Source of the DNA: Methylocella silvestris
GTDB lineage: Bacteria; Pseudomonadota; Alphaproteobacteria; Rhizobiales; Beijerinckiaceae
DNA: 64,000 nt
Assembly (NCBI RefSeq): GCF_002891535.1
Contig: NZ_PDZR01000001.1
Span: forward strand, 620,001 to 684,000
Direction of reading: 5' to 3'
Position 1 is the first letter of the stretch; each line of letters opens with the position of its first letter. Made by a program: the position numbers and the translations under genes. Below, in pieces: positions 1 through 64,000 of the stretch. The notes under the pieces were generated by a model, which saw nothing but the letters and a program-made list of their open reading frames with translations, made no database searches and had not been told where the DNA came from.

Positions 1-300
1 CGCTGCGCCGCGACGGGAGCGAGGGAGGACCTCGCTTATGTTTCGCCGAAATCGGGCCGCGCCGTTTCCCTCGCCGCCGGCGCGCCCTATCGTGAGCGAC
101 TTCTGCCGCTGCCGCCCTTCCTGCGCGAGGAAGCGCCGGACGGCGAGCCGACCCCGCAAGACGTTCTCGACGGCTTCAGTCTAACCGGGTTTTTTCTCAA
201 GCGCGACGTGTTCACGCCGCGCGGGCAGGGGATGCCGGAGGCGCGGCGCGCCTATCTTGCGGAGTTTTCCAAACGTCAGGAGCATTTTCCGACAGAATGA
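1..300 (+). CDS. recO: RecO DNA repair protein, C-terminal part (5' truncated by window edge)
   Basis: Frame 1 is open from the first base to a TGA at 298-300 and encodes the last 99 residues of a protein. The segment [20 protein letters not shown] resembles the conserved middle of alphaproteobacterial RecO, and the C-terminal [11 protein letters not shown] followed by a short basic tail also fits that family. RecO works in RecF-pathway recombinational repair, where it helps load RecA on SSB-coated single-stranded DNA. The N-terminal OB fold lies outside the window. The next gene, rpmG, converges on it 40 bp downstream. Identification rests on recalled family motifs. Confidence 0.8.
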
Positions 301-340
301 AGGCGTTCGGTCGGCGGGAAGTCGCAAGAGCCGCTGATGA

Positions 341-508
341 TTACTTGATCTTGGTTTCCTTGAACTCGACATGCTTGCGCACGACGGGATCATATTTCTT
401 GAACGACAGTTTTTCGGTCTTGGTCCGCGCGTTCTTCTTGGTCACATAAAAATAGCCCGTGTCCGCGGTGGACAGGAGCTTGATCTTGAGCATAGCGGCC
501 TTGGCCAT
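341..508 (-). CDS. rpmG: 50S ribosomal protein L33
   Basis: A 55-residue product begins [20 protein letters not shown] and ends in the lysine-rich VEFKETKIK. That is the usual length and pattern of bacterial L33, a small protein of the large ribosomal subunit near the E site. This version lacks the paired CxxC zinc ligands, as expected for the zinc-free type. The start is ATG at 506-508. It lies downstream of the MFS gene on the same strand, with about 100 bp between them, and converges on recO. Confidence 0.93.
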
Positions 509-613
509 CGGGGCAGTCCTTCGACAATAAGAAAACGCCCCGGCACGCGCGTCAAGGCGCGGGGGGCGACAAGAATGCTTGAGCGCGCGACCATAAGGAT
601 CGTCGCCGCGATG

Positions 614-1807
614 TCAAGAACGGGGCTTTGCGGAGCCTTCGCGGGCGCCAGCAAAACGCGCGATCAAAAGATAGATCGCAAGCAAAGCGGCGATTGTCAG
701 GAAAAAACCGTGCGGTCCGAGCGCGTCCATGCCGGCTCCGATCAGCGGGGGGCCGCCCAGCATTCCGCCTGAATAGAGCATGACAAAAGCAGCATTTGCG
801 CTCGCGAGCTCCGGCCCCTTGTAGCGCGCGCCGAGATAGCCGAGCGCGACGGCGTAGAAACTGCCCGCGACTCCGCCCCAGATCAGCAGCAGGGCGCCAA
901 ACGACAGCGAGGCGGAGGGCTCAAGGACAGAGAGAGCGATCGCCCCGACGAGGCTGACGAGCGCGATCATCATCAAGAGACGCCGGCGTTCGATCATGTC
1001 GGCAAGGAATCCGACGGGAAACTGAAACGCGACATTGCCGAGCGCGAACAGGGTGACGAACCACGCGCCGGCTTCCACGCCAAGGCCGGAACGGAGCGCG
1101 AAGACCGGCAGCAGCCCCATGCTTGCCGTCTCGATCGCGCCATGCAGCAGGCCGGCCAGCGTCGCCACCGGCGCGACGAGAAGAAAGGCCAGCACGGGCG
1201 TTGCAGAATGCGTCTCGATCGGCGGCGCCGATTTGCTGCCGATCACGATCGGCAGGGCGGCCGCGGCGAATAGCGCCATGGCGATCAGGAAGGGCGCGGA
1301 GCCGACCGTGCCGACGCAGGCGAGAATCAGTGGGCCGGCGGCAAAGCCAAGGGCGACGCTCGCGGCGTAGAAGCCGAGGATCGCGCCGCGCCGCTCGGGC
1401 GGAGCGACGGCGTTGATCCAGTATTCGCTGAGGACGAACAGCACAGTCAGGCCGACGCCGAACAGGGCGCGCAGACCAAGCCAGAGCCAGTAGTCGTCGC
1501 GGATCGCCATGGCGGCAAGGCAGAGCACGCATAAGAACAGAGCGGCGAACAAAAGCCGCCCGACGCCGAAGCGACGTGCGAGATCCGGGATGAAACTGGC
1601 GCTCGCGAGGGTAGCAAAACCGGCCGCCGCGGTGTTGATGCCGATTGCGCGCGCGCTGTAGCCCTGTTCGCCAAGCCTGACGGCGATGAGGGTCATGGTC
1701 AGCGACAGGCCGACGCCGACGATCGCCACGGTGGCGACCGCGCAGGCGATGGCGGCGAAGGGGGCGCCGGCGCGCCCGCTGGGAGACCGGCGCGGCTGAT
1801 TGAGCAT
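614..1807 (-). CDS. MFS transporter (12-TM major facilitator)
   Basis: The 397-residue protein is almost entirely hydrophobic, with about 12 predicted membrane segments in two halves. Short basic loops such as DLARRFGVGR after TM2 and DMIERRRL in the second half match the MFS loop-2/loop-8 pattern. It is therefore an inner-membrane secondary transporter, perhaps of the YcaD-like drug or sugar exporter type. The substrate cannot be read from the sequence. It sits between the DUF983 gene and rpmG on the minus strand, 27 bp downstream of the DUF983 stop, so the two are probably cotranscribed. Confidence 0.8.
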   Translation of the reverse strand: MLNQPRRSPSGRAGAPFAAIACAVATVAIVGVGLSLTMTLIAVRLGEQGYSARAIGINTAAAGFATLASASFIPDLARRFGVGRLLFAALFLCVLCLAAMAIRDDYWLWLGLRALFGVGLTVLFVLSEYWINAVAPPERRGAILGFYAASVALGFAAGPLILACVGTVGSAPFLIAMALFAAAALPIVIGSKSAPPIETHSATPVLAFLLVAPVATLAGLLHGAIETASMGLLPVFALRSGLGVEAGAWFVTLFALGNVAFQFPVGFLADMIERRRLLMMIALVSLVGAIALSVLEPSASLSFGALLLIWGGVAGSFYAVALGYLGARYKGPELASANAAFVMLYSGGMLGGPPLIGAGMDALGPHGFFLTIAALLAIYLLIARFAGAREGSAKPRS

Positions 1808-1834
1808 GAGTCCGATCCGAAAATTCCGCGGCGA

Positions 1835-2326
1835 TCAGCGCGTGTTGGCGATCGCCGGCGCGGCTTGGGTGGCTGGCGCCGTCAGGATCGGCGCGGTCTG
1901 CGCTCCCGGCGCCGTTTCAAAGCCATGCATGCGCAGGGCCCATTGATAGGCGACCAGCGCGCCCTTGATCCGGGGCAAAAACCATAGCGACAACATGAGG
2001 GTCAGCGTCGGCCAGATCATGGCGTGAAGCCAGATTGGCGCATCCGGCCAGAATTCCTCGCAGGCGAGCATCAACGTGCCGATGATGTGCCCGACGACGA
2101 AAATCGTCGCATATGGGGGGGCGTCGTCGGCGCGGTGATGGTGCAGCTCCTCGCCGCAGTTCGGGCAGACTGGGTTGACCTTGAGGAAACGGCCAAAGAT
2201 GCGGCCTTCGCCGCAAGCCGGGCAGCGCCCCATGAAGCCGCGACGAATCGAGCGCCACACCGGGCGATCCCGGCTGACGTCGTTTCCCGGCGCGACGGCG
2301 GCAAAACCCGGCGCAGGCGTAGCCAT
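1835..2326 (-). CDS. DUF983 family membrane protein with N-terminal zinc ribbon
   Basis: The 163-residue product has two CxxC pairs (CPAC at 35-38, CPNC at 54-57) that probably form a zinc ribbon, then HHH at 62-64 and two hydrophobic segments (about 74-92 and 98-117). This is the DUF983 layout common in Rhizobiales, with unknown function. An in-frame ATG lies 21 bp further upstream at 2347. I prefer the ATG at 2326 because AGGGAG precedes it by about 6 bases, whereas the upstream ATG has no ribosome binding site. The C-terminus is Ala/Pro/Thr-rich. It lies near rnr and rpmG, an arrangement I recall from this order. Confidence 0.8.
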   Translation of the reverse strand: MATPAPGFAAVAPGNDVSRDRPVWRSIRRGFMGRCPACGEGRIFGRFLKVNPVCPNCGEELHHHRADDAPPYATIFVVGHIIGTLMLACEEFWPDAPIWLHAMIWPTLTLMLSLWFLPRIKGALVAYQWALRMHGFETAPGAQTAPILTAPATQAAPAIANTR

Positions 2327-2417
2327 AAAAGTCTCCCTTTCGCTCATTTCATGTGAAATGGGCCTTTGCGGCCCGAATTGCCAGCGCTGTTGTCGTCGCA
2401 GGCAGACAGGAAGCTAC

Positions 2418-2819
2418 TCAAGCGCTGGCGGCGCTCCTTGCCAGCACGGCGAGCGCTTTGCCGAGCGCGGCGACCGCCTTGTCGGCGTCTTGGCCGAGTT
2501 GATGTCTCGCGGCAATCCAGGCAGGCTCCGTGTAAGTCAGCCAGACCTTGTCGTCGGCGTCCTGCCAGATCAGCGCTTTCAGGGGGAGATCGATTCCGAT
2601 CCGCTGGTCCGCCTGCATCAAGGGCGTTCCGGCGCGCGCATTGCCGAAAATCAGCAGCAGCGTCGGCCGCAACGGCAGGCCGGCCGCGGCGGCGCCGGCA
2701 GCGTGGTCGATCCGGGCAAACAGCGTCACGTCATGAGTCTGCAGCGCGGCTTCGAGCCGGCGCGCGGTCTCCGCGACCGCAAAGGCGCTTGGAATCGTCA
2801 CCAATCCATCGTCCGTCAA
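2418..2819 (-). CDS. DUF302 domain protein
   Basis: About 133 residues if translation begins at TTG 2817-2819, which follows a GGGAGC ribosome binding site by 4-5 bases. An ATG at 2879 would add 20 residues that do not look like the family and that lie partly inside a palindromic repeat. The core (TIPSAFAVAETARRLEAAL, then LFARIDHAAGA, then TLLLIFGNARAGTPLM and a final VWLTYTEPAWIAARH) matches the DUF302 pattern seen in many proteobacteria. The biochemical role is unknown. No signal peptide is evident with the TTG start. It lies between the DUF983 gene and rnr, separated from rnr by two palindromic repeats. Confidence 0.75.
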   Translation of the reverse strand: MTDDGLVTIPSAFAVAETARRLEAALQTHDVTLFARIDHAAGAAAAGLPLRPTLLLIFGNARAGTPLMQADQRIGIDLPLKALIWQDADDKVWLTYTEPAWIAARHQLGQDADKAVAALGKALAVLARSAASA

Positions 2820-2859
2820 GGTCGGCTCCCAAAGTTGCGCGGCGTCGCGACCGACGTCC

Positions 2860-2898
2860 AGAGCCTTTTCACAATTCATGGAATCGTGAAAAGGCTCT
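2860..2898. repeat. Palindromic intergenic repeat A (hairpin)
   Basis: A 13-bp perfect inverted repeat (AGAGCCTTTTCAC and its complement) surrounds a second 4-bp stem with a 3-base loop, giving a nearly complete 39-base hairpin. I recall similar palindromes scattered through Rhizobiales genomes. It has no T-tract, so it is not a classical terminator. Confidence 0.7.
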
Positions 2899-2914
2899 AT
2901 CTATTTGTTTCAAC

Positions 2915-2957
2915 GCATTTTCTTATCGCAAAAGTCTGCAACTTTTGCGGAAAATGC
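2915..2957. repeat. Palindromic intergenic repeat B, abutting the rnr stop codon
   Basis: GCATTTTC at 2915-2922 pairs with GAAAATGC at 2950-2957, and CGCAAAAGT at 2927-2935 pairs with ACTTTTGCG at 2941-2949, with a 5-base loop and a TTAT bulge. It ends one base before the rnr stop codon on the minus strand, so the rnr mRNA would end in this hairpin. The repeat type is familiar from alphaproteobacterial intergenic DNA. Confidence 0.7.
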
Positions 2958-2958
2958 T

Positions 2959-5322
2959 CTAGCGCGGCCCGTATTTTTTTGCCGCGCGCTTGACCGCAGC
3001 CTTTGGCGCACGGGCGCGGGGCGCGCCTCCGCTCACCATCTCGAATCGCAGGGCGCCGGCCAGGGGCGCCGCTTCGACCAGCTTCACCGTGACGATGTCG
3101 CCGAGCCTGTGCATCTTCCCCGTGCGGGAGCCGACCAGAGCATGCATCTGTTCGTCGTGTCGAAAATAATCATCGCCCAGCATGCTCGCCGGAATAAATC
3201 CGTCAGCGCCTGTTTCGGCGAGCCGGATGAACAGACCGGCGCGGGTCGCTCCCGAAATGCGGCCTTCGAAGCTCGCGCCGATCTTGTCGGCAAGATGGGC
3301 GGCGATCAGGCGTTCGATCGTCTCGCGTTCGGCGGCCATCGCGCGCCGCTCGGCGGCCGAAATCTGCGCTGCTATTTCAGGCAGTTCGGCGCGAGCCGAC
3401 GGCGTAAGCCCGTCCGGCCCGAGATCCAGCGCCGCAATAAGGGCGCGGTGAACGATGAGATCGGCATAGCGCCGGATCGGCGAGGTGAAATGGGCGTAGC
3501 GGTGCAAATTGAGGCCGAAATGGCCGTAATTCTCGACCACATATTCGGCCTGCGCCTGGGTGCGCAGCACGATCTCATTGACGAGATGCTCGTTCTCGGT
3601 GTCCTTCACCTGCGCCAGAATGCCGTTGAACTGCTCTGGCCGCAGGACCTGCCCCTTCGCCAGCTTGATGCCGATCGTGCTCAGAAATTCGGCAAGATTA
3701 TTGAGCTTTTCGACCGAGGGCTCGTCATGGGCGCGATAGATCAGCGGCTGACGCTTGGCCTCCAGCGTCTCCGCAGCGCAGACATTGGCGAGGATCATGA
3801 ACTCTTCGATCAGGCGATGCGCATCGAGCCGTTCGGGGATGACCACCCGGTCGACCGCGCCCGCCATGTTCAGCAGGATCTTGCGCTCCGGCAGATTGAG
3901 TTCGAGCGGGGAGCGCTGGTCACGCGCGCGCTTTAGCGCCGCATAGGCTTCATAAAGCGGCGCGAGAACGGGCTCGACCAGCGAGCCGGTCGTCTCGTCC
4001 GGGGCGCCGTCGATTGCGGCCTGCGCCTGCGGATAGGAAAGCTTTGCCGCCGAACGGATCAAGACCCGATGGAAATCATGGGCAAGCTTGCGCCCGTCGG
4101 CGGCGATGATGATGCGCACGGCGAGCGCCGGGCGGTCCTCGCGCGGGCGCAGCGAGCAGAGATCGTTCGAGATCCGCTCCGGCAGCATCGGCACGACGCG
4201 ATCGGGAAAATAGACTGAATTGCCGCGCGTCAGGGCCTCGCGATCGAGCGCCGATCCCAGCCGCACATAGGCGGCGACGTCGGCGATGGCGACGCGTAGG
4301 ACGAAGCCGCCGGGGTTGGCGGGGTCGGGATCGGGCTCCGCCTGAACCGCATCGTCATGATCCTTGGCGTCAGCCGGATCGATCGTGACGAAGGGGATTT
4401 TGCGCCAGTCCTCGCGCCCGCCCATATCCGCGGCGCCGGCGTGCTCGGCCTCCGTGAGGGCAGAGGGGCTGAAGACATTCGGGATTTTGTGCGAATGAAT
4501 AGCGATAAGGCTGACCGCCTTTTCGCTGTCGAAGGCGCCGATGCGCTCGCGCACCCGGGCCGAGGTCAGTCCAAGCCGGCCGGTGCGCAGCATCTCGACC
4601 GCGACGAGATCGCCGTCTTGCGCCTCGCCCTCCTGTCCCGGAAGCACGTCCAGCTCGCCCCGACTGACGTTTTTCTTGTCGATCGGCGCGACGCGTCCGC
4701 CCCCGCCGGGATTTTGCCGGAAAATGCCGAGGATCTGCGTTTTCGCCCGTTCCAGCAGCTTGACGACGCGGCCCGTGTAAGAGGGCTCGTCCGGCCTGGC
4801 GTCCGGGATCGGCTCGACGCGCAGCAGCGCGCGGTCGCCGATGCCCGGCTGGGGAACGCCGGGCCGTTTGCGATGCAGCACCGGCACAATGATTTTCGGG
4901 GCGCGGCCGGATGCCTCGTCCCAATCAACCGGGGCCGCCAGAAAATCGCCGTCGCGGTCGCGGGTATAGAAATCGGCGAGCACGGTTGAGGGCAGCAGAC
5001 CCGCGCGATGGAGCCCTTTGCGGCGGCGCTCGATGGCGCCGTCCTGCTCGAGTTCCTTCAGCATCTGCTTGAGGGCGATGCGGTCGGCGCCCTTGATATC
5101 AAAGGCGCGCGCGATTTCGCGTTTGCTGATCTTGGCGGGCCGCCGCGCCGCCTCGCCTTCGCCGGATTGCGCCTCGCGCTCCCTGGCGATGAAGGCGATG
5201 ATCTCTTCGCGGGTGGGAGGAGCCCGGCCCGATTCCTGCTGCGCCGCGGCGGCGCCGTCTTGATGCTGCGCCCGATGGACGCTGCTTTGGCCGGACTTTC
5301 TTGTCCCGGCTATTTTGTTCAC
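2959..5322 (-). CDS. rnr: Ribonuclease R (3'-5' exoribonuclease)
   Basis: The 787-residue product has an N-terminal winged-helix region (about 45-110), cold-shock OB folds, an RNB catalytic domain with the acidic motif IDPADAKDHDDAV (about 310-325), and a C-terminal S1 domain (about 670-740) followed by a basic tail. RNase R degrades structured RNA processively and acts in mRNA, rRNA and tmRNA-linked turnover. The start is GTG at 5320-5322, which overlaps the topA stop as GTGA and indicates translational coupling. The N-terminal 60 residues are low-complexity and poorly conserved in type. A palindromic repeat lies right after the stop. Confidence 0.93.
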   Translation of the reverse strand: MNKIAGTRKSGQSSVHRAQHQDGAAAAQQESGRAPPTREEIIAFIAREREAQSGEGEAARRPAKISKREIARAFDIKGADRIALKQMLKELEQDGAIERRRKGLHRAGLLPSTVLADFYTRDRDGDFLAAPVDWDEASGRAPKIIVPVLHRKRPGVPQPGIGDRALLRVEPIPDARPDEPSYTGRVVKLLERAKTQILGIFRQNPGGGGRVAPIDKKNVSRGELDVLPGQEGEAQDGDLVAVEMLRTGRLGLTSARVRERIGAFDSEKAVSLIAIHSHKIPNVFSPSALTEAEHAGAADMGGREDWRKIPFVTIDPADAKDHDDAVQAEPDPDPANPGGFVLRVAIADVAAYVRLGSALDREALTRGNSVYFPDRVVPMLPERISNDLCSLRPREDRPALAVRIIIAADGRKLAHDFHRVLIRSAAKLSYPQAQAAIDGAPDETTGSLVEPVLAPLYEAYAALKRARDQRSPLELNLPERKILLNMAGAVDRVVIPERLDAHRLIEEFMILANVCAAETLEAKRQPLIYRAHDEPSVEKLNNLAEFLSTIGIKLAKGQVLRPEQFNGILAQVKDTENEHLVNEIVLRTQAQAEYVVENYGHFGLNLHRYAHFTSPIRRYADLIVHRALIAALDLGPDGLTPSARAELPEIAAQISAAERRAMAAERETIERLIAAHLADKIGASFEGRISGATRAGLFIRLAETGADGFIPASMLGDDYFRHDEQMHALVGSRTGKMHRLGDIVTVKLVEAAPLAGALRFEMVSGGAPRARAPKAAVKRAAKKYGPR

Positions 5323-8249
5323 GCTTGTTTTGCCTGTTTGGGTTTTGCCGTCGCGGCCTTGCCGGCGGGTTTTTTCCGCGCCGCCGCGGCCGCCTTGGCG
5401 GCGGGTTTTCGGTTGGGCGTCGGCTCGAATGGCGGATCTTCGTCATTGGCCGGCGCGGTTTTGTTTCTTGAACTCGGCGCCGCTTTTTTGGCGGCGGCCG
5501 AGGATTTGGCCGTCTTCTTCGGCGCGGCCGCTTTTCTCGTCCCGCCCGCCGCTTCCTTGTCCTCGATCAGGCGGATCGCCTCTTCGAGAGTGATCATCTC
5601 GGGGGAGGCGTCGCGTTTCAGGGTGGCGTTGGTCTTGCCATGATTGACATAGGCGCCGAAACGGCCTGCGCGCACGGTAATTGGGCCCCCCGAAGGATGT
5701 TCGCCAAGAAGGCGCCCCTGAATGGGCGCGCCGCCGCCCGACGCCTTCGCGGCGAGCAGCGCCACGGCTCCTTCGAGCGTCAATGTGGTGGGGTCGGCGT
5801 CCTTCGGCAAGGTCGCGTTGATCTTGCCATGCGTGACATAGGGCCCATAGCGTCCGGCCTTGACGCTCACCGCGCCGCCGGAAGGATGGTCCCCCAAAAC
5901 GCGGGCCGGCGCGCTGTCCGAATTGCCGAATCGGCGCCCGGTGAGGCCGCTTTCCTTGGCGACGATGAGGTCGATCGCGCGATTGGCGCCGATCGAGAGA
6001 ATATCCTCATCCTTGGCGACATTGGCGTAGGTCTTGCCGTGCTGAACATAGGGCCCATAGCGACCAATGCCGGCGACGATGGGCTCTTTCGATTCAGGGT
6101 GGCGCGCGACCTCTCGCGGCAGCGACAAAAGCGCGATCGCCTGTTCCAGCGTCAGCTCGGCTGCCGCGATTGTCGGGGGCAATGAGGAGCGTTTCGGCTT
6201 CTCGCCCTCGCCCTGCTGCACATAGACGCCGAAGCGGCCGTCGCGCAGGGTGATCTCCTCGCCGCTGTCGGGATCGACGCCAAGCGATTTGACGCCCGGA
6301 CGCTCGCCGCTACTCGCCTCGGCGCCCTCCGGCGTCGCGAGAGTCCGCGTGAATTTGCATTCGGGATAGTTGGAGCAGCCGATGAAAGCGCCGAACTTGC
6401 CGAGCTTCAGCGACAGCTTGCCATCGCCACAGGAGGGGCAGCCGCGCGGATCGGAGCCGTCTTCCTTCGGCGGAAAAATATGCGGCCCCAGGATCTCGTT
6501 CAGGCGGTCGAGCACCTCCGTCGTGCGCAAATCCTTGGTGCCGGCGAGCGCGCCCGAAAAATCCTGCCAGAAATCGCGCAGCACCTGCTTCCAGTCGATC
6601 TCATGGTTTGAGACCCGGTCGAGCTTTTCCTCGAGGTCGGCGGTAAAGTCATAGCCGACATAGCGGGCGAAGAACGCCTCGAGGAAGGCCGTGACGAGAC
6701 GTCCCTTGTCCTCCGGATGCAGGCGCTTCTTCTCGATCCGCACATAATCGCGTTCGCGCAGCACGGCGAGCGTCGAGGCGTAGGTCGAGGGGCGACCGAT
6801 GCCGAGCTCCTCCATGCGTTTGACCAGCGTCGCCTCGGTAAAGCGCGGCGGCGGCTCGGTGAAATGCTGGGCCGCGTCGATGCGTTCGCGCTTCAGGCGC
6901 TCGTCCTTCGCCATATCCGGCAGGCGGGCGCTTTCGTCATCGTCTTCATCGTCGCGGCCTTCCTGATAGAGCTTCAGAAAGCCGTCGAAGCGAATCACCT
7001 GACCGGTTGCGCGTAGATCAAGCTTGCGCGCGCCGGCAAGCGCCTCGATGTCGACGGTGGTGCGCTCGAGCTCGGCCGATTCCATCTGGCTGGCGATGGT
7101 GCGGGTCCAGATCAGCTCATAGAGCTTGGCCTGATCGGGCTCCAGCGCCCGAACCACGGCGCGGGGAAGCCGTGCGAGGTCGGTCGGACGGATCGCCTCA
7201 TGCGCTTCCTGCGCGTTCTTGGCCTTTACCGTATATTTGCGCGGCGCCTTCGGGACATAGGCCTCGCCGAACTGGCGGGCGATAACGGACCTTGCGCTGG
7301 TGATCGCTTCGGGGGCGAGATCGACGCCGTCCGTTCGCATATAAGTAATGAGTCCGACCGTCTCGCCGTCGATGTCGGCGCCCTCATAGAGCCGCTGCGC
7401 GAGCTGCATGGTGCGAGCCGGCGCGAAGCCGAGTTTGCGCGAGGCTTCCTGCTGCAGCGTCGAGGTCGTGAAGGGGGCGGAAGGGTGGCGCTTGGCGGGC
7501 TTGGCCTCGATCTCGGCGACGCGGAACGTCGCGTTTTCGAGATCGGTCTTGAAGGCGGCGGCCTCAGCTCCGGTCCCAACGTCAAGGCGCGTAATCTTCT
7601 TGCCGTCGGCGCCGACGAGCCGCGCCGTGAACGGAGCGTCCGCCTGCGTCTTGAGATGGGCGACGATCGACCAATATTCGCGCGCGGTGAATGCCTCGAT
7701 CTCAAGCTCGCGGTCGCAGACGAGCCGCAGCGCGACGGACTGCACCCGTCCCGCCGAGCGGGCGCCGGGGAGCTTGCGCCACAGCACCGGAGAAAGATTG
7801 AAGCCGACGAGATAATCCAGCGCGCGGCGCGCCAGATAGGCGTCGACCAGCGCCACGTCGATCTGACGGGGATGCTGCATCGCCTCCAGCACGGCGGATT
7901 TGGTGATGGCGTTGAAGACGACGCGCTCGACCGGCTTGTCCTTGAGGACTTTCTTCGCCTTCAAAACCTCGAGGACATGCCAGGAGATCGCCTCGCCCTC
8001 GCGATCGGGGTCGGTCGCCAGAATGATCTTGTCGGCGTCCTTGACGGCCCTTGCGATCTCATTCAGCCGCTTGGCGGATTTGACGTCGACGTCCCACAGC
8101 ATGGCGAAATCGGCGTCGGGGTCGACCGATCCGTCCTTGGCCGGCAAATCGCGGACATGGCCATAGGACGGGTAAACCTCATAGCCCTTGCCGAGGTATT
8201 TATTAATGCTTTTAGCCTTCGCCGGCGATTCGACGATGACAACATACAT
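5319..8249 (-). CDS. topA: DNA topoisomerase I
   Basis: A 976-residue type IA topoisomerase that relaxes negative supercoils. The Toprim domain begins at MYVVIVESPAKAKS with Glu7 and the acidic DPDRE at 80-84. The catalytic tyrosine is Tyr303 in ITYMRTDG. One C4 zinc finger (CPSC...CSNYPEC) follows at about 595-625, then four topo-C repeats with GRFG/GRYG..YV..G signatures. The last about 70 residues are a Lys/Ala/Pro-rich tail. An open frame extends to 8366, but the conserved N-terminus and an AAGGA site 9 bases upstream fix the start at ATG 8247-8249. The stop overlaps the rnr GTG. Confidence 0.96.
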   Translation of the reverse strand: MYVVIVESPAKAKSINKYLGKGYEVYPSYGHVRDLPAKDGSVDPDADFAMLWDVDVKSAKRLNEIARAVKDADKIILATDPDREGEAISWHVLEVLKAKKVLKDKPVERVVFNAITKSAVLEAMQHPRQIDVALVDAYLARRALDYLVGFNLSPVLWRKLPGARSAGRVQSVALRLVCDRELEIEAFTAREYWSIVAHLKTQADAPFTARLVGADGKKITRLDVGTGAEAAAFKTDLENATFRVAEIEAKPAKRHPSAPFTTSTLQQEASRKLGFAPARTMQLAQRLYEGADIDGETVGLITYMRTDGVDLAPEAITSARSVIARQFGEAYVPKAPRKYTVKAKNAQEAHEAIRPTDLARLPRAVVRALEPDQAKLYELIWTRTIASQMESAELERTTVDIEALAGARKLDLRATGQVIRFDGFLKLYQEGRDDEDDDESARLPDMAKDERLKRERIDAAQHFTEPPPRFTEATLVKRMEELGIGRPSTYASTLAVLRERDYVRIEKKRLHPEDKGRLVTAFLEAFFARYVGYDFTADLEEKLDRVSNHEIDWKQVLRDFWQDFSGALAGTKDLRTTEVLDRLNEILGPHIFPPKEDGSDPRGCPSCGDGKLSLKLGKFGAFIGCSNYPECKFTRTLATPEGAEASSGERPGVKSLGVDPDSGEEITLRDGRFGVYVQQGEGEKPKRSSLPPTIAAAELTLEQAIALLSLPREVARHPESKEPIVAGIGRYGPYVQHGKTYANVAKDEDILSIGANRAIDLIVAKESGLTGRRFGNSDSAPARVLGDHPSGGAVSVKAGRYGPYVTHGKINATLPKDADPTTLTLEGAVALLAAKASGGGAPIQGRLLGEHPSGGPITVRAGRFGAYVNHGKTNATLKRDASPEMITLEEAIRLIEDKEAAGGTRKAAAPKKTAKSSAAAKKAAPSSRNKTAPANDEDPPFEPTPNRKPAAKAAAAARKKPAGKAATAKPKQAKQA

Positions 8250-8552
8250 TGATGACAATCCTTGATCTCCACTGGCGGCGGGGCCGCTGGCGAGTTTAAA
8301 AAAGGCTTTAAACGGCGGGGCCTGCCGGGGGCCGGCGCTCTCCCCTTCTATTGCGGCGCCGCGCAAATTTTGAGGCAGAACATGGGGGAGGGCGCTCCCT
8401 TAGTCAAATCGGGGCGCGGCGGACTGGAGCGGCCGCCGGGCTGGCGCGCTGCCGGAAACCGCGGGACCGGTCCGGAAAATCTGTGCGCGGCCGGCCGCCC
8501 TCCATGCCCAAGGCTATGACGGCGGCCCGATCATCCTGTAAGAGATCGGCTC
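8250..8552. other. Divergent intergenic region, topA / pyrB
   Basis: About 300 bp of GC-rich DNA between two divergent genes. It must hold promoters for both, but I see no clear -35/-10 pair, terminator or operator. No convincing small ORF was found. Confidence 0.5.
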
Positions 8553-9503
8553 ATGTCATACCATGATCGAGAGCTGACCTTCCCGCACCGCCATCTGCTC
8601 GGCATCGAGGGGCTTTCGCCGCAGGATATCGACGTGCTGCTCGACCTTGCCGAACAGGCGATCGAGGTCTCGCGCCAGGTCGAAAAGAAGCTGTCGACGC
8701 TGCGCGGGCGCACCCTGATCAATCTGTTTTTCGAGGCCTCGACGCGGACCCAGTCCTCTTTTGAACTTGCCGGCAAGCGTCTCGGCGCCGACGTTATGAA
8801 CATGTCGGTCGCCTCCTCCAGCGTCAAGAAGGGCGAGACCCTACTCGACACGGCGATGACGCTGAACGCCATGCGGCCCGACATCATTGTCGTGCGCCAC
8901 GCGCAGGCCGGCGCGGTGCATCTTCTGGCGCGCAAGGTCGATTGCTCGGTGGTCAACGCCGGCGACGGCGCGCATGAGCATCCGACGCAGGCGCTGCTCG
9001 ACGCGCTGACGATCCGGCGCAACCGCGGCCGCATCGCCGGCCTCATCGTTGCGATCTGCGGCGACATTCTGCATTCGCGCGTCGCCCGCTCGAACATCCT
9101 GCTCCTGACGGCGCTCGGCGCCCGCGTGCGCGTGATCGGCCCCTCGACGCTGCTGCCGGCCGGGATCGCGCGCATGGGCGTCGAGGTCTTCACCGATATG
9201 AAACAGGGGCTGCAAGACGCCGATATCGTCATGATGCTGCGGCTCCAGCGCGAGCGCATGCAGGGCGGCTTCATTCCCTCGCCGAAGGAGTTTTTCCGCT
9301 TCTTCGGCCTTGATGAGGAAAAACTGAATTATGCGCGCCCGGACGCCCTGGTGCTGCATCCCGGCCCGATGAACCGCGGCGTCGAGATCGATTCGGCCGT
9401 CGCCGACGGCGGCCAGAGCCGCATCCGCGAGCAGGTCGAAATGGGGGTTGCGGTGCGCATCGCCGTCCTTGGCGCGCTCGCCGCGCATCTGCCTAACGGG
9501 TGA
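8553..9503 (+). CDS. pyrB: Aspartate carbamoyltransferase catalytic subunit
   Basis: The 316-residue protein carries the carbamoyl-phosphate loop STRT at 63-66, the partner loop SSSVKKGE at 88-95, the HPTQALLD segment and the late HPGPMNRG aspartate-site motif. It forms carbamoyl-aspartate in the committed step of pyrimidine synthesis. Its length fits the class whose catalytic chain pairs with a dihydroorotase-like partner, and no pyrI is present. The next gene is that kind of partner and starts within about 60 bases, so the two are an operon. Confidence 0.95.
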
Positions 9504-9559
9504 CCCATGAGCCAGGCCGACACGCGAAAGGCGCCCAAGACCTTGCGAGAGACCCTCAA

Positions 9560-10885
9560 GTGAAGATGAAGATTCCGGCCTCTCCCTCGGTTGCGCATCA
9601 GCCGCTGGCGCTCGTCAACGGACGCCTCGTCGACGGGCAGACCTTTGATTGCGTGCGCGGCGGAATTCTCATTCTTGACGGCCGGATTCTTGATCTTGGC
9701 CCCGAGGTCGCGCCGAAAAACCTCCCCGTTCATTCGCGCGTGATCGATTGCGGCGGCGATTTTCTCAGCCCCGGACTCATCGACATGCGCGCCTTTGTCG
9801 GCGAGCCGGGGGGAGAGCATCGCGAGACCATTGCGACCGCCACGGCCGCGGCCGCGGCGGGGGGCGTCACGACGATCCTGGCGCGGCCCGACACCAATCC
9901 CCCGGTCGACGAACCGGCCGTCGTCGATTTCCTGTTGCGCCGCGCGCGGGACACCGGCCGCGTGCGGCTGATTCCATGTGCGGCGATGACACAGGGGCTG
10001 CGCGGCGAGGAGATCGCCGAAATCGGCTTGCTGAAGCAGGCCGGCGCGCTTGCCTTCTCGGATGGCGCGCATTCCATCGCCAATTCCCGCGTGCTGCGCC
10101 GCGTGCTCTCCTATGCGCGCGATTTCGACGCGCTCATTATTCATTATGCCGAGGATCGCGATCTCGCCGCCGAGGGCGTGATGAACGAGGGCGAATTCGC
10201 CACAAGGCTCGGGCTCGCAGGCATCCCGCGCGAGGCGGAGGCGATCACGCTCGACCGCGACATCCGTCTCGTCAATCTCACCGGCGCGCGCTATCACGCC
10301 GCCCTCGTGACGACGACGCTGTCGCTCGACATCATCAAACGCGCCAAGGATGCGGGGCTGCCGGTCACCGCCGGGACCTCGATCAACCATCTGACGCTCA
10401 ATGAAACCGATATCGGCGATTACCGCACCTTTCTCAAACTCGCCCCGCCGCTGCGGCGCGAGGATGAGCGGCGCGCGCTCGTCGAGGCGCTCGCCTCCGG
10501 GCTGATTGACATCATCGTTTCGGACCATAATCCGCAGGATGTCGAGACCAAGCGTCTGCCCTTCGCCGAGGCCGAGAATGGCGCGATCGGGCTGGAGACC
10601 ATGCTGGCGGCGGGTTTGCGGCTTGTCGCCTCCGGCGAAGTCTCGCTGCAGCGGCTGATCGGCGCGATGACGTTGCGCCCGGCCGAGATCCTGGGCTTGC
10701 CGCAGGGCCGGTTGCGGGTTGGCGCTCCCGCCGACATCATCCGTTTCGATGCGGAGGCGGCGTATGTGGTCGATCCGTCGAAACTGCGCTCGCGCAGCAA
10801 GAACACACCCTTCGACGAAGCGACCATGGAAGGCCGCGTGAAGCTGACGCTGGTCGAGGGGCGGGTTGTTTTCGAGGAGGAGTGA
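9560..10885 (+). CDS. Dihydroorotase-like protein, probably catalytically inactive (PyrC'/PyrX type)
   Basis: About 441 residues with the amidohydrolase/dihydroorotase fold. The HxH metal motif that normally reads DxHxH at the first strand is replaced by DMRAF at 75-79, so the first two metal ligands are absent. Later elements such as HYAED and SDHNPQD survive. In Pseudomonas and related bacteria such PyrC' proteins are non-catalytic and are needed for assembly of the PyrB complex; that role is inferred here. An open frame starts at GTG 9500, overlapping the pyrB stop. GTG 9560 follows a GAGAG site, and ATG 9566 is also possible. A true dihydroorotase should exist elsewhere in the genome. Confidence 0.85.
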   Translation: MKMKIPASPSVAHQPLALVNGRLVDGQTFDCVRGGILILDGRILDLGPEVAPKNLPVHSRVIDCGGDFLSPGLIDMRAFVGEPGGEHRETIATATAAAAAGGVTTILARPDTNPPVDEPAVVDFLLRRARDTGRVRLIPCAAMTQGLRGEEIAEIGLLKQAGALAFSDGAHSIANSRVLRRVLSYARDFDALIIHYAEDRDLAAEGVMNEGEFATRLGLAGIPREAEAITLDRDIRLVNLTGARYHAALVTTTLSLDIIKRAKDAGLPVTAGTSINHLTLNETDIGDYRTFLKLAPPLRREDERRALVEALASGLIDIIVSDHNPQDVETKRLPFAEAENGAIGLETMLAAGLRLVASGEVSLQRLIGAMTLRPAEILGLPQGRLRVGAPADIIRFDAEAAYVVDPSKLRSRSKNTPFDEATMEGRVKLTLVEGRVVFEEE

Positions 10886-10964
10886 GGCGCTCAGCCTCTT
10901 CGCGAGATTCGCCTTCGTGGTGAGCGAGGTTTAGGATCGCGGCTTCGTCATGGGAGATTGTCCA

Positions 10965-11450
10965 ATGATGAAACGTGAAGTCCCCGATTTTTCCGCCTAT
11001 GCCGATCTCGTCATCATGATGCTCGGCATGCGGGTGAGAACGCTTCGTGGCGTTAAGACGCTGCTTGGCCTGGGGCCGCCGATTGAGGCGGCCGGCGCCG
11101 CCCGCCCGGATGGCCTGCTCCACGCGGACAACGCCATCATTTATGGCTTTTATCCGCTGCATCTCGGCATGCGCTGGTACTGGCGCGATATCGATGCGCT
11201 CGAGGCCTGGGCGAAATCCGGGCCGCATCGCCTGTGGTGGAGCCAATTCATGACGGATTCCGGCGGGACCGAATTCTGGCATGAGACCTATCATATGCGC
11301 GGCGGCATGGAGGCGATCTATCTCGACATGACGAAGCCAATCGGCCTCGCCAATTTCATGCCGGTGGGCGCCGCGCGCGGCACGATGGCGAGCCGCCACA
11401 AGGAATGGGCCTCGCCTGGTCCTGGCGAAGCGCCAACGGACCGGCGCTGA
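10965..11450 (+). CDS. DUF4188 family protein (monooxygenase-like fold)
   Basis: A 161-residue soluble protein. Features include the N-terminal MLGMRVRTLRGVK, the middle LHLGMRWYWRDIDALEAWA, and WHETYHMRGGMEAIYLDM near the end. The WHE(T/A)Y...GG pattern and length match DUF4188 proteins, which are related to phenylacetaldoxime dehydratase and antibiotic-monooxygenase ferredoxin-like folds. Its substrate is unknown. I chose ATG 10965 over the in-frame ATG 10950 because GGGAG lies 8 bases before it. It is 79 bp downstream of the pyrC-like gene and converges on the cupin gene. Confidence 0.65.
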   Translation: MMKREVPDFSAYADLVIMMLGMRVRTLRGVKTLLGLGPPIEAAGAARPDGLLHADNAIIYGFYPLHLGMRWYWRDIDALEAWAKSGPHRLWWSQFMTDSGGTEFWHETYHMRGGMEAIYLDMTKPIGLANFMPVGAARGTMASRHKEWASPGPGEAPTDRR

Positions 11451-11496
11451 TCCAGCCGCGGCCAGGCGACCGAACCCTGTTCGCAGGGAAGAGAGA

Positions 11497-11928
11497 TTAC
11501 CCCTCGCGGTTCGGAGTGCCGAGCACGTGGATGTTTGGCGGCAGCATCGCGTCGTCGAAAGTCTGGGTGAACATCGGCGCCGCGAAGAACGCGACCGCCC
11601 TCAAGGTTTCCGCGCCCGTGTTGACAAGATCATGCCGCACAGGAGTCGGCAGAACGAAAACGCTCCCCGGACCAACCTGATGCACGGTCCCGTCCTCCAT
11701 CCGCAGCTCTCCGGCGCCGGCGAGGATATACTGTGTCTCCTCGGTGGCGTCGGTATGCCAGCCGAGCCGATCGCCCGCCTCGATTTCATAAACGATGGTG
11801 GAGGATTGCGTCGTCCCGTGGCCGCCATAGGCCGCGAACGCGCCCGCCCAGCGGACTTTGGGGTCGCTAACTCCGCCGACCTGCGCTCTGGGAAGATCCT
11901 GGGTCGAAACGACAAAGACTGAAGGCAC
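11497..11928 (-). CDS. Cupin domain protein
   Basis: A 143-residue single-domain beta-barrel protein. The first cupin motif reads GWHTDATEETQYILAGAGEL; it has Asp where the second His of HxH usually stands. The second motif has PVRHDLVNTG. It therefore probably binds a metal with altered ligands. Cupins include dioxygenases, isomerases and sensor domains, and the substrate here is unknown. It is convergent with the DUF4188 gene and separated by about 285 bp from the upstream GGDEF gene on the same strand. Confidence 0.75.
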   Translation of the reverse strand: MPSVFVVSTQDLPRAQVGGVSDPKVRWAGAFAAYGGHGTTQSSTIVYEIEAGDRLGWHTDATEETQYILAGAGELRMEDGTVHQVGPGSVFVLPTPVRHDLVNTGAETLRAVAFFAAPMFTQTFDDAMLPPNIHVLGTPNREG

Positions 11929-12213
11929 GGCCTGCTCCTGCGACAGTATGCGGCGTTCTGCCGCATCATGGGGCGCGTTTGCGCTCTACGCAATGCAGTC
12001 AGTGTATCAATGATATGTGATGATAATATTTATTTTTCATCTCGATGGCGTGCGCCGAGCAAGCGACGGCCTGTTGAGGTAGCTGGCCGCCGCGCGCCGA
12101 ATGGCCGAAAGGCGCTGGGGGAATCCACATGCCACGGCAAAAGGAGACGCGCCGGGCGCGGACATGATTTCGAACACGGGTTCCCGGCGTCATGCCAAAA
12201 TAAACGACATCGC
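11929..12213. other. Intergenic region upstream of the cupin gene
   Basis: A 285-bp gap that includes an AT-rich stretch at about 12000-12045, the likely promoter area of the cupin gene. A 72-codon frame starting GTG at 12217 overlaps the GGDEF stop, but its composition is not protein-like and I do not call it. Confidence 0.4.
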
Positions 12214-13659
12214 TCACGCCGGGCTTAGCCTGACTCCGCGCAGGCTCGGCGTGATCGGCGGAAAAAGAAATTCGGTCTTGGCAATTGCGCCAACCAGCGA
12301 GGCGGCGCCCTTTTTCAACTGCTTTCGCTCATACATCATCATGTCAGCCTGAGCGATCAGATCGTCGATCTTTGTGGCGGCGGGATACGCCGTTTCGGCG
12401 TAGCCGGCGCTGAAGGAAATTTCCAGCAGCGGGTCAGCTGTCGCGCGCGCCGCAATGATGGCCGTCATGCGCGCAAGCATAACCTCGGCTGTTCCGCAAG
12501 CGCCGGACGCGAGCACCACGAACTCGTCTCCGCCGATGCGGCCGATCACATCGGTCTTCCTGAATGTGGCGACGAGGACATTGGCAAAGCTCGTGATCAA
12601 TTCTGACCCGGCGGTGTGGCCCAGGCTGTCATTGATCTTTTTCAGACCGTCGAGATCGAAATAAAACAACGTTAATCCGGCCCGCAATCGGATTGCATTC
12701 TTTACGGCGTAGTCGGCGGCGGAGAAAAAACCACGACGATTCAGGATATTCGTAAGCTGGTCTTTCAACGACTGAGACCGCAGCTCGCGTTCAAGCCTGT
12801 TGGTCACCCTGCCCATCCACGCAATGACTGCGAGCGCCGTCAGCACGACGATCGGGGTCTCGACAGCGCGCGTGTAAGCCGGCGGCAAGATGTCGGCGCT
12901 GTCGAGATAGCCGACTGTGGCGAACGCAACAAATGGCGTGACGACGACTAAGGGCAAGACGAGCCGCCCGACGCGGCTGCCGATCCCGCCGTCGAACCAA
13001 AAAGAAAGCCAGCCAATGGCGCTCGCGCGTCTAACGACGATCACAGTCGACAACAGAAAAAGACAGAAGAACGTTTGCGGTGAAGTCAGGTTGGTTCTCG
13101 AGAGGCCGAGCAACTCGACCATCTGGTAAACGTAACCGCTGACCAGAACGAGGATGAGCGTAACGAGGGAAATCGCGCCGAGGTCACATAACATGCCCCG
13201 TCTGCGCCCGGGGCGCGAAAGGAATGCCAAGCATAGGCCGATGAGCGTCAGGCCCAGCGCGGTTTGGGGAGATGGGCGGCCGTGGCTTGCGGACGCATCC
13301 CTCGGCAACCAGCCTTCGATTTCCATGCGAACGCCGGCATATTCCAGCAATGTAATGCAACCGAGCGCGAGGACCGCCAAGGCCGCGACTAGGCTGAGCC
13401 GTAGCGCTAAGGGCGATCTCCCCGGCGCCGAAAGAGCGAGGCTTGCCGCGGCGGCCAGCATTCCCGCCGCAGCATTCGCCGTCATGCGTGACCAACCCGA
13501 AGGCGCGAAAGCGGCGACGGCCGGAAAATACCATAGTGTGAGAATGCATCCCGCCACCACAGCGACAAGGCATAGCGCAGGCTTTTCGAGTCGGGCTACG
13601 GCTGACAGAATTCGAAGGTCGGGCCGGGATGGGCTGTGGATCACTGCGGGGATGACCAA
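12214..13659 (-). CDS. Membrane-anchored diguanylate cyclase (GGDEF protein)
   Basis: About 481 residues. Some eight or nine hydrophobic segments (roughly residues 25-285) precede a C-terminal GGDEF domain. The active-site loop is intact (GGDEF at about 376-380) and the inhibitory site RKTD sits five residues before it, so the enzyme should make cyclic di-GMP and be product-inhibited. No EAL domain is present. The start is uncertain: TTG 13659 has GGAGG about 9 bases upstream, while the same frame is open to a TTG at 13674. A large nested dyad lies upstream at 13747-13792 and may be its operator. Confidence 0.85.
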   Translation of the reverse strand: MVIPAVIHSPSRPDLRILSAVARLEKPALCLVAVVAGCILTLWYFPAVAAFAPSGWSRMTANAAAGMLAAAASLALSAPGRSPLALRLSLVAALAVLALGCITLLEYAGVRMEIEGWLPRDASASHGRPSPQTALGLTLIGLCLAFLSRPGRRRGMLCDLGAISLVTLILVLVSGYVYQMVELLGLSRTNLTSPQTFFCLFLLSTVIVVRRASAIGWLSFWFDGGIGSRVGRLVLPLVVVTPFVAFATVGYLDSADILPPAYTRAVETPIVVLTALAVIAWMGRVTNRLERELRSQSLKDQLTNILNRRGFFSAADYAVKNAIRLRAGLTLFYFDLDGLKKINDSLGHTAGSELITSFANVLVATFRKTDVIGRIGGDEFVVLASGACGTAEVMLARMTAIIAARATADPLLEISFSAGYAETAYPAATKIDDLIAQADMMMYERKQLKKGAASLVGAIAKTEFLFPPITPSLRGVRLSPA

Positions 13660-13746
13660 GGGAGCGACCTCCAAGAAGCAGCATCAACTTTTGCAAGCTT
13701 GGAGCCTGGCTTTGGCGTCATGCTGGGAAACGGGGGACGAATTCGA

Positions 13747-13792
13747 CGTATGATAATTGATAAAAAGCAAAACTTATCAAAACTAACATACG
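13747..13792. promoter_or_regulatory. Nested inverted repeat, candidate operator
   Basis: Outer arms CGTATG (13747-13752) and CATACG (13787-13792) enclose inner arms TTGATAA (13757-13763) and TTATCAA (13774-13780) around a 10-base centre. The block is AT-rich in a GC-rich setting and lies about 90 bp upstream of the GGDEF start on one side and 230 bp upstream of plsY on the other. Confidence 0.5.
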
Positions 13793-14023
13793 CCTTATTT
13801 TGCGATCACGAAGCGAATATTGGCCGTTTGACCTGATTTATTTTCTGCATCCGAGCTTTGCTCCGCGGGACTCCCGTGAAAAAGCGCAATTGCTTGAACT
13901 TGGCAGCGGCCCATTTGCCCGCCAGGAAACGGGGATTCATTGCACATTGCGGAAGCGCCGGCGCGCTGGTTGCCACTCCATGGCGCGCAAGCTAGGCTGG
14001 CTGGCCCTGCTGCGGATGCGCCT

Positions 14024-14638
14024 GTGATCCTCTCCGTTCTCGCCCTCTTGTTCGGCTATCTTTGCGGCTCGATTCCGTTCGGCCTGATCCTGACGAGCCT
14101 CAGCGGCGTCGGCAATCTGCGCACGGTCGGCTCCGGCAATATCGGCGCGACCAATGTACTGCGCACGGGACGCAAGGATCTCGCCGCCGCGACCCTTCTC
14201 CTCGATCTCGCCAAGGGGGCCGTCGCCGTATTGATCGTGTCCTTCATTGCGACGCGCCGTCTGCCGCCGCTTTCGGCCTGGCCGCCTGCGCCCGTGCTCG
14301 CCGCGGCGCTCGGCGCCTTTCTCGGCCACATCTATCCCGTCTGGCTCGGCTTCAAGGGCGGCAAGGGCGTCGCGACTTATCTTGGCTGTCTTCTCGCCGT
14401 CGCCTGGCCGGCCGGCCTCGCCTTCATCGCGGCCTGGCTCGGCGTCGCCTTCCTCACGCGCTATTCCTCGCTCGCCGCCTTGATCGCCGCGGCGCTGACG
14501 CCCGTCGTTCTGCTCGCGCTCCACCAGACCGGCGCGGCCATTCTTTTCGCCGGCATGAGCGCGCTAATATTTTGGAAGCATCGCGAGAATATCGCGCGGC
14601 TGAAGGCCGGCGCCGAAACGAAGATCGGCAAGAAATGA
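14024..14638 (+). CDS. plsY: Glycerol-3-phosphate acyltransferase PlsY
   Basis: A 204-residue polytopic membrane protein with the three PlsY signatures: the GSIPFG start region, GSGNIGATN, and [18 protein letters not shown]. It transfers the acyl group from acyl-phosphate to glycerol-3-phosphate, the first step of phospholipid synthesis, at the inner membrane. GTG 14024 gives the usual length and begins directly with TM1; an open frame extends upstream to a TTG at 13940 but adds unrelated residues. The stop overlaps the dprA start as ATGA. Confidence 0.93.
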
Positions 14639-15900
14639 CGTCGGCGGCTGCTTTGACGCCGCAGGAGCGCTTCGCCTTTCTGCGGCTCTATCGCAGCGAA
14701 ACGATTGGCCCCCGCTCCTTCGTGGCCTTGCTCGCCCGATACGGGTCGGCCCAGGCGGCGCTTGAGGCCTTGCCGGGCGTCGTCGCCAGCGGCAAGGCGG
14801 GCCGGCCGATCGCCCTTGCCCCGATCCATGAGATCGAGGCCGAACTGGAAGCGATCGAGCGCGCCGGCGCGGCGCTGATCTGTTTGCCCGAGCCCGATTA
14901 TCCGGCGCGGTTGCGGCAGATCCATTCGGCTCCGCCGCTGCTTACGGTGCGCGGCGAATACGCCTGCCTGAAACGGTCCAAGGTCGCGATCGTCGGCTCG
15001 CGTAACGCGTCGGCGGCCGGCCTCGCCTTTGCGGAACAATTGTCGCGCGGCGTCGCCCGCGCCGGGCATGTCATTGTTTCCGGCCTTGCGCGCGGGATCG
15101 ACGCGCGGGCGCATCAGGCCGCGCTGGCGACCGGGACGATCGCCGTGCTCGCCGGCGGCCTGGGCAATATTTATCCGGCCGCACACAGCGAACTGATGGA
15201 GCGTCTGCTCGAACATGGCGCTGCGATGAGCGAAATGCCGTTTGGATGGGAGGCGCGGGGGCGCGATTTTCCACGGCGCAACCGCATAGTCTCGGGTTTG
15301 TCGCGCGGCGTCGTCGTGATCGAGGCGGCGCGCCGTTCGGGCTCGCTGATTACGGCGGGTTTTGCTGCGGAGCAGGGGCGGGAAGTGTTCGCCGTGCCGG
15401 GATCGCCGCTCGACCCCCGCGCGGAGGGTCCGAATCAATTGCTGCGGGAGGGCGCGACGTTCTGCACAAGGGCCGAGGATGTGCTCGACGCGCTGGCCCG
15501 GCAGGATCTTCTGCCCGCCGCCGATTTCAGCTTCGCTGAAGCTGACGGGGCGTCCTATGAGCCCTATTGGGACGAACTCGAACTGCCGGATATTTTGGCG
15601 AAGAATGACGGCGCCGCCTTTGGCGCGGCGGGGCAAATGACGCCGCGGCAAGCACCCGCTTCATTGCGGCGCGCCGCGCCGCCGCCGGCCGACGAGCCGC
15701 GGCAGGAGAGCGCCCCTCAACCTTCGCGCGAACAAACCTTCGCCCGGGTGATCGAACTTTTGGGGCCGGCGCCTGTCTCGGTCGATGAACTCGTCCGCGC
15801 CTCGGAGGCGCCGGCGCGGGAGGTCCGGGCGATTCTTTTCGAGCTCGAGCTTGACGGCCGGCTCGAGCGCCACGGCGCCGATCTCGTGTCGAAGATCTGA
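14635..15900 (+). CDS. dprA: DNA-processing protein DprA (Smf)
   Basis: The 421-residue protein has an N-terminal SAM-like region, the Rossmann-type core ([17 protein letters not shown], then [13 protein letters not shown], then [19 protein letters not shown]) at about 115-260, a disordered Ala/Pro linker, and a C-terminal winged helix (about 365-421, ending [12 protein letters not shown]). DprA binds incoming single-stranded DNA and loads RecA during natural transformation and is widespread in non-competent bacteria too. ATG at 14635 overlaps the plsY stop. It converges on accC with a 43-bp gap. Confidence 0.93.
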
Positions 15901-15943
15901 AATCCGGGATCTGCGGCCGGGCCTTACTCCGCCCCGTTCAAGC

Positions 15944-17302
15944 CTACTCCGTCCCGTCCATGCCACCGTCGGCCAGAAATTTCTCCAGCCAGTGGATGTC
16001 GTAAAGCCCGTTCTGGATGTCGGAATTGCGGACCAGCGTCTGGAACAGCGGGATCGTCGTGTCGATGCCGTCGATGATGAATTCATCGAGCGAGCGGCGC
16101 AGCCGCATCAGGGCTTCGTTGCGGTTGCGGCCATGCACGATCAGCTTGCCGACCAGCGAATCATAGGTCGGCGGGATCGTATAGCCGGCATAGACAGCGC
16201 TATCGACGCGAACGCCAAGGCCGCCCGGCGGATGGTAATAATTGATCAAGCCGGGCGAGGGGCGGAAGGTCGCCGGATGCTCGGCGTTGATGCGGCATTC
16301 GATGGCGTGTCCGTTGAAGATGACGTCGTCCTGCGTCAGGGTCAGCGCAGATCCCGCCGCGATCTTGATCTGCTCATTGACGAGATCGACGCCGGTGATC
16401 ATCTCGGTCACCGGATGCTCGACCTGGATGCGCGTGTTCATCTCGATGAAATAGAATTTGCCGTCTTCATAGAGGAATTCGATCGTGCCGGCGCCGGCAT
16501 ATTGCAGTTCGCGCATGGCCGCGGCGCAGATCTCGCCGATCTCCTTGCGCTGCGACTCATTCAGCGCCGGCGAGGGGCCTTCCTCCCAGACTTTCTGGTG
16601 CCGTCGCTGCAACGAGCAATCGCGCTCGCCAAGATGGATCGCGCCGCCACGCCCGTCGCCGAGAATCTGCACCTCGATGTGGCGGGGTTTTTCGAGATAT
16701 TTTTCAAGATAGACGGAATCATCGCCAAAGGCCGATTTCGCCTCCATGCGCGCCGTCTCCAGCGCCGAGGCGATGTCGTCCTCGCTGAACGAGACCTTCA
16801 TGCCGCGCCCGCCGCCGCCCGCCGCCGCCTTGATGAGCACGGGATAGCCGAGTTCTTTCGCCGCGGCCTTCGCCTCCGCCTCATCCGTGATGGCGCCGGC
16901 CGAGCCCGGCACGCAGGGGATGCCGAGCCGAAGCGCGGTCCGCTTCGCCTCGATCTTGTCGCCCATCAGTCGGATATGCTCCGGCTTTGGCCCGACGAAG
17001 ACGATGTGATGCTCCGCGAGAATTTCCGCAAAACGGGCGTTTTCCGACAAAAATCCGTAGCCGGGATGCAGCGCCTCAGCCCCGGTGATCTCGCAGGCAG
17101 CGAGGAGCGCTGGAATATTCAAATAGGATTCGCGCGCGGGCGGCGGCCCGACGCAGACGGATTCGTCGGCGAGCTTGACATGCATTGCTTCGGAATCGGC
17201 GGTCGAATGGACCGCGACCGTCGCGATGCCAAGCTCCTTGGCCGCGCGCAGAATCCGCAACGCGATCTCGCCGCGATTGGCGATGAGGATTTTTTCGAAC
17301 AT
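15944..17302 (-). CDS. accC: Acetyl-CoA carboxylase, biotin carboxylase subunit
   Basis: A 452-residue biotin carboxylase starting MFEKILIANRGEIALRI. The ATP-grasp glycine loop GGGGRGMKV is at about 163-171, followed by HIEVQILGD and the ECRINAEHP biotin-site segment. It carboxylates biotin on AccB using bicarbonate and ATP, feeding malonyl-CoA production for fatty acids. It lies 24 bp downstream of accB, within an aroQ-accB-accC operon on the minus strand. Confidence 0.96.
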   Translation of the reverse strand: MFEKILIANRGEIALRILRAAKELGIATVAVHSTADSEAMHVKLADESVCVGPPPARESYLNIPALLAACEITGAEALHPGYGFLSENARFAEILAEHHIVFVGPKPEHIRLMGDKIEAKRTALRLGIPCVPGSAGAITDEAEAKAAAKELGYPVLIKAAAGGGGRGMKVSFSEDDIASALETARMEAKSAFGDDSVYLEKYLEKPRHIEVQILGDGRGGAIHLGERDCSLQRRHQKVWEEGPSPALNESQRKEIGEICAAAMRELQYAGAGTIEFLYEDGKFYFIEMNTRIQVEHPVTEMITGVDLVNEQIKIAAGSALTLTQDDVIFNGHAIECRINAEHPATFRPSPGLINYYHPPGGLGVRVDSAVYAGYTIPPTYDSLVGKLIVHGRNRNEALMRLRRSLDEFIIDGIDTTIPLFQTLVRNSDIQNGLYDIHWLEKFLADGGMDGTE

Positions 17303-17326
17303 TTTAATCCACCCGGCGCGCGGCGC

Positions 17327-17791
17327 TCATTCGATGACGAAGAGCGGCTGGCCGTATTCGACGGGCGAGCCGTCCTCAACGAGGATGCGGGTGACCGAGC
17401 CGGCGCGCGGCGCGACGATCTCGTTGAACGTCTTCATCGCTTCGACGAGAAGAAGCTTGTCGCCCGCCTTCACGACGGAGCCGATCTCGACAAAAGGCGC
17501 GGATTCAGGCGACGCCCGCCGATAGGCGGTCCCGACCATCGGCGATTTGACGACGCCGGCGATTTCGATCTCCGCGGCGACCGGCTCGACGGCCACGGTC
17601 GCCGTCGCCGGAACATGCGCGGGAGCGAACTGGCGCGCGATCCTGATCTTCATATCGCCATGGGCGATCTCAATCTCGGAAAGGCCAAGGCGCGTCGCGA
17701 TCTTGGCGAGCGCCTCGACGAGCTCGGTGTCGACGCCGACGTCTTGCGCAGGCGCCGCGGGTTTCGGCCCTGTATATTTCATTTTCTTCAT
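17327..17791 (-). CDS. accB: Acetyl-CoA carboxylase biotin carboxyl carrier protein
   Basis: A 154-residue carrier. The N-terminal part is followed by an Ala/Pro/Val linker and the C-terminal biotinyl domain, in which VEAMKTFNEI holds the lysine to be biotinylated. Its start codon overlaps the aroQ stop (ATGA), so translation is probably coupled. It acts with AccC, encoded immediately downstream. Confidence 0.95.
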   Translation of the reverse strand: MKKMKYTGPKPAAPAQDVGVDTELVEALAKIATRLGLSEIEIAHGDMKIRIARQFAPAHVPATATVAVEPVAAEIEIAGVVKSPMVGTAYRRASPESAPFVEIGSVVKAGDKLLLVEAMKTFNEIVAPRAGSVTRILVEDGSPVEYGQPLFVIE

Positions 17792-18234
17792 CTTTCGCTG
17801 ACGGTTGTGAGAGCGATCAAGGCGTCGAGGGCGAGCGTGTAGGACAAGACGCCGAAGCCCGAAATCACGCCCTCGGCGACGGGGGCGATATAGGAGTGGC
17901 GACGAAACTCCTCGCGGGCGTGGACATTGCTAAGATGCACCTCGACGACCTTGGCCTTCGCGCCCTTGATCGCGTCGTGAAGACCGATCGAGGTGTGCGT
18001 CAAGGCGCCGGCGTTGAGGATGATCGGCTCGCCGGCAAGTCCCGCGTCCTGTACCCAGGAGATGAGGTCGCCCTCGTGATTGCTCTGGCGGAAGCGGAGC
18101 GTGACGCCGCGCTCGGCGCAGGTCGCGGCGAGGCGCGACTCAATCGCGGCGAGCGTCTGCGCGCCGTAAATCTCCGGCTGCCTCGATCCGAGCAGATTGA
18201 GGTTTGGCCCGTTCAGGCAATGGACGGTTTTCAT
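17788..18234 (-). CDS. aroQ: 3-dehydroquinate dehydratase, type II
   Basis: A 148-residue type II enzyme: NGPNLNLLGSRQPEIYG near the N-terminus with the catalytic Arg/Tyr region, RQSNHEGDLISWVQDA, and the later HLSNVHAREEFRRHS. It dehydrates 3-dehydroquinate in the shikimate pathway. The frame is open upstream to 18408, but MKTVHCLNGPN at 18232-18234 is the conserved start. It is the first gene of the aroQ-accB-accC cluster, an arrangement common in alphaproteobacteria. Confidence 0.95.
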   Translation of the reverse strand: MKTVHCLNGPNLNLLGSRQPEIYGAQTLAAIESRLAATCAERGVTLRFRQSNHEGDLISWVQDAGLAGEPIILNAGALTHTSIGLHDAIKGAKAKVVEVHLSNVHAREEFRRHSYIAPVAEGVISGFGVLSYTLALDALIALTTVSER

Positions 18235-19076
18235 GAAAGACTCGAAAGGGCGCGCAAACGTCCGAAGCGGCAATCCATAACCGGGATCAAAAAACAAGGG
18301 AAGCCCGCCGGAGTCATCGGCGCCGGCCGATCCTGGCGCCTCGACAAAAAATGCGCGCATGGGCCTCGCTGTGGAAACCGCGTGCGGAGCATAGAGGCAG
18401 ATAAACATTAAAATTATGATGCAAGATTGAAAATAATATCCCTATATATTCGAGACAGATGAAAAAAATCGTCAAAAATATAAGTATATTATAAGTTTTT
18501 TGTCAAATTTATTATAAACGTGTTGCATATTTATATTAATTTTTTGTGATTGACACAAATATATATTTTCTAATGGCGCATTCTCGCGATGCGGCCCTTC
18601 ATAGAGTCGCTGCCTCGACCATATAGTTCCGATGGGCGTCAGCGGATGGAGCCAATTTCCGTCGCAGACCCTTTTCCCTCAGTCATCTACTCGCTCGAAA
18701 TCCGCTGTTTCATTTGAGCCGGCTCGAACAACTTGTGCAAAACCCTCTCGCAGCGCGCCCGACCGGCTTTCCTGCGCTTGTTGGCTCTGGATTTGGCGTG
18801 ACGAGCCGGGCGCATGTCTTCTGGGCGTTTCAAAAGCAGGCGAGCGGGACGGGAGGTTCTTGGGGGGACTCTCGCCGCATTGTTCGACGATTTCAGGGCG
18901 GGACGCGGTTCGCCGTCTGTCATGCTTTGCCTTGCCGATAAGATCGGCGCGAACCTCTCGCGCGTTTCCGGCTCGCGAGAGGTCCGACAGGCCGTCGCTC
19001 GGCCGCCGGACCTTGCAGATAGCCCGGTAAAATTGCATTTGCGTTCTACGCCGCAATGACTATAGTCCATCGACGC
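18235..19076. other. Long intergenic region with AT-rich island upstream of secE
   Basis: About 840 bp with no gene I can name. Bases 18409-18590 are extremely AT-rich against a GC-rich genome and include TTGACA at about 18550. Bases 18600-19076 return to normal GC and hold a perfect 10-bp inverted repeat (ACCTCTCGCG/CGCGAGAGGT, about 18953-18983). Several 70-130 codon frames exist on both strands, but none looks protein-like. The tRNA-Trp gene often found upstream of secE is not here. See the findings for a possible RNA gene. Confidence 0.5.
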
Positions 19077-19114
19077 GGCGCGTGGCCCTTAAGGCTCCGC
19101 GCCCTGATTTTTTT
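19077..19114 (+). terminator. Candidate rho-independent terminator upstream of secE
   Basis: GGCGCG (19077-19082) pairs with CGCGCC (19098-19103), with a second inner GCC/GGC stem, and seven T residues occupy 19108-19114. It would end a plus-strand transcript arriving from 18.6-19.07 kb, where no protein gene was recognised. Confidence 0.55.
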
Positions 19115-19249
19115 GTGGCAGGCGGCCAGCCGCGCTGGCTTGGGGTTCGTCGAAAAGGCCGGCTCCGTCTTCCTGTCGCCCTGTTGACAAGCGATTCAAT
19201 CCAGACCGCTCGGCGGTTTGGACGTTTCGCGCAGAGGTCTGAAGTTAAA

Positions 19250-19441
19250 ATGGTAAATCCCTTCCAGTTCATTCAGGAGGTTCGTACCGAGGCCGGCAAG
19301 GTGACCTGGCCGACGCGGCGCGAGACCATGATCACGACCGGCCTTGTTATTCTTATGGTCCTGTTCGCAAGCCTTTTCTTTGTGGCGGTCGATCAGACGT
19401 TGCGATTCGCCGTGACCCTGCTGATGGGTCTTGGACGTTGA
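19250..19441 (+). CDS. secE: Preprotein translocase subunit SecE
   Basis: A 63-residue protein with the conserved amphipathic segment (FIQEVRTEAGKVTWPTRRET) followed by one membrane helix, the short single-TM form of SecE. It is an essential part of the SecYEG channel in the inner membrane. The frame is open upstream to 19082, but the conserved start is ATG 19250. nusG follows at 33 bp, the classical arrangement. Confidence 0.95.
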   Translation: MVNPFQFIQEVRTEAGKVTWPTRRETMITTGLVILMVLFASLFFVAVDQTLRFAVTLLMGLGR

Positions 19442-19473
19442 TCGCAACACAACGGAGTTCGGAAGCTGTCCCA

Positions 19474-20004
19474 ATGAGCATGCGCTGGTACATCGTCCAC
19501 GCCTATTCGAACTTCGAAAAGAAGGTCGCAGAATCAATCAAGGAGCAGGCGGCGCAGCGCGGCCTCGCGGCCAAGTTCGAGGAGATCCTCGTGCCGACCG
19601 AGCAGGTCGTCGAGGTGCGCCGGGGCCGCAAGATCAATTCGGAGCGCAAGTTCTTTCCGGGCTACGTGCTTGTAAAATGTGATCTTTCTGACGATATCTA
19701 CCATCTCATAAAGAACACGCCGAAGGTCACCGGCTTCCTTGGCGCTGACAAGAAGCCGATGCCGATCTCCGACGCCGAGGCGGATCGCATCAAGGGGCAG
19801 GTCGCCGACGGCGTCGAGCGGCCGAAAGCGTCGATCTCGTTCGAGATCGGCGAGACCGTGCGGGTCGCCGACGGACCTTTCGCCTCCTTCAACGGCACTG
19901 TCGAGGAGGTCGACGAGAGCCGCTCGCGGGTCAAGGTCGCCGTTTCGATCTTTGGTCGCGCCACGCCGGTGGAGCTGGAATACGCTCAGGTCGAGAAGGT
20001 CTGA
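19474..20004 (+). CDS. nusG: Transcription termination/antitermination protein NusG
   Basis: A 177-residue protein starting MSMRWYIVHAYSNFEKKVAE, with the N-terminal RNA-polymerase-binding NGN domain (PGYVLV at about 63-68) and the C-terminal KOW domain (about 122-177). It links RNA polymerase to Rho or to the ribosome. I chose ATG 19474, which has GGAAG 9 bases upstream, over the in-frame codon at 19438 inside the secE end. Confidence 0.96.
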   Translation: MSMRWYIVHAYSNFEKKVAESIKEQAAQRGLAAKFEEILVPTEQVVEVRRGRKINSERKFFPGYVLVKCDLSDDIYHLIKNTPKVTGFLGADKKPMPISDAEADRIKGQVADGVERPKASISFEIGETVRVADGPFASFNGTVEEVDESRSRVKVAVSIFGRATPVELEYAQVEKV

Positions 20005-20134
20005 GGGCCTGGAGAATTCGGGCTTAGCCGCCCGGACGCGCGGCGGAAAATCCGCCGTGACACAGACGTGGGAGACAGGGCCCGGCGCGCCACGCCGATG
20101 TCCATAAAGTCGCACCACGACCGCAACCGCCGCG

Positions 20135-20156
20135 CGAGGTCTTTCGCAAGACCTCG
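20135..20156 (+). promoter_or_regulatory. Perfect hairpin in the rplK leader, candidate L1 autoregulatory site
   Basis: CGAGGTCTT and AAGACCTCG form a perfect 9-bp stem around TCGC, ending 23 bases before the rplK start codon. In other bacteria L1 represses its own operon by binding the rplK leader. That this hairpin is the site is inference. A smaller 7-bp hairpin lies at 20041-20057. Confidence 0.45.
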
Positions 20157-20179
20157 GCTGGCTTGTATGGGAGTTTAAC

Positions 20180-20608
20180 ATGGCGAAGAAGATCACGGGT
20201 TTCGTGAAGCTTCAGGTGCCGGCCGGGGCGGCCAATCCGTCGCCCCCGATCGGTCCCGCGCTCGGTCAGCGCGGCTTGAACATCATGGAGTTTTGCAAGG
20301 CCTTCAATGCGCGCACCGCGCAGATGGAGAAGGGGACGCCGATTCCCGTCGTCATCACGGCCTATGGCGATCGCTCCTTCACCTTCGAGATGAAGCTGCC
20401 GCCGGTTTCTTATTTTCTGAAGAAGGCGTCCGGCATCACGTCGGGATCGAAGACGGCGGGCCGCGGCTTCGCCGGGAAGATCTCCAAGGCGCAGATCCGC
20501 GAGATCGCCGAGAAGAAAATGCCCGATCTGAATTGCGCGTCGGTCGACGCCGCGATGACGATGATCGAAGGCTCCGCCCGGTCTATGGGCCTTGAGATTA
20601 CGGGGTAA
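20180..20608 (+). CDS. rplK: 50S ribosomal protein L11
   Basis: A 142-residue protein with the L11 signatures: [23 protein letters not shown] near the N-terminus, spanning the thiostrepton-hinge prolines, and a C-terminal rRNA-binding domain ([20 protein letters not shown] at about 116-135). It forms the GTPase-associated stalk base with L10 and L7/L12. rplA follows after 4 bp. Confidence 0.97.
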
Positions 20609-20612
20609 GAAC

Positions 20613-21308
20613 ATGGCTCACATTGGAAAGCGCATCAGCAAGGCGCGCGAAGGCATCGACCGGGTGAAGCTCTACCCTATCCGCGACGCAATCGCGCTCA
20701 TCAAGGAGCGGGCCAGCGCGAAATTCGACGAAACCGTTGAAATCGCGATGAATCTTGGCGTCGATCCGAAGCACGCGGACCAGATGGTGCGCGGCGTCGT
20801 CAATCTCCCCAACGGCACCGGCCGCACGCTGCGCGTCGCCGTCTTCGCCCGTGGCGCGAAGGCCGACGAGGCGACGGCGGCGGGAGCCGATATTGTCGGC
20901 GCGGAGGATCTTGTCGCGAGCGTGCAGGGCGGGACCATCGCCTTCGACCGCTGCATCGCGACGCCCGATATGATGCCGCTCGTCGGCCGTCTCGGCAAGG
21001 TGCTCGGCCCGCGCGGCCTGATGCCGAACCCGAAGGTCGGAACGGTCACCATGGACGTCGCCGCCGCGGTCAAGGCCTCGAAAGGCGGGGCGGTCGAGTT
21101 CCGTGTCGAAAAGGCCGGGATCATCCAGGGCAGCGTCGGCAAGGCGTCCTTCGATGACGACAAGCTCGCCGAAAATATCGCGGCTTTCGTTGACGCCGTG
21201 GCCAAGGCCAAGCCACAGGGGGCCAAGGGCACCTATATTCAGCGCGTCGCGATCTCCTCGACGATGGGTCCGGGAGTCAAGGTCGACCCCGCGACGCTGA
21301 CCGCCTGA
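20613..21308 (+). CDS. rplA: 50S ribosomal protein L1
   Basis: A 231-residue two-domain protein of standard length, with [18 protein letters not shown] as the diagnostic segment. It binds the mobile L1 stalk of 23S rRNA and commonly represses the rplK-rplA mRNA. The start is ATG 20613 with a GGGGTAAG-type site. An upstream in-frame codon at 20592 overlaps rplK and is not used. Confidence 0.97.
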
Positions 21309-21864
21309 GGCGTTAATCGCGATTTATTGCTTGACATCGGCCGAAAATTTGCTCGGGGCCTTGGCAGCGCCGATCGGTTGGTCTAAATAGAGTGTTCGGG
21401 GCTGATCCGTGATGGCGCCCCGCACCCATAAAGCTTCCGCGATCGCGAGCCGTCTATTTGACTTACGGGTTCAGTCTGTTGGCAAATAGGGTTCGTTGTC
21501 CGGTGGATAAGGCTGGAGGATAGACGGCGACGTCTGTCCTTTCCGGCCATGTCCTGTCCAAGACTGCAGGCGCCAAGCTCTCGGGCGAGGCTTAATTTCC
21601 CATCCAGTTCCGGTTCGTCCGGACGGGGAGGGGAGGCCAGCATAGACGGGGTCGATGACAAAGTTTCGGATGTGAGGCCGGCTTGCCGGCCCCTGTCCTT
21701 CGATTTTGGTCTACTCCCTCTGTCCGGAGCGGCTCGTTCGTTCCGGGGACAGGCACAGCGCCGTTGCGGCGCGGGTTCGCCCGCAAACCGCCGCGGCAAA
21801 TGCAGCCCGCGGGCCCGGCCTCTCAATCAGGAGGCCGATTTGGCCCGCTCCAGGAGAAAGCACT
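21309..21864 (+). promoter_or_regulatory. Long leader/promoter region of rplJL
   Basis: A 556-bp gap between rplA and rplJ. It contains TTGACA at about 21334, a TTGACT at about 21457 with AT-rich DNA about 18 bp on, a GCGGG-TTCG-CCCGC hairpin at 21771-21784 and a 7-bp hairpin (CGGCCTC/GAGGCCG) at 21816-21837, just before the ribosome binding site. L10 with L7/L12 represses translation through such leaders in other bacteria; the site here is inferred. No convincing ORF is present. Confidence 0.5.
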
Positions 21865-22380
21865 GTGGACAGAGCGGAAAAGAAGGAATGCGTCGAGTCG
21901 CTTTCCGAAGTCTTCAAATCGACTTCGGTTGTCGTCGTTGCGCATTATTCCGGCCTGACAGTGGCTCAGATGCAGAATTTGCGCAAGCAAATGCGCGCAG
22001 CCGGAGCCGCCGTGCAGGTCGCCAAGAACCGTCTCGTCAAGATCGCTTTGGAGGGTTCGGAGGTCGCTTCGATCGCCGACCTCATGCGTGGCCCGACCCT
22101 GATCGCCTATTCGGAGGATCCGGTGGCGGCGGCTAAGGCCGCCGTGGCTTTCGCCAAGGACAACGACAAGCTCGTGATCCTCGGCGGGGCGATGGGCAAG
22201 ACCGCGTTGAACGCGGACGCCGTGAAGTCGCTTGCGACCATGCCGTCCCTCGATGAACTGCGCGCCAAGCTCGTCGGCCTCATTCAGGCCCCGGCGACCA
22301 AGCTCGCCCAGCTCACCAATGCGCCGGCCGCCAAGCTCGCGCGGGTCTTTTCGGCTTACGCCGAAAAAGACGCCGCCTGA
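21865..22380 (+). CDS. rplJ: 50S ribosomal protein L10
   Basis: A 171-residue protein with the L10 pattern: [20 protein letters not shown], then [11 protein letters not shown], and a C-terminal helix ([13 protein letters not shown]) that holds L7/L12 dimers. The start is GTG 21865 with AGGAG 8-9 bases before it. The frame stays open to 21706, but that part lies in the untranslated leader. rplL follows after 53 bp. Confidence 0.96.
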
Positions 22381-22433
22381 CGGCCATTTCTTGACAGACC
22401 AACATCATCAATTGACCAATCGAAGGAACTGAC

Positions 22434-22811
22434 ATGGCTAATCTTGAAAAAATCGTCGAGGATCTCTCGAGCCTGACCGTGCTCGAGGCGGCGGAGCTCG
22501 CCAAGCTGCTTGAAGAGAAGTGGGGCGTCTCGGCCGCCGCCGCCGTCGCTGTCGCCGCTGGTCCCGCTGCGTCCGCCGCCGCGGCTCCTGTCGAGGAGCA
22601 GACCGAGTTCACCGTCGTGCTGGCGGCCATCGGCGACAAGAAGATCGAAGTGATCAAGGAAGTTCGCGCCGTGACCGGCCTCGGCCTCAAGGAGGCCAAG
22701 GATCTTGTCGAGGCCGCGCCGAAGCCCGTCAAGGAAGGCGTCACCAAGGAAGAGGCTGAGAAGATCAAGGCCGCTCTCGAAAAGGCCGGCGCGAAAGTCG
22801 AGCTTAAGTGA
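22434..22811 (+). CDS. rplL: 50S ribosomal protein L7/L12
   Basis: A 125-residue protein: N-terminal dimerisation domain ([20 protein letters not shown]), Ala-rich hinge at about 36-55, and C-terminal factor-binding domain with [20 protein letters not shown]. It forms the flexible stalk that recruits translation GTPases. The hinge is long and alanine-rich, as is typical of alphaproteobacteria. Confidence 0.97.
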
Positions 22812-22925
22812 GATCGATCGCTGCGGCGATTGCAATCTGAATAACGGCGGCGCCTCGGAAACGGGGGGCCGTCGAACTGTTGCCGGAAGGTCGTGTTCGA
22901 GCCTTGCGGTTAAACGCGGCGCCAG

Positions 22926-22971
22926 AGCGTGGTGCCGGAAAGTTGCCGACTTTCCGGACGGACATCACGCT
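22926..22971. repeat. Palindromic intergenic repeat C
   Basis: Inner arms CCGGAAAGT and ACTTTCCGG flank a TGCCG loop, and outer arms AGCGTG and CACGCT close the stem. It lies in the 335-bp gap between rplL and rpoB, directly before repeat D. Neither has a T-tract. Confidence 0.65.
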
Positions 22972-22987
22972 CCAGATCGTCGGACTC

Positions 22988-23036
22988 GATCGCGTTTCAT
23001 GATTTTGGACTGGTTCAGTTCAAAATCATCGCGATC
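22988..23036. repeat. Palindromic intergenic repeat D
   Basis: Outer arms GATCGCG and CGCGATC enclose ATGATTTTG and its near-complement CAAAATCAT around a short loop. It is a second REP-like palindrome 16 bp after repeat C in the rplL-rpoB gap. The rest of that gap (22812-23146) shows no other feature apart from the rpoB ribosome binding region. Confidence 0.65.
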
Positions 23037-23146
23037 TGAAGCCGCGCCGCGGGGATCGAACGGTCCCGCTCCCAGCGTCCGAACTGGGGGCGGATGAGGC
23101 GATCGCCCGTTGGGGAGATCGCCGTTTTGAAAGGTGCGAGAGCGAC

Positions 23147-27277
<4,131 letters not shown>

Positions 27278-27392
27278 TTCGCGCCGGAACACCCTGCGGC
27301 GCGCACCTTTTCGGGCGGCGCGCCGCGTCCCGCAATTTTGGTTTCCGGCACGGGAGCGCGCCTTTGTCGCGCGCCGTCCCAAGCATCAGGAG

Positions 27393-31592
<4,200 letters not shown>

Positions 31593-31623
31593 CAAAGCCG
31601 CGACGAGGCGACCATCGAGCTGA

Positions 31624-31660
31624 AAGGAGCATGACTCTCGGGTCATGCTCCTTTTTTATT
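31624..31660 (+). terminator. Rho-independent terminator of the rpoBC operon
   Basis: A perfect 12-bp stem, AAGGAGCATGAC with GTCATGCTCCTT, has a 6-base loop and runs into a T-tract (31652-31657). Confidence 0.93.
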
Positions 31661-31808
31661 GCGGCAGGGGGGCCGGCGCCTTGGAGCAAGCTTCGCGATA
31701 GTTTGATCGATCAGAGTTTTAAGGGGCTGATGCGCCCTGCGTTTTTGCGTTTTCTTCGCCTCATGCGCGTGCCATTGTGGGCGCTGCAAGGGCAATTCGG
31801 GTTCCACC

Positions 31809-32576
31809 ATGCATGCAGCAAGACGCAGCGTCGTAGCTTTGGCCGCACTCCTTCTGATCGCTGCATTTGGCGCGCCGGAGGCCGCGTTTGCGCAATGGCG
31901 CAGCTATGGCGGCTATGAGGCCTATCCCTTCTATCCGCCGGCGCCTTTGCCGGCCTATCCCGACTATCCGTTGCCGCCCGGCGCGCGGCCCTATGGCTCG
32001 CAACCCGTCGCGCGCGGGGGCGATCCCTATTATGGCGGCTACTATCCCGACGCCGAGCCGCGCGGCGAAGCCTACGAGCCGCATGGCGGCGACCCGAGGA
32101 GTTCGGAACTCGCGGTCAACCACAATCAGCGAACCGCCATGGTGGTGCCAAATCCCACCAATGAGCCACCGGGCACGATCGTCATCGACACCCGTTCGCG
32201 GCATCTCTATCTAGTGCAGCCGGGCGGCAGGGCGATCCAATATGGCATCGGCGTCGGACGGCAAGGTTTTGAATGGAAGGGGACGGCGCGGATCGGGCGC
32301 AAGGCCGAATGGCCGCGCTGGATTCCGCCGAAGGAAATGCTGGCGCGGCGCCCTGATCTGCCGGAGTCGATGGAGGGCGGGCTTGAAAATCCGCTCGGCG
32401 CGCGCGCGCTCTATCTCTATCAAGGCAACAAGGACACGCTGTTTCGCATCCACGGCACCAATGAGCCGAATACGATAGGGCAGGCGGTGTCGTCCGGCTG
32501 CATCCGCATGATGAACGCCGATGTCATGGATCTTTACGAGCGGGTTGGCGTCGGCGTGCGGGTGGTTGTGTTGTAG
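31809..32576 (+). CDS. L,D-transpeptidase (YkuD domain), secreted
   Basis: A 255-residue protein with a signal peptide (about 1-28, cut after AFA), a Pro/Tyr/Gly-rich linker (about 30-90) and a YkuD catalytic domain. The active-site motif is HGTNEPNTIGQAVSSGCIRM with the nucleophilic Cys. It should make 3-3 crosslinks or attach proteins to peptidoglycan in the periplasm. A paralogue with nearly the same active-site region lies at 42.9 kb. It stands alone after the rpoC terminator and converges on the GIY-YIG-like gene. Confidence 0.9.
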   Translation: MHAARRSVVALAALLLIAAFGAPEAAFAQWRSYGGYEAYPFYPPAPLPAYPDYPLPPGARPYGSQPVARGGDPYYGGYYPDAEPRGEAYEPHGGDPRSSELAVNHNQRTAMVVPNPTNEPPGTIVIDTRSRHLYLVQPGGRAIQYGIGVGRQGFEWKGTARIGRKAEWPRWIPPKEMLARRPDLPESMEGGLENPLGARALYLYQGNKDTLFRIHGTNEPNTIGQAVSSGCIRMMNADVMDLYERVGVGVRVVVL

Positions 32577-32624
32577 GCATGGTGAGTTGCCCGAGCAGCT
32601 GTCGACACAGAGATGCGTCGCATC

Positions 32625-33113
32625 TTAATGAGTGTCGAACTCATCCAGCAGTAAATCGTATTCAAGGTGCGCGTAGAGTTCGAGAAAGTACTGCCGCATC
32701 GGATCAGTCACTTCAATGAAACGCACTTCCATGCGTTTTATCAGCTCGATTTGTTCAAGAAACACAGTCAAAAAAGCGTCGTCGCGAAATAAAGCTGCCG
32801 CTCCGCCTGCGGGTCTATATGTCGCGACCTTGCCGAGTATTTTTCGCGTTCGCTTCATCGCGAAGGAAGCCGAGTGGCGGCTCTTGGCAACATGGCCGCG
32901 CAGACGGGCCTCCAAATTCCGGGTGCGGCCTACATGAACTGCACGTCCATTTTCATCAAACGCGTACATGCCTGATTTTGCTTTTTGAGAAACGCCTTTC
33001 GCTAAAATTGCCTCTGGGGAAGCAAGCCGCCTAAACAAATCCGGGATTTCCTGCGCTGCCTTAAAGAAGCGGTCGTTCAAAACCGCGCTTTCCGCATTGT
33101 CGGACATAGGCAT
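32625..33113 (-). CDS. GIY-YIG-like nuclease-fold protein
   Basis: About 162 residues. The segment KSGMYAFDENGRAVHVGRTR, followed by NLEARLRGHV, resembles a GIY-YIG core (first motif here G-M-Y, second V-H-V-G, then the Arg in RTRNLEARL), so a nuclease-type fold is likely. The canonical GIY/YIG letters are only partly kept, and activity is uncertain. The frame is open to 33194, overlapping the end of gltD by 17 bp; I chose ATG 33113 (MPMSDNA) or 33107 as more plausible. It is downstream of gltD on the same strand. Confidence 0.55.
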   Translation of the reverse strand: MPMSDNAESAVLNDRFFKAAQEIPDLFRRLASPEAILAKGVSQKAKSGMYAFDENGRAVHVGRTRNLEARLRGHVAKSRHSASFAMKRTRKILGKVATYRPAGGAAALFRDDAFLTVFLEQIELIKRMEVRFIEVTDPMRQYFLELYAHLEYDLLLDEFDTH

Positions 33114-33177
33114 CGAACTCAAGGCGATTGATTGGGCGACGGGCGCGCCCGCGGTTGCCGCGCTCGTCGCCATAGTT

Positions 33178-34596
<1,419 letters not shown>

Positions 34597-34754
34597 AAAA
34601 GCCCCTTCGACGGCGTTTCCCGTCCGCAACTCGCCCTGGTCACGTTCTGGCGCGTTCTCTGCCGCAAGGCCTCGAATGCGCGCCGATCAACAAGCAGGAT
34701 CCGCGCCTCTGGCGAGCCGGCGTCCCGGCTTGACAGAGGCGCGGCCCGCTCCCC

Positions 34755-37700
34755 TTACATTCCGACCGCCGCCATCAAGGTGCGGCCCTGATCCAGCTTC
34801 ATCTCTTCGATGGCGCGGCGATATTCGACCGGCATCACCTTGCGGAATTTGTGCCGGTATTCGTCCCAATTCTCAAGGATCAGCTCCGCCCGCGCCGAGC
34901 CTGTGTATTCGGCGTGATTTGAGATCAGCTGATGCAGGCGCTCTGCGTCGAAGCGGGTCATATCGCCCATCACATCGACGAGCCCGTGCGAGTCGAGATC
35001 GCCGCCCTGATGATAGCTGTCCTGCATCGCCTGTTCTTCTTCCTCGAGCGGCTGCAACTCGACCATCGCCATATTGCAGCGCTGCGCGAAATTTCCCGCC
35101 TCGTCGAGCACATAGGCGATGCCGCCAGACATGCCGGCGGCGAAGTTGCGCCCCGTCGAGCCGATGACGACGACGATCCCGCCCGTCATATATTCGCAGC
35201 CGTGATCGCCGACGCCCTCGACCACCGCGACCGCGCCGGAATTGCGCACGGCGAAACGTTCTCCGGCGACGCCGGAGAAATAACACTCGCCGGCAATGGC
35301 GCCATAGAGCGCGGTGTTGCCGACGATGATCGCCTCGTCCGCAAGGACGCGCGATGTGGCGGGAGGCCGGATGATGATCTTGCCGCCGGAGAGTCCCTTG
35401 CCGACATAGTCATTGGCCTGCCCATCGAGCTGCAGCCTCACGCCGGCGGCGAGCCAGGCGCCAAAACTCTGGCCGGCGGTGCCCGCAGCGAAAATGCTGA
35501 TCGTATCCGCCGGCAGGCCGACATGCCCGTAGCGTTTGGCGATCTCGCCGGACAACATGCTCCCGGTCGCGCGATCGGTGTTGTGGATCGGCGTTTCGAT
35601 CGTCACCTTGGTCCGCGCTTCAAGCGCGGGCATTGCCTGCGCAATCAGCTTGCGGTCGAGCACCTTGTCGAGCCCATGGTTCTGGGTCGTCGAGCGGTGG
35701 ATTGTCTCGCCGGGCCCAGGCTCGGGCTTATGGAACAGTTTGGTGAAGTCGAGCCCTTGCGCCTTCCAATGTGTGATCGCCTTTTGCTTGTCGAGCATCT
35801 GCATCTGCCCGACCATTTCGTCGACGGTGCGATAGCCCATCTGCGCCATCAGACCGCGCACTTCCTCCGCAATGAAGAAGAAGAAGTTGATGACATGTTC
35901 AGGCAGGCCGACGAAGCGCTTGCGCAGCACCGGGTCCTGCGTCGCGACGCCGACGGGGCAGGTGTTCAGGTGACATTTGCGCATCATGATGCAGCCCGCC
36001 GCGACGAGCGGCGCGGTGGCGAAGCCGAATTCGTCGGCGCCGAGCAGCGCTCCGACGATGACGTCGCGCCCGGTGCGCAAGCCGCCGTCGACCTGCACCG
36101 CGATGCGCGTGCGCAGGCGATTGAGGACAAGCGTCTGTTGCGTCTCGGCGAGCCCGATTTCCCATGGGCTGCCGGCATGTTTGATGGAGGTCAGCGGCGA
36201 AGCGCCGGTGCCGCCCTCATAGCCCGATATGGTGACGTGATCCGCGCGCGCCTTGGACACGCCGGCCGCAACCGTGCCGACGCCGATCTCGGAGACGAGT
36301 TTTACGGAGATCATCGCCGCCGGATTGACGTTTTTAAGATCGGTGATGAGCTGCGCCAGATCCTCGATTGAATAGATGTCATGATGCGGCGGCGGCGAAA
36401 TCAGGCCGACCCCTTGCGTCGAATGACGCACCTTGGCGATCACGGCGTCGACCTTATGGCCGGGTAGCTGGCCGCCTTCGCCGGGTTTTGCGCCCTGCGC
36501 CATCTTGATCTGGATCATGTCGGCGTTCATGAGATATTCGGCAGTGACGCCGAACCGTCCCGAGGCGACCTGCTTGATTGCCGAGCGCATCGAATCGCCG
36601 TTGGGGAGTGGCTTGTAGCGATCCGATTCCTCGCCGCCTTCGCCGGTGTTCGATTTGCCGCCAATCCGGTTCATGGCGATCGCGAGCGTCGTATGCGCCT
36701 CGCGCGAAATCGAGCCATAGGACATGGCGCCCGTCGAGAAGCGCCGGACGATCGTCGCCGCCGATTCAACTTCCTCGATCGGAACCGGCGTACGGCCGTC
36801 CTCTTCGGCGGTCTTGATGCGGAACAGCGACCGGATCGTCAACGGATTGGCGGTTTCCTCGTTGAGCAGCGCGGCATAGGCCTTGTAGGCGTCCGAATTG
36901 TTGCCGCGCACGGCGTGTTGCAGCAGTGTCACCGATTGCGGCGTCCAGGAATGCGCCTCGCCGCGGATGCGGAAGGCGTAATCGCCGCCGACGCCGAGCG
37001 CGTTGCGGTAGACCGGCGAATCGCCGAAGGCGTCCTTGTGGCGGCGCTCCGTTTCCTGCGCGATCTCCTTGAGGCCGACGCCGCCGATGTGGGTCGCGGT
37101 GCCGGTGAAATATTTCGCGACGAAATCGTCGGCGAGGCCCACGGCGTCGAAGATCTGCGCGCCGCAATAGGATTGATAGGTCGAAATGCCCATCTTCGAC
37201 ATGACCTTGAGAAGACCCTTGTCGACCGATTTGATGAAGCGCTTGCACGCTTCATAGCCGTCGACCTCCTCCGGAAACTCGTCGGCCATCGCGGCCAGGG
37301 TTTCGAAGGCGAGATAGGGGTTGATCGCTTCGGCGCCATAGCCGGCGAGCAGCGCGAAATGGTGCACCTCGCGCGCCTCGCCGGTCTCGACGACAAGACC
37401 GACCGAGGTCCGCAGCCCCTTGCGGATCAGATGATGATGGACGGCGGCGGTGGCGAGCAGCGCCGGAATCGGGATGCGGTCCGGGCCGGCGAGGCGATCC
37501 GAGAGGATGATGATGTTGAAGCCGCCCTTCACCGCCTGGTCAGCGCGGTCGCAAAGGCGCGCGATCGCCTCGCCCATGCCCTCGGCGCCGGCGTCCGCCT
37601 TATAGGTGATGTCGAGCGTCTTGGTGTCGAAGGTTTCCTCGAAATGGCCGATGGAACGAATCTTTTCGAGATCGCTGTTGGTCAGGATCGGCTGCCGAAC

Positions 37701-39455
37701 CTCGAGCCGCTTCAGCTTCGAGCTGCCGTCATGGTCGAGGATATTCGGCCGCGGACCGATAAAGGACACAAGGCTCATGACCAGCTCTTCGCGGATCGGG
37801 TCGATCGGCGGGTTGGTCACCTGCGCGAAATTCTGCTTGAAATAGGTGTAGAGCGGCTTCGAGGCCGAGGACAGCGCCGAGATCGGCGTGTCGGTTCCCA
37901 TCGACCCGATCGCTTCCTGGCCGGTCACAGCCATTGGCTCCATCAGGATCGCGAGATCCTCCTGCGTGTAGCCGAACGCCTGCTGCCGGTCGAGCAGCGA
38001 CACGTCGGTGCGGGTCGAGCGCGGCTCGACATGCGGCAGGTCCTCAAGGAAGATCTGCGTGTTCTTGAGCCACTCCGCATAGGGGTGCGAGGTCGCGAGC
38101 GCGGTCTTCATCTCGTCGTCCGAGACGATGCGGCCCTGTTCGAGATCGACCAGAAGCATCTTGCCTGGCTGCAGGCGCCATTTGGCGATGATGCGCTCAT
38201 CCGGAATCGGCAGCACGCCGACCTCGGAGGCGAGCACGACAAGGCCGTCGTCGGTGACGATATAGCGCGCCGGACGCAGGCCGTTGCGATCGAGCGTCGC
38301 GCCGATCTGGCGCCCGTCGGTAAAGGCCATCGCCGCCGGGCCGTCCCATGGCTCCATCATGGCGGCGTGATATTCATAGAAGGTGCGCCGCGCATCATTC
38401 ATCAGCGGATTGCCGGTCCAGGCCTCCGGGATCAGCATCATCATCGCATGGGCGAGCGAGTAGCCGCCCTGCACCAGAAATTCGAGCGCATTGTCGAAAC
38501 AGGCCGTGTCCGACTGGCCCTCATAGGAGATCGGCCAGAGCTTCGAAATATCGGCGCCGAACAAATCCGAGGCGACCGAGGCCTGCCGCGCCGCCATCCA
38601 GTTGACGTTGCCGCGCAGCGTGTTGATCTCGCCATTATGGGCGACCATGCGGAACGGGTGGGTCAGCGACCAGGTCGGGAAAGTGTTGGTCGAGAAGCGC
38701 TGATGCACAAGGGCGAGGGCCGACACGAAATTCGGGTCGGTCAGGTCCTTGTAATAGGGGCCGAGTGCGCCGGCGAGCAGCAGTGCCTTGTACACCACTG
38801 TCCGGGAGGAGAGCGAAACCGGATAAAAACCCTCGACGCGCGGGTCGCCGAGGTCATGCACGGTGTTCGAGATGACCTTGCGCAAAAGGAACAGCCGCCG
38901 CTCGAACTCGGTCTGGTCGGCGGCGTTGGCGCCGCGCTTGATGAAGATCTGGCGGCTGAACGGTTCGGTCGGCTTGACGCTCTCGCCAAGGTTTGACGGA
39001 TCGACCGGCGTGTCGCGCCAGCCGAGAAAAATCTGACCCTCGTCGGCGACGACCTTCTCGACGATGCCCTCGACGATTTTACGGCCGTCGGGATCGCGCG
39101 GCAGGAACAGCGCGCCGACGGCATATTCACCCGGCTCCGGCAGCTCGAAGCCGAGTTCGCGCGCCTTGGCGGCGAAGAAATCATGCGGGATCTGAACCAG
39201 CATGCCGCAGCCGTCGCCCGCCTTGGGATCGGCTCCGACAGCGCCGCGATGATCGATATTGAGCAGGATCTGAAGACCCATCTCGACGATCTCATGCGAC
39301 TTCTTGTTGTGCATATTGGCGACGAAGCCGACGCCGCAGGCGTCATGCTCCCGGTCGGGCGAATAGAGTCCCTGCGCCTTGGGCAGGCCGGGATCGCGGA
39401 TGGCGCGGGAGAGGGGTTCGCGGGGAGCCGCTGGCTGCGTCGGATCAGTCATCAT
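34755..39455 (-). CDS. gltB: Glutamate synthase [NADPH] large chain
   Basis: A 1566-residue subunit. A propeptide precedes the type-2 amidotransferase domain, whose catalytic Cys is in EHDACGVGF near residue 40. The central and FMN domains follow, with the 3Fe-4S motif [15 protein letters not shown] at about 1155-1170, and the protein ends with the GXGXG beta-helix domain. With GltD it converts 2-oxoglutarate and glutamine into two glutamates, the GOGAT step of ammonia assimilation. The start has GAGGG 6 bases upstream. About 215 bp upstream lie two similar palindromes that may be operator sites. Confidence 0.97.
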
Positions 39456-40011
39456 CTAAACCCTCTTTACGGAATTTTGTGCGCAGCGTCGGAATGAAGC
39501 GGCCGGGCGACAAAGAGCGGCTTGCCAACGCAAAGCTTTATGCCCGATTCCTCCCGCCCGCCTCGATCTTTGTCGCGCGGGCGCCTGCGTCTGTCGCGCC
39601 GTCGTGACGATTAGTCCATTTTGGCTCGAAACCGAGCGCCTTCAAGAAAATCTTCCACGGCAAGACGTCCTTGCAAGGCGAGGCGTCCTTGTAAGGAAGG
39701 GCGCGACGGACGCATCCGAGCCCTTTCGGACGCGAGGTCCCGCAAGAAGCGACGCAGCGCAGTTCGCGGAAAACACGTCAGCATCACTGTCCTATCCGCG
39801 GCAGAAAATATGTCATTTGTTTTGCCTTAACAAGAGGCATTCTCAACGATAAGCCTTGGCTGAGACGGGATTTAGAGGTCTTTATCCTCGTCGAGCCGCC
39901 GGAGCCTCCCGGCCCGGTCTGTTTAGAAGCATTGCAAGTTGTGCGCCATGGCAAGCTTACGCTTGGGCTTTGCGCGCCGGGCGTCGCCGCCCGCGACAGG
40001 ACGCAGGAATA
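39456..40011. other. Intergenic region gltB / threonine-aldolase gene with two palindromes
   Basis: A 556-bp divergent gap. CCTTGCAAGG (39669-39678) and CCTTGTAAGG (39687-39696) are spaced 18 bp start to start within the larger repeat GRCGTCCTTGYAAGG. No sigma54 -24/-12 element fits the consensus. No credible ORF is present. Confidence 0.45.
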
Positions 40012-41061
40012 ATGGATTTTACGAGCGACAATACTTCCGGCGTCAGCGAAAAAATGATGGAGGCGATCCTCAAGGCGAACGCTGGATCGTCCGCGGCCTA
40101 TGGCGCCGATCCCTTCACTGCGAGAGCCACCGCCCTCTTGAGCGAGATCTTTGAAAAGGAGCTCGCAGTCTTTCTTGTCGCGACCGGTACGGCGGCCAAT
40201 GCTCTTGCGCTTGGCGCCCTTTGCCCGCCCTGGGGCGCCGTCTTCTGCCATGCGCGCGCCCATATCGTCGACGATGAATGCGGCGCCCCCGAGATGTTCA
40301 CCGCCGGAGCAAAGCTCGTCGGCGTAGCCGGCGAGGCCGGCCGGATCGCGCCCCCCGCCTTGCGCGAGGCCCTTGCCGCCTTTCCCCGCGGCGCCGTGAA
40401 GCAGGTTCAGCCGGCGGCGCTGTCGCTGTCGCAGGCGACGGAAGCCGGCGCGGTCTATGACCTTGCGCAACTCGCCGAGCTCTGCGGCATCGCCCGTGAC
40501 GCCGGCCTCGGCGTCCATATGGATGGCGCGCGCTTCGCCAACGCTCTCGTCGAACTTGGTTGCTCGCCGGCCGACATGAGCTGGAAAGCCGGGATCGACA
40601 TTCTGTCTTTCGGCGCGACCAAGAACGGCGCCCTGGCCTGCGAAGCGATTATCGTCTTCGATCCGGCCAAGGCGGCGAGCCTTCCCTTCCAGCGCAAGCG
40701 CGGCGGGCACCTCTTGAGCAAGGGCCGTTTTCTGGGCGCGCAGATGGCGGCCTATCTCGAAAACGGCCATTGGCTCGACAATGCGCGCCTCGCCAACGCC
40801 CATGCGGCGCGGCTCGCCGCGGGCCTTGCCGAGGCCCCCGGCGTTCGCTTGCCCTGGCCGCGGCAGGCGAATGAGGTTTTTGCGCTCCTGCCCGAGCGGG
40901 CCGACGCTGCGCTGCGGGCGGCAGGCGCGCGCTATTATGATTGGTCGGATCGGGACTTCGGCGAAATGCGCCGCGACGGCGAAATTTTCGTGCGGCTGGT
41001 CACGTCTTTTGCGACGCAAGCGGCGGACATCGACGCGTTCATCGCTCTGGCGCGCGGTTGA
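40012..41061 (+). CDS. Low-specificity threonine aldolase family protein (PLP-dependent)
   Basis: A 349-residue fold-type I PLP enzyme. It starts MDFTSDNTSGVSEKMMEAI, has HMDGARFANA at about 169-178 and the PLP lysine K204 in SFGATKNGA. These are threonine-aldolase signatures; it probably cleaves threonine or allo-threonine to glycine and acetaldehyde. The frame is open to 39856, but ATG 40012 with AGGA 5 bases before it gives the conserved N-terminus. Hsp20 converges on it, with a shared terminator hairpin between them. Confidence 0.85.
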   Translation: MDFTSDNTSGVSEKMMEAILKANAGSSAAYGADPFTARATALLSEIFEKELAVFLVATGTAANALALGALCPPWGAVFCHARAHIVDDECGAPEMFTAGAKLVGVAGEAGRIAPPALREALAAFPRGAVKQVQPAALSLSQATEAGAVYDLAQLAELCGIARDAGLGVHMDGARFANALVELGCSPADMSWKAGIDILSFGATKNGALACEAIIVFDPAKAASLPFQRKRGGHLLSKGRFLGAQMAAYLENGHWLDNARLANAHAARLAAGLAEAPGVRLPWPRQANEVFALLPERADAALRAAGARYYDWSDRDFGEMRRDGEIFVRLVTSFATQAADIDAFIALARG

Positions 41062-41077
41062 CCTTTCGTCGGGCGCG

Positions 41078-41104
41078 AAAAAGGCGCCTCGATTGAGGCG
41101 CCTT
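41078..41104 (-). terminator. Rho-independent terminator of the hsp20 gene (possibly bidirectional)
   Basis: AAGGCGCCTC and GAGGCGCCTT form a perfect 10-bp stem with a GATT loop. On the minus strand it is followed by five T residues, about 30 bases after the hsp20 stop. It also lies 20 bp after the plus-strand aldolase gene. Confidence 0.85.
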
Positions 41105-41134
41105 CGGGCGGACATATTCGCGTCCGGTGAAAAA

Positions 41135-41614
41135 TTAGGCGGCTTTTTGCGGCGATACGACCTGCGGCTGAGCACTCGCGCCTTCGGCCTCGATCGGGAT
41201 CTGGCGCGGTTTGCGGGCCTCTGGAATTTCCCGCACGAGATCGATATGAAGCAGCCCGTTTTCGAGGCTGGCTTTGGTCACGTGAACATGTTCGGCCAGC
41301 TGGAAACGGCGCTCGAAAGAGCGTGAGGCGATGCCGCGGTAGAGGACTTCGGGCGCAGGCGCGTCCTCGCCGGTCTGCGCAACGCGCGAGCCGCGCACGC
41401 TCAGGGTGTTTTCACGCGTTTCGACGGAAAGATCCTTTTCGGCGAAGCCAGCGACTGCGATCGAGATTCGGTAGGAATCCTCGCCCGTCCTCTCGATATC
41501 GTAAGGCGGGTAGCTCGGCGCGGACTCATAGCCCGCGGCCTGATCGAGCATGTTGAACAGCCGGTCAAATCCGACGGTTGACCGATAAAGCGGAGAGAGA
41601 TCGAATTGACGCAT
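41135..41614 (-). CDS. Small heat-shock protein, Hsp20 family (IbpA-like)
   Basis: A 159-residue protein starting MRQFDLSPLYRSTVGFDRLF, typical of class A rhizobial Hsp20 proteins. The alpha-crystallin domain covers about 35-135 and includes AVAGFAEKDLSVE and GIASRSFERRFQLAEHV. It acts as an ATP-independent holdase for unfolding proteins. The start follows AGGAGG by 6 bases. The 5' UTR can form a hairpin that hides this ribosome binding site, and an RpoH-like promoter sits about 110 bp upstream, both consistent with heat control. The frame is open upstream to 41773, but that part lies in the leader. Confidence 0.92.
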   Translation of the reverse strand: MRQFDLSPLYRSTVGFDRLFNMLDQAAGYESAPSYPPYDIERTGEDSYRISIAVAGFAEKDLSVETRENTLSVRGSRVAQTGEDAPAPEVLYRGIASRSFERRFQLAEHVHVTKASLENGLLHIDLVREIPEARKPRQIPIEAEGASAQPQVVSPQKAA

Positions 41615-41662
41615 TGCATATCCTCCTGAAATGAAGCGACACGTTGTCTGGAGCAGGATTGT
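41615..41662 (-). promoter_or_regulatory. Candidate ROSE-like RNA thermometer in the hsp20 leader
   Basis: On the minus-strand transcript AUCCU (41659-41655) can pair with AGGAU (41624-41620) within the Shine-Dalgarno sequence, and CU at 41653-41652 can pair with GA at 41626-41627 after an unpaired G41654. The loop holds a small GACA/UGUC hairpin. A CUGCU-type anti-SD strand with an odd G is the hallmark of ROSE elements that control rhizobial hsp20 genes. The call is by pattern only. Confidence 0.5.
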
Positions 41663-41726
41663 TTGGCGAAGTGCTTTGCGCCTCTCGAACCCGGCTCGCG
41701 CGTCCTCAAGCGGCCCGCGCAAAGAT

Positions 41727-41755
41727 GATGTAGGCAGTGGCCATCGGGTCGCAAG
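41727..41755 (-). promoter_or_regulatory. Candidate heat-shock (RpoH-type) promoter of hsp20
   Basis: On the minus strand CTTGCG, a 16-base spacer and CTACAT resemble the alphaproteobacterial RpoH consensus (CTTG near -35, CYTAT-like at -10). A sigma70 reading of the same bases is also possible. Confidence 0.4.
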
Positions 41756-41818
41756 AGGGTCGCTATCGGGCACGTGGCAAAAATTTGCGCTGATTTATCC
41801 ATCTCGACGAGGGACGCC

Positions 41819-42856
41819 ATGACGGATCGAAGCGTCGGCGACGCCGGCAGGGACAAGGGCGCTGCAGATGCGGTTGAGGGCGGCGCGGGCGCGGGCCTCT
41901 GTCCGCCGGGCGCGATCGTGACGCGGATCCGGACAGCGGACAGGGCCGCGCTGCGGGTCGCGCGCTGGAGCTGCGGCGACGTTTGCGCCGGCACGGTCGT
42001 CGTGCTGCCCGGCCGGGCCGAGTTCATCGAAAAATACTATGAGGTCGCCGCCGAGTTGCTGGCGCGCAATTTCGACGTCGTCGTAATGGACTGGCGGGGG
42101 CAGGGCGGCTCGTCGCGTCAGGCCGGAAATCCGGTCAAGGGCCATATCGGCAACTTTGGGGCCTATCAGCGCGATCTCGACGCCTTGCGCGCCGAAATAT
42201 TGGAGCCCTACGGGCGGCTGCCGTTTTTTGCGCTCGGCCATTCCATGGCGGGGGCGATTTTGCTTGAACAGGCGCATGCCGGCCGGTCGTTTTTCGAGCG
42301 GATCGCGCTCACCGCGCCGATGATCGATCTGCCGAAGCTGCGTTATGCGCGACCCGTGCGCGGCCTCACGCGCGGTCTTTGCCTGACGGGCTTTTCCCGC
42401 GTTTTCGCGCCGGGCGCCGGCGGCGCGACGCCCTATCTGACGCGGCCCTTTGCGGGAAATGTGCTGACGTCGGATCCCGTCCGCTATGCGCGCATGGCAG
42501 CCTATATCGCAGCCAGCCCCGAGCTCGCCATCGGCGGACCGACGATCGGCTGGGCCAGCGCCGCCTTTCGACAAATGAGGCGCTTCGAGGACGGCGAATA
42601 TCCACGCCGGATCCTGACGCCGACGCTGATCGTCGCTGCGGGCGCCGATGCGGTCGTCGATACGCCGGCGATCGAAGCCTTTGCCAGCAGGCTGAAGGCC
42701 GGCCGCTGCATCACGCTGCGCCGCGCTCGCCATGAAATTCTGATCGAGCGGGACCCTGTCCGCGCGCAGTTCTGGGCCGCCTTCGACGCCTTCATCCCCG
42801 GATCGCTGAAGGGAACGGACCCTTTCGCGACAAGCCTCTCGGCGCCCCTGAGCTGA
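41819..42856 (+). CDS. Alpha/beta hydrolase, lysophospholipase-like
   Basis: A 345-residue serine hydrolase. GHSMAG places the nucleophile at Ser142, MDWRGQGGS at about 90-98 is the family's oxyanion-side motif, the acid is probably the Asp in AAGADAVVD and the His is in RRARHEIL. The pattern matches the PldB/monoglyceride lipase group (Hydrolase_4). It probably acts on lysophospholipids or monoacylglycerols; the substrate is not shown by sequence. ATG 41819 follows GAGGG. It is divergent from hsp20 with the start codons about 200 bp apart. Confidence 0.85.
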   Translation: MTDRSVGDAGRDKGAADAVEGGAGAGLCPPGAIVTRIRTADRAALRVARWSCGDVCAGTVVVLPGRAEFIEKYYEVAAELLARNFDVVVMDWRGQGGSSRQAGNPVKGHIGNFGAYQRDLDALRAEILEPYGRLPFFALGHSMAGAILLEQAHAGRSFFERIALTAPMIDLPKLRYARPVRGLTRGLCLTGFSRVFAPGAGGATPYLTRPFAGNVLTSDPVRYARMAAYIAASPELAIGGPTIGWASAAFRQMRRFEDGEYPRRILTPTLIVAAGADAVVDTPAIEAFASRLKAGRCITLRRARHEILIERDPVRAQFWAAFDAFIPGSLKGTDPFATSLSAPLS

Positions 42857-42881
42857 ACCAGGTCCTGAGTTGCGATGCCCC

Positions 42882-42908
42882 AAAAAAACAGCGGCCCTTC
42901 GGCCGCTG
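42882..42908 (-). terminator. Rho-independent terminator of the second L,D-transpeptidase gene
   Basis: A perfect 8-bp stem CAGCGGCC/GGCCGCTG with a 4-base loop is followed on the minus strand by seven T residues (42888-42882), about 27 bases after the minus-strand stop codon. Confidence 0.9.
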
Positions 42909-42934
42909 CGCGTAAACAAGTTTTCGCGCTCTGC

Positions 42935-43552
42935 TCAGAGCACGTTGACGACCGCGCCGACCTTGACCCGCTCATAGAGGTCGACGATGTCCTCGTTGAG
43001 GAGACGGATGCAGCCCGACGATACGGCCTGACCGATGGTGTCGGGCTCGTTGGTGCCGTGGATGCGGAACATCGTGTCGCCGCTCTTATTGTAAAGATAC
43101 ATGGCGCGGGCGCCGAGCGGATTTTCGACGCCGCCGATCATCGTCTTCGGCAGATCGGGGCGGCGTTTCAGCATTGCCGCCGGCGGCGTCCAGGTCGGCC
43201 ACTGCGCGCGGCGTCCGACATAGGCGCGGCCCTGCCACTCAAAACCCTCGCGGCCGACGCCGACGTCATAGCGCATCGCCTGACCGCCCTCGAGCGAGAG
43301 ATAAAGATAGCGGTTCTTGGTGTCGACGGTGATGGTTCCGGGTTTTTCCTCGGTCGGGTCGGGCACCAGCGTGTGGGTCGGCTGAGCGGCGCGATTGAGT
43401 TCCGTCGAAAGGCTCGCTGTCTGCGTCGGCGGGCTAGCCGGAGCGGCCCCGCGCACGACGCCGGACGATCCGCCGTCAAAGGCCTGCGCCGTCGTGGAGG
43501 CGAGCAAAGCCGCGGCGGAAACAGCGAAAATAAGCCCTTTCATCGAAATCAT
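42935..43552 (-). CDS. L,D-transpeptidase (YkuD domain), secreted
   Basis: A 205-residue protein with a signal peptide (MISMKGLIFAVSAAALLAST, cut after AQA), a short linker and a YkuD domain whose active site reads HGTNEPDTIGQAVSSGCIRL. It is a shorter paralogue of the enzyme at 31.8 kb, without the Tyr/Pro-rich linker. The role is peptidoglycan 3-3 crosslinking or outer-membrane protein attachment. ATG 43552 was chosen because the signal peptide begins there, with GGGGGTT upstream; the frame is open to 43639. It has its own terminator. Confidence 0.9.
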   Translation of the reverse strand: MISMKGLIFAVSAAALLASTTAQAFDGGSSGVVRGAAPASPPTQTASLSTELNRAAQPTHTLVPDPTEEKPGTITVDTKNRYLYLSLEGGQAMRYDVGVGREGFEWQGRAYVGRRAQWPTWTPPAAMLKRRPDLPKTMIGGVENPLGARAMYLYNKSGDTMFRIHGTNEPDTIGQAVSSGCIRLLNEDIVDLYERVKVGAVVNVL

Positions 43553-43711
43553 TCTGGAACCCCCGGTCAAATGCACGAAATGCGGCATAGCTGAAGTCCT
43601 AACGCTACAGCTGTGCGTTTTGTTCCAGATCAACTGCAAAGATTTCGCATGTCGGCCGCATTTGCGCCAAGCGATCGCCGCGATCCGGGCGGGCGCGAAC
43701 GTCTTCGCGCG

Positions 43712-44944
43712 CTAATTTCGCGGCCAGCTAAAATCGTCGGCCCGGCCGGGCTGCGGTTCGCTCTGTCGCAGACTCTGACGCGGCAGCCCCTTTGCGACCG
43801 GCGTGCGCGAGGCGAGTTCGCCGCCGGGCGCCCGAACGGCGCCGGTCAGGGGCAGCACGGGCCCGGCGATCGGCTTTGGCGCAGGCGGCGGCGCCTCGCT
43901 CTCGCCCGCGCCGGGCTGGGTTTCTTCGGCGGGCAGGTTTGCTTCCGCCGGCGCCGAAATCGCCGGACTCTCGGGATTTTGCTGCTGGATCGTCTCGTCG
44001 AGATTGCGGCGGATGTCGGGTTCGATGAAATGCGCCAGCTTGCGCGCGCCGGCCTTGGTGAAATGGACCCCGTCCGCGGCGCGCAGCTTGACGATCTCGC
44101 CATTGACGTCCGGTCCGGTCGCGCTGAAGGCGCCGCCCTCCGTGGCAAAAGCCTCCCAAAGGTCGACATATTTCGCGCCGCCCTTGCCGGCGTATTCGCG
44201 GTAAAGGTCGTTGAAGGCGGAGGCGTCGGCGGAGAACCGTTCGCTTTTCATGACCGGGAGGCCGGCCCAGATCAGTGGGATTTTCTTGTCGCGGAACATC
44301 GCGGCGATGGCCTCGATGCGACGGCCATAGGCTTCGTTCCATTGCGGCGTGCGCGGCTCCAATACGCCCCCTTGAGCATCGCGCAGGGGCTGGCGGTCGT
44401 TGCTGCCGATCATGATGACGGCGACATTGATCTTTTCGCCGCTGGCCAGCAGATCCTCGACCGCCTTGGTCCAATCGTAAAAATCATCGCGGACGAGGCC
44501 GCTGCTTTCCTTGCCCTTGCGCAGGATCGCGACGTCGGGGCGGTCGGCGAAGGCCTCGGTCAGCCCCTGGCCAAGCATCTGGCCGAGGCTGTCGCCGAGA
44601 ACGGCGACGAAATAGGAGGGCGGGACCGCCGGCTCCTTCGGCTTTTCGACGGTTTCAACCTGCTTGCCACGTTTTTCATCGGAGCGGACAGCGCGTTTGG
44701 CTCGCGGAGCGTCATAGTCCCGCGCCCGCCGATGGATCTCGGGCCTGCGCTTCAGCTGGCCCGGCTGCGGCGCCGGCTGAAACAGATTGGTGAACCAGCT
44801 GAACGGATTTTCCTGGGCGGCGGCTGGCGCCGTGACGGACGCCAGCGTTAGAGCGGCGAGGCCGAGCATGAGGAAAAGCGACGCGAGCCGGCCGAAGCGG
44901 CCAGGCGAAAAGGCGCGGGGGCGAAGAGCCGAAATCGTCGTCAT
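43712..44944 (-). CDS. DUF459 / SGNH-hydrolase family protein, exported
   Basis: About 410 residues. An N-terminal signal or membrane segment (LASLFLMLGLAALTLASVTA) is followed by a basic linker, then an SGNH-type core: LGDSLGQML (Ser of block I), MIGSNDRQP (block III) and DGVHFTKAG (block V with Asp and His). This matches DUF459 proteins of Rhizobiales, probable periplasmic esterases, perhaps acting on cell-wall or polysaccharide acyl groups. The C-terminal 90 residues are Pro/Ala-rich. ATG 44944 lies only 6 bases after a perfect TATAAT; the frame is open to 44986. Confidence 0.8.
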   Translation of the reverse strand: MTTISALRPRAFSPGRFGRLASLFLMLGLAALTLASVTAPAAAQENPFSWFTNLFQPAPQPGQLKRRPEIHRRARDYDAPRAKRAVRSDEKRGKQVETVEKPKEPAVPPSYFVAVLGDSLGQMLGQGLTEAFADRPDVAILRKGKESSGLVRDDFYDWTKAVEDLLASGEKINVAVIMIGSNDRQPLRDAQGGVLEPRTPQWNEAYGRRIEAIAAMFRDKKIPLIWAGLPVMKSERFSADASAFNDLYREYAGKGGAKYVDLWEAFATEGGAFSATGPDVNGEIVKLRAADGVHFTKAGARKLAHFIEPDIRRNLDETIQQQNPESPAISAPAEANLPAEETQPGAGESEAPPPAPKPIAGPVLPLTGAVRAPGGELASRTPVAKGLPRQSLRQSEPQPGRADDFSWPRN

Positions 44945-45132
44945 TCGCCCATTATAGACCGCGACGGCGCGCGGCGCACCCCGCAAGCGCGCCAGATCAC
45001 AAAGCAGCGCGTGCGGCTTTCACAAGCGGGAATCCCCGCCCATATGCTTGGGCGTCCGGCCTTGGCGCCGGCCCCGGGCGAGCCAAGCAAAAGCGGCCGC
45101 ATGGGATGAGCTTCAACAGGGAGAAGCGCTCA

Positions 45133-46656
45133 ATGAATATACGAGCCAATGTTTCCGCCGCGGCGGCGGTCATTCCCGATGAGATCCGCAATTGGCTATC
45201 CGGCCCGCGGCCGATGCTGATCGACGGCAAATGGGTCAAATCGGTCTCTGGCAAGACGTTCGACGTGTTCGATCCGGCGACAGGGGAAAAGATCGCTTCG
45301 GTCTCGGAAGGCGACGCAGCTGACGTCGATCTCGCGGTGGCGGCTGCGCGGCGCGCGTTTGAAAGCGGCCCCTGGTCGCGCATGACGCCCTCCGAACGCG
45401 GCCGCATTATCCATCGCATCGGCGATCTCATTCTCGACCATGCCGATGAACTGGCCGCGATCGAATCGCTCGACAATGGCAAGCCCAAATCTGTCGCGAA
45501 GGCCGCAGACGTGACTTTGTCAGCCGACATGTTCCACTATATGTCAGGCTGGGCGACCAAGCTTGAAGGCAAGCATATCCCGATTTCGGCGCTGGCCGCC
45601 CCGGGCATGGAATTCGTATCGATGACGCGGCTCGAGCCGATCGGCGTCGTCGGTCAGATCATTCCGTGGAACTTCCCGCTTCTGATGGCGGCGTGGAAGC
45701 TGGCCCCGGCGCTGACCACCGGCTGCGCGGTCGTGCTCAAGATCGCCGAGGAGACGCCGCTTTCGGCGCTGCGACTCGGCGAGCTTCTGATCGAGGCCGG
45801 CGTGCCGGACGGCGTCGTCAATATTGTCCCGGGCTTTGGCGAAACGGCGGGGGCGGCGCTGGCCGGCCATCCGGGCGTCGACAAGGTCGCCTTCACCGGC
45901 TCAACGGAGGTTGGCCGCCTGATCGTCCAGGCCGCCTCGCGCGATCTCAAGAAAGTCTCGCTGGAGCTTGGCGGCAAATCGCCGAACATCGTGCTCGGCG
46001 ACGCCGATCCGGAGATGGCGATCGCCGGCGCGACCGCGGCGATCTTCTTCAATCATGGTCAGTGCTGCAACGCCGGCTCGCGGCTATTCGTGCAGCGCAA
46101 TCTTTTCGACAAGGTCGTCGAGGGCGTCGCGGCGCAGGCGGAGAAGATCAAATTGGGCCACGGCCTCAACGCGGAAACGGAAATGGGCCCGCTTGTCTCG
46201 CGCGTCCAATATGACCGCGTCACGGGTTTGCTCGCCTCGGGCCGTCAGGAAGGCGCCCGCGCCGTCTGCGGCGGGGAAGGGCTTGGCGGCGCCGGTTATT
46301 TCGTGCCGCCGACGGTCCTCGTCGACACAAACCCGGGCATGCGGGTGGTGCGCGAGGAGATCTTCGGACCGGTGCTCGTCGCGACCCCGTTCGATGAGCC
46401 CGACGACGCGCTGATCGCCGAGGCGAACAACACGATCTACGGCCTCGCCGCGGGTGTCTGGTCCGGCAATACCGGGCGGGCGCATCAGATCGCCAACCGG
46501 CTGCGCGCCGGCACGGTGTGGATCAATTGTTACCATGTCTTCGACGCGGCGCTGCCCTTCGGCGGCTACAAGCAGTCGGGATGGGGCCGCGAGATGGGAC
46601 AGGCGGTTCTGTCGAACTACCTTGAGGCGAAGGCGATCACGACGCGGATCGGCTGA
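45133..46656 (+). CDS. Aldehyde dehydrogenase family protein
   Basis: A 507-residue NAD(P)-dependent dehydrogenase. The general base Glu is in LELGGKSPN (about 275), the catalytic Cys in GQCCNAGSR (about 310), NAD-site motifs include GQIIPWNFPL and FTGSTEVGR, and it ends with the LPFGGYKQSGWGREMG signature. It resembles the betaine/phenylacetaldehyde type of ALDH; the substrate is not known. ATG 45133 has GGGAG 9 bases before it. It converges on the SulP gene with 29 bp between. Confidence 0.9.
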   Translation: MNIRANVSAAAAVIPDEIRNWLSGPRPMLIDGKWVKSVSGKTFDVFDPATGEKIASVSEGDAADVDLAVAAARRAFESGPWSRMTPSERGRIIHRIGDLILDHADELAAIESLDNGKPKSVAKAADVTLSADMFHYMSGWATKLEGKHIPISALAAPGMEFVSMTRLEPIGVVGQIIPWNFPLLMAAWKLAPALTTGCAVVLKIAEETPLSALRLGELLIEAGVPDGVVNIVPGFGETAGAALAGHPGVDKVAFTGSTEVGRLIVQAASRDLKKVSLELGGKSPNIVLGDADPEMAIAGATAAIFFNHGQCCNAGSRLFVQRNLFDKVVEGVAAQAEKIKLGHGLNAETEMGPLVSRVQYDRVTGLLASGRQEGARAVCGGEGLGGAGYFVPPTVLVDTNPGMRVVREEIFGPVLVATPFDEPDDALIAEANNTIYGLAAGVWSGNTGRAHQIANRLRAGTVWINCYHVFDAALPFGGYKQSGWGREMGQAVLSNYLEAKAITTRIG

Positions 46657-46685
46657 GGGCGGCGATCAAGCCGCGTCCGCCGCCG

Positions 46686-48395
46686 TCAGACGGGGGCGGG
46701 CGGGGCGCCGATCGCGCCGCGCGCGGCGGTTGCGGCGGTGCGGATGTCATCCTTGAAGCGCACCCGCCGGACGCCATCCGTCGACATCAGCAAGGCCCGC
46801 CGAACCATTTTGGTAGCGCCCGAAATATACACAAAAGCGCCGCGGCGATGCGCTTTGGCGGCGAAATCGCCGATCGCCGCCGCCGCCGTGGAATCGAGCG
46901 CCGAGACGGCCGAAAGATCGATGATGAAGGCTTTCGGCTGCTCGGCGATTTCGTCGAGCACGGCGCTGACGCCGGCCGCCGCGCCGAAGAAGAATGCGCC
47001 GGAAATCTTGAAGGCGACAATGTCGCGGTCGCTCGTCAGCGCGCCGTAGCCGGACCCGTTTTCGCCGGCGTCGCCCTCATCGTCGGCGCCGAAGGTTCCC
47101 ACCGCCTCGACCTGAAGCGATTGCGACATGCGGCGCATGAACACGAGCGAGGCGAGGCTGAAGCCGGCGAGAATGCCGGTCATCAGGTCACGAAAGATGG
47201 TCAGGAGGAAGGTGGCGAGCAGCACCACGGCGTCGCCGCGCGAGGCGCGGATCAGCGTCGTGAAGGCGTGTTTTTCCGCCATGTTCCACGCGACGATCGT
47301 CAGCACGCCGGCGAGCGCTGCGAGCGGGATATAGGAGGCGAGGGGCGCCGCGACCACCATAAAAAGAAGCAGGAACGCCGCATGCAGCATTCCGGCGACC
47401 GGGCTTCGCGCGCCAGAGCGCACATTGGTCGCCGTCCGGGCGATGGTTCCGGTGACGCAAATGCCGCCGAACAGCGCCGAAGCCATATTGGCGACGCCTT
47501 GTGCGACAAGTTCGCAGTTCGAGCGGTGGCGGCGTCCCGACATGCTGTCGGCGACGACGGCGGAGAGCAGGCTCTCGATGCTGCCGAGCAGAGCGAAGGA
47601 AAAAGCGACCGGCAGCAGCGCGACAATTTTGTCGAGCGACAACGCCGGCAGGCTTGGGGCCGGCAGGCCGCGCGGAATGCCGCCGAAATGCGAGCCGATG
47701 GTGTCGATCGGCAAGGCCAGCGCAAAGCCCGCGAGCGAAGCGACGGCGACGGCGATGAGCATGCCGGGCCAGTGCGGCCGAAAGCGGCGGATGAAGAGGA
47801 TGATGGCGATGGTCGCGCCCGAGACGCACAGGGCGGGCAGACTCAAACTCGGCAAAGCCGCGCCGAGGGCGCCGAGCTTTTCGAACAAGGGGCCGGGCTC
47901 GGGACCGCTGAGGGTCAGGCCAAGCAAATCCTTGATCTGGCTCGCGAAGATGATCGCGGCGATGCCGGCGCTGAAGCCGACCGTCACCGGATAGGGAATG
48001 AATTTGATGAAGGCGCCGAGGCGCAAAAAGCCGATCGAAAGAAGAATGATTCCGGACAGGAAGGTTGCGATGATGAGGCCGTCGACGCCATGGACGGCGA
48101 CGGTCGTCGCCACCAGCACGATGAAGGCGCCCGCGGGGCCGCCGATCTGAAACCGGCTGCCGCCGAGCGCGGACACGAAGAATCCGCCGACGATCGCCGT
48201 GTACAGGCCGCGGTCCGGCGTGACGCCGGAGGCGATCGCGATCGCCATCGAAAGGGGCAGGGCGACGATTGCGACAGTGAGGCCGGCGATAACGTCGGCG
48301 CGGAAATCCGCGAGCCCGTAGCGCTCGCGCAGAACTGTCACGAGCTTTGGCGTGAAAAGGGCGGCGAAACTCGGGCCTATCGCGGCGGTCGTCAT
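46686..48395 (-). CDS. SulP family anion transporter with C-terminal STAS domain
   Basis: A 569-residue membrane protein. The N-terminal SulP core has 12-14 segments, with ADVIAGLTVAIVALPLSMA at about 33-51 and IGGPAGAFIVLV at about 84-95. The C-terminal STAS domain (about 455-545) has IIDLSAVSALDSTAAAAIGD. It transports sulfate, bicarbonate or a dicarboxylate; the substrate cannot be told. It has an upstream XRE-type regulator gene on the same strand, 54 bp away. Confidence 0.92.
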   Translation of the reverse strand: MTTAAIGPSFAALFTPKLVTVLRERYGLADFRADVIAGLTVAIVALPLSMAIAIASGVTPDRGLYTAIVGGFFVSALGGSRFQIGGPAGAFIVLVATTVAVHGVDGLIIATFLSGIILLSIGFLRLGAFIKFIPYPVTVGFSAGIAAIIFASQIKDLLGLTLSGPEPGPLFEKLGALGAALPSLSLPALCVSGATIAIILFIRRFRPHWPGMLIAVAVASLAGFALALPIDTIGSHFGGIPRGLPAPSLPALSLDKIVALLPVAFSFALLGSIESLLSAVVADSMSGRRHRSNCELVAQGVANMASALFGGICVTGTIARTATNVRSGARSPVAGMLHAAFLLLFMVVAAPLASYIPLAALAGVLTIVAWNMAEKHAFTTLIRASRGDAVVLLATFLLTIFRDLMTGILAGFSLASLVFMRRMSQSLQVEAVGTFGADDEGDAGENGSGYGALTSDRDIVAFKISGAFFFGAAAGVSAVLDEIAEQPKAFIIDLSAVSALDSTAAAAIGDFAAKAHRRGAFVYISGATKMVRRALLMSTDGVRRVRFKDDIRTAATAARGAIGAPPAPV

Positions 48396-48449
48396 CCTAC
48401 GAGTCCATTTTCCGGGTCCGCCGGCAGGCCGGCAAGGCCGATCAGAATT

Positions 48450-48746
48450 CTAGTCGCGCCGTGGGACGCTTTCCCTGGCGGCTTCCCTGACACTCTCTTT
48501 TGCGGCCTCTTTGAAGCGCACGCCGCGGCCGCCCGCGGGGCTCAAGGCCCCCTCGGCGATCAGTTCGACGCCGGCGCGCTCGAGCGCCTCGACGACCCGT
48601 GTCAGCGTGTCGACGACGCCGCGCACATTTCCCTCGCTCGCCTCCATCCGCTGGATCGTCGGCAAGGAGAGCCCGGACATCTCGGCGAGCTGCCTCTGAT
48701 CGAGGCCGAGCAGGGCGCGAGCGGCCCGCATTTGGGCGGCGGTCAT
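48450..48746 (-). CDS. XRE-family HTH transcriptional regulator
   Basis: A 98-residue protein. MTAAQMRAARALLGLDQRQL begins an XRE helix-turn-helix (recognition helix near SLPTIQRMEAS). The C-terminal tail is basic. Similar small regulators often sit beside sulP genes in alphaproteobacteria and presumably control them. A perfect dyad, TCATGTTT-A-AAACATGA, lies in its promoter. The start is ATG 48746, or the GTG directly before it. Confidence 0.85.
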   Translation of the reverse strand: MTAAQMRAARALLGLDQRQLAEMSGLSLPTIQRMEASEGNVRGVVDTLTRVVEALERAGVELIAEGALSPAGGRGVRFKEAAKESVREAARESVPRRD

Positions 48747-48798
48747 CACGGTCGAGCGTCTGTTCCGATTTTGAGCTTCATCTTTATAGCATAACTTC

Positions 48799-48815
48799 TC
48801 ATGTTTAAAACATGA
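48799..48815. promoter_or_regulatory. Perfect 17-bp dyad, probable operator of the XRE regulator
   Basis: TCATGTTT and AAACATGA form 8-bp arms around one A. On the minus strand the dyad overlaps the -35 zone of an extended -10 promoter (TGCTATAAA at about 48785-48793), so binding would block transcription of the regulator and sulP. The size and symmetry fit an XRE dimer. Confidence 0.6.
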
Positions 48816-48942
48816 TAAATCAGTGTTTTTATTTCATGTCGCGCTTTTCAGAAGGGCTTCGCGCTTGGCGCGGCCAGACAAGCGAGGCAAAATATGCTTC
48901 ATCGGGTGAGCTGCCTTCGCCGGACGAATTGCGGAGTTTCAA

Positions 48943-49692
48943 ATGAGCGGAAAGATCGTGATCGTCACCGGCGCGGGCTCAGGGATCGGCCGGGCGGCGT
49001 CGCTCGAATTCGCCCGTCGCGGCGATATCGTCATTCTCGCCGGCCGGCGCGAGGAGGCGCTGACGGCGACCCGGGATCTTTGCGCGGACCCGCAATCGGT
49101 CGTCGTCGTCCCGACCGATGTGACGGATGAGGCTGCGGTGAGCCGCCTGTTCGACGCAGCGGTCGGCCGGTTTTCCCGCGTCGACGTGTTGTTCAACAAC
49201 GCCGGCTCCTTCGCCGGCGCCGGCCGCATCGATGAACTGACGCTGGAGCAATGGCGCGCGATGATCGACGTCAATCTGACAGGTTCGTTTTTATGCGCGC
49301 AGGCGGCGTTCCGCGCGATGAAATCGCAAGATCCCTGCGGCGGCCGCATCATCAATAATGGCTCGATCTCGGCCCATGCCCCGCGGCCGCGCTCGATCGC
49401 CTATACGGCGTCAAAACACGCGATCACGGGGTTGACGAAATCGATCTCGCTCGACGGCCGGCCCTGGAATATCGCCTGCGGCCAGATCGACATCGGCAAC
49501 GCCGCGACGGATATGACGGGCGCCATAGCAATGGGCGCGCTGCAGGCCAATGGCGACGTTGCAGCTGAGCCGACCATGGAGGTCCGGCGCGCGGCCGAGG
49601 CAGTCGCCTTCATGGCGGATTTGCCGCCCGGCGCCAATGTTCAGTTCATGACTGTCATGGCCACCAACATGCCCTTCATAGGACGGGGATAG
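48943..49692 (+). CDS. SDR family oxidoreductase
   Basis: A 249-residue short-chain dehydrogenase with TGAGSGIG at 9-16 for cofactor binding, NNAG at 85-88 and a catalytic Tyr154-Lys158 in YTASK with Ser141 or Ser143. Acidic or basic residues after strand 2 read AGRRE, which suggests NADP preference. The substrate is unknown. It is divergent from the XRE regulator and is the last core gene before the tRNA. Confidence 0.9.
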
Positions 49693-49916
49693 ATCGTCGG
49701 TTCGAGGGGCCCCGATTTTGAAGCGCCGCCCGGCGCCGCAAGGATGAGCGTATCGGGGCGTCGTTGGACTTCCCTCTCGCTTCGAGCGACCGCCGGCGGC
49801 CCCGATTGGCGAGAGGGGCGGCGGCGTCATCGCGCCCGGGCAGCGCTCGAAGGCCGCCTGGGGGAAAAGAGCGCGATTTCCGCCGCCCGCGCAGGACTCG
49901 CGGCGAAACTGCTCGC

Positions 49917-49945
49917 TTGACACCTTCCCGCCATCTGCCTATCCA
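49917..49945 (+). promoter_or_regulatory. Sigma70-type promoter of the tRNA gene
   Basis: TTGACA at 49917-49922, a 17-bp spacer and TATCCA at 49940-49945 lie 23 bp upstream of the tRNA 5' end. Confidence 0.75.
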
Positions 49946-49967
49946 AACCCGGCATCGCTTCAAGCGA

Positions 49968-50044
49968 GGCGGAGTAGCTCAGCCGGCTAGAGCAGAGGAA
50001 TCATAATCCTTGTGTCGGGGGTTCGAGTCCCTCCTCCGCTACCA
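49968..50044 (+). tRNA. tRNA with CAU anticodon, probably tRNA-Met
   Basis: A 77-base gene folds into a full cloverleaf: acceptor GGCGGAG with CTCCGCT (first pair G-U), D arm with AGCTCAG, anticodon stem GAGGA/TCCTT with loop ATCATAA (anticodon CAT), T arm GGGGG-TTCGAGT-CCCTC, and an encoded CCA at 50042-50044. CAT could be elongator Met or Ile2 (with lysidine); I favour Met by overall likeness. It lacks initiator-type features. It forms the left border of the phage-like region. Confidence 0.93.
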
Positions 50045-50073
50045 AAACAAAATCAATGACTTAAGATGATTTC

Positions 50074-50096
50074 GCCGCCCTCCGAGGCGGCATTTT
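50074..50096 (+). terminator. Terminator of the tRNA transcript
   Basis: GCCGCC and GGCGGC form a 6-bp stem with a 6-base loop followed by ATTTT, 29 bases after the tRNA. Confidence 0.75.
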
Positions 50097-50193
50097 CATG
50101 TCGCATATGTTGCGAGCTGATCCCATTGATTCCAAACGATTTCCATCATGTCGCGGCTGCTCGACGCGACATGAAACGCGACACGCCGCATGG
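50097..50193. repeat. Repeats adjoining the tRNA, candidate attachment-site arm
   Basis: The heptamer ATGTCGC occurs at about 50099 and 50148 in direct orientation and inverted (GCGACAT) at 50166-50172. The last two form a perfect 9-bp dyad (CATGTCGCG/CGCGACATG, 50147-50173). Position next to the tRNA 3' end suggests integrase arm sites of an attL. No second copy of the tRNA 3' end was found in the window. Confidence 0.4.
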
Positions 50194-50787
50194 TTATGAC
50201 TGAGACTTTCGGGACCGCTCCGGAAGTCGCAAATCAGGGGCCGCCTCTAGCTCGCGCGGCTTTATATCGACGAGCGCTTTGTTAAGGCGTCTCCATAGGC
50301 TGCTCACGTTTACAACGAGCGCTCGGTCGACCCGTGCTTCTAAGAAAAGCTCGCTGATCTTTGATGCGGCTGAAATCCCCATCTTCAACGAAAGCGATGC
50401 ATTACTCGTTTGGCGTTGTAAGTATTGGCTAAGCATATCTCCATTAATCCAAAACAACATATCGTCTTCAGGCTCCTCTTTCTCAGAAAGTATCGCATCA
50501 AATACCAAAGGTAAGGCGTAGATCATCGCTAATTTTATTTCAGTAGGAGCCAAGCCTAATTCTGAAAACTCAAACGCCATGGCCCATGCGATAGCGTCAA
50601 GCATCGAAAATCTGATGCGTATGCCTTTACCCGGCGATCCAGAAATAATTTTGTCTTTCTGAAAATTACGTACTCTACCACTAAACGCAGAATGACGCTC
50701 CGGTGGGATGTCATGTAACGTAAGTATTGCCGCCTCAAGCTCTTTCTGACTGAAGGTAAGCGGTTCGTCCTTCCTCAAATACTCCAA
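50194..50787 (-). CDS. Putative DNA-binding regulator, MerR-like winged helix (hypothetical)
   Basis: A 197-residue protein not recognised by family name. Residues about 28-80 read like a winged-helix unit: GRVRNFQKDKIISG, then RIRFSMLDAIAWAMAFEF and SELGLAPTEIKLAM. That spacing recalls MerR-type domains. The C-terminal half contains helices and no membrane segment. It is divergent from the phage-type HTH gene at 50909, and a perfect operator-like dyad lies between them, so it may be the element's repressor. Its codon use is more AT-rich than the core genes. Confidence 0.55.
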   Translation of the reverse strand: MEYLRKDEPLTFSQKELEAAILTLHDIPPERHSAFSGRVRNFQKDKIISGSPGKGIRIRFSMLDAIAWAMAFEFSELGLAPTEIKLAMIYALPLVFDAILSEKEEPEDDMLFWINGDMLSQYLQRQTSNASLSLKMGISAASKISELFLEARVDRALVVNVSSLWRRLNKALVDIKPRELEAAPDLRLPERSRKSQS

Positions 50788-50822
50788 TTTGCTTCCCCGC
50801 TAGTTTATCCACACAAGTCCAT

Positions 50823-50842
50823 ATCCTGTTAATGAACAGGAT
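50823..50842. promoter_or_regulatory. Perfect dyad between divergent phage-type genes, candidate operator
   Basis: ATCCTGTT and AACAGGAT form 8-bp arms around AATG in the 121-bp divergent region. A TATCCT hexamer follows just downstream on the plus strand. Confidence 0.55.
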
Positions 50843-50908
50843 TATCCTATTGCCATCTGCGCCGCCATAATCATATATGAGCAATATTATCCATTTGGAG
50901 TCGCTGAT

Positions 50909-51130
50909 ATGGAATCGGACGAGCAATACATTTGGGGAGCAGGAGCCATCGCCAAGGCGCTTGGTCTCACTAGGCCCCAAGCATTTCACATGCTGTCGGC
51001 CGGGCGGCTGCCGGCCCGCAAAATCGGCAAAAAGTGGGTCTCAACAAAGAAGGCCCTTCACGAAGCGCTGACGCCGATCGCGGCGGCTCCATCACCTATC
51101 GACGCGATAGCCGAGAAGTCCGGCCGGTGA
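50909..51130 (+). CDS. Small HTH protein, excisionase/AlpA-like
   Basis: A 73-residue protein. WGAGAIAKALGLTRPQAFHM followed by LSAGRLPARKIGKKWVST fits the HTH-17/excisionase fold, in which a helix-turn-helix is followed by a beta-hairpin wing. Such proteins are early phage regulators or recombination directionality factors. It starts 121 bp from the divergent gene, and its stop overlaps the next gene's GTG start (GTGA). Confidence 0.6.
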   Translation: MESDEQYIWGAGAIAKALGLTRPQAFHMLSAGRLPARKIGKKWVSTKKALHEALTPIAAAPSPIDAIAEKSGR

Positions 51131-51822
51131 CGATCTCCAATATCGCGACCGTGATAAACAGCGAACACCGCGCTGCGACGGCGGCGCATGAGCAGGCGGT
51201 CCGCCACGCCATCGAATGCGGGCGGCTCTTGCTGGAAGCCAAGGGCGGCGTCACCCATGGCCATTGGTCCAAATGGGTAAAGCAGAACTGTGATTTCGCC
51301 ATGCGGACGGCGCAGGTCTACATGCGCATCGCGGAGCATCTGGCCGGAGATGAGGCAAAAACGCAGCACGCTGCGCATTTGAGCCTCCGCGAACTTCTCG
51401 CCGAAATTGAACGGGCTGCGAACCCGCCGCCGCTACCGTCATACGATGCGATCAAACATAAGCTTCTCCCCGAGACTCGCGCCGGATACGAAGCAGCCCA
51501 GGCTCGCCTCGGCGCGCTGAGCATCACGGACCGCGAAGTGGAGGAGAAGCGCGCGTGTCAAGATTTTGTCGCCACCCTGCGCAAGCACGCGCCGCCGGAG
51601 CAGTTTGAAAAGATCGTCGCGCTATGTGTGCGGGGCATCAAGGATAACGGTGACATGTTCGGCGTGCTGATCGGCGATGAGATCAATCGCAAGATCAGAG
51701 AACAGAAAGCCGAGGAGTGTAAGGCCAACAAGGAACAGCTCGGCTACTTAATGGGCATTTGGGAATGCACAGATACGGTCGCGCGCGAGATATTCCTCAA
51801 AAAGATCGGCGGGGCGAAATGA
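51127..51822 (+). CDS. DUF3102 family protein
   Basis: A 231-residue protein. Its first 85 residues (IATVINSEHRAATAAHEQAV, then GRLLLEAKGGVTHGHWSKWV, then FAMRTAQVYMRIAEHL) match DUF3102, a family seen in phages and plasmids, possibly DNA-binding. The rest is helical and charged. The frame is open from 51034, but GTG 51127 couples it to the previous gene. Function is unknown. Confidence 0.65.
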   Translation: MTISNIATVINSEHRAATAAHEQAVRHAIECGRLLLEAKGGVTHGHWSKWVKQNCDFAMRTAQVYMRIAEHLAGDEAKTQHAAHLSLRELLAEIERAANPPPLPSYDAIKHKLLPETRAGYEAAQARLGALSITDREVEEKRACQDFVATLRKHAPPEQFEKIVALCVRGIKDNGDMFGVLIGDEINRKIREQKAEECKANKEQLGYLMGIWECTDTVAREIFLKKIGGAK

Positions 51823-52042
51823 ACCTCGCGCTCGTGACCGAAGGCGCCGTGAGGCGATGGCGCGTCTTGAACGACACATTTTTGCAGAATCAACTTCTCG
51901 AAATTCACGCCAAATAACACAACAGCAACAGTAGCTTGCCGCCTCTTTGCGAGCAAACCTCATGCTGTGTGTGCTACAATTAAAATATAAGCGTCGGGCA
52001 ACCGTCGCGGGCTGCGCGCCGACATCTACGGGATCTTTTTAC

Positions 52043-52834
52043 ATGAAGCGGTGGAGGCGTCAAGGCGAAAATGGACGGGGTCGGCCGCGGAAACAATACG
52101 CTCTTAGGTATGTATCTGGCGCCACCAAGAAACCAACCGTTGCCGAACGCACCACGCTCGCGAAGCTAAAAGAGACGGAAGTCGATCAAAAATCCGTTGC
52201 GGTCGCGCAGCCGCACCGTCTGGGGTCCGACAACCGCCTACTGGAATCGCCGCTCGGACTCGTTGTCCTTCGCCATTGCGCCCCCCGCGAGCTATGGACG
52301 CGGGGCTGCGACTTCGCTCTAAAATTCTATGCGTGGACCAGCGCGATTGGCGCCGGCGGCAATAGTGATCAGCAACGGAGCGTGTTCTGGAGTACCGAAA
52401 ACACGGACGTGGAGGATGACACGGACGACGATCAAAAGATGCGCGTCTCCCAGCGAACGCGCCTCCTTGTCGATCGCTTCACCCGTGCGCGATGGGAGAG
52501 CTTCAGCGCTGAGGTGCAGCGCGTGAAACGGCCCTATGTGGTTTCACTGGAGATCGTTCGGGAAGCCATCGGCGTCCGCGGATCGAAACTGCTCCACCGT
52601 CTTTGTGTCGAGGAGCTGTCCATCGATAATGACGCCGATCAGCTACTCGTTCTTAAGGGGTTAGCCGCGCTTCACCTGTACGGACCACCGCTCCATCGGG
52701 ATGCGCCATCGTTCCGGGCAAAGCCCGACATCGATGAAGGCGACGCCACGTCGATTTACACGAAACGAGTCGACCCGGCGCTGACTGACAAAATCGCATT
52801 GTTGAAGGCCGTGTTTAATATTGGAGGTGAATGA
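52043..52834 (+). CDS. Phage-associated hypothetical protein with basic RGRPRK segment
   Basis: A 263-residue protein. The N-terminal GENGRGRPRKQ resembles an AT-hook-like basic motif, and the middle (VAVAQPHRLG, then SPLGLVVLRH) recalls a family I associate with alphaproteobacterial prophages near replication genes. No catalytic motif is seen. ATG 52043 has a weak GGGA site; the frame is open to 51947. The stop overlaps the next start as ATGA. Function is unknown. Confidence 0.5.
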   Translation: MKRWRRQGENGRGRPRKQYALRYVSGATKKPTVAERTTLAKLKETEVDQKSVAVAQPHRLGSDNRLLESPLGLVVLRHCAPRELWTRGCDFALKFYAWTSAIGAGGNSDQQRSVFWSTENTDVEDDTDDDQKMRVSQRTRLLVDRFTRARWESFSAEVQRVKRPYVVSLEIVREAIGVRGSKLLHRLCVEELSIDNDADQLLVLKGLAALHLYGPPLHRDAPSFRAKPDIDEGDATSIYTKRVDPALTDKIALLKAVFNIGGE

Positions 52835-53040
52835 TGAACGACCTTTTGCGCAAAGCTACGAATATCCATCGTTTCGGCGACGAGCGCGACGCCGCCAGAT
52901 TTTTCAATCTGACGCCGGCGGCAGTTCGCGTGTTCGCTGATGCGTTGCCGGGCGTTTTCAGGGCCGGCCCAGTCGTAAGATTCGACAAAAAGGTCGCCGC
53001 CGAATGGTCGGCAGCCAAGGTCTTAGCGACCATCGTCTGA
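52831..53040 (+). CDS. Small putative DNA-binding protein
   Basis: A 69-residue protein. RDAARFFNLTPAAVRVFADA and then VVRFDKKVAAEW fit an excisionase/MerR-like helix-turn-helix with a wing. It is translationally coupled to the gene before it by an ATGA overlap. A hairpin follows its stop at 53047. Confidence 0.5.
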   Translation: MMNDLLRKATNIHRFGDERDAARFFNLTPAAVRVFADALPGVFRAGPVVRFDKKVAAEWSAAKVLATIV

Positions 53041-53046
53041 AAAGAA

Positions 53047-53081
53047 AAAGCCGCTCGGGACGGCAATCCCGAAGCGGCTTT
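53047..53081. terminator. Hairpin after the small DNA-binding gene, candidate terminator
   Basis: AAAGCCGCT-CGGGA pairs with TCCCG-AGCGGCTTT (one bulged A), a 14-bp stem. The plus strand continues with only three T residues; the minus strand has a better T-tract. Confidence 0.55.
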
Positions 53082-53128
53082 GATCCATTCCGAACAGAGC
53101 CTGCAAGCTCTCATCGTGGAGGTATTTC

Positions 53129-53404
53129 TTGCATCCAACCAATCGCATAAACACGCCTTCGGCGCAAGGGAATTTCTCCGACCCGGCGATGGTTCGCCAA
53201 GCCATTTTGACGCTGAACAGAGATTTTACCTGGGAGCTTATGGACCACCTGAAATCGCGCGCTGATCTGGTGCGCGCGCGGCTCAACATCGACGACGACG
53301 CCAACGCCTTGCAGGCCCTTCGGGATTTACTCGAACTCGTTCCAGAGATTCGGAAAGCCGGTGTGGATCTGAAAAGCGCGGTCGAGACAGCGAGCCCGAA
53401 GTGA
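53129..53404 (+). CDS. Hypothetical phage-type protein
   Basis: A 91-residue, mostly helical protein of unknown function. It starts at TTG 53129, supported by GGAGG 6 bases upstream. Its stop overlaps the GTG of the RepA-like gene (GTGA), so it is probably cotranscribed with it. Confidence 0.5.
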   Translation: MHPTNRINTPSAQGNFSDPAMVRQAILTLNRDFTWELMDHLKSRADLVRARLNIDDDANALQALRDLLELVPEIRKAGVDLKSAVETASPK

Positions 53405-54573
53405 CGCAACTTGGCCCACTTCTTGATGACGCCTATCTCGCCTCGCTTGGCAGTCCAGGAGGGCCGATGGCGTGGGGTCAAGAGATCCCGCGTCGACGCT
53501 CCCTCAAGGTAGTCAGCGCCCATGATCTAGCGAATGAGAGAGCCCCGGAAAGGCTTTGGCTCGTTCCCGAAATGATCCCGCGCGGCAAGACTACACTGCT
53601 CTATGGCAATGGTGGTGATGGAAAATCTCTGCTGAATTTGCAGCTCAACGTCGCAGTCGCGACGGGCACGGATTGGATAGGCCATATGCCAGAGCCGGGC
53701 GGCGTCTTGCTTATCTCGGCCGAAGACGACGTTGATGAGGTACATCGGAGACTGGCGGATATCGTGAGCGGCCGGCCCGATATCAATGTCGATGATTTGT
53801 CGAATTTACGGGTCGTCGATCTCGCTGGCGAGGACGCCATCTTAGCGGCTCCTCAGGGCCGGAGCATCCTATTAACGCCAACGCCGTTATTCACAGAAGT
53901 TGAACGTCTCGTCGAGGAACATCGCCCGATCTTGCTCAGCATTGATACGGCGGCCGACGTATTCGGCGGCGATGAGAATGTCAGATCGCAGGTCAGGCAG
54001 TTCCTTGGCCTGCTGACCGGACTAGCTATCCGATACGAAATGGCTGTCGTTGTGCTGGCGCATCCGAGCTTGTCGGGAATGACGAGCGGCGCCGGAACTG
54101 GCGGCAGCACCGCATGGAGCAATAGCGTTCGCAGCCGGCTTTACCTCGCGCCCGTGAAGACAGCTGAGGGAGTTCGCCCGGACCCGTGCCTGAAGCAACT
54201 GACGGTCATGAAGAACAACTATGGCCCGACCGGCGAGACAATCTCGCTCCGATGGGAGCGCGGCCGATTCGTTCTTGCAGGTGGCGGATGGCAAGCATCG
54301 CAATCCAACGCCGAAGTAGATGAGGTCTTCGTCAATCTTCTCAAGCTGTTCATCAATCAAAATCGAAACGTGGTCGCGACGCCCGGAAAATCCTATGCGC
54401 CCTCAGAATTTGCCAGCCATGCCGATTCCCGAGGCGTCAGCAAGGGAACGTTCAAACAGTCTATGGACCGACTTCTCGCAACTGGCAGGATCGAAAACGT
54501 CGAATACGGGCCGCCGTCGACGCGGCGCTCGAAGCTCGCCTTCCCAGCTATGGGAGAGAGTAATGAGGACTGA
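53401..54573 (+). CDS. RepA-like AAA ATPase, phage replication helicase candidate
   Basis: A 390-residue RecA-fold ATPase. The Walker A GNGGDGKS is at 69-76, a beta-strand GGVLLISAEDD at 100-110 and the Walker B PILLSIDTAADVFG at about 178-191. This is the AAA_25/RepA pattern of hexameric replicative helicases on phages and broad-host plasmids. A C-terminal winged-helix-like tail follows. The start is GTG 53401. It is followed directly by a block of CTCACC/GGTGAG repeats that could be its origin. Confidence 0.8.
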   Translation: MTQLGPLLDDAYLASLGSPGGPMAWGQEIPRRRSLKVVSAHDLANERAPERLWLVPEMIPRGKTTLLYGNGGDGKSLLNLQLNVAVATGTDWIGHMPEPGGVLLISAEDDVDEVHRRLADIVSGRPDINVDDLSNLRVVDLAGEDAILAAPQGRSILLTPTPLFTEVERLVEEHRPILLSIDTAADVFGGDENVRSQVRQFLGLLTGLAIRYEMAVVVLAHPSLSGMTSGAGTGGSTAWSNSVRSRLYLAPVKTAEGVRPDPCLKQLTVMKNNYGPTGETISLRWERGRFVLAGGGWQASQSNAEVDEVFVNLLKLFINQNRNVVATPGKSYAPSEFASHADSRGVSKGTFKQSMDRLLATGRIENVEYGPPSTRRSKLAFPAMGESNED

Positions 54574-54595
54574 ACTGCTCGCCTCTCATCGATCG

Positions 54596-54702
54596 TTCAC
54601 ACCGAGGTCACACCCTACTCTCACCCCCTCTCACCAACCTCTCTCTCTCACCCCCTATAACCCCCATGGTGCGGTGAGACCCCCGCTCGGTGAGAGCGGG
54701 GG
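54596..54702. repeat. CTCACC/GGTGAG repeat block with hairpin, iteron-like
   Basis: Five TCACMCC units (about 54596-54655) are followed by two inverted GGTGAGA units. The second lies in the loop of a perfect 9-bp hairpin CCCCCGCTC/GAGCGGGGG (54680-54702). The block lies in the 258-bp gap after the RepA-like gene. A 23-codon frame (54751-54822) also lies in the gap and is not called as a gene. Confidence 0.5.
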
Positions 54703-54831
54703 CTGCCCGCCGGGCGTCTCGCCAGCGCCGAGATCGCAGGCCTGCCGGTGATGCCGAAACCCAGATGGCGGCTCATCGGAAAGCTAAGAGCGTTACGACT
54801 GGCAAATATGATCAAGGTTTGAACGGAAGCG

Positions 54832-55626
54832 ATGCCGCCTCTTCGAGTCTTCATCCAAACACTCAACCAACTTGTCAAACTGGAGGAACCCACTTTGGGA
54901 ATTTTAACATCATTGCGAAAAGTAACATCAGCGCCGCCAAGCGCGAACGAAATCGCAGACCTACTTGACGACAAGCGGCGCGAACTCCGAGAAGCCCAGG
55001 CTGCGGTCACTCGCCTCATGGACGCCCGGCCAGCGCTACTCATCAATGGCTCGGACGAAATTCTTGCCGACCATGATGCCGAAGCCGCGAAGGCGCATCG
55101 GTCGGTGGAACGCATCGTCGCGATTATCGCCAAACTCGAAGCTGACCTGGCCGCGGCTAGGGCGAAGGAAAAAGCGGACGCCGATGAGGAAGTTTTCGCC
55201 CGCGCGCAGGCTGCGCAGGCCGAAGCAAAAAGGCTAATCGAGGGCCGATACGCCAGGGCCGCCAAAGACGTTGCCGCCGTTCTAGAGCAGCTGCGAGTCC
55301 TTCAGTTCGACATCGACACCGCCAATCGGATCCTGCCTGCCGGCGCGCCCCGCTACGGCCTTGAGGCCTGTCGCCATCGCAACCCAGATCCGCCGGTTTT
55401 CCAGATCGAACACCGCAAGATTTTTGTTAACCAGCAAGGTACCGAATTCACGACCTGCGTGACCGAAAACGGCAAGCTGCCAGGAGGCATGCATGTCGAA
55501 TTTCGTGACGTTGAGGTCATCGCTAGTCCCGAAAGGGTCTGGACGCAAAAATTGCCGTTGGTTGAAGCAGTTGTGTTGCCGGGCCTCCGTCCCGGCGATC
55601 TAGATTTTTGGAGTGCAATACAATGA
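54832..55626 (+). CDS. Coiled-coil hypothetical protein
   Basis: A 264-residue protein. Residues about 40-160 are charged and alanine-rich with repeated helix-forming stretches (AKLEADLAAARAKEKADADE), likely coiled coil. The C-terminal 90 residues (QIEHRKIFVNQQGTEFTT and so on) look globular. No family is recognised; this position in phages often holds head-morphogenesis or scaffold-type genes, but nothing proves that. The start is uncertain. It overlaps the next gene by ATGA. Confidence 0.5.
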   Translation: MPPLRVFIQTLNQLVKLEEPTLGILTSLRKVTSAPPSANEIADLLDDKRRELREAQAAVTRLMDARPALLINGSDEILADHDAEAAKAHRSVERIVAIIAKLEADLAAARAKEKADADEEVFARAQAAQAEAKRLIEGRYARAAKDVAAVLEQLRVLQFDIDTANRILPAGAPRYGLEACRHRNPDPPVFQIEHRKIFVNQQGTEFTTCVTENGKLPGGMHVEFRDVEVIASPERVWTQKLPLVEAVVLPGLRPGDLDFWSAIQ

Positions 55627-56054
55627 ACCGCAGAGAAAAAGACGATTATGCGGCCGGCGCCGCGGATGCCCGCGCTTTGCTCGGACGGTCCGCACGCGCA
55701 ACCGACGACGAGGCAGACGGTGCGGCGTGGGCGCAGAAGTTGCTCGGGAAGGCGGATGACGATTTCATCAATGCTGAAACCGATGCCGATCCAGTGGACG
55801 ACGATATCGACGAGCCCGTTAGATTGACTCCGCGGTTGAGGGCCAATCCCCAGCCTGCTCGCCGCGACCCGAACCGGACCAAGGCGCCGAAGCCGACAGT
55901 GGTGAGAGTGCTGCCTGACGGCGGCAAGCGGATGTCGAACGGGCGGGTCCGCTACGAAGGCAAGGCTTTGACCGACATGCTCAAGCGCGCCCATCCGGAA
56001 TATGCGCCGAACATATTGTTCCGCTCAATCGATCCGGGCGCCCGCGTGCGCTGA
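55623..56054 (+). CDS. Hypothetical acidic protein
   Basis: A 143-residue protein starting MNRREKDDYAAGAADARALL. The middle has an acidic run (DADPVDDDIDEPV) and the end a basic, proline-rich stretch. No family is recognised. It is coupled to the preceding gene by an ATGA overlap. Confidence 0.45.
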   Translation: MNRREKDDYAAGAADARALLGRSARATDDEADGAAWAQKLLGKADDDFINAETDADPVDDDIDEPVRLTPRLRANPQPARRDPNRTKAPKPTVVRVLPDGGKRMSNGRVRYEGKALTDMLKRAHPEYAPNILFRSIDPGARVR

Positions 56055-56502
56055 TCTTTCGCGAATTGGGGGTGCATGCATAGTGACGGCGGTGCCGGCT
56101 CGCGCTGAACAACCAAAGATCGCCTCCCGTTCCCCCATGCTCTTCTTCACGGGCGAAGGCGATCACCGACCGGCAACTAATTCTTTCTATACGCGCCGCG
56201 CCTTTCGAGGGGCAGCCGAGGGCTCCAATAGCGATAGGCCACCTCCGTGCGGCGCGCAGGCAAGGCGGTCAAGGTGTCCAACCTCGGCAACATCACCAAG
56301 CACTGAGAAGGGCACGTACATGCGGAATGAAGATGGTGCATGGAGAAAGACACAGAGGATACGAAATGGCCGTCAGGGAGGCTCCCGGGGAGGCTATTTC
56401 TTGAGACCCAAGGTACTTCCCAGAGGGTACGCCCCCATCGGGTTACGCGCCAGCTCGATCCGTCCCTACGGCCGCACTTCAAACTGATGCACGGGTTGAC
56501 GA
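56055..56502. other. Non-coding or decayed stretch in the phage region
   Basis: About 450 bp without a gene I trust. A 161-codon plus frame (56002-56487) crosses it but has no protein-like character and overlaps the previous gene. A short frame ending at about 56304 (VSNLGNITKH) may be a gene remnant. GGTACTTCCC and GGGTACGCCC motifs occur at about 56412-56432. Confidence 0.35.
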
Positions 56503-57114
56503 ATGACAAATGAAAACGGCGAGGAATTCCTATCGATTGGCGCCGCGGCGGCGGCGGTCGGGATTGCTCGCTCTACTTTGAGCAGGCAAGTCCGAGACGG
56601 CTCTGTGCGTAGTCACAACGGAACAGTTTTGCTCTCAGAGGTATTCGAAGATCGTGCTCGCAATATAGATCTCAGTCGTTCGCGGCGCTCGCAGGGCGGC
56701 TCTGATGGCGACGACGAGGGGCGTGCATCAGAGCGTGCATCAACAGCTGATGCACGGCCTTCCACGGTTGACGAAGTCGACGACGGCGATGTGCTGGTCG
56801 ACGGCAAGCTAATGAGTTTTGCCGAGGCGCATGCCCTTCGAGAGAACTACGTAGCCCGAAAAGCCAAGCTTGATTTCGAGGTCGCTAGCGGCGCGTTGGT
56901 CGAGATCGAAGTCGTTGGTCAGGAGGTCGAGGCTTGCTTCGCGGTCGTACGCGAACGGCTGCTGTCGATTCCCGGCAAGCTCGCCGACAAGCTCGTTGGC
57001 CGCGAGCGGGCCTATATCGAGAACGCGATCCTCGCCGAGATTTCGGAAGCGCTTGAGGAGATCAGTTCTCCCGCCGATCTCACCAAGGACGTCGCGCGAA
57101 AGGGCTCAAAATGA
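56503..57114 (+). CDS. Terminase small subunit-like (Nu1-type) DNA-packaging protein
   Basis: A 203-residue protein. The N-terminal SIGAAAAAVGIARSTLSRQV is a helix-turn-helix. Residues about 110-190 (ENYVARKAKLDFEVASGALV, ERLLSIPGKLADKL, AILAEISEALEEI) match the Nu1-like small terminase pattern. It would recognise packaging sites on phage DNA. The large subunit that should follow is missing. The stop overlaps the next start as ATGA. Confidence 0.65.
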   Translation: MTNENGEEFLSIGAAAAAVGIARSTLSRQVRDGSVRSHNGTVLLSEVFEDRARNIDLSRSRRSQGGSDGDDEGRASERASTADARPSTVDEVDDGDVLVDGKLMSFAEAHALRENYVARKAKLDFEVASGALVEIEVVGQEVEACFAVVRERLLSIPGKLADKLVGRERAYIENAILAEISEALEEISSPADLTKDVARKGSK

Positions 57115-57257
57115 CTGCCCAGAAGATGCTCGCCGCGCTCCAAGCGCTGCTGGAAAGTTGCGATCCACGCCTTGCGGCGGACCGGGCTCACATTGCCCGC
57201 ATCTGTTCCTTAATTGACATCGTGCTCGAAGAGATCGAGCCGCATACAAGGCATTAG
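57111..57257 (+). CDS. 48-residue hypothetical protein
   Basis: An ATGA overlap with the terminase-small-like gene starts a 48-residue helical peptide (MTAQKMLAALQALLESCDPR at the start, IVLEEIEPHTRH at the end). It is shorter than most gene-finder limits, but its coupling and composition look genuine. Its stop lies 4 bases before the tape-measure start. Function is unknown. Confidence 0.45.
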   Translation: MTAQKMLAALQALLESCDPRLAADRAHIARICSLIDIVLEEIEPHTRH

Positions 57258-57261
57258 AAAC

Positions 57262-59169
57262 ATGAGCGAACGCCTAGTCCTTGAGGCCAGCGTCACGGAT
57301 AAGTTTAGCGCCCCTCTGAAAAATTTGAAGCAGCAGCTTGCGACCGTCAAGCAGCCGAAGAGCATCGAGACGATGCGACGCGACTTCGAGAAGCTTCGCG
57401 GGGAGATCGGGAAGACGACACGAGAGGGCGTCAATGCTTTCTCCGAAGGTCTTGTTGGTATGGCTCTTCCAGCATTCACGGCCTCGGCCGCTGTCGCTGC
57501 TATGGTCAAGAGCGTCAAAGATTTCTCCTCCCTCCGCGAGCGTCTTGATCAGGTAGGCCGCAGCGCGAAAATGAGCGCCGAGGCCATTCGCGAGATCACG
57601 GATGTCGGCGCCGAGTTCGGACAAAGCTTCGATACCATGGCCGGTTCGGCGTTGACGTTTTCAAAGAACATCGAGGCGATCAAGAACAAGACATCGCCGT
57701 TGATCTCCGAACTGCGGAAAGTCAATCCAGCGCTGCTGGAAGCGTTTCAGAGCGACAAGCTTTCGGTTGACGAAAAGTATAAGCTCGGCGTCGATGCGAT
57801 CGGCAAGATGAAGAGCAATCTAGCTCGGGAGCATTATTCTGGCGAGCTGTTCGGTACGAACGCGATCAACGAAGAGACGACTGATTTCAATCTCTACAAG
57901 AAGCGCGTGGCGGACTACCGCGCTCGCGTAGAGCCAGTTTCTCCGGCGGCCACGGCCGCAGCCAAGGAATTCAATACGGCGATCGAAAATCTCGGCACCA
58001 CACTAAACTCGACGAAACAAAAACTTGACGAGGCTCTGGTCGGGCCTCTCGGCGCGGTGGTTCGCGCCCTCGACGCCTTTATGCAGAAGTCGAATAAAGA
58101 TGGCGTTCCAGCGGCGATTGCGGCAGCTGGGAAGACCTTTGGCAAAAATACCACCGATCGGCCTAACGTGCCTATGCGCGGCGTCCCGCCGAATTCTGGG
58201 CCGTTCTGGGACGCAGTGAACGCGGCCGGCAAAGGCCTCCTGGATTTCTTCGTAACGGCCGCGTCGGCCGATGAGATGAAGAAGCGGGGCAATCCCTATG
58301 GCGCGCTGCCGGACAAGGGCCTGTTCGCTAATTCCGGCGTCTCAGCCATTCGCGAGGCCTATGCCGAACAGGTTGAAAAGGGCACGAAGAAAGGCGTCAT
58401 CGAGGCGATCCGAGAGATTAATGCTGCGGGCGGTTTTCTTGGCGACGGTGTCGCAACGCCGTTCAGTGGCGGCAGCGGCCGTTCGCCATCCGAGAAGTCC
58501 CGTGGCGGAGGACGCACACCCAGCAAGGCTGGGGCAGATGCCGGGGATACTCCGCCATCGGGTCGGGGTGGCGCAACGGATTCCCGCCGTCCCGGAGGCC
58601 CTGATGAGCGGGAGGTAACGGCTTATATCCGGGAACAAGCCCTTGCCCGCGGGATCAATCCTGATGTCGCCGTCGCCGTGGCGAAAAGCGAGGGCCTTCG
58701 CGGCTATACCACGCATGGTCGTGATCCTGGCGGCGACCGCGGCACATCGTTTGGGCCGTTCCAGCTGCACTACAAAAATAATATTCGCGGACTGTCGAAC
58801 GCCGGGCTCGGGGACGCCTTCAGCAGGAAGACGGGTCTTGACGCGCGTAATCGGGAGACGTGGAAGGCGCAGGTCGGTTTTGCCCTCGACGAGGCCGCGC
58901 GGAAACGGAGTTGGGCGGACTGGCATGGGGCCAGGAATACCGGGATCGGCAACGGTCAGGGCCTTCAGGGCGCGCGCCCTCTTGATCACGATCCTGGGGC
59001 CGCGCTGCGGGCCAAGGATGCCAGAGACAAACAGTCGAGCCTGTCCGGTAAGCCTTCCATGAAGATCACGCTGGCTGGCTTTCCCAACGGCACGCGGACC
59101 GAGACCGATGGCGACGGCTTGTTCGACAAAATGAAAGTCTTCAACGCCCGCCCGATGAAACTGGCCTGA
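57262..59169 (+). CDS. Tail tape-measure-like protein with C-terminal lytic domain
   Basis: A 635-residue protein. The N-terminal 290 residues are helical with one hydrophobic stretch (about 64-88), as in tape-measure proteins. A Gly/Ser/Pro-rich linker (about 400-450) leads to a lysozyme/transglycosylase-like domain: YIREQALARGINPDVAVAVA, KSEGLRG with a probable catalytic Glu, and RGTSFGPFQLH. The lytic part would open the cell wall during DNA entry. It is short for a tape measure. ATG 57262 was chosen; the frame is open to 57214. Confidence 0.65.
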   Translation: MSERLVLEASVTDKFSAPLKNLKQQLATVKQPKSIETMRRDFEKLRGEIGKTTREGVNAFSEGLVGMALPAFTASAAVAAMVKSVKDFSSLRERLDQVGRSAKMSAEAIREITDVGAEFGQSFDTMAGSALTFSKNIEAIKNKTSPLISELRKVNPALLEAFQSDKLSVDEKYKLGVDAIGKMKSNLAREHYSGELFGTNAINEETTDFNLYKKRVADYRARVEPVSPAATAAAKEFNTAIENLGTTLNSTKQKLDEALVGPLGAVVRALDAFMQKSNKDGVPAAIAAAGKTFGKNTTDRPNVPMRGVPPNSGPFWDAVNAAGKGLLDFFVTAASADEMKKRGNPYGALPDKGLFANSGVSAIREAYAEQVEKGTKKGVIEAIREINAAGGFLGDGVATPFSGGSGRSPSEKSRGGGRTPSKAGADAGDTPPSGRGGATDSRRPGGPDEREVTAYIREQALARGINPDVAVAVAKSEGLRGYTTHGRDPGGDRGTSFGPFQLHYKNNIRGLSNAGLGDAFSRKTGLDARNRETWKAQVGFALDEAARKRSWADWHGARNTGIGNGQGLQGARPLDHDPGAALRAKDARDKQSSLSGKPSMKITLAGFPNGTRTETDGDGLFDKMKVFNARPMKLA

Positions 59170-59179
59170 AGGATAATCC

Positions 59180-59746
59180 ATGCCAAACCCAACCGAGATA
59201 GCCCAGATCGTTTGCAATGGTCAGATTTACGACGCGTGGACGAGCGTCGAAGTTGTTGTCGACTGGCCAGATCCCCTAACGACGTTTCGCTTCACTTGCG
59301 TGGAACCGGTCTCGAAAAATGCCACGTTCAAAGCCTTGCAGCTGAAGCCGTCCGACAGCGTCGACATCATCCTCGCCGGTCACAAAGTCATCAGCGGCTA
59401 TGTTTCGGACCGCCAGGCATCGTACGACAAAGACAACCACGGCGTGATGATTCAAGGCTATTCGAAGTTCATCGACGCCATCGTCTCCGAAGTGCCTATC
59501 GAGCAGTCGCAGTTCAGGAACTATAGCTTCGAGCAAATCGCGAAGAAGATCTTGAAGCCGTTCGGTATCAGCATCGCGATGGAGCATGCCGCCAAGGACG
59601 CCGTCATCGAAATGGCGGTGATGCGGATTGTAATGCGCACGATCATCAGTCAAGGGGTTCTCGCGCCCAAAACAGCGTCCGCATTTACATTTCCACGCAA
59701 AGATGTGCCAATAATCGGGGACTGTATCCTTAGAGCCGATTTCTAA
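59180..59746 (+). CDS. Mu gpP/gp44-like baseplate hub protein, C-terminally truncated
   Basis: A 188-residue product. The first about 140 residues (DAWTSVEVVVDWPDPLTTFR, then HKVISGYVSDRQASYD, then YSFEQIAKKILKPFG) match the N-terminal part of baseplate hub proteins of contractile phages, which are usually more than 300 residues long. After about residue 140 (base 59600) the sequence loses likeness to the family and ends early. I read it as a gene cut by deletion or insertion. It follows the tape-measure gene by 10 bp. Confidence 0.6.
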   Translation: MPNPTEIAQIVCNGQIYDAWTSVEVVVDWPDPLTTFRFTCVEPVSKNATFKALQLKPSDSVDIILAGHKVISGYVSDRQASYDKDNHGVMIQGYSKFIDAIVSEVPIEQSQFRNYSFEQIAKKILKPFGISIAMEHAAKDAVIEMAVMRIVMRTIISQGVLAPKTASAFTFPRKDVPIIGDCILRADF

Positions 59747-60384
59747 ACTTTGCTGCAGGGTGATAATCCTGCAACTTTCTGAAGTAACGGCGACGCAAAA
59801 AGTTCAGGCCGCAGCATTGATGGTGTCAATTTGTTTGGTCTCCAAAGGCGATCGGCAAAGTACGCTGTGTAGTGAGACAATGCCCAGAAGTCGCCGGAAA
59901 GCTGGCTCCAGAGATTATTTTCTGCTACAAGCGCATAAAATCTTTTGGACTTAGCGTTACTACTCCATGGATCGGCTTTTGGAATTCTAGCAGGGCTTTG
60001 ATGAAAAATAATTGCTGTGTGAGCAAGAATATTGCGATAGCCAGACAGGATGTCCACCTGTTGTAAGATCCATGGGATTTCACGGCTGGCGTACTCGTCC
60101 CTTTTTGGCAATTTTAACTTTGCCGTTTCAAGAAGCATTTTGCGTTGGACGCGCTCGCTCCGCGCAGCATGCCAAAGACTTAAAGCAAACGTGTCGTTCC
60201 TTGGATCCTCATGTAGTCCTATGATGCTCCAGAATACTATGTATAAATTAGCATGGAGATCGTTCCATGCTGCGATAGCCATGCCTATCCGCTCACTGTG
60301 CTCTCGGTAGGCTGACCTCATCTCCTCCGGAGGTTCGCGCCGAGGAATATTTTGATCGCCATTGATAAGCGCAACGTCCGTCAT
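59743..60384 (-). CDS. HEPN-like hypothetical protein (R-x4-H motif)
   Basis: A 213-residue protein, all helical by eye. SGYRNILAHTAI carries R-N-x3-H, which fits the R-x4-6-H motif of HEPN ribonucleases; upstream it has WNDLHANLYIVFWSII and LWHAARSERVQRKMLLETA. Related proteins of this pattern occur in Rhizobiales without assigned function. ATG 60384 follows GAGGA by 6 bases; the frame is open to 60483. It is 40 bp downstream of the GNAT gene and likely cotranscribed. A toxin or defence role is inference. Confidence 0.55.
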   Translation of the reverse strand: MTDVALINGDQNIPRREPPEEMRSAYREHSERIGMAIAAWNDLHANLYIVFWSIIGLHEDPRNDTFALSLWHAARSERVQRKMLLETAKLKLPKRDEYASREIPWILQQVDILSGYRNILAHTAIIFHQSPARIPKADPWSSNAKSKRFYALVAENNLWSQLSGDFWALSHYTAYFADRLWRPNKLTPSMLRPELFASPLLQKVAGLSPCSKV

Positions 60385-60424
60385 AACGCATCCTCGGGGC
60401 TGATTTGAGCGATAACTCGCTCGC

Positions 60425-60892
60425 TTATGAAAGAGGTGCCTGCACCCAACGAAAAGTCCGTTCGTCGGGTGATTCGCGATCATCCGTTTCTATAAAACCC
60501 GCTTTTAGGAGCCGAGCGGACATCCCGCTTTTGTTCATGTCCTTCACAGTTGCGTAGAGGCCAACAACTCGAGGTTTAATTTCGTTGAGCATATCGGAGA
60601 AGAGGCCCATGCCACGGTAGGGTGTCAATATAGCGCCGTAATTCAACTCAAACCAGCCGTTGTTAGAGTGCGGCGCTAGCAGAAACCCGACCACTTGATC
60701 TCCATAAACGGCAACGTACGAGTGGCCGCTGTTGTATCCTTCCTTGATCAATTGTCGTATCAACGTTTCTCCATCCGGCCCGTCCATTCTCACCGGCACC
60801 TCGCCCGCGCATTCTCGAAGCACGAAGAAAATCGCTTCGGCGTCGTTCTTGTTCGCAACGCGGACAAGGCAGTGTCGGCTTTCCTCTCTCAT
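60425..60892 (-). CDS. GNAT family acetyltransferase
   Basis: A 155-residue protein with a GNAT fold. The acetyl-CoA loop is in ILTPYRGMGLFSDML, preceded by a beta-strand pair (SYVAVYGDQVVGFLLA), and AGFIETDD near the end is typical. The acceptor is unknown. It is the first gene of a two-gene minus-strand unit with the HEPN-like gene and is divergent from the plus-strand HEPN-like gene, only 61 bp away. Confidence 0.75.
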   Translation of the reverse strand: MREESRHCLVRVANKNDAEAIFFVLRECAGEVPVRMDGPDGETLIRQLIKEGYNSGHSYVAVYGDQVVGFLLAPHSNNGWFELNYGAILTPYRGMGLFSDMLNEIKPRVVGLYATVKDMNKSGMSARLLKAGFIETDDRESPDERTFRWVQAPLS

Positions 60893-60953
60893 GGGCGGCC
60901 ACCAAAAAATGAGTTCGCAACGGTAATTCGACTACCGCAACGGGAGGTGCCGA

Positions 60954-61928
60954 ATGGGCAGGACAGATCTCAGGGAAGATCGGATGAGCGCCCGTTGCGG
61001 CGTTTTCTGCTGCACATCCGCAAAAGATGCTAGCATCAATACCATAACATTTCCTCAAGACGCTGATTCTTTCGATCGCGGCACACGGATCTCACCGGAT
61101 ATGTTGAAGCTCCATGCGGCACCTTTCCTTGAAGCGCTGATCAGAATTAGCAAGATGGCGCAGGTCCTCAGCTGGATGCGAGCCGAAGGCCACGTTCGTC
61201 AAATGTCGTTTGAAATCTTTCAAGAATTTGTGGACCACTCTGTGGCTTTTGCGACGATGTGTTCTGAGTTACAACTCGCGATGACAACTATAAGCGCTAA
61301 TAAGCTCATTCTGTGTTGCGAGGAAATTAGCGATAGGTCCAAAAATGGAACTGTAGAGTTGGACTTTCAAACCGTTCTTGGTCTTCAGGCTCGTACTGAT
61401 GAGGTTTGTAGCAGGATAAAGGATGAGCTTGGATTGAGATTGCTGTTGGTAATTCCAACCCACACCGCAATGCATTATGATCAAATTGTCCCTTCTTTCG
61501 GACGAGATTTTGAAGAGCGATTTCCCGGTGCTAAATATGACTTATCGGAAGCGGGAAAGTGTATCGCGCTTGGTAGAAGTACCGCCGCCGTGTTTCATCT
61601 GATGCGTATACTTGAGTCTGGTTTGCGTGCCGTTCATGTGTACTTAGGGATTGATGTCGCGGCAGCGGGAATCGAACGAAACTGGGGCCGAATTCTCGGT
61701 CGCATACGAGAGAAAATTACCGAGAGAGGACGCGACTGGATTGAGAGAGATGACTTTCAAGAAATATTCGCACTCTTGAGCTCAGCAAAAGACGCATGGC
61801 GAAATCCGACAATGCATGTTGAGAAGAAATATACTGAGGAAGAGGCCGAAGAAATCTTCGTTTCAATTCGTTCATTCATGAAACGATTATCTCGTCGAAT
61901 GAAGGAAGATGGAAAACCACAAGACTAA
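60954..61928 (+). CDS. Hypothetical protein with C-terminal HEPN-like domain
   Basis: A 324-residue helical protein. KYDLSEAGKCIALGRSTAAV then FHLMRILESGLRAVH, and later DAWRNPTMHVEKKYTEEEA, form a pattern I have seen in many uncharacterised proteins; RNPTMH is an R-x4-H motif. The start is well supported (GGGAGG then 6 bases then ATG). Base composition is lower in GC than the core genes. It is divergent from the GNAT/HEPN pair. Possible ribonuclease or defence effector, by inference. Confidence 0.6.
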   Translation: MGRTDLREDRMSARCGVFCCTSAKDASINTITFPQDADSFDRGTRISPDMLKLHAAPFLEALIRISKMAQVLSWMRAEGHVRQMSFEIFQEFVDHSVAFATMCSELQLAMTTISANKLILCCEEISDRSKNGTVELDFQTVLGLQARTDEVCSRIKDELGLRLLLVIPTHTAMHYDQIVPSFGRDFEERFPGAKYDLSEAGKCIALGRSTAAVFHLMRILESGLRAVHVYLGIDVAAAGIERNWGRILGRIREKITERGRDWIERDDFQEIFALLSSAKDAWRNPTMHVEKKYTEEEAEEIFVSIRSFMKRLSRRMKEDGKPQD

Positions 61929-62018
61929 GCTACAAATCATTCTGCGATACGAAGGCGACTGGAATGGTGCCATCGCCCTTCTCTCTATTCGCCGGGATGA
62001 TTCGACGACAAGCCCCAG

Positions 62019-62292
62019 CTATCCCCGCCCGACTCGCACCGTTGCGACGCTCAGCGAACCCGCCGGCAGTGGCCGCAGGAGCGCGGCCTCGGGCTTTTGC
62101 AGATAAATCCACGCCTTCCAGTCCTCGGGCCCGCAGCACGACGATTTGGCGGTTGTGGACGGGTTCGACGTCGGCTCCAGGGGCGGTCGTGAGCATCGAA
62201 AAGGCCGGCGGCTGATCTCCCTTCTGGTCACGCCATATGCCGGCAATGGCCATGAACGGAGCGGCGTTCAACGTGAAGCGATGCTTGGTCTT
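62019..62292 (-). pseudogene. SRAP (YedK/HMCES-like) remnant, truncated and frameshifted
   Basis: Two minus-strand frames together match the C-terminal part of SOS-response-associated peptidases. Frame one has KTKHRFTLNAAPFMAIAGIW and SMLTTAPGADVEPVHNRQIV. After one extra base in a GGGCCC run near 62127-62132 the match continues in the next frame with PEDWKAWIYLQKPEAALLRP and PAGSLSVATV. The N-terminal part with the catalytic Cys2 is missing. It is therefore broken. Confidence 0.7.
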
Positions 62293-62326
62293 CGGCGATA
62301 ACGTCAAAGGCGACGGTGGCCCGCGC

Positions 62327-62581
62327 TTACCTCGCCCCCAGCAGCGCCTCGGCGGCGGGCACGTCGCCAAAGCGCTGGATCACGACGGCGTCTTGAAACT
62401 CTCCCGTCCCTGGATCGCCCCTGCGGCTGAAGGCGACGGCGCCCGCAGCTGTCATCGCCAGGCGTTGCGCCTCCCGGACAGCCGCCCCGGCAGTCTGAAG
62501 CTCTTTCGCGTCGCCGGCAGCCAAGTCGCCGTCCTCTGTCCTGAAGAAGGGCATGGCCACGAAATACGTCACTTCCGCCAT
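62327..62581 (-). CDS. Small conserved hypothetical protein
   Basis: An 84-residue protein starting MAEVTYFVAMPFFRTEDGDL, with AGAVAFSRRGDPGTGEFQDA near the end. I recall similar small proteins in Rhizobiales beside SRAP genes; their function is unknown. It overlaps the preceding gene by 13 bases. The frame is open upstream to 62875, but ATG 62581 gives the recognisable N-terminus. Confidence 0.6.
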   Translation of the reverse strand: MAEVTYFVAMPFFRTEDGDLAAGDAKELQTAGAAVREAQRLAMTAAGAVAFSRRGDPGTGEFQDAVVIQRFGDVPAAEALLGAR

Positions 62582-62859
62582 GGGATTTCCCCTCGTTCCC
62601 ACGCCGCCTTCTCCTCTTCGACTTTGCGCTGCCCTTCGGTCGCGCCAGGGCTTAGCGGCATGAAATAGTCTGCTTCTGCGGTCAGTTCGGCGGCAAGCGC
62701 GTCGATAGCCGCGATCACGGCGTGCACCATCTGGTAGACCTGCCCTCCTATCCTGACCCGTATCGCAATCCCAATCATCGCGTCGCGGCAGGCGCGCAGG
62801 GAACGAATGGCCGCGGCTGGATCTTCCGGCATCTCGGGCCGATAGGGCCGTCTCACCAT
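62569..62859 (-). CDS. Small conserved hypothetical protein
   Basis: A 96-residue helical protein starting MVRRPYRPEMPEDPAAAIRS, with QVYQMVHAVIAAIDALAAEL and a charged end (EEEKAAWERGEIPWRK). GGAGG lies about 7 bases before ATG 62859. It overlaps the next gene by 13 bases, forming a pair that precedes the SRAP remnant on the same strand. Function is unknown. Confidence 0.6.
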   Translation of the reverse strand: MVRRPYRPEMPEDPAAAIRSLRACRDAMIGIAIRVRIGGQVYQMVHAVIAAIDALAAELTAEADYFMPLSPGATEGQRKVEEEKAAWERGEIPWRK

Positions 62860-63546
62860 CGCGACGCCTCCGCAATTGTTCCCTGTTTGTTCTAACCGCC
62901 TCCGAGGTATTTGTCTAGCGAGCGTTGCCTGCGTCGTCGAGGCCGATGGCGATTTTCGCGCTGAACTGGCGATGATTGACAGCTCAGAGGACAAAAATCG
63001 ATTTTTGAGGGCTTGGCGCCGAGCGCTCAAGCGGTGAGCCGGAGTGAGTTGGCAAAGGGCAGACACTTCCCACGGCCGAACCGGTGGAAAGCGTCCCCCG
63101 CCAGAACGAGTGCGCTCGAAGGGAGCCGCCGTCGTTTCGCTGGCGTCGCGCCTACGACCGACCGTCGCGCGACAGGCTTGCAACTTCTCGACAGGAATTC
63201 GGTCCTGCCGGCGCGGCATGGGCTTCAAGCCTTAGGGCTGCCCTTCCAGTGCATCCGCGCACTTCCCGTGGTCTGGGAACTAGCCTGCGCGCCACGGCTG
63301 AAAATCCTCCACGCAGGATCTTCCAGATAAATCTTTTCGCACCGCGCAATGTGGTATTTTGATACCACATGTGAGTTTTACCCATATATTTTGACGAACA
63401 TGCCAATGTCCATACAAGATCTAGCGGCTGTCACTTCCCCAGCCTCACGCCCGGTCCGCCACCGTTCTCGGCGATGAACTCGACGCAGTGTGTCGCCGCT
63501 TGCAGGCTGGAATGGCTAGCTGAGGGTTCGTCGTGGCCCGTAGGCG
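62860..63546. other. Stretch without a convincing gene
   Basis: About 690 bp. Several 60-105 codon frames lie on both strands at 63013-63406, but none has a recognisable motif or a good start, and they overlap one another. The clear feature is the dyad at 63349-63370. Bases 62930-63010 and 63330-63410 are AT-richer than their surroundings. Confidence 0.4.
63349..63370. promoter_or_regulatory. Perfect 9-bp dyad, candidate operator
   Basis: ATGTGGTAT and ATACCACAT flank TTTG. It lies in AT-rich DNA with no intact gene on either side, so it may be what is left of a regulator or toxin-antitoxin promoter. Confidence 0.45.
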
Positions 63547-63690
63547 TTAGCGTTGCCTTTGCGGTCCCCGCAGGGCTAAATGATGCAATTTTGAAATTAT
63601 TTCGTCGTCTTTCCTGTTTCTGTCCGTAAGAGCGTACAAGGCCGCCCGACGTATCTGTTCTACCGACAGCGCAGGAAGAGCTGAGCTCAC
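63547..63690 (-). CDS. Possible 47-residue small protein
   Basis: A GTG-started frame encodes a charged helical peptide (LSVEQIRRAALYALTDRNRK in the middle). No clear ribosome binding site precedes it. It is included as a tentative small gene only. Confidence 0.2.
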   Translation of the reverse strand: MSSALPALSVEQIRRAALYALTDRNRKDDEIISKLHHLALRGPQRQR

Positions 63691-63904
63691 TCGAGCCCGC
63701 TATTTCTCGCCGTCGGGACTATAGAGGGCAATTAGCCGAAGCGTTTCCGCAAGATCTCTGACTTGTGGTTCCACGTTCTTTCCTAACAAGCACGCATTGT
63801 TCCTATGGATAGTCGCCGTCGGTTCATAAATCTGTCAAATTAAAAGTCATTCGCTGGCAAGAAACCGAACCCCGTCCTGGTGGGCCTATTCGCCTGAAAA
63901 TCGG

Positions 63905-64000
63905 CTAGGGGCGCTCGAACGGAACGCCGATTTCGACAAGGTAATCAATGAAGCGCCTATCGACCAATCTGGCGACGACCGCGCTATTTTTTGGTCCCTC
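63905..64000 (-). CDS. Possible C-terminal end of a gene running off the window
   Basis: From the window edge, the minus strand is open for 31 codons (...ARLVDRRFIDYLVEIGVPFE) to a TAG at 63905-63907. On the other strand an ATG at 63948 with AAGG upstream opens a hydrophobic frame, so the two compete and I cannot decide between them. Confidence 0.2.
   Translation of the reverse strand, partial: EGPKNSAVVARLVDRRFIDYLVEIGVPFERP

Follow-up and report, generated by a model that had tools for sequence, protein, structure and literature searches.

A conserved hairpin and U-tract in the secE-nusG leader of the Methylocella/Methylocapsa group, a putative promoter-proximal attenuator

The window analyzed here, a 64-kb stretch of DNA, is part of a 4.28-Mb genome (G000) in 79 contigs, and the region of interest lies between the oppositely oriented aroQ and secE genes (Table 1). 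Pfam matches back the assignments of SecE, NusG, L11, dehydroquinase II, and a biotin domain around this region. Among named relatives, the NusG proteins nearest to that of the window are those of Methylocella tundrae (98%) and Methylocapsa palsarum (95%); "genus" in all counts below refers to the Methylocella/Methylocapsa group. An open frame of 685 codons on the plus strand (15785 to 17842), antisense to accC and accB, is probably a shadow frame such as GC-rich coding sequence produces.

Table 1. Genes and sequence features around the secE leader (positions in the window)
Feature	Position	Strand	Evidence
accB and aroQ	upstream of the region of interest	-	
AT-rich island	18371-18611		composition and promoter scan; putative role
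Cupin-like gene remnant	18507-18987	+	blastn and tblastn against G009
Putative secE promoter (-35-like TTGCGT, 19039-19044; -10-like TATAGT, 19061-19066)	19034-19066	+	conservation; putative function
Leader hairpin, GGCGCG-U-GGCC / CUUAA / GGCU-C-CGCGCC	19077-19103	+	fold, CM, pair counts
CTGA, then T7: U-tract and terminator-like 3' end of the predicted ~40-nt RNA	19104-19114	+	conservation
Rest of the secE leader, not conserved	19115-19249	+	identity 0.28-0.45 over 19114-19223
secE	19250-19441	+	Pfam SecE, 1.2e-17
nusG	19474-20004	+	Pfam NusG, 4.6e-30
rplK	after nusG	+	

The original prediction placed an RNA gene of about 500 nt in this gap, running from a promoter in an AT-rich island through a body without a credible protein to a terminator-like end. 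The island, given there as 18409 to 18590, is indeed the lowest-GC place of the window: only 18371 to 18611 drops below 30% GC (170-nt sliding windows, step of 10), and the minimum, 19%, is reached in the 170 nt starting at 18401. The TTGACA that was to serve as its promoter is present on the plus strand (18550 to 18555), but the promoter scan pairs no -10 with it. The best promoter-like sites at the island, 18506 to 18477 (11/12) and 18539 to 18511 (10/12), are on the minus strand and point toward aroQ, and weaker plus-strand sites were found at 18408 to 18437 and 18598 to 18627 (9/12 each); these four sites in or beside the island compare with 0.8 in shuffles of the scanned region. The site at 18477 to 18506 is a near-consensus TTGACA-N18-TATATT on the minus strand, ~240 nt before the aroQ start at 18234. 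The island is probably also the former upstream region of a decayed cupin-like gene.

A remnant of this cupin-like gene was found where the body of the RNA gene had been placed. Positions 18201 to 18987 align at 70% with the close relative G009, which has at the same place an intact open reading frame (ORF) of 363 amino acids from its first ATG, and 18507 to 18957 matches this ORF in three different frames, with stops. The remnant corresponds to approximately the first 160 codons, frameshifted and interrupted by stops, and the remaining part is absent; downstream of the shared part, ~650 bp in G009 correspond to ~27 bp in the window. The G009 protein matches Pfam Cupin_8 with an E value of 5.7e-4 (20.3 bits, under the curated cutoff of 27.4), and M. 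tundrae and M. palsarum have relatives of its ORF at the corresponding position (53 and 40% identity, respectively). The earlier statement that the region encodes no credible protein is right insofar as none is intact, because the gene has decayed. The perfect 10-bp hairpin noted in the body exists, with arms from 18953 and 18974, but it lies inside the remnant and is not kept in G009. Such 10-bp repeats occur at seven separate places (11 positions) in the window, against a mean of 1.7 in 20 block shuffles, and the hairpin is therefore not plain chance. On neither strand does the stretch from 18590 to 19117 fold more stably than its shuffles (z of -0.54 and -1.23), and outside its last ~80 nt a lengthy match, at about 70%, was found in only 1 of the 60 relatives' genomes, that of G009.

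The conserved part of the region, 19034 to 19114, ends 135 nt before the ATG of secE. In an alignment of 12 genus members (without G014 [L003], which is nearly identical to L116), identity per 10 columns is 0.30, 0.37, and 0.51 over 19004 to 19033, rises to 0.80 at 19034 to 19043 (-35), and is 0.61 between the promoter blocks, 0.75 at 19054 to 19063 (-10), and 0.33 at 19064 to 19073, between the -10 block and the hairpin. The blocks of the hairpin then reach 0.85, 0.78, and 0.90 and that of the U-tract 1.00, before identity falls to 0.28 to 0.45 past 19113, up to 19223. The U-tract block, CTGATTTTTT (19104 to 19113), is thus 100% identical in all 12, against 28 to 51% in the flanks of the hairpin leader, and every one of the 12 has a run of at least six T. 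The hairpin begins ~10 nt after the -10, and the fold of 19074 to 19114 has an energy of -19.1 kcal/mol. A generic terminator scan did not list the stem with its T7 (19108 to 19114), probably owing to the mismatch within the stem. The terminator-like stem and T7 of the original prediction are therefore conserved features, and they have a conserved promoter-like block of their own directly before them.

When the DNA of 60 relatives was searched, 15 genomes, including the window's own, gave matches, 14 of them around 19029 to 19124 and the fifteenth (G031) over 30 nt elsewhere; among the 14, only G009 matches much beyond this block. Thirteen of the 15 genus genomes in this search match at the conserved block. 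G012, which is 77% complete, gave no match there, and G013 (L021) has kept the hairpin and lost the T-run. Conservation of 18600 to 19110, by which the RNA gene was to be recognized in relatives, is accordingly found for the last ~80 bases, with covariation of pairs; the rest is matched at length in G009 only.

A CM, R1, was built from 45 family leaders (set A1) chosen by the pattern GGCGCG...CGCGCC. In the window's genome, R1 has one strong site (50.5 bits), and the next of the scored candidates has 22.8 bits. Among 119 family genomes, 85 contain some match at an E value of ≤0.1, many of them weak and scattered, and each of the 45 best matches (E ≤ 2.1e-7, from 45 different genomes) precedes nusG in the same orientation. 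For matches checked down to an E value of 1.7e-4, 51 of 55 were found upstream of nusG on the same strand, at 223 to 487 nt, one antisense match (G073) being excluded from this check; many of the matches come from the training set, so that their scores are high by construction but their positions are not. R1 scores above 48 bits at 18 of 80 named NusG loci, among them five labeled Methylocystis (L128, L132, L134, L136, and L150). Five Bosea loci score 32 to 38 bits, and 14 of 15 loci labeled Methylobacterium have no match at an E value of ≤1, the other one having 0.075.

A broad spread of the exact R1 model was not found in the class, where 3 of 190 genomes match at an E value of ≤1e-5, two of them of the same family, nor in the order, with matches at ≤0.001 in 27 of 249 genomes, five of the same family. 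The third match in the class, L206 (G546), stands before a gene other than secE, whose ribosome-binding site and ATG are immediately preceded by a GC-rich hairpin and its T-rich tail. Six strong CM matches outside the family that were inspected lie away from secE-nusG. Apart from two chance matches of 9 residues, neither NusG nor SecE was found at these loci, and the hits look like terminators of the usual kind or hairpins between genes; by itself, the hairpin sequence is therefore not special.

The 67 leaders compared below are the forward matches from 94 loci searched (68 matches, one of them antisense). An unbroken run of at least five T is present in 31 of the 67, and at least five T within 8 nt in 55; the U-tract is weaker outside the genus. 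The -10 search in these leaders was confined to 0 to 14 nt before the hairpin, so that the spacing found is partly imposed, and the alignment of the 12 genus members is relied on for it instead. In the CM alignment, which has 68 rows including the antisense match (L031), 66 of them distinct, and which leans to its model, 26 cells are changed on both sides of a pair, compared with 3.2 in shuffles, and the upper-stem pair 12-29 occurs as A-U, G-C, G-U, and U-G. The first alignment gave 21 such cells, compared with 2.7 in shuffles. The invariance of the six core pairs in the family sets is no evidence, because A1 was selected by a pattern requiring those pairs.

Seventeen leaders of other families in the order, including those of Sinorhizobium meliloti and Rhizobium tropici, have a hairpin at the same place, with 5 of 10 pairs changed on both sides and 11 double-changed cells, compared with 3.9 in shuffles; the T-run after it is at most 2 in 10 nt in all 17. 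This set was drawn from 48 leaders, a group of 20 named ones, and a further list, and was selected for having the hairpin: 20 were chosen by eye for a visible -10-like motif and hairpin, L096 was not found, 19 were folded, and 17 were aligned, L102 and L194 being dropped as near-duplicates. Among the 20 named leaders, no hairpin was seen by eye in those of Afipia, Rhodopseudomonas, Ancylobacter, and most Methylobacterium. Because the order leaders have the hairpin without a T-run, the terminator-like tail probably arose after the hairpin itself. The weaker U-tract outside the genus, its loss in G013, and its absence from the order set together suggest that the element may not have served termination originally. 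A long hairpin shortly after a -10-like motif was observed in the secE leaders L181, L187, L192, L193, and L194 (Rhizobiaceae and Phyllobacterium), which share similar sequence around the hairpin and have no T-run, and Rfam gave no match at the hairpin of L181, L187, or L193.

We interpret the element, from comparative sequence evidence, as the promoter and 5' leader of secE-nusG, which would act as a promoter-proximal attenuator yielding an RNA of ~40 nt and a read-through mRNA, and we put the probability of this reading at roughly 65%. A GC-rich hairpin with a U-tract lies in the 5' leader, and both are conserved in the orthologous leaders of 12 genus members, the exception being G013. RNA polymerase would start a few nucleotides before the hairpin, 6 to 9 nt after the -10, and the hairpin would form as soon as it is out of the polymerase; some polymerases would then stop at the U-tract and release the ~40-nt RNA, and the remaining ones would continue into secE-nusG. 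Since only the terminator-like end and its promoter are conserved, the likely small RNA of the locus is one of ~40 nt made from the secE leader, which comes near to a case that the original prediction had named against itself, in which the transcript continues into secE and is simply its usual leader.

Nothing conserved that might serve as an antiterminator was seen downstream of the hairpin in 12 genus members, to 19223. With the hairpin at the very 5' end and nothing conserved downstream, an upstream sensor or a conserved antiterminator is unlikely, so that the extent of read-through would depend on a protein that acts on the hairpin or the polymerase, NusG and/or NusA being the most plausible. 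Feedback of NusG or NusA on the secE-nusG attenuator is a guess, which we offer tentatively. A bolder proposal, to be taken as speculation, is that an uncatalogued secE-nusG 5' hairpin, widespread in Hyphomicrobiales, became a NusG-sensing (or NusA-sensing) attenuator in Beijerinckiaceae; termination ~40 nt from the start site of nusG's own transcript would then vary with the level of NusG, and the released ~40-nt RNA might also work in trans.

Other explanations have to be weighed against this attenuator. We give hardly any credence to an independent RNA gene of ~500 nt from about 18590 to 19114, for which the AT-rich island with its weak plus-strand sites, the 10-bp hairpin, and a real terminator-like end might be cited: its TTGACA is without a -10, its body is no more structured than shuffles, and the only lengthy match among the 60 relatives, that in G009, is open as a protein gene. 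A gene remnant beside a genuine leader can thus pass for a single long RNA gene. It also seems improbable that the hairpin simply terminates transcription of a gene upstream of it, tRNA-Trp or the cupin-like gene, and only happens to be close to secE. Such genes do occur there, with tRNA-Trp upstream in 20 of the 67 leaders on the same strand (and in 1 on the opposite strand, the upstream DNA being short in some), tRNA-Trp adjoining secE in most order-level loci tested, and the cupin-like gene pointing at the hairpin in G009, L116, and L117; however, the conserved promoter-like block stands directly before the hairpin, and the hairpin and a T-run of 6 to 8 are retained in all six genus loci in which the nearest identified upstream gene is divergent. 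This neighbor, 111 to 365 nt away, is SpoU-methylase-like in L007, L008, L011, and L012 (with a Pfam match just under the cutoff) and aroQ in L006 and L014, the upstream genes sought being aroQ, the methylase-like protein, the cupin-like protein, and tRNAs only; the longest same-strand ORF wholly within the gap has 61 amino acids in L006 and at most 37 in the other five. A codirectional gene with no promoter between it and the hairpin, as expected of a 3' terminator, was thus not found. On the downstream side, the ATG of secE was located in 61 of the 67 leaders, with the end of the hairpin 45 to 149 nt before it, and the shortest of these distances leave little room for another promoter.

The main rival to attenuation is that a 5'-terminal hairpin protects the secE-nusG mRNA from decay, with a U-tract that is incidental or a pause site only. 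Protection of mRNA by ompA-like 5' hairpins is a known kind, and it may be the ancestral role here: the hairpin starts close to the predicted 5' end of the RNA and is found with compensatory changes, but without a T-run, at the same place in the 17 order leaders. Pure stability would not need a U-tract, yet no other 10 columns of the leader are as conserved in the genus as the block that contains it (100% in the 12 members aligned), so that we consider protection alone unlikely. We hold it very improbable that the inverted repeat acts as DNA, as an operator for a dimeric repressor at the start site. In favor of an operator, the aligned family sets show no variation in the core arms GGCGCG/CGCGCC, though the first set was selected for them; against it, the upper stem contains G-U pairs and exchanges of A-U and G-C, the lower stem also varies in this way across the order, and a U-tract is attached.

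The putative attenuator resembles the rimP-leader in its conserved G-rich/C-rich stem and in its place before an operon with the gene of a Nus factor (Naville and Gautheret 2010, PMC2965389). As described there, the rimP-leader, which precedes rimP-nusA-infB, is a short conserved terminator with the stem GGGc...gCCC, which in most species is the sole element of the leader; its recognition by a termination factor was proposed, with NusA as the best candidate, and no antiterminator was visible (PMC2965389). The element of the window differs in its operon, secE-nusG, and in its stem, GGCGCG...CGCGCC, and is not a rimP-leader; the main text of PMC2965389 makes no mention of secE or nusG. The predicted terminator near the start of the mRNA of an elongation-factor gene is also reminiscent of the Escherichia coli greA leader (GraL), for which a terminator a few nucleotides after the mRNA start, RNAs of 37 to 59 nt, and autoregulation have been described (PMC6829880). 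This likeness is one of layout; the gene there is greA instead of nusG, and its regulation was reported to be unaffected by any Nus factor (PMC6829880). The predicted short RNA from an mRNA leader would likewise be similar to leader transcripts of S. meliloti, in which 379 leader-derived short RNA candidates were read as processed or prematurely terminated mRNA (PMC2873474). The main texts of the S. meliloti and agrobacterial transcript maps (PMC2873474, PMC3616915, and PMC10469942) do not name secE or nusG, nor does that of a Term-seq study of Methylosinus (M. sporium 5), in which 62 3' ends were reported within 5' UTRs (PMC12403871). NusG has been reported as an intrinsic termination factor in Bacillus subtilis (PMC8060035), and autoregulation was not found in the text of that paper.

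At gathering score, the sole Rfam 15 match in the window is a tRNA at 49968, and in the loci of 18 relatives an Rfam search at an E value of ≤1 gave none at the leader and, elsewhere, tRNAs and weak matches far below the gathering scores. The Rfam scan suggested for the predicted RNA gene thus assigned no family to the leader, and a catalogued sRNA family (Rfam 15) was rejected, with no match at gathering score. The absence of RNase P, tmRNA, and tRNA-Trp from the locus, earlier judged by eye, was confirmed with Rfam and ARAGORN, neither of which found a tRNA-Trp, and a remnant of tRNA-Trp was thereby ruled out. A riboswitch or T-box was rejected as well, since the hairpin, ~10 nt after the -10, leaves no room for an aptamer and has no Rfam match. 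In the full-text literature, no paper on a secE-nusG leader hairpin was among the matches listed, and a search by phrases for a leader of secE returned 0 papers. The leader hairpin of secE-nusG appears to be uncatalogued, while the kind of attenuator to which we assign it is already known from the rimP-leader and GraL.

How cells control the amount of the universally conserved elongation factor NusG has, to our knowledge, been little described outside a few models. The natural leader variants with and without a U-tract offer a direct test of self-control by termination. A variant of another kind was observed in L014 and L117, which have ~20 extra nucleotides between the -10 and the hairpin and a second -10-like motif, as if the promoter had been doubled.
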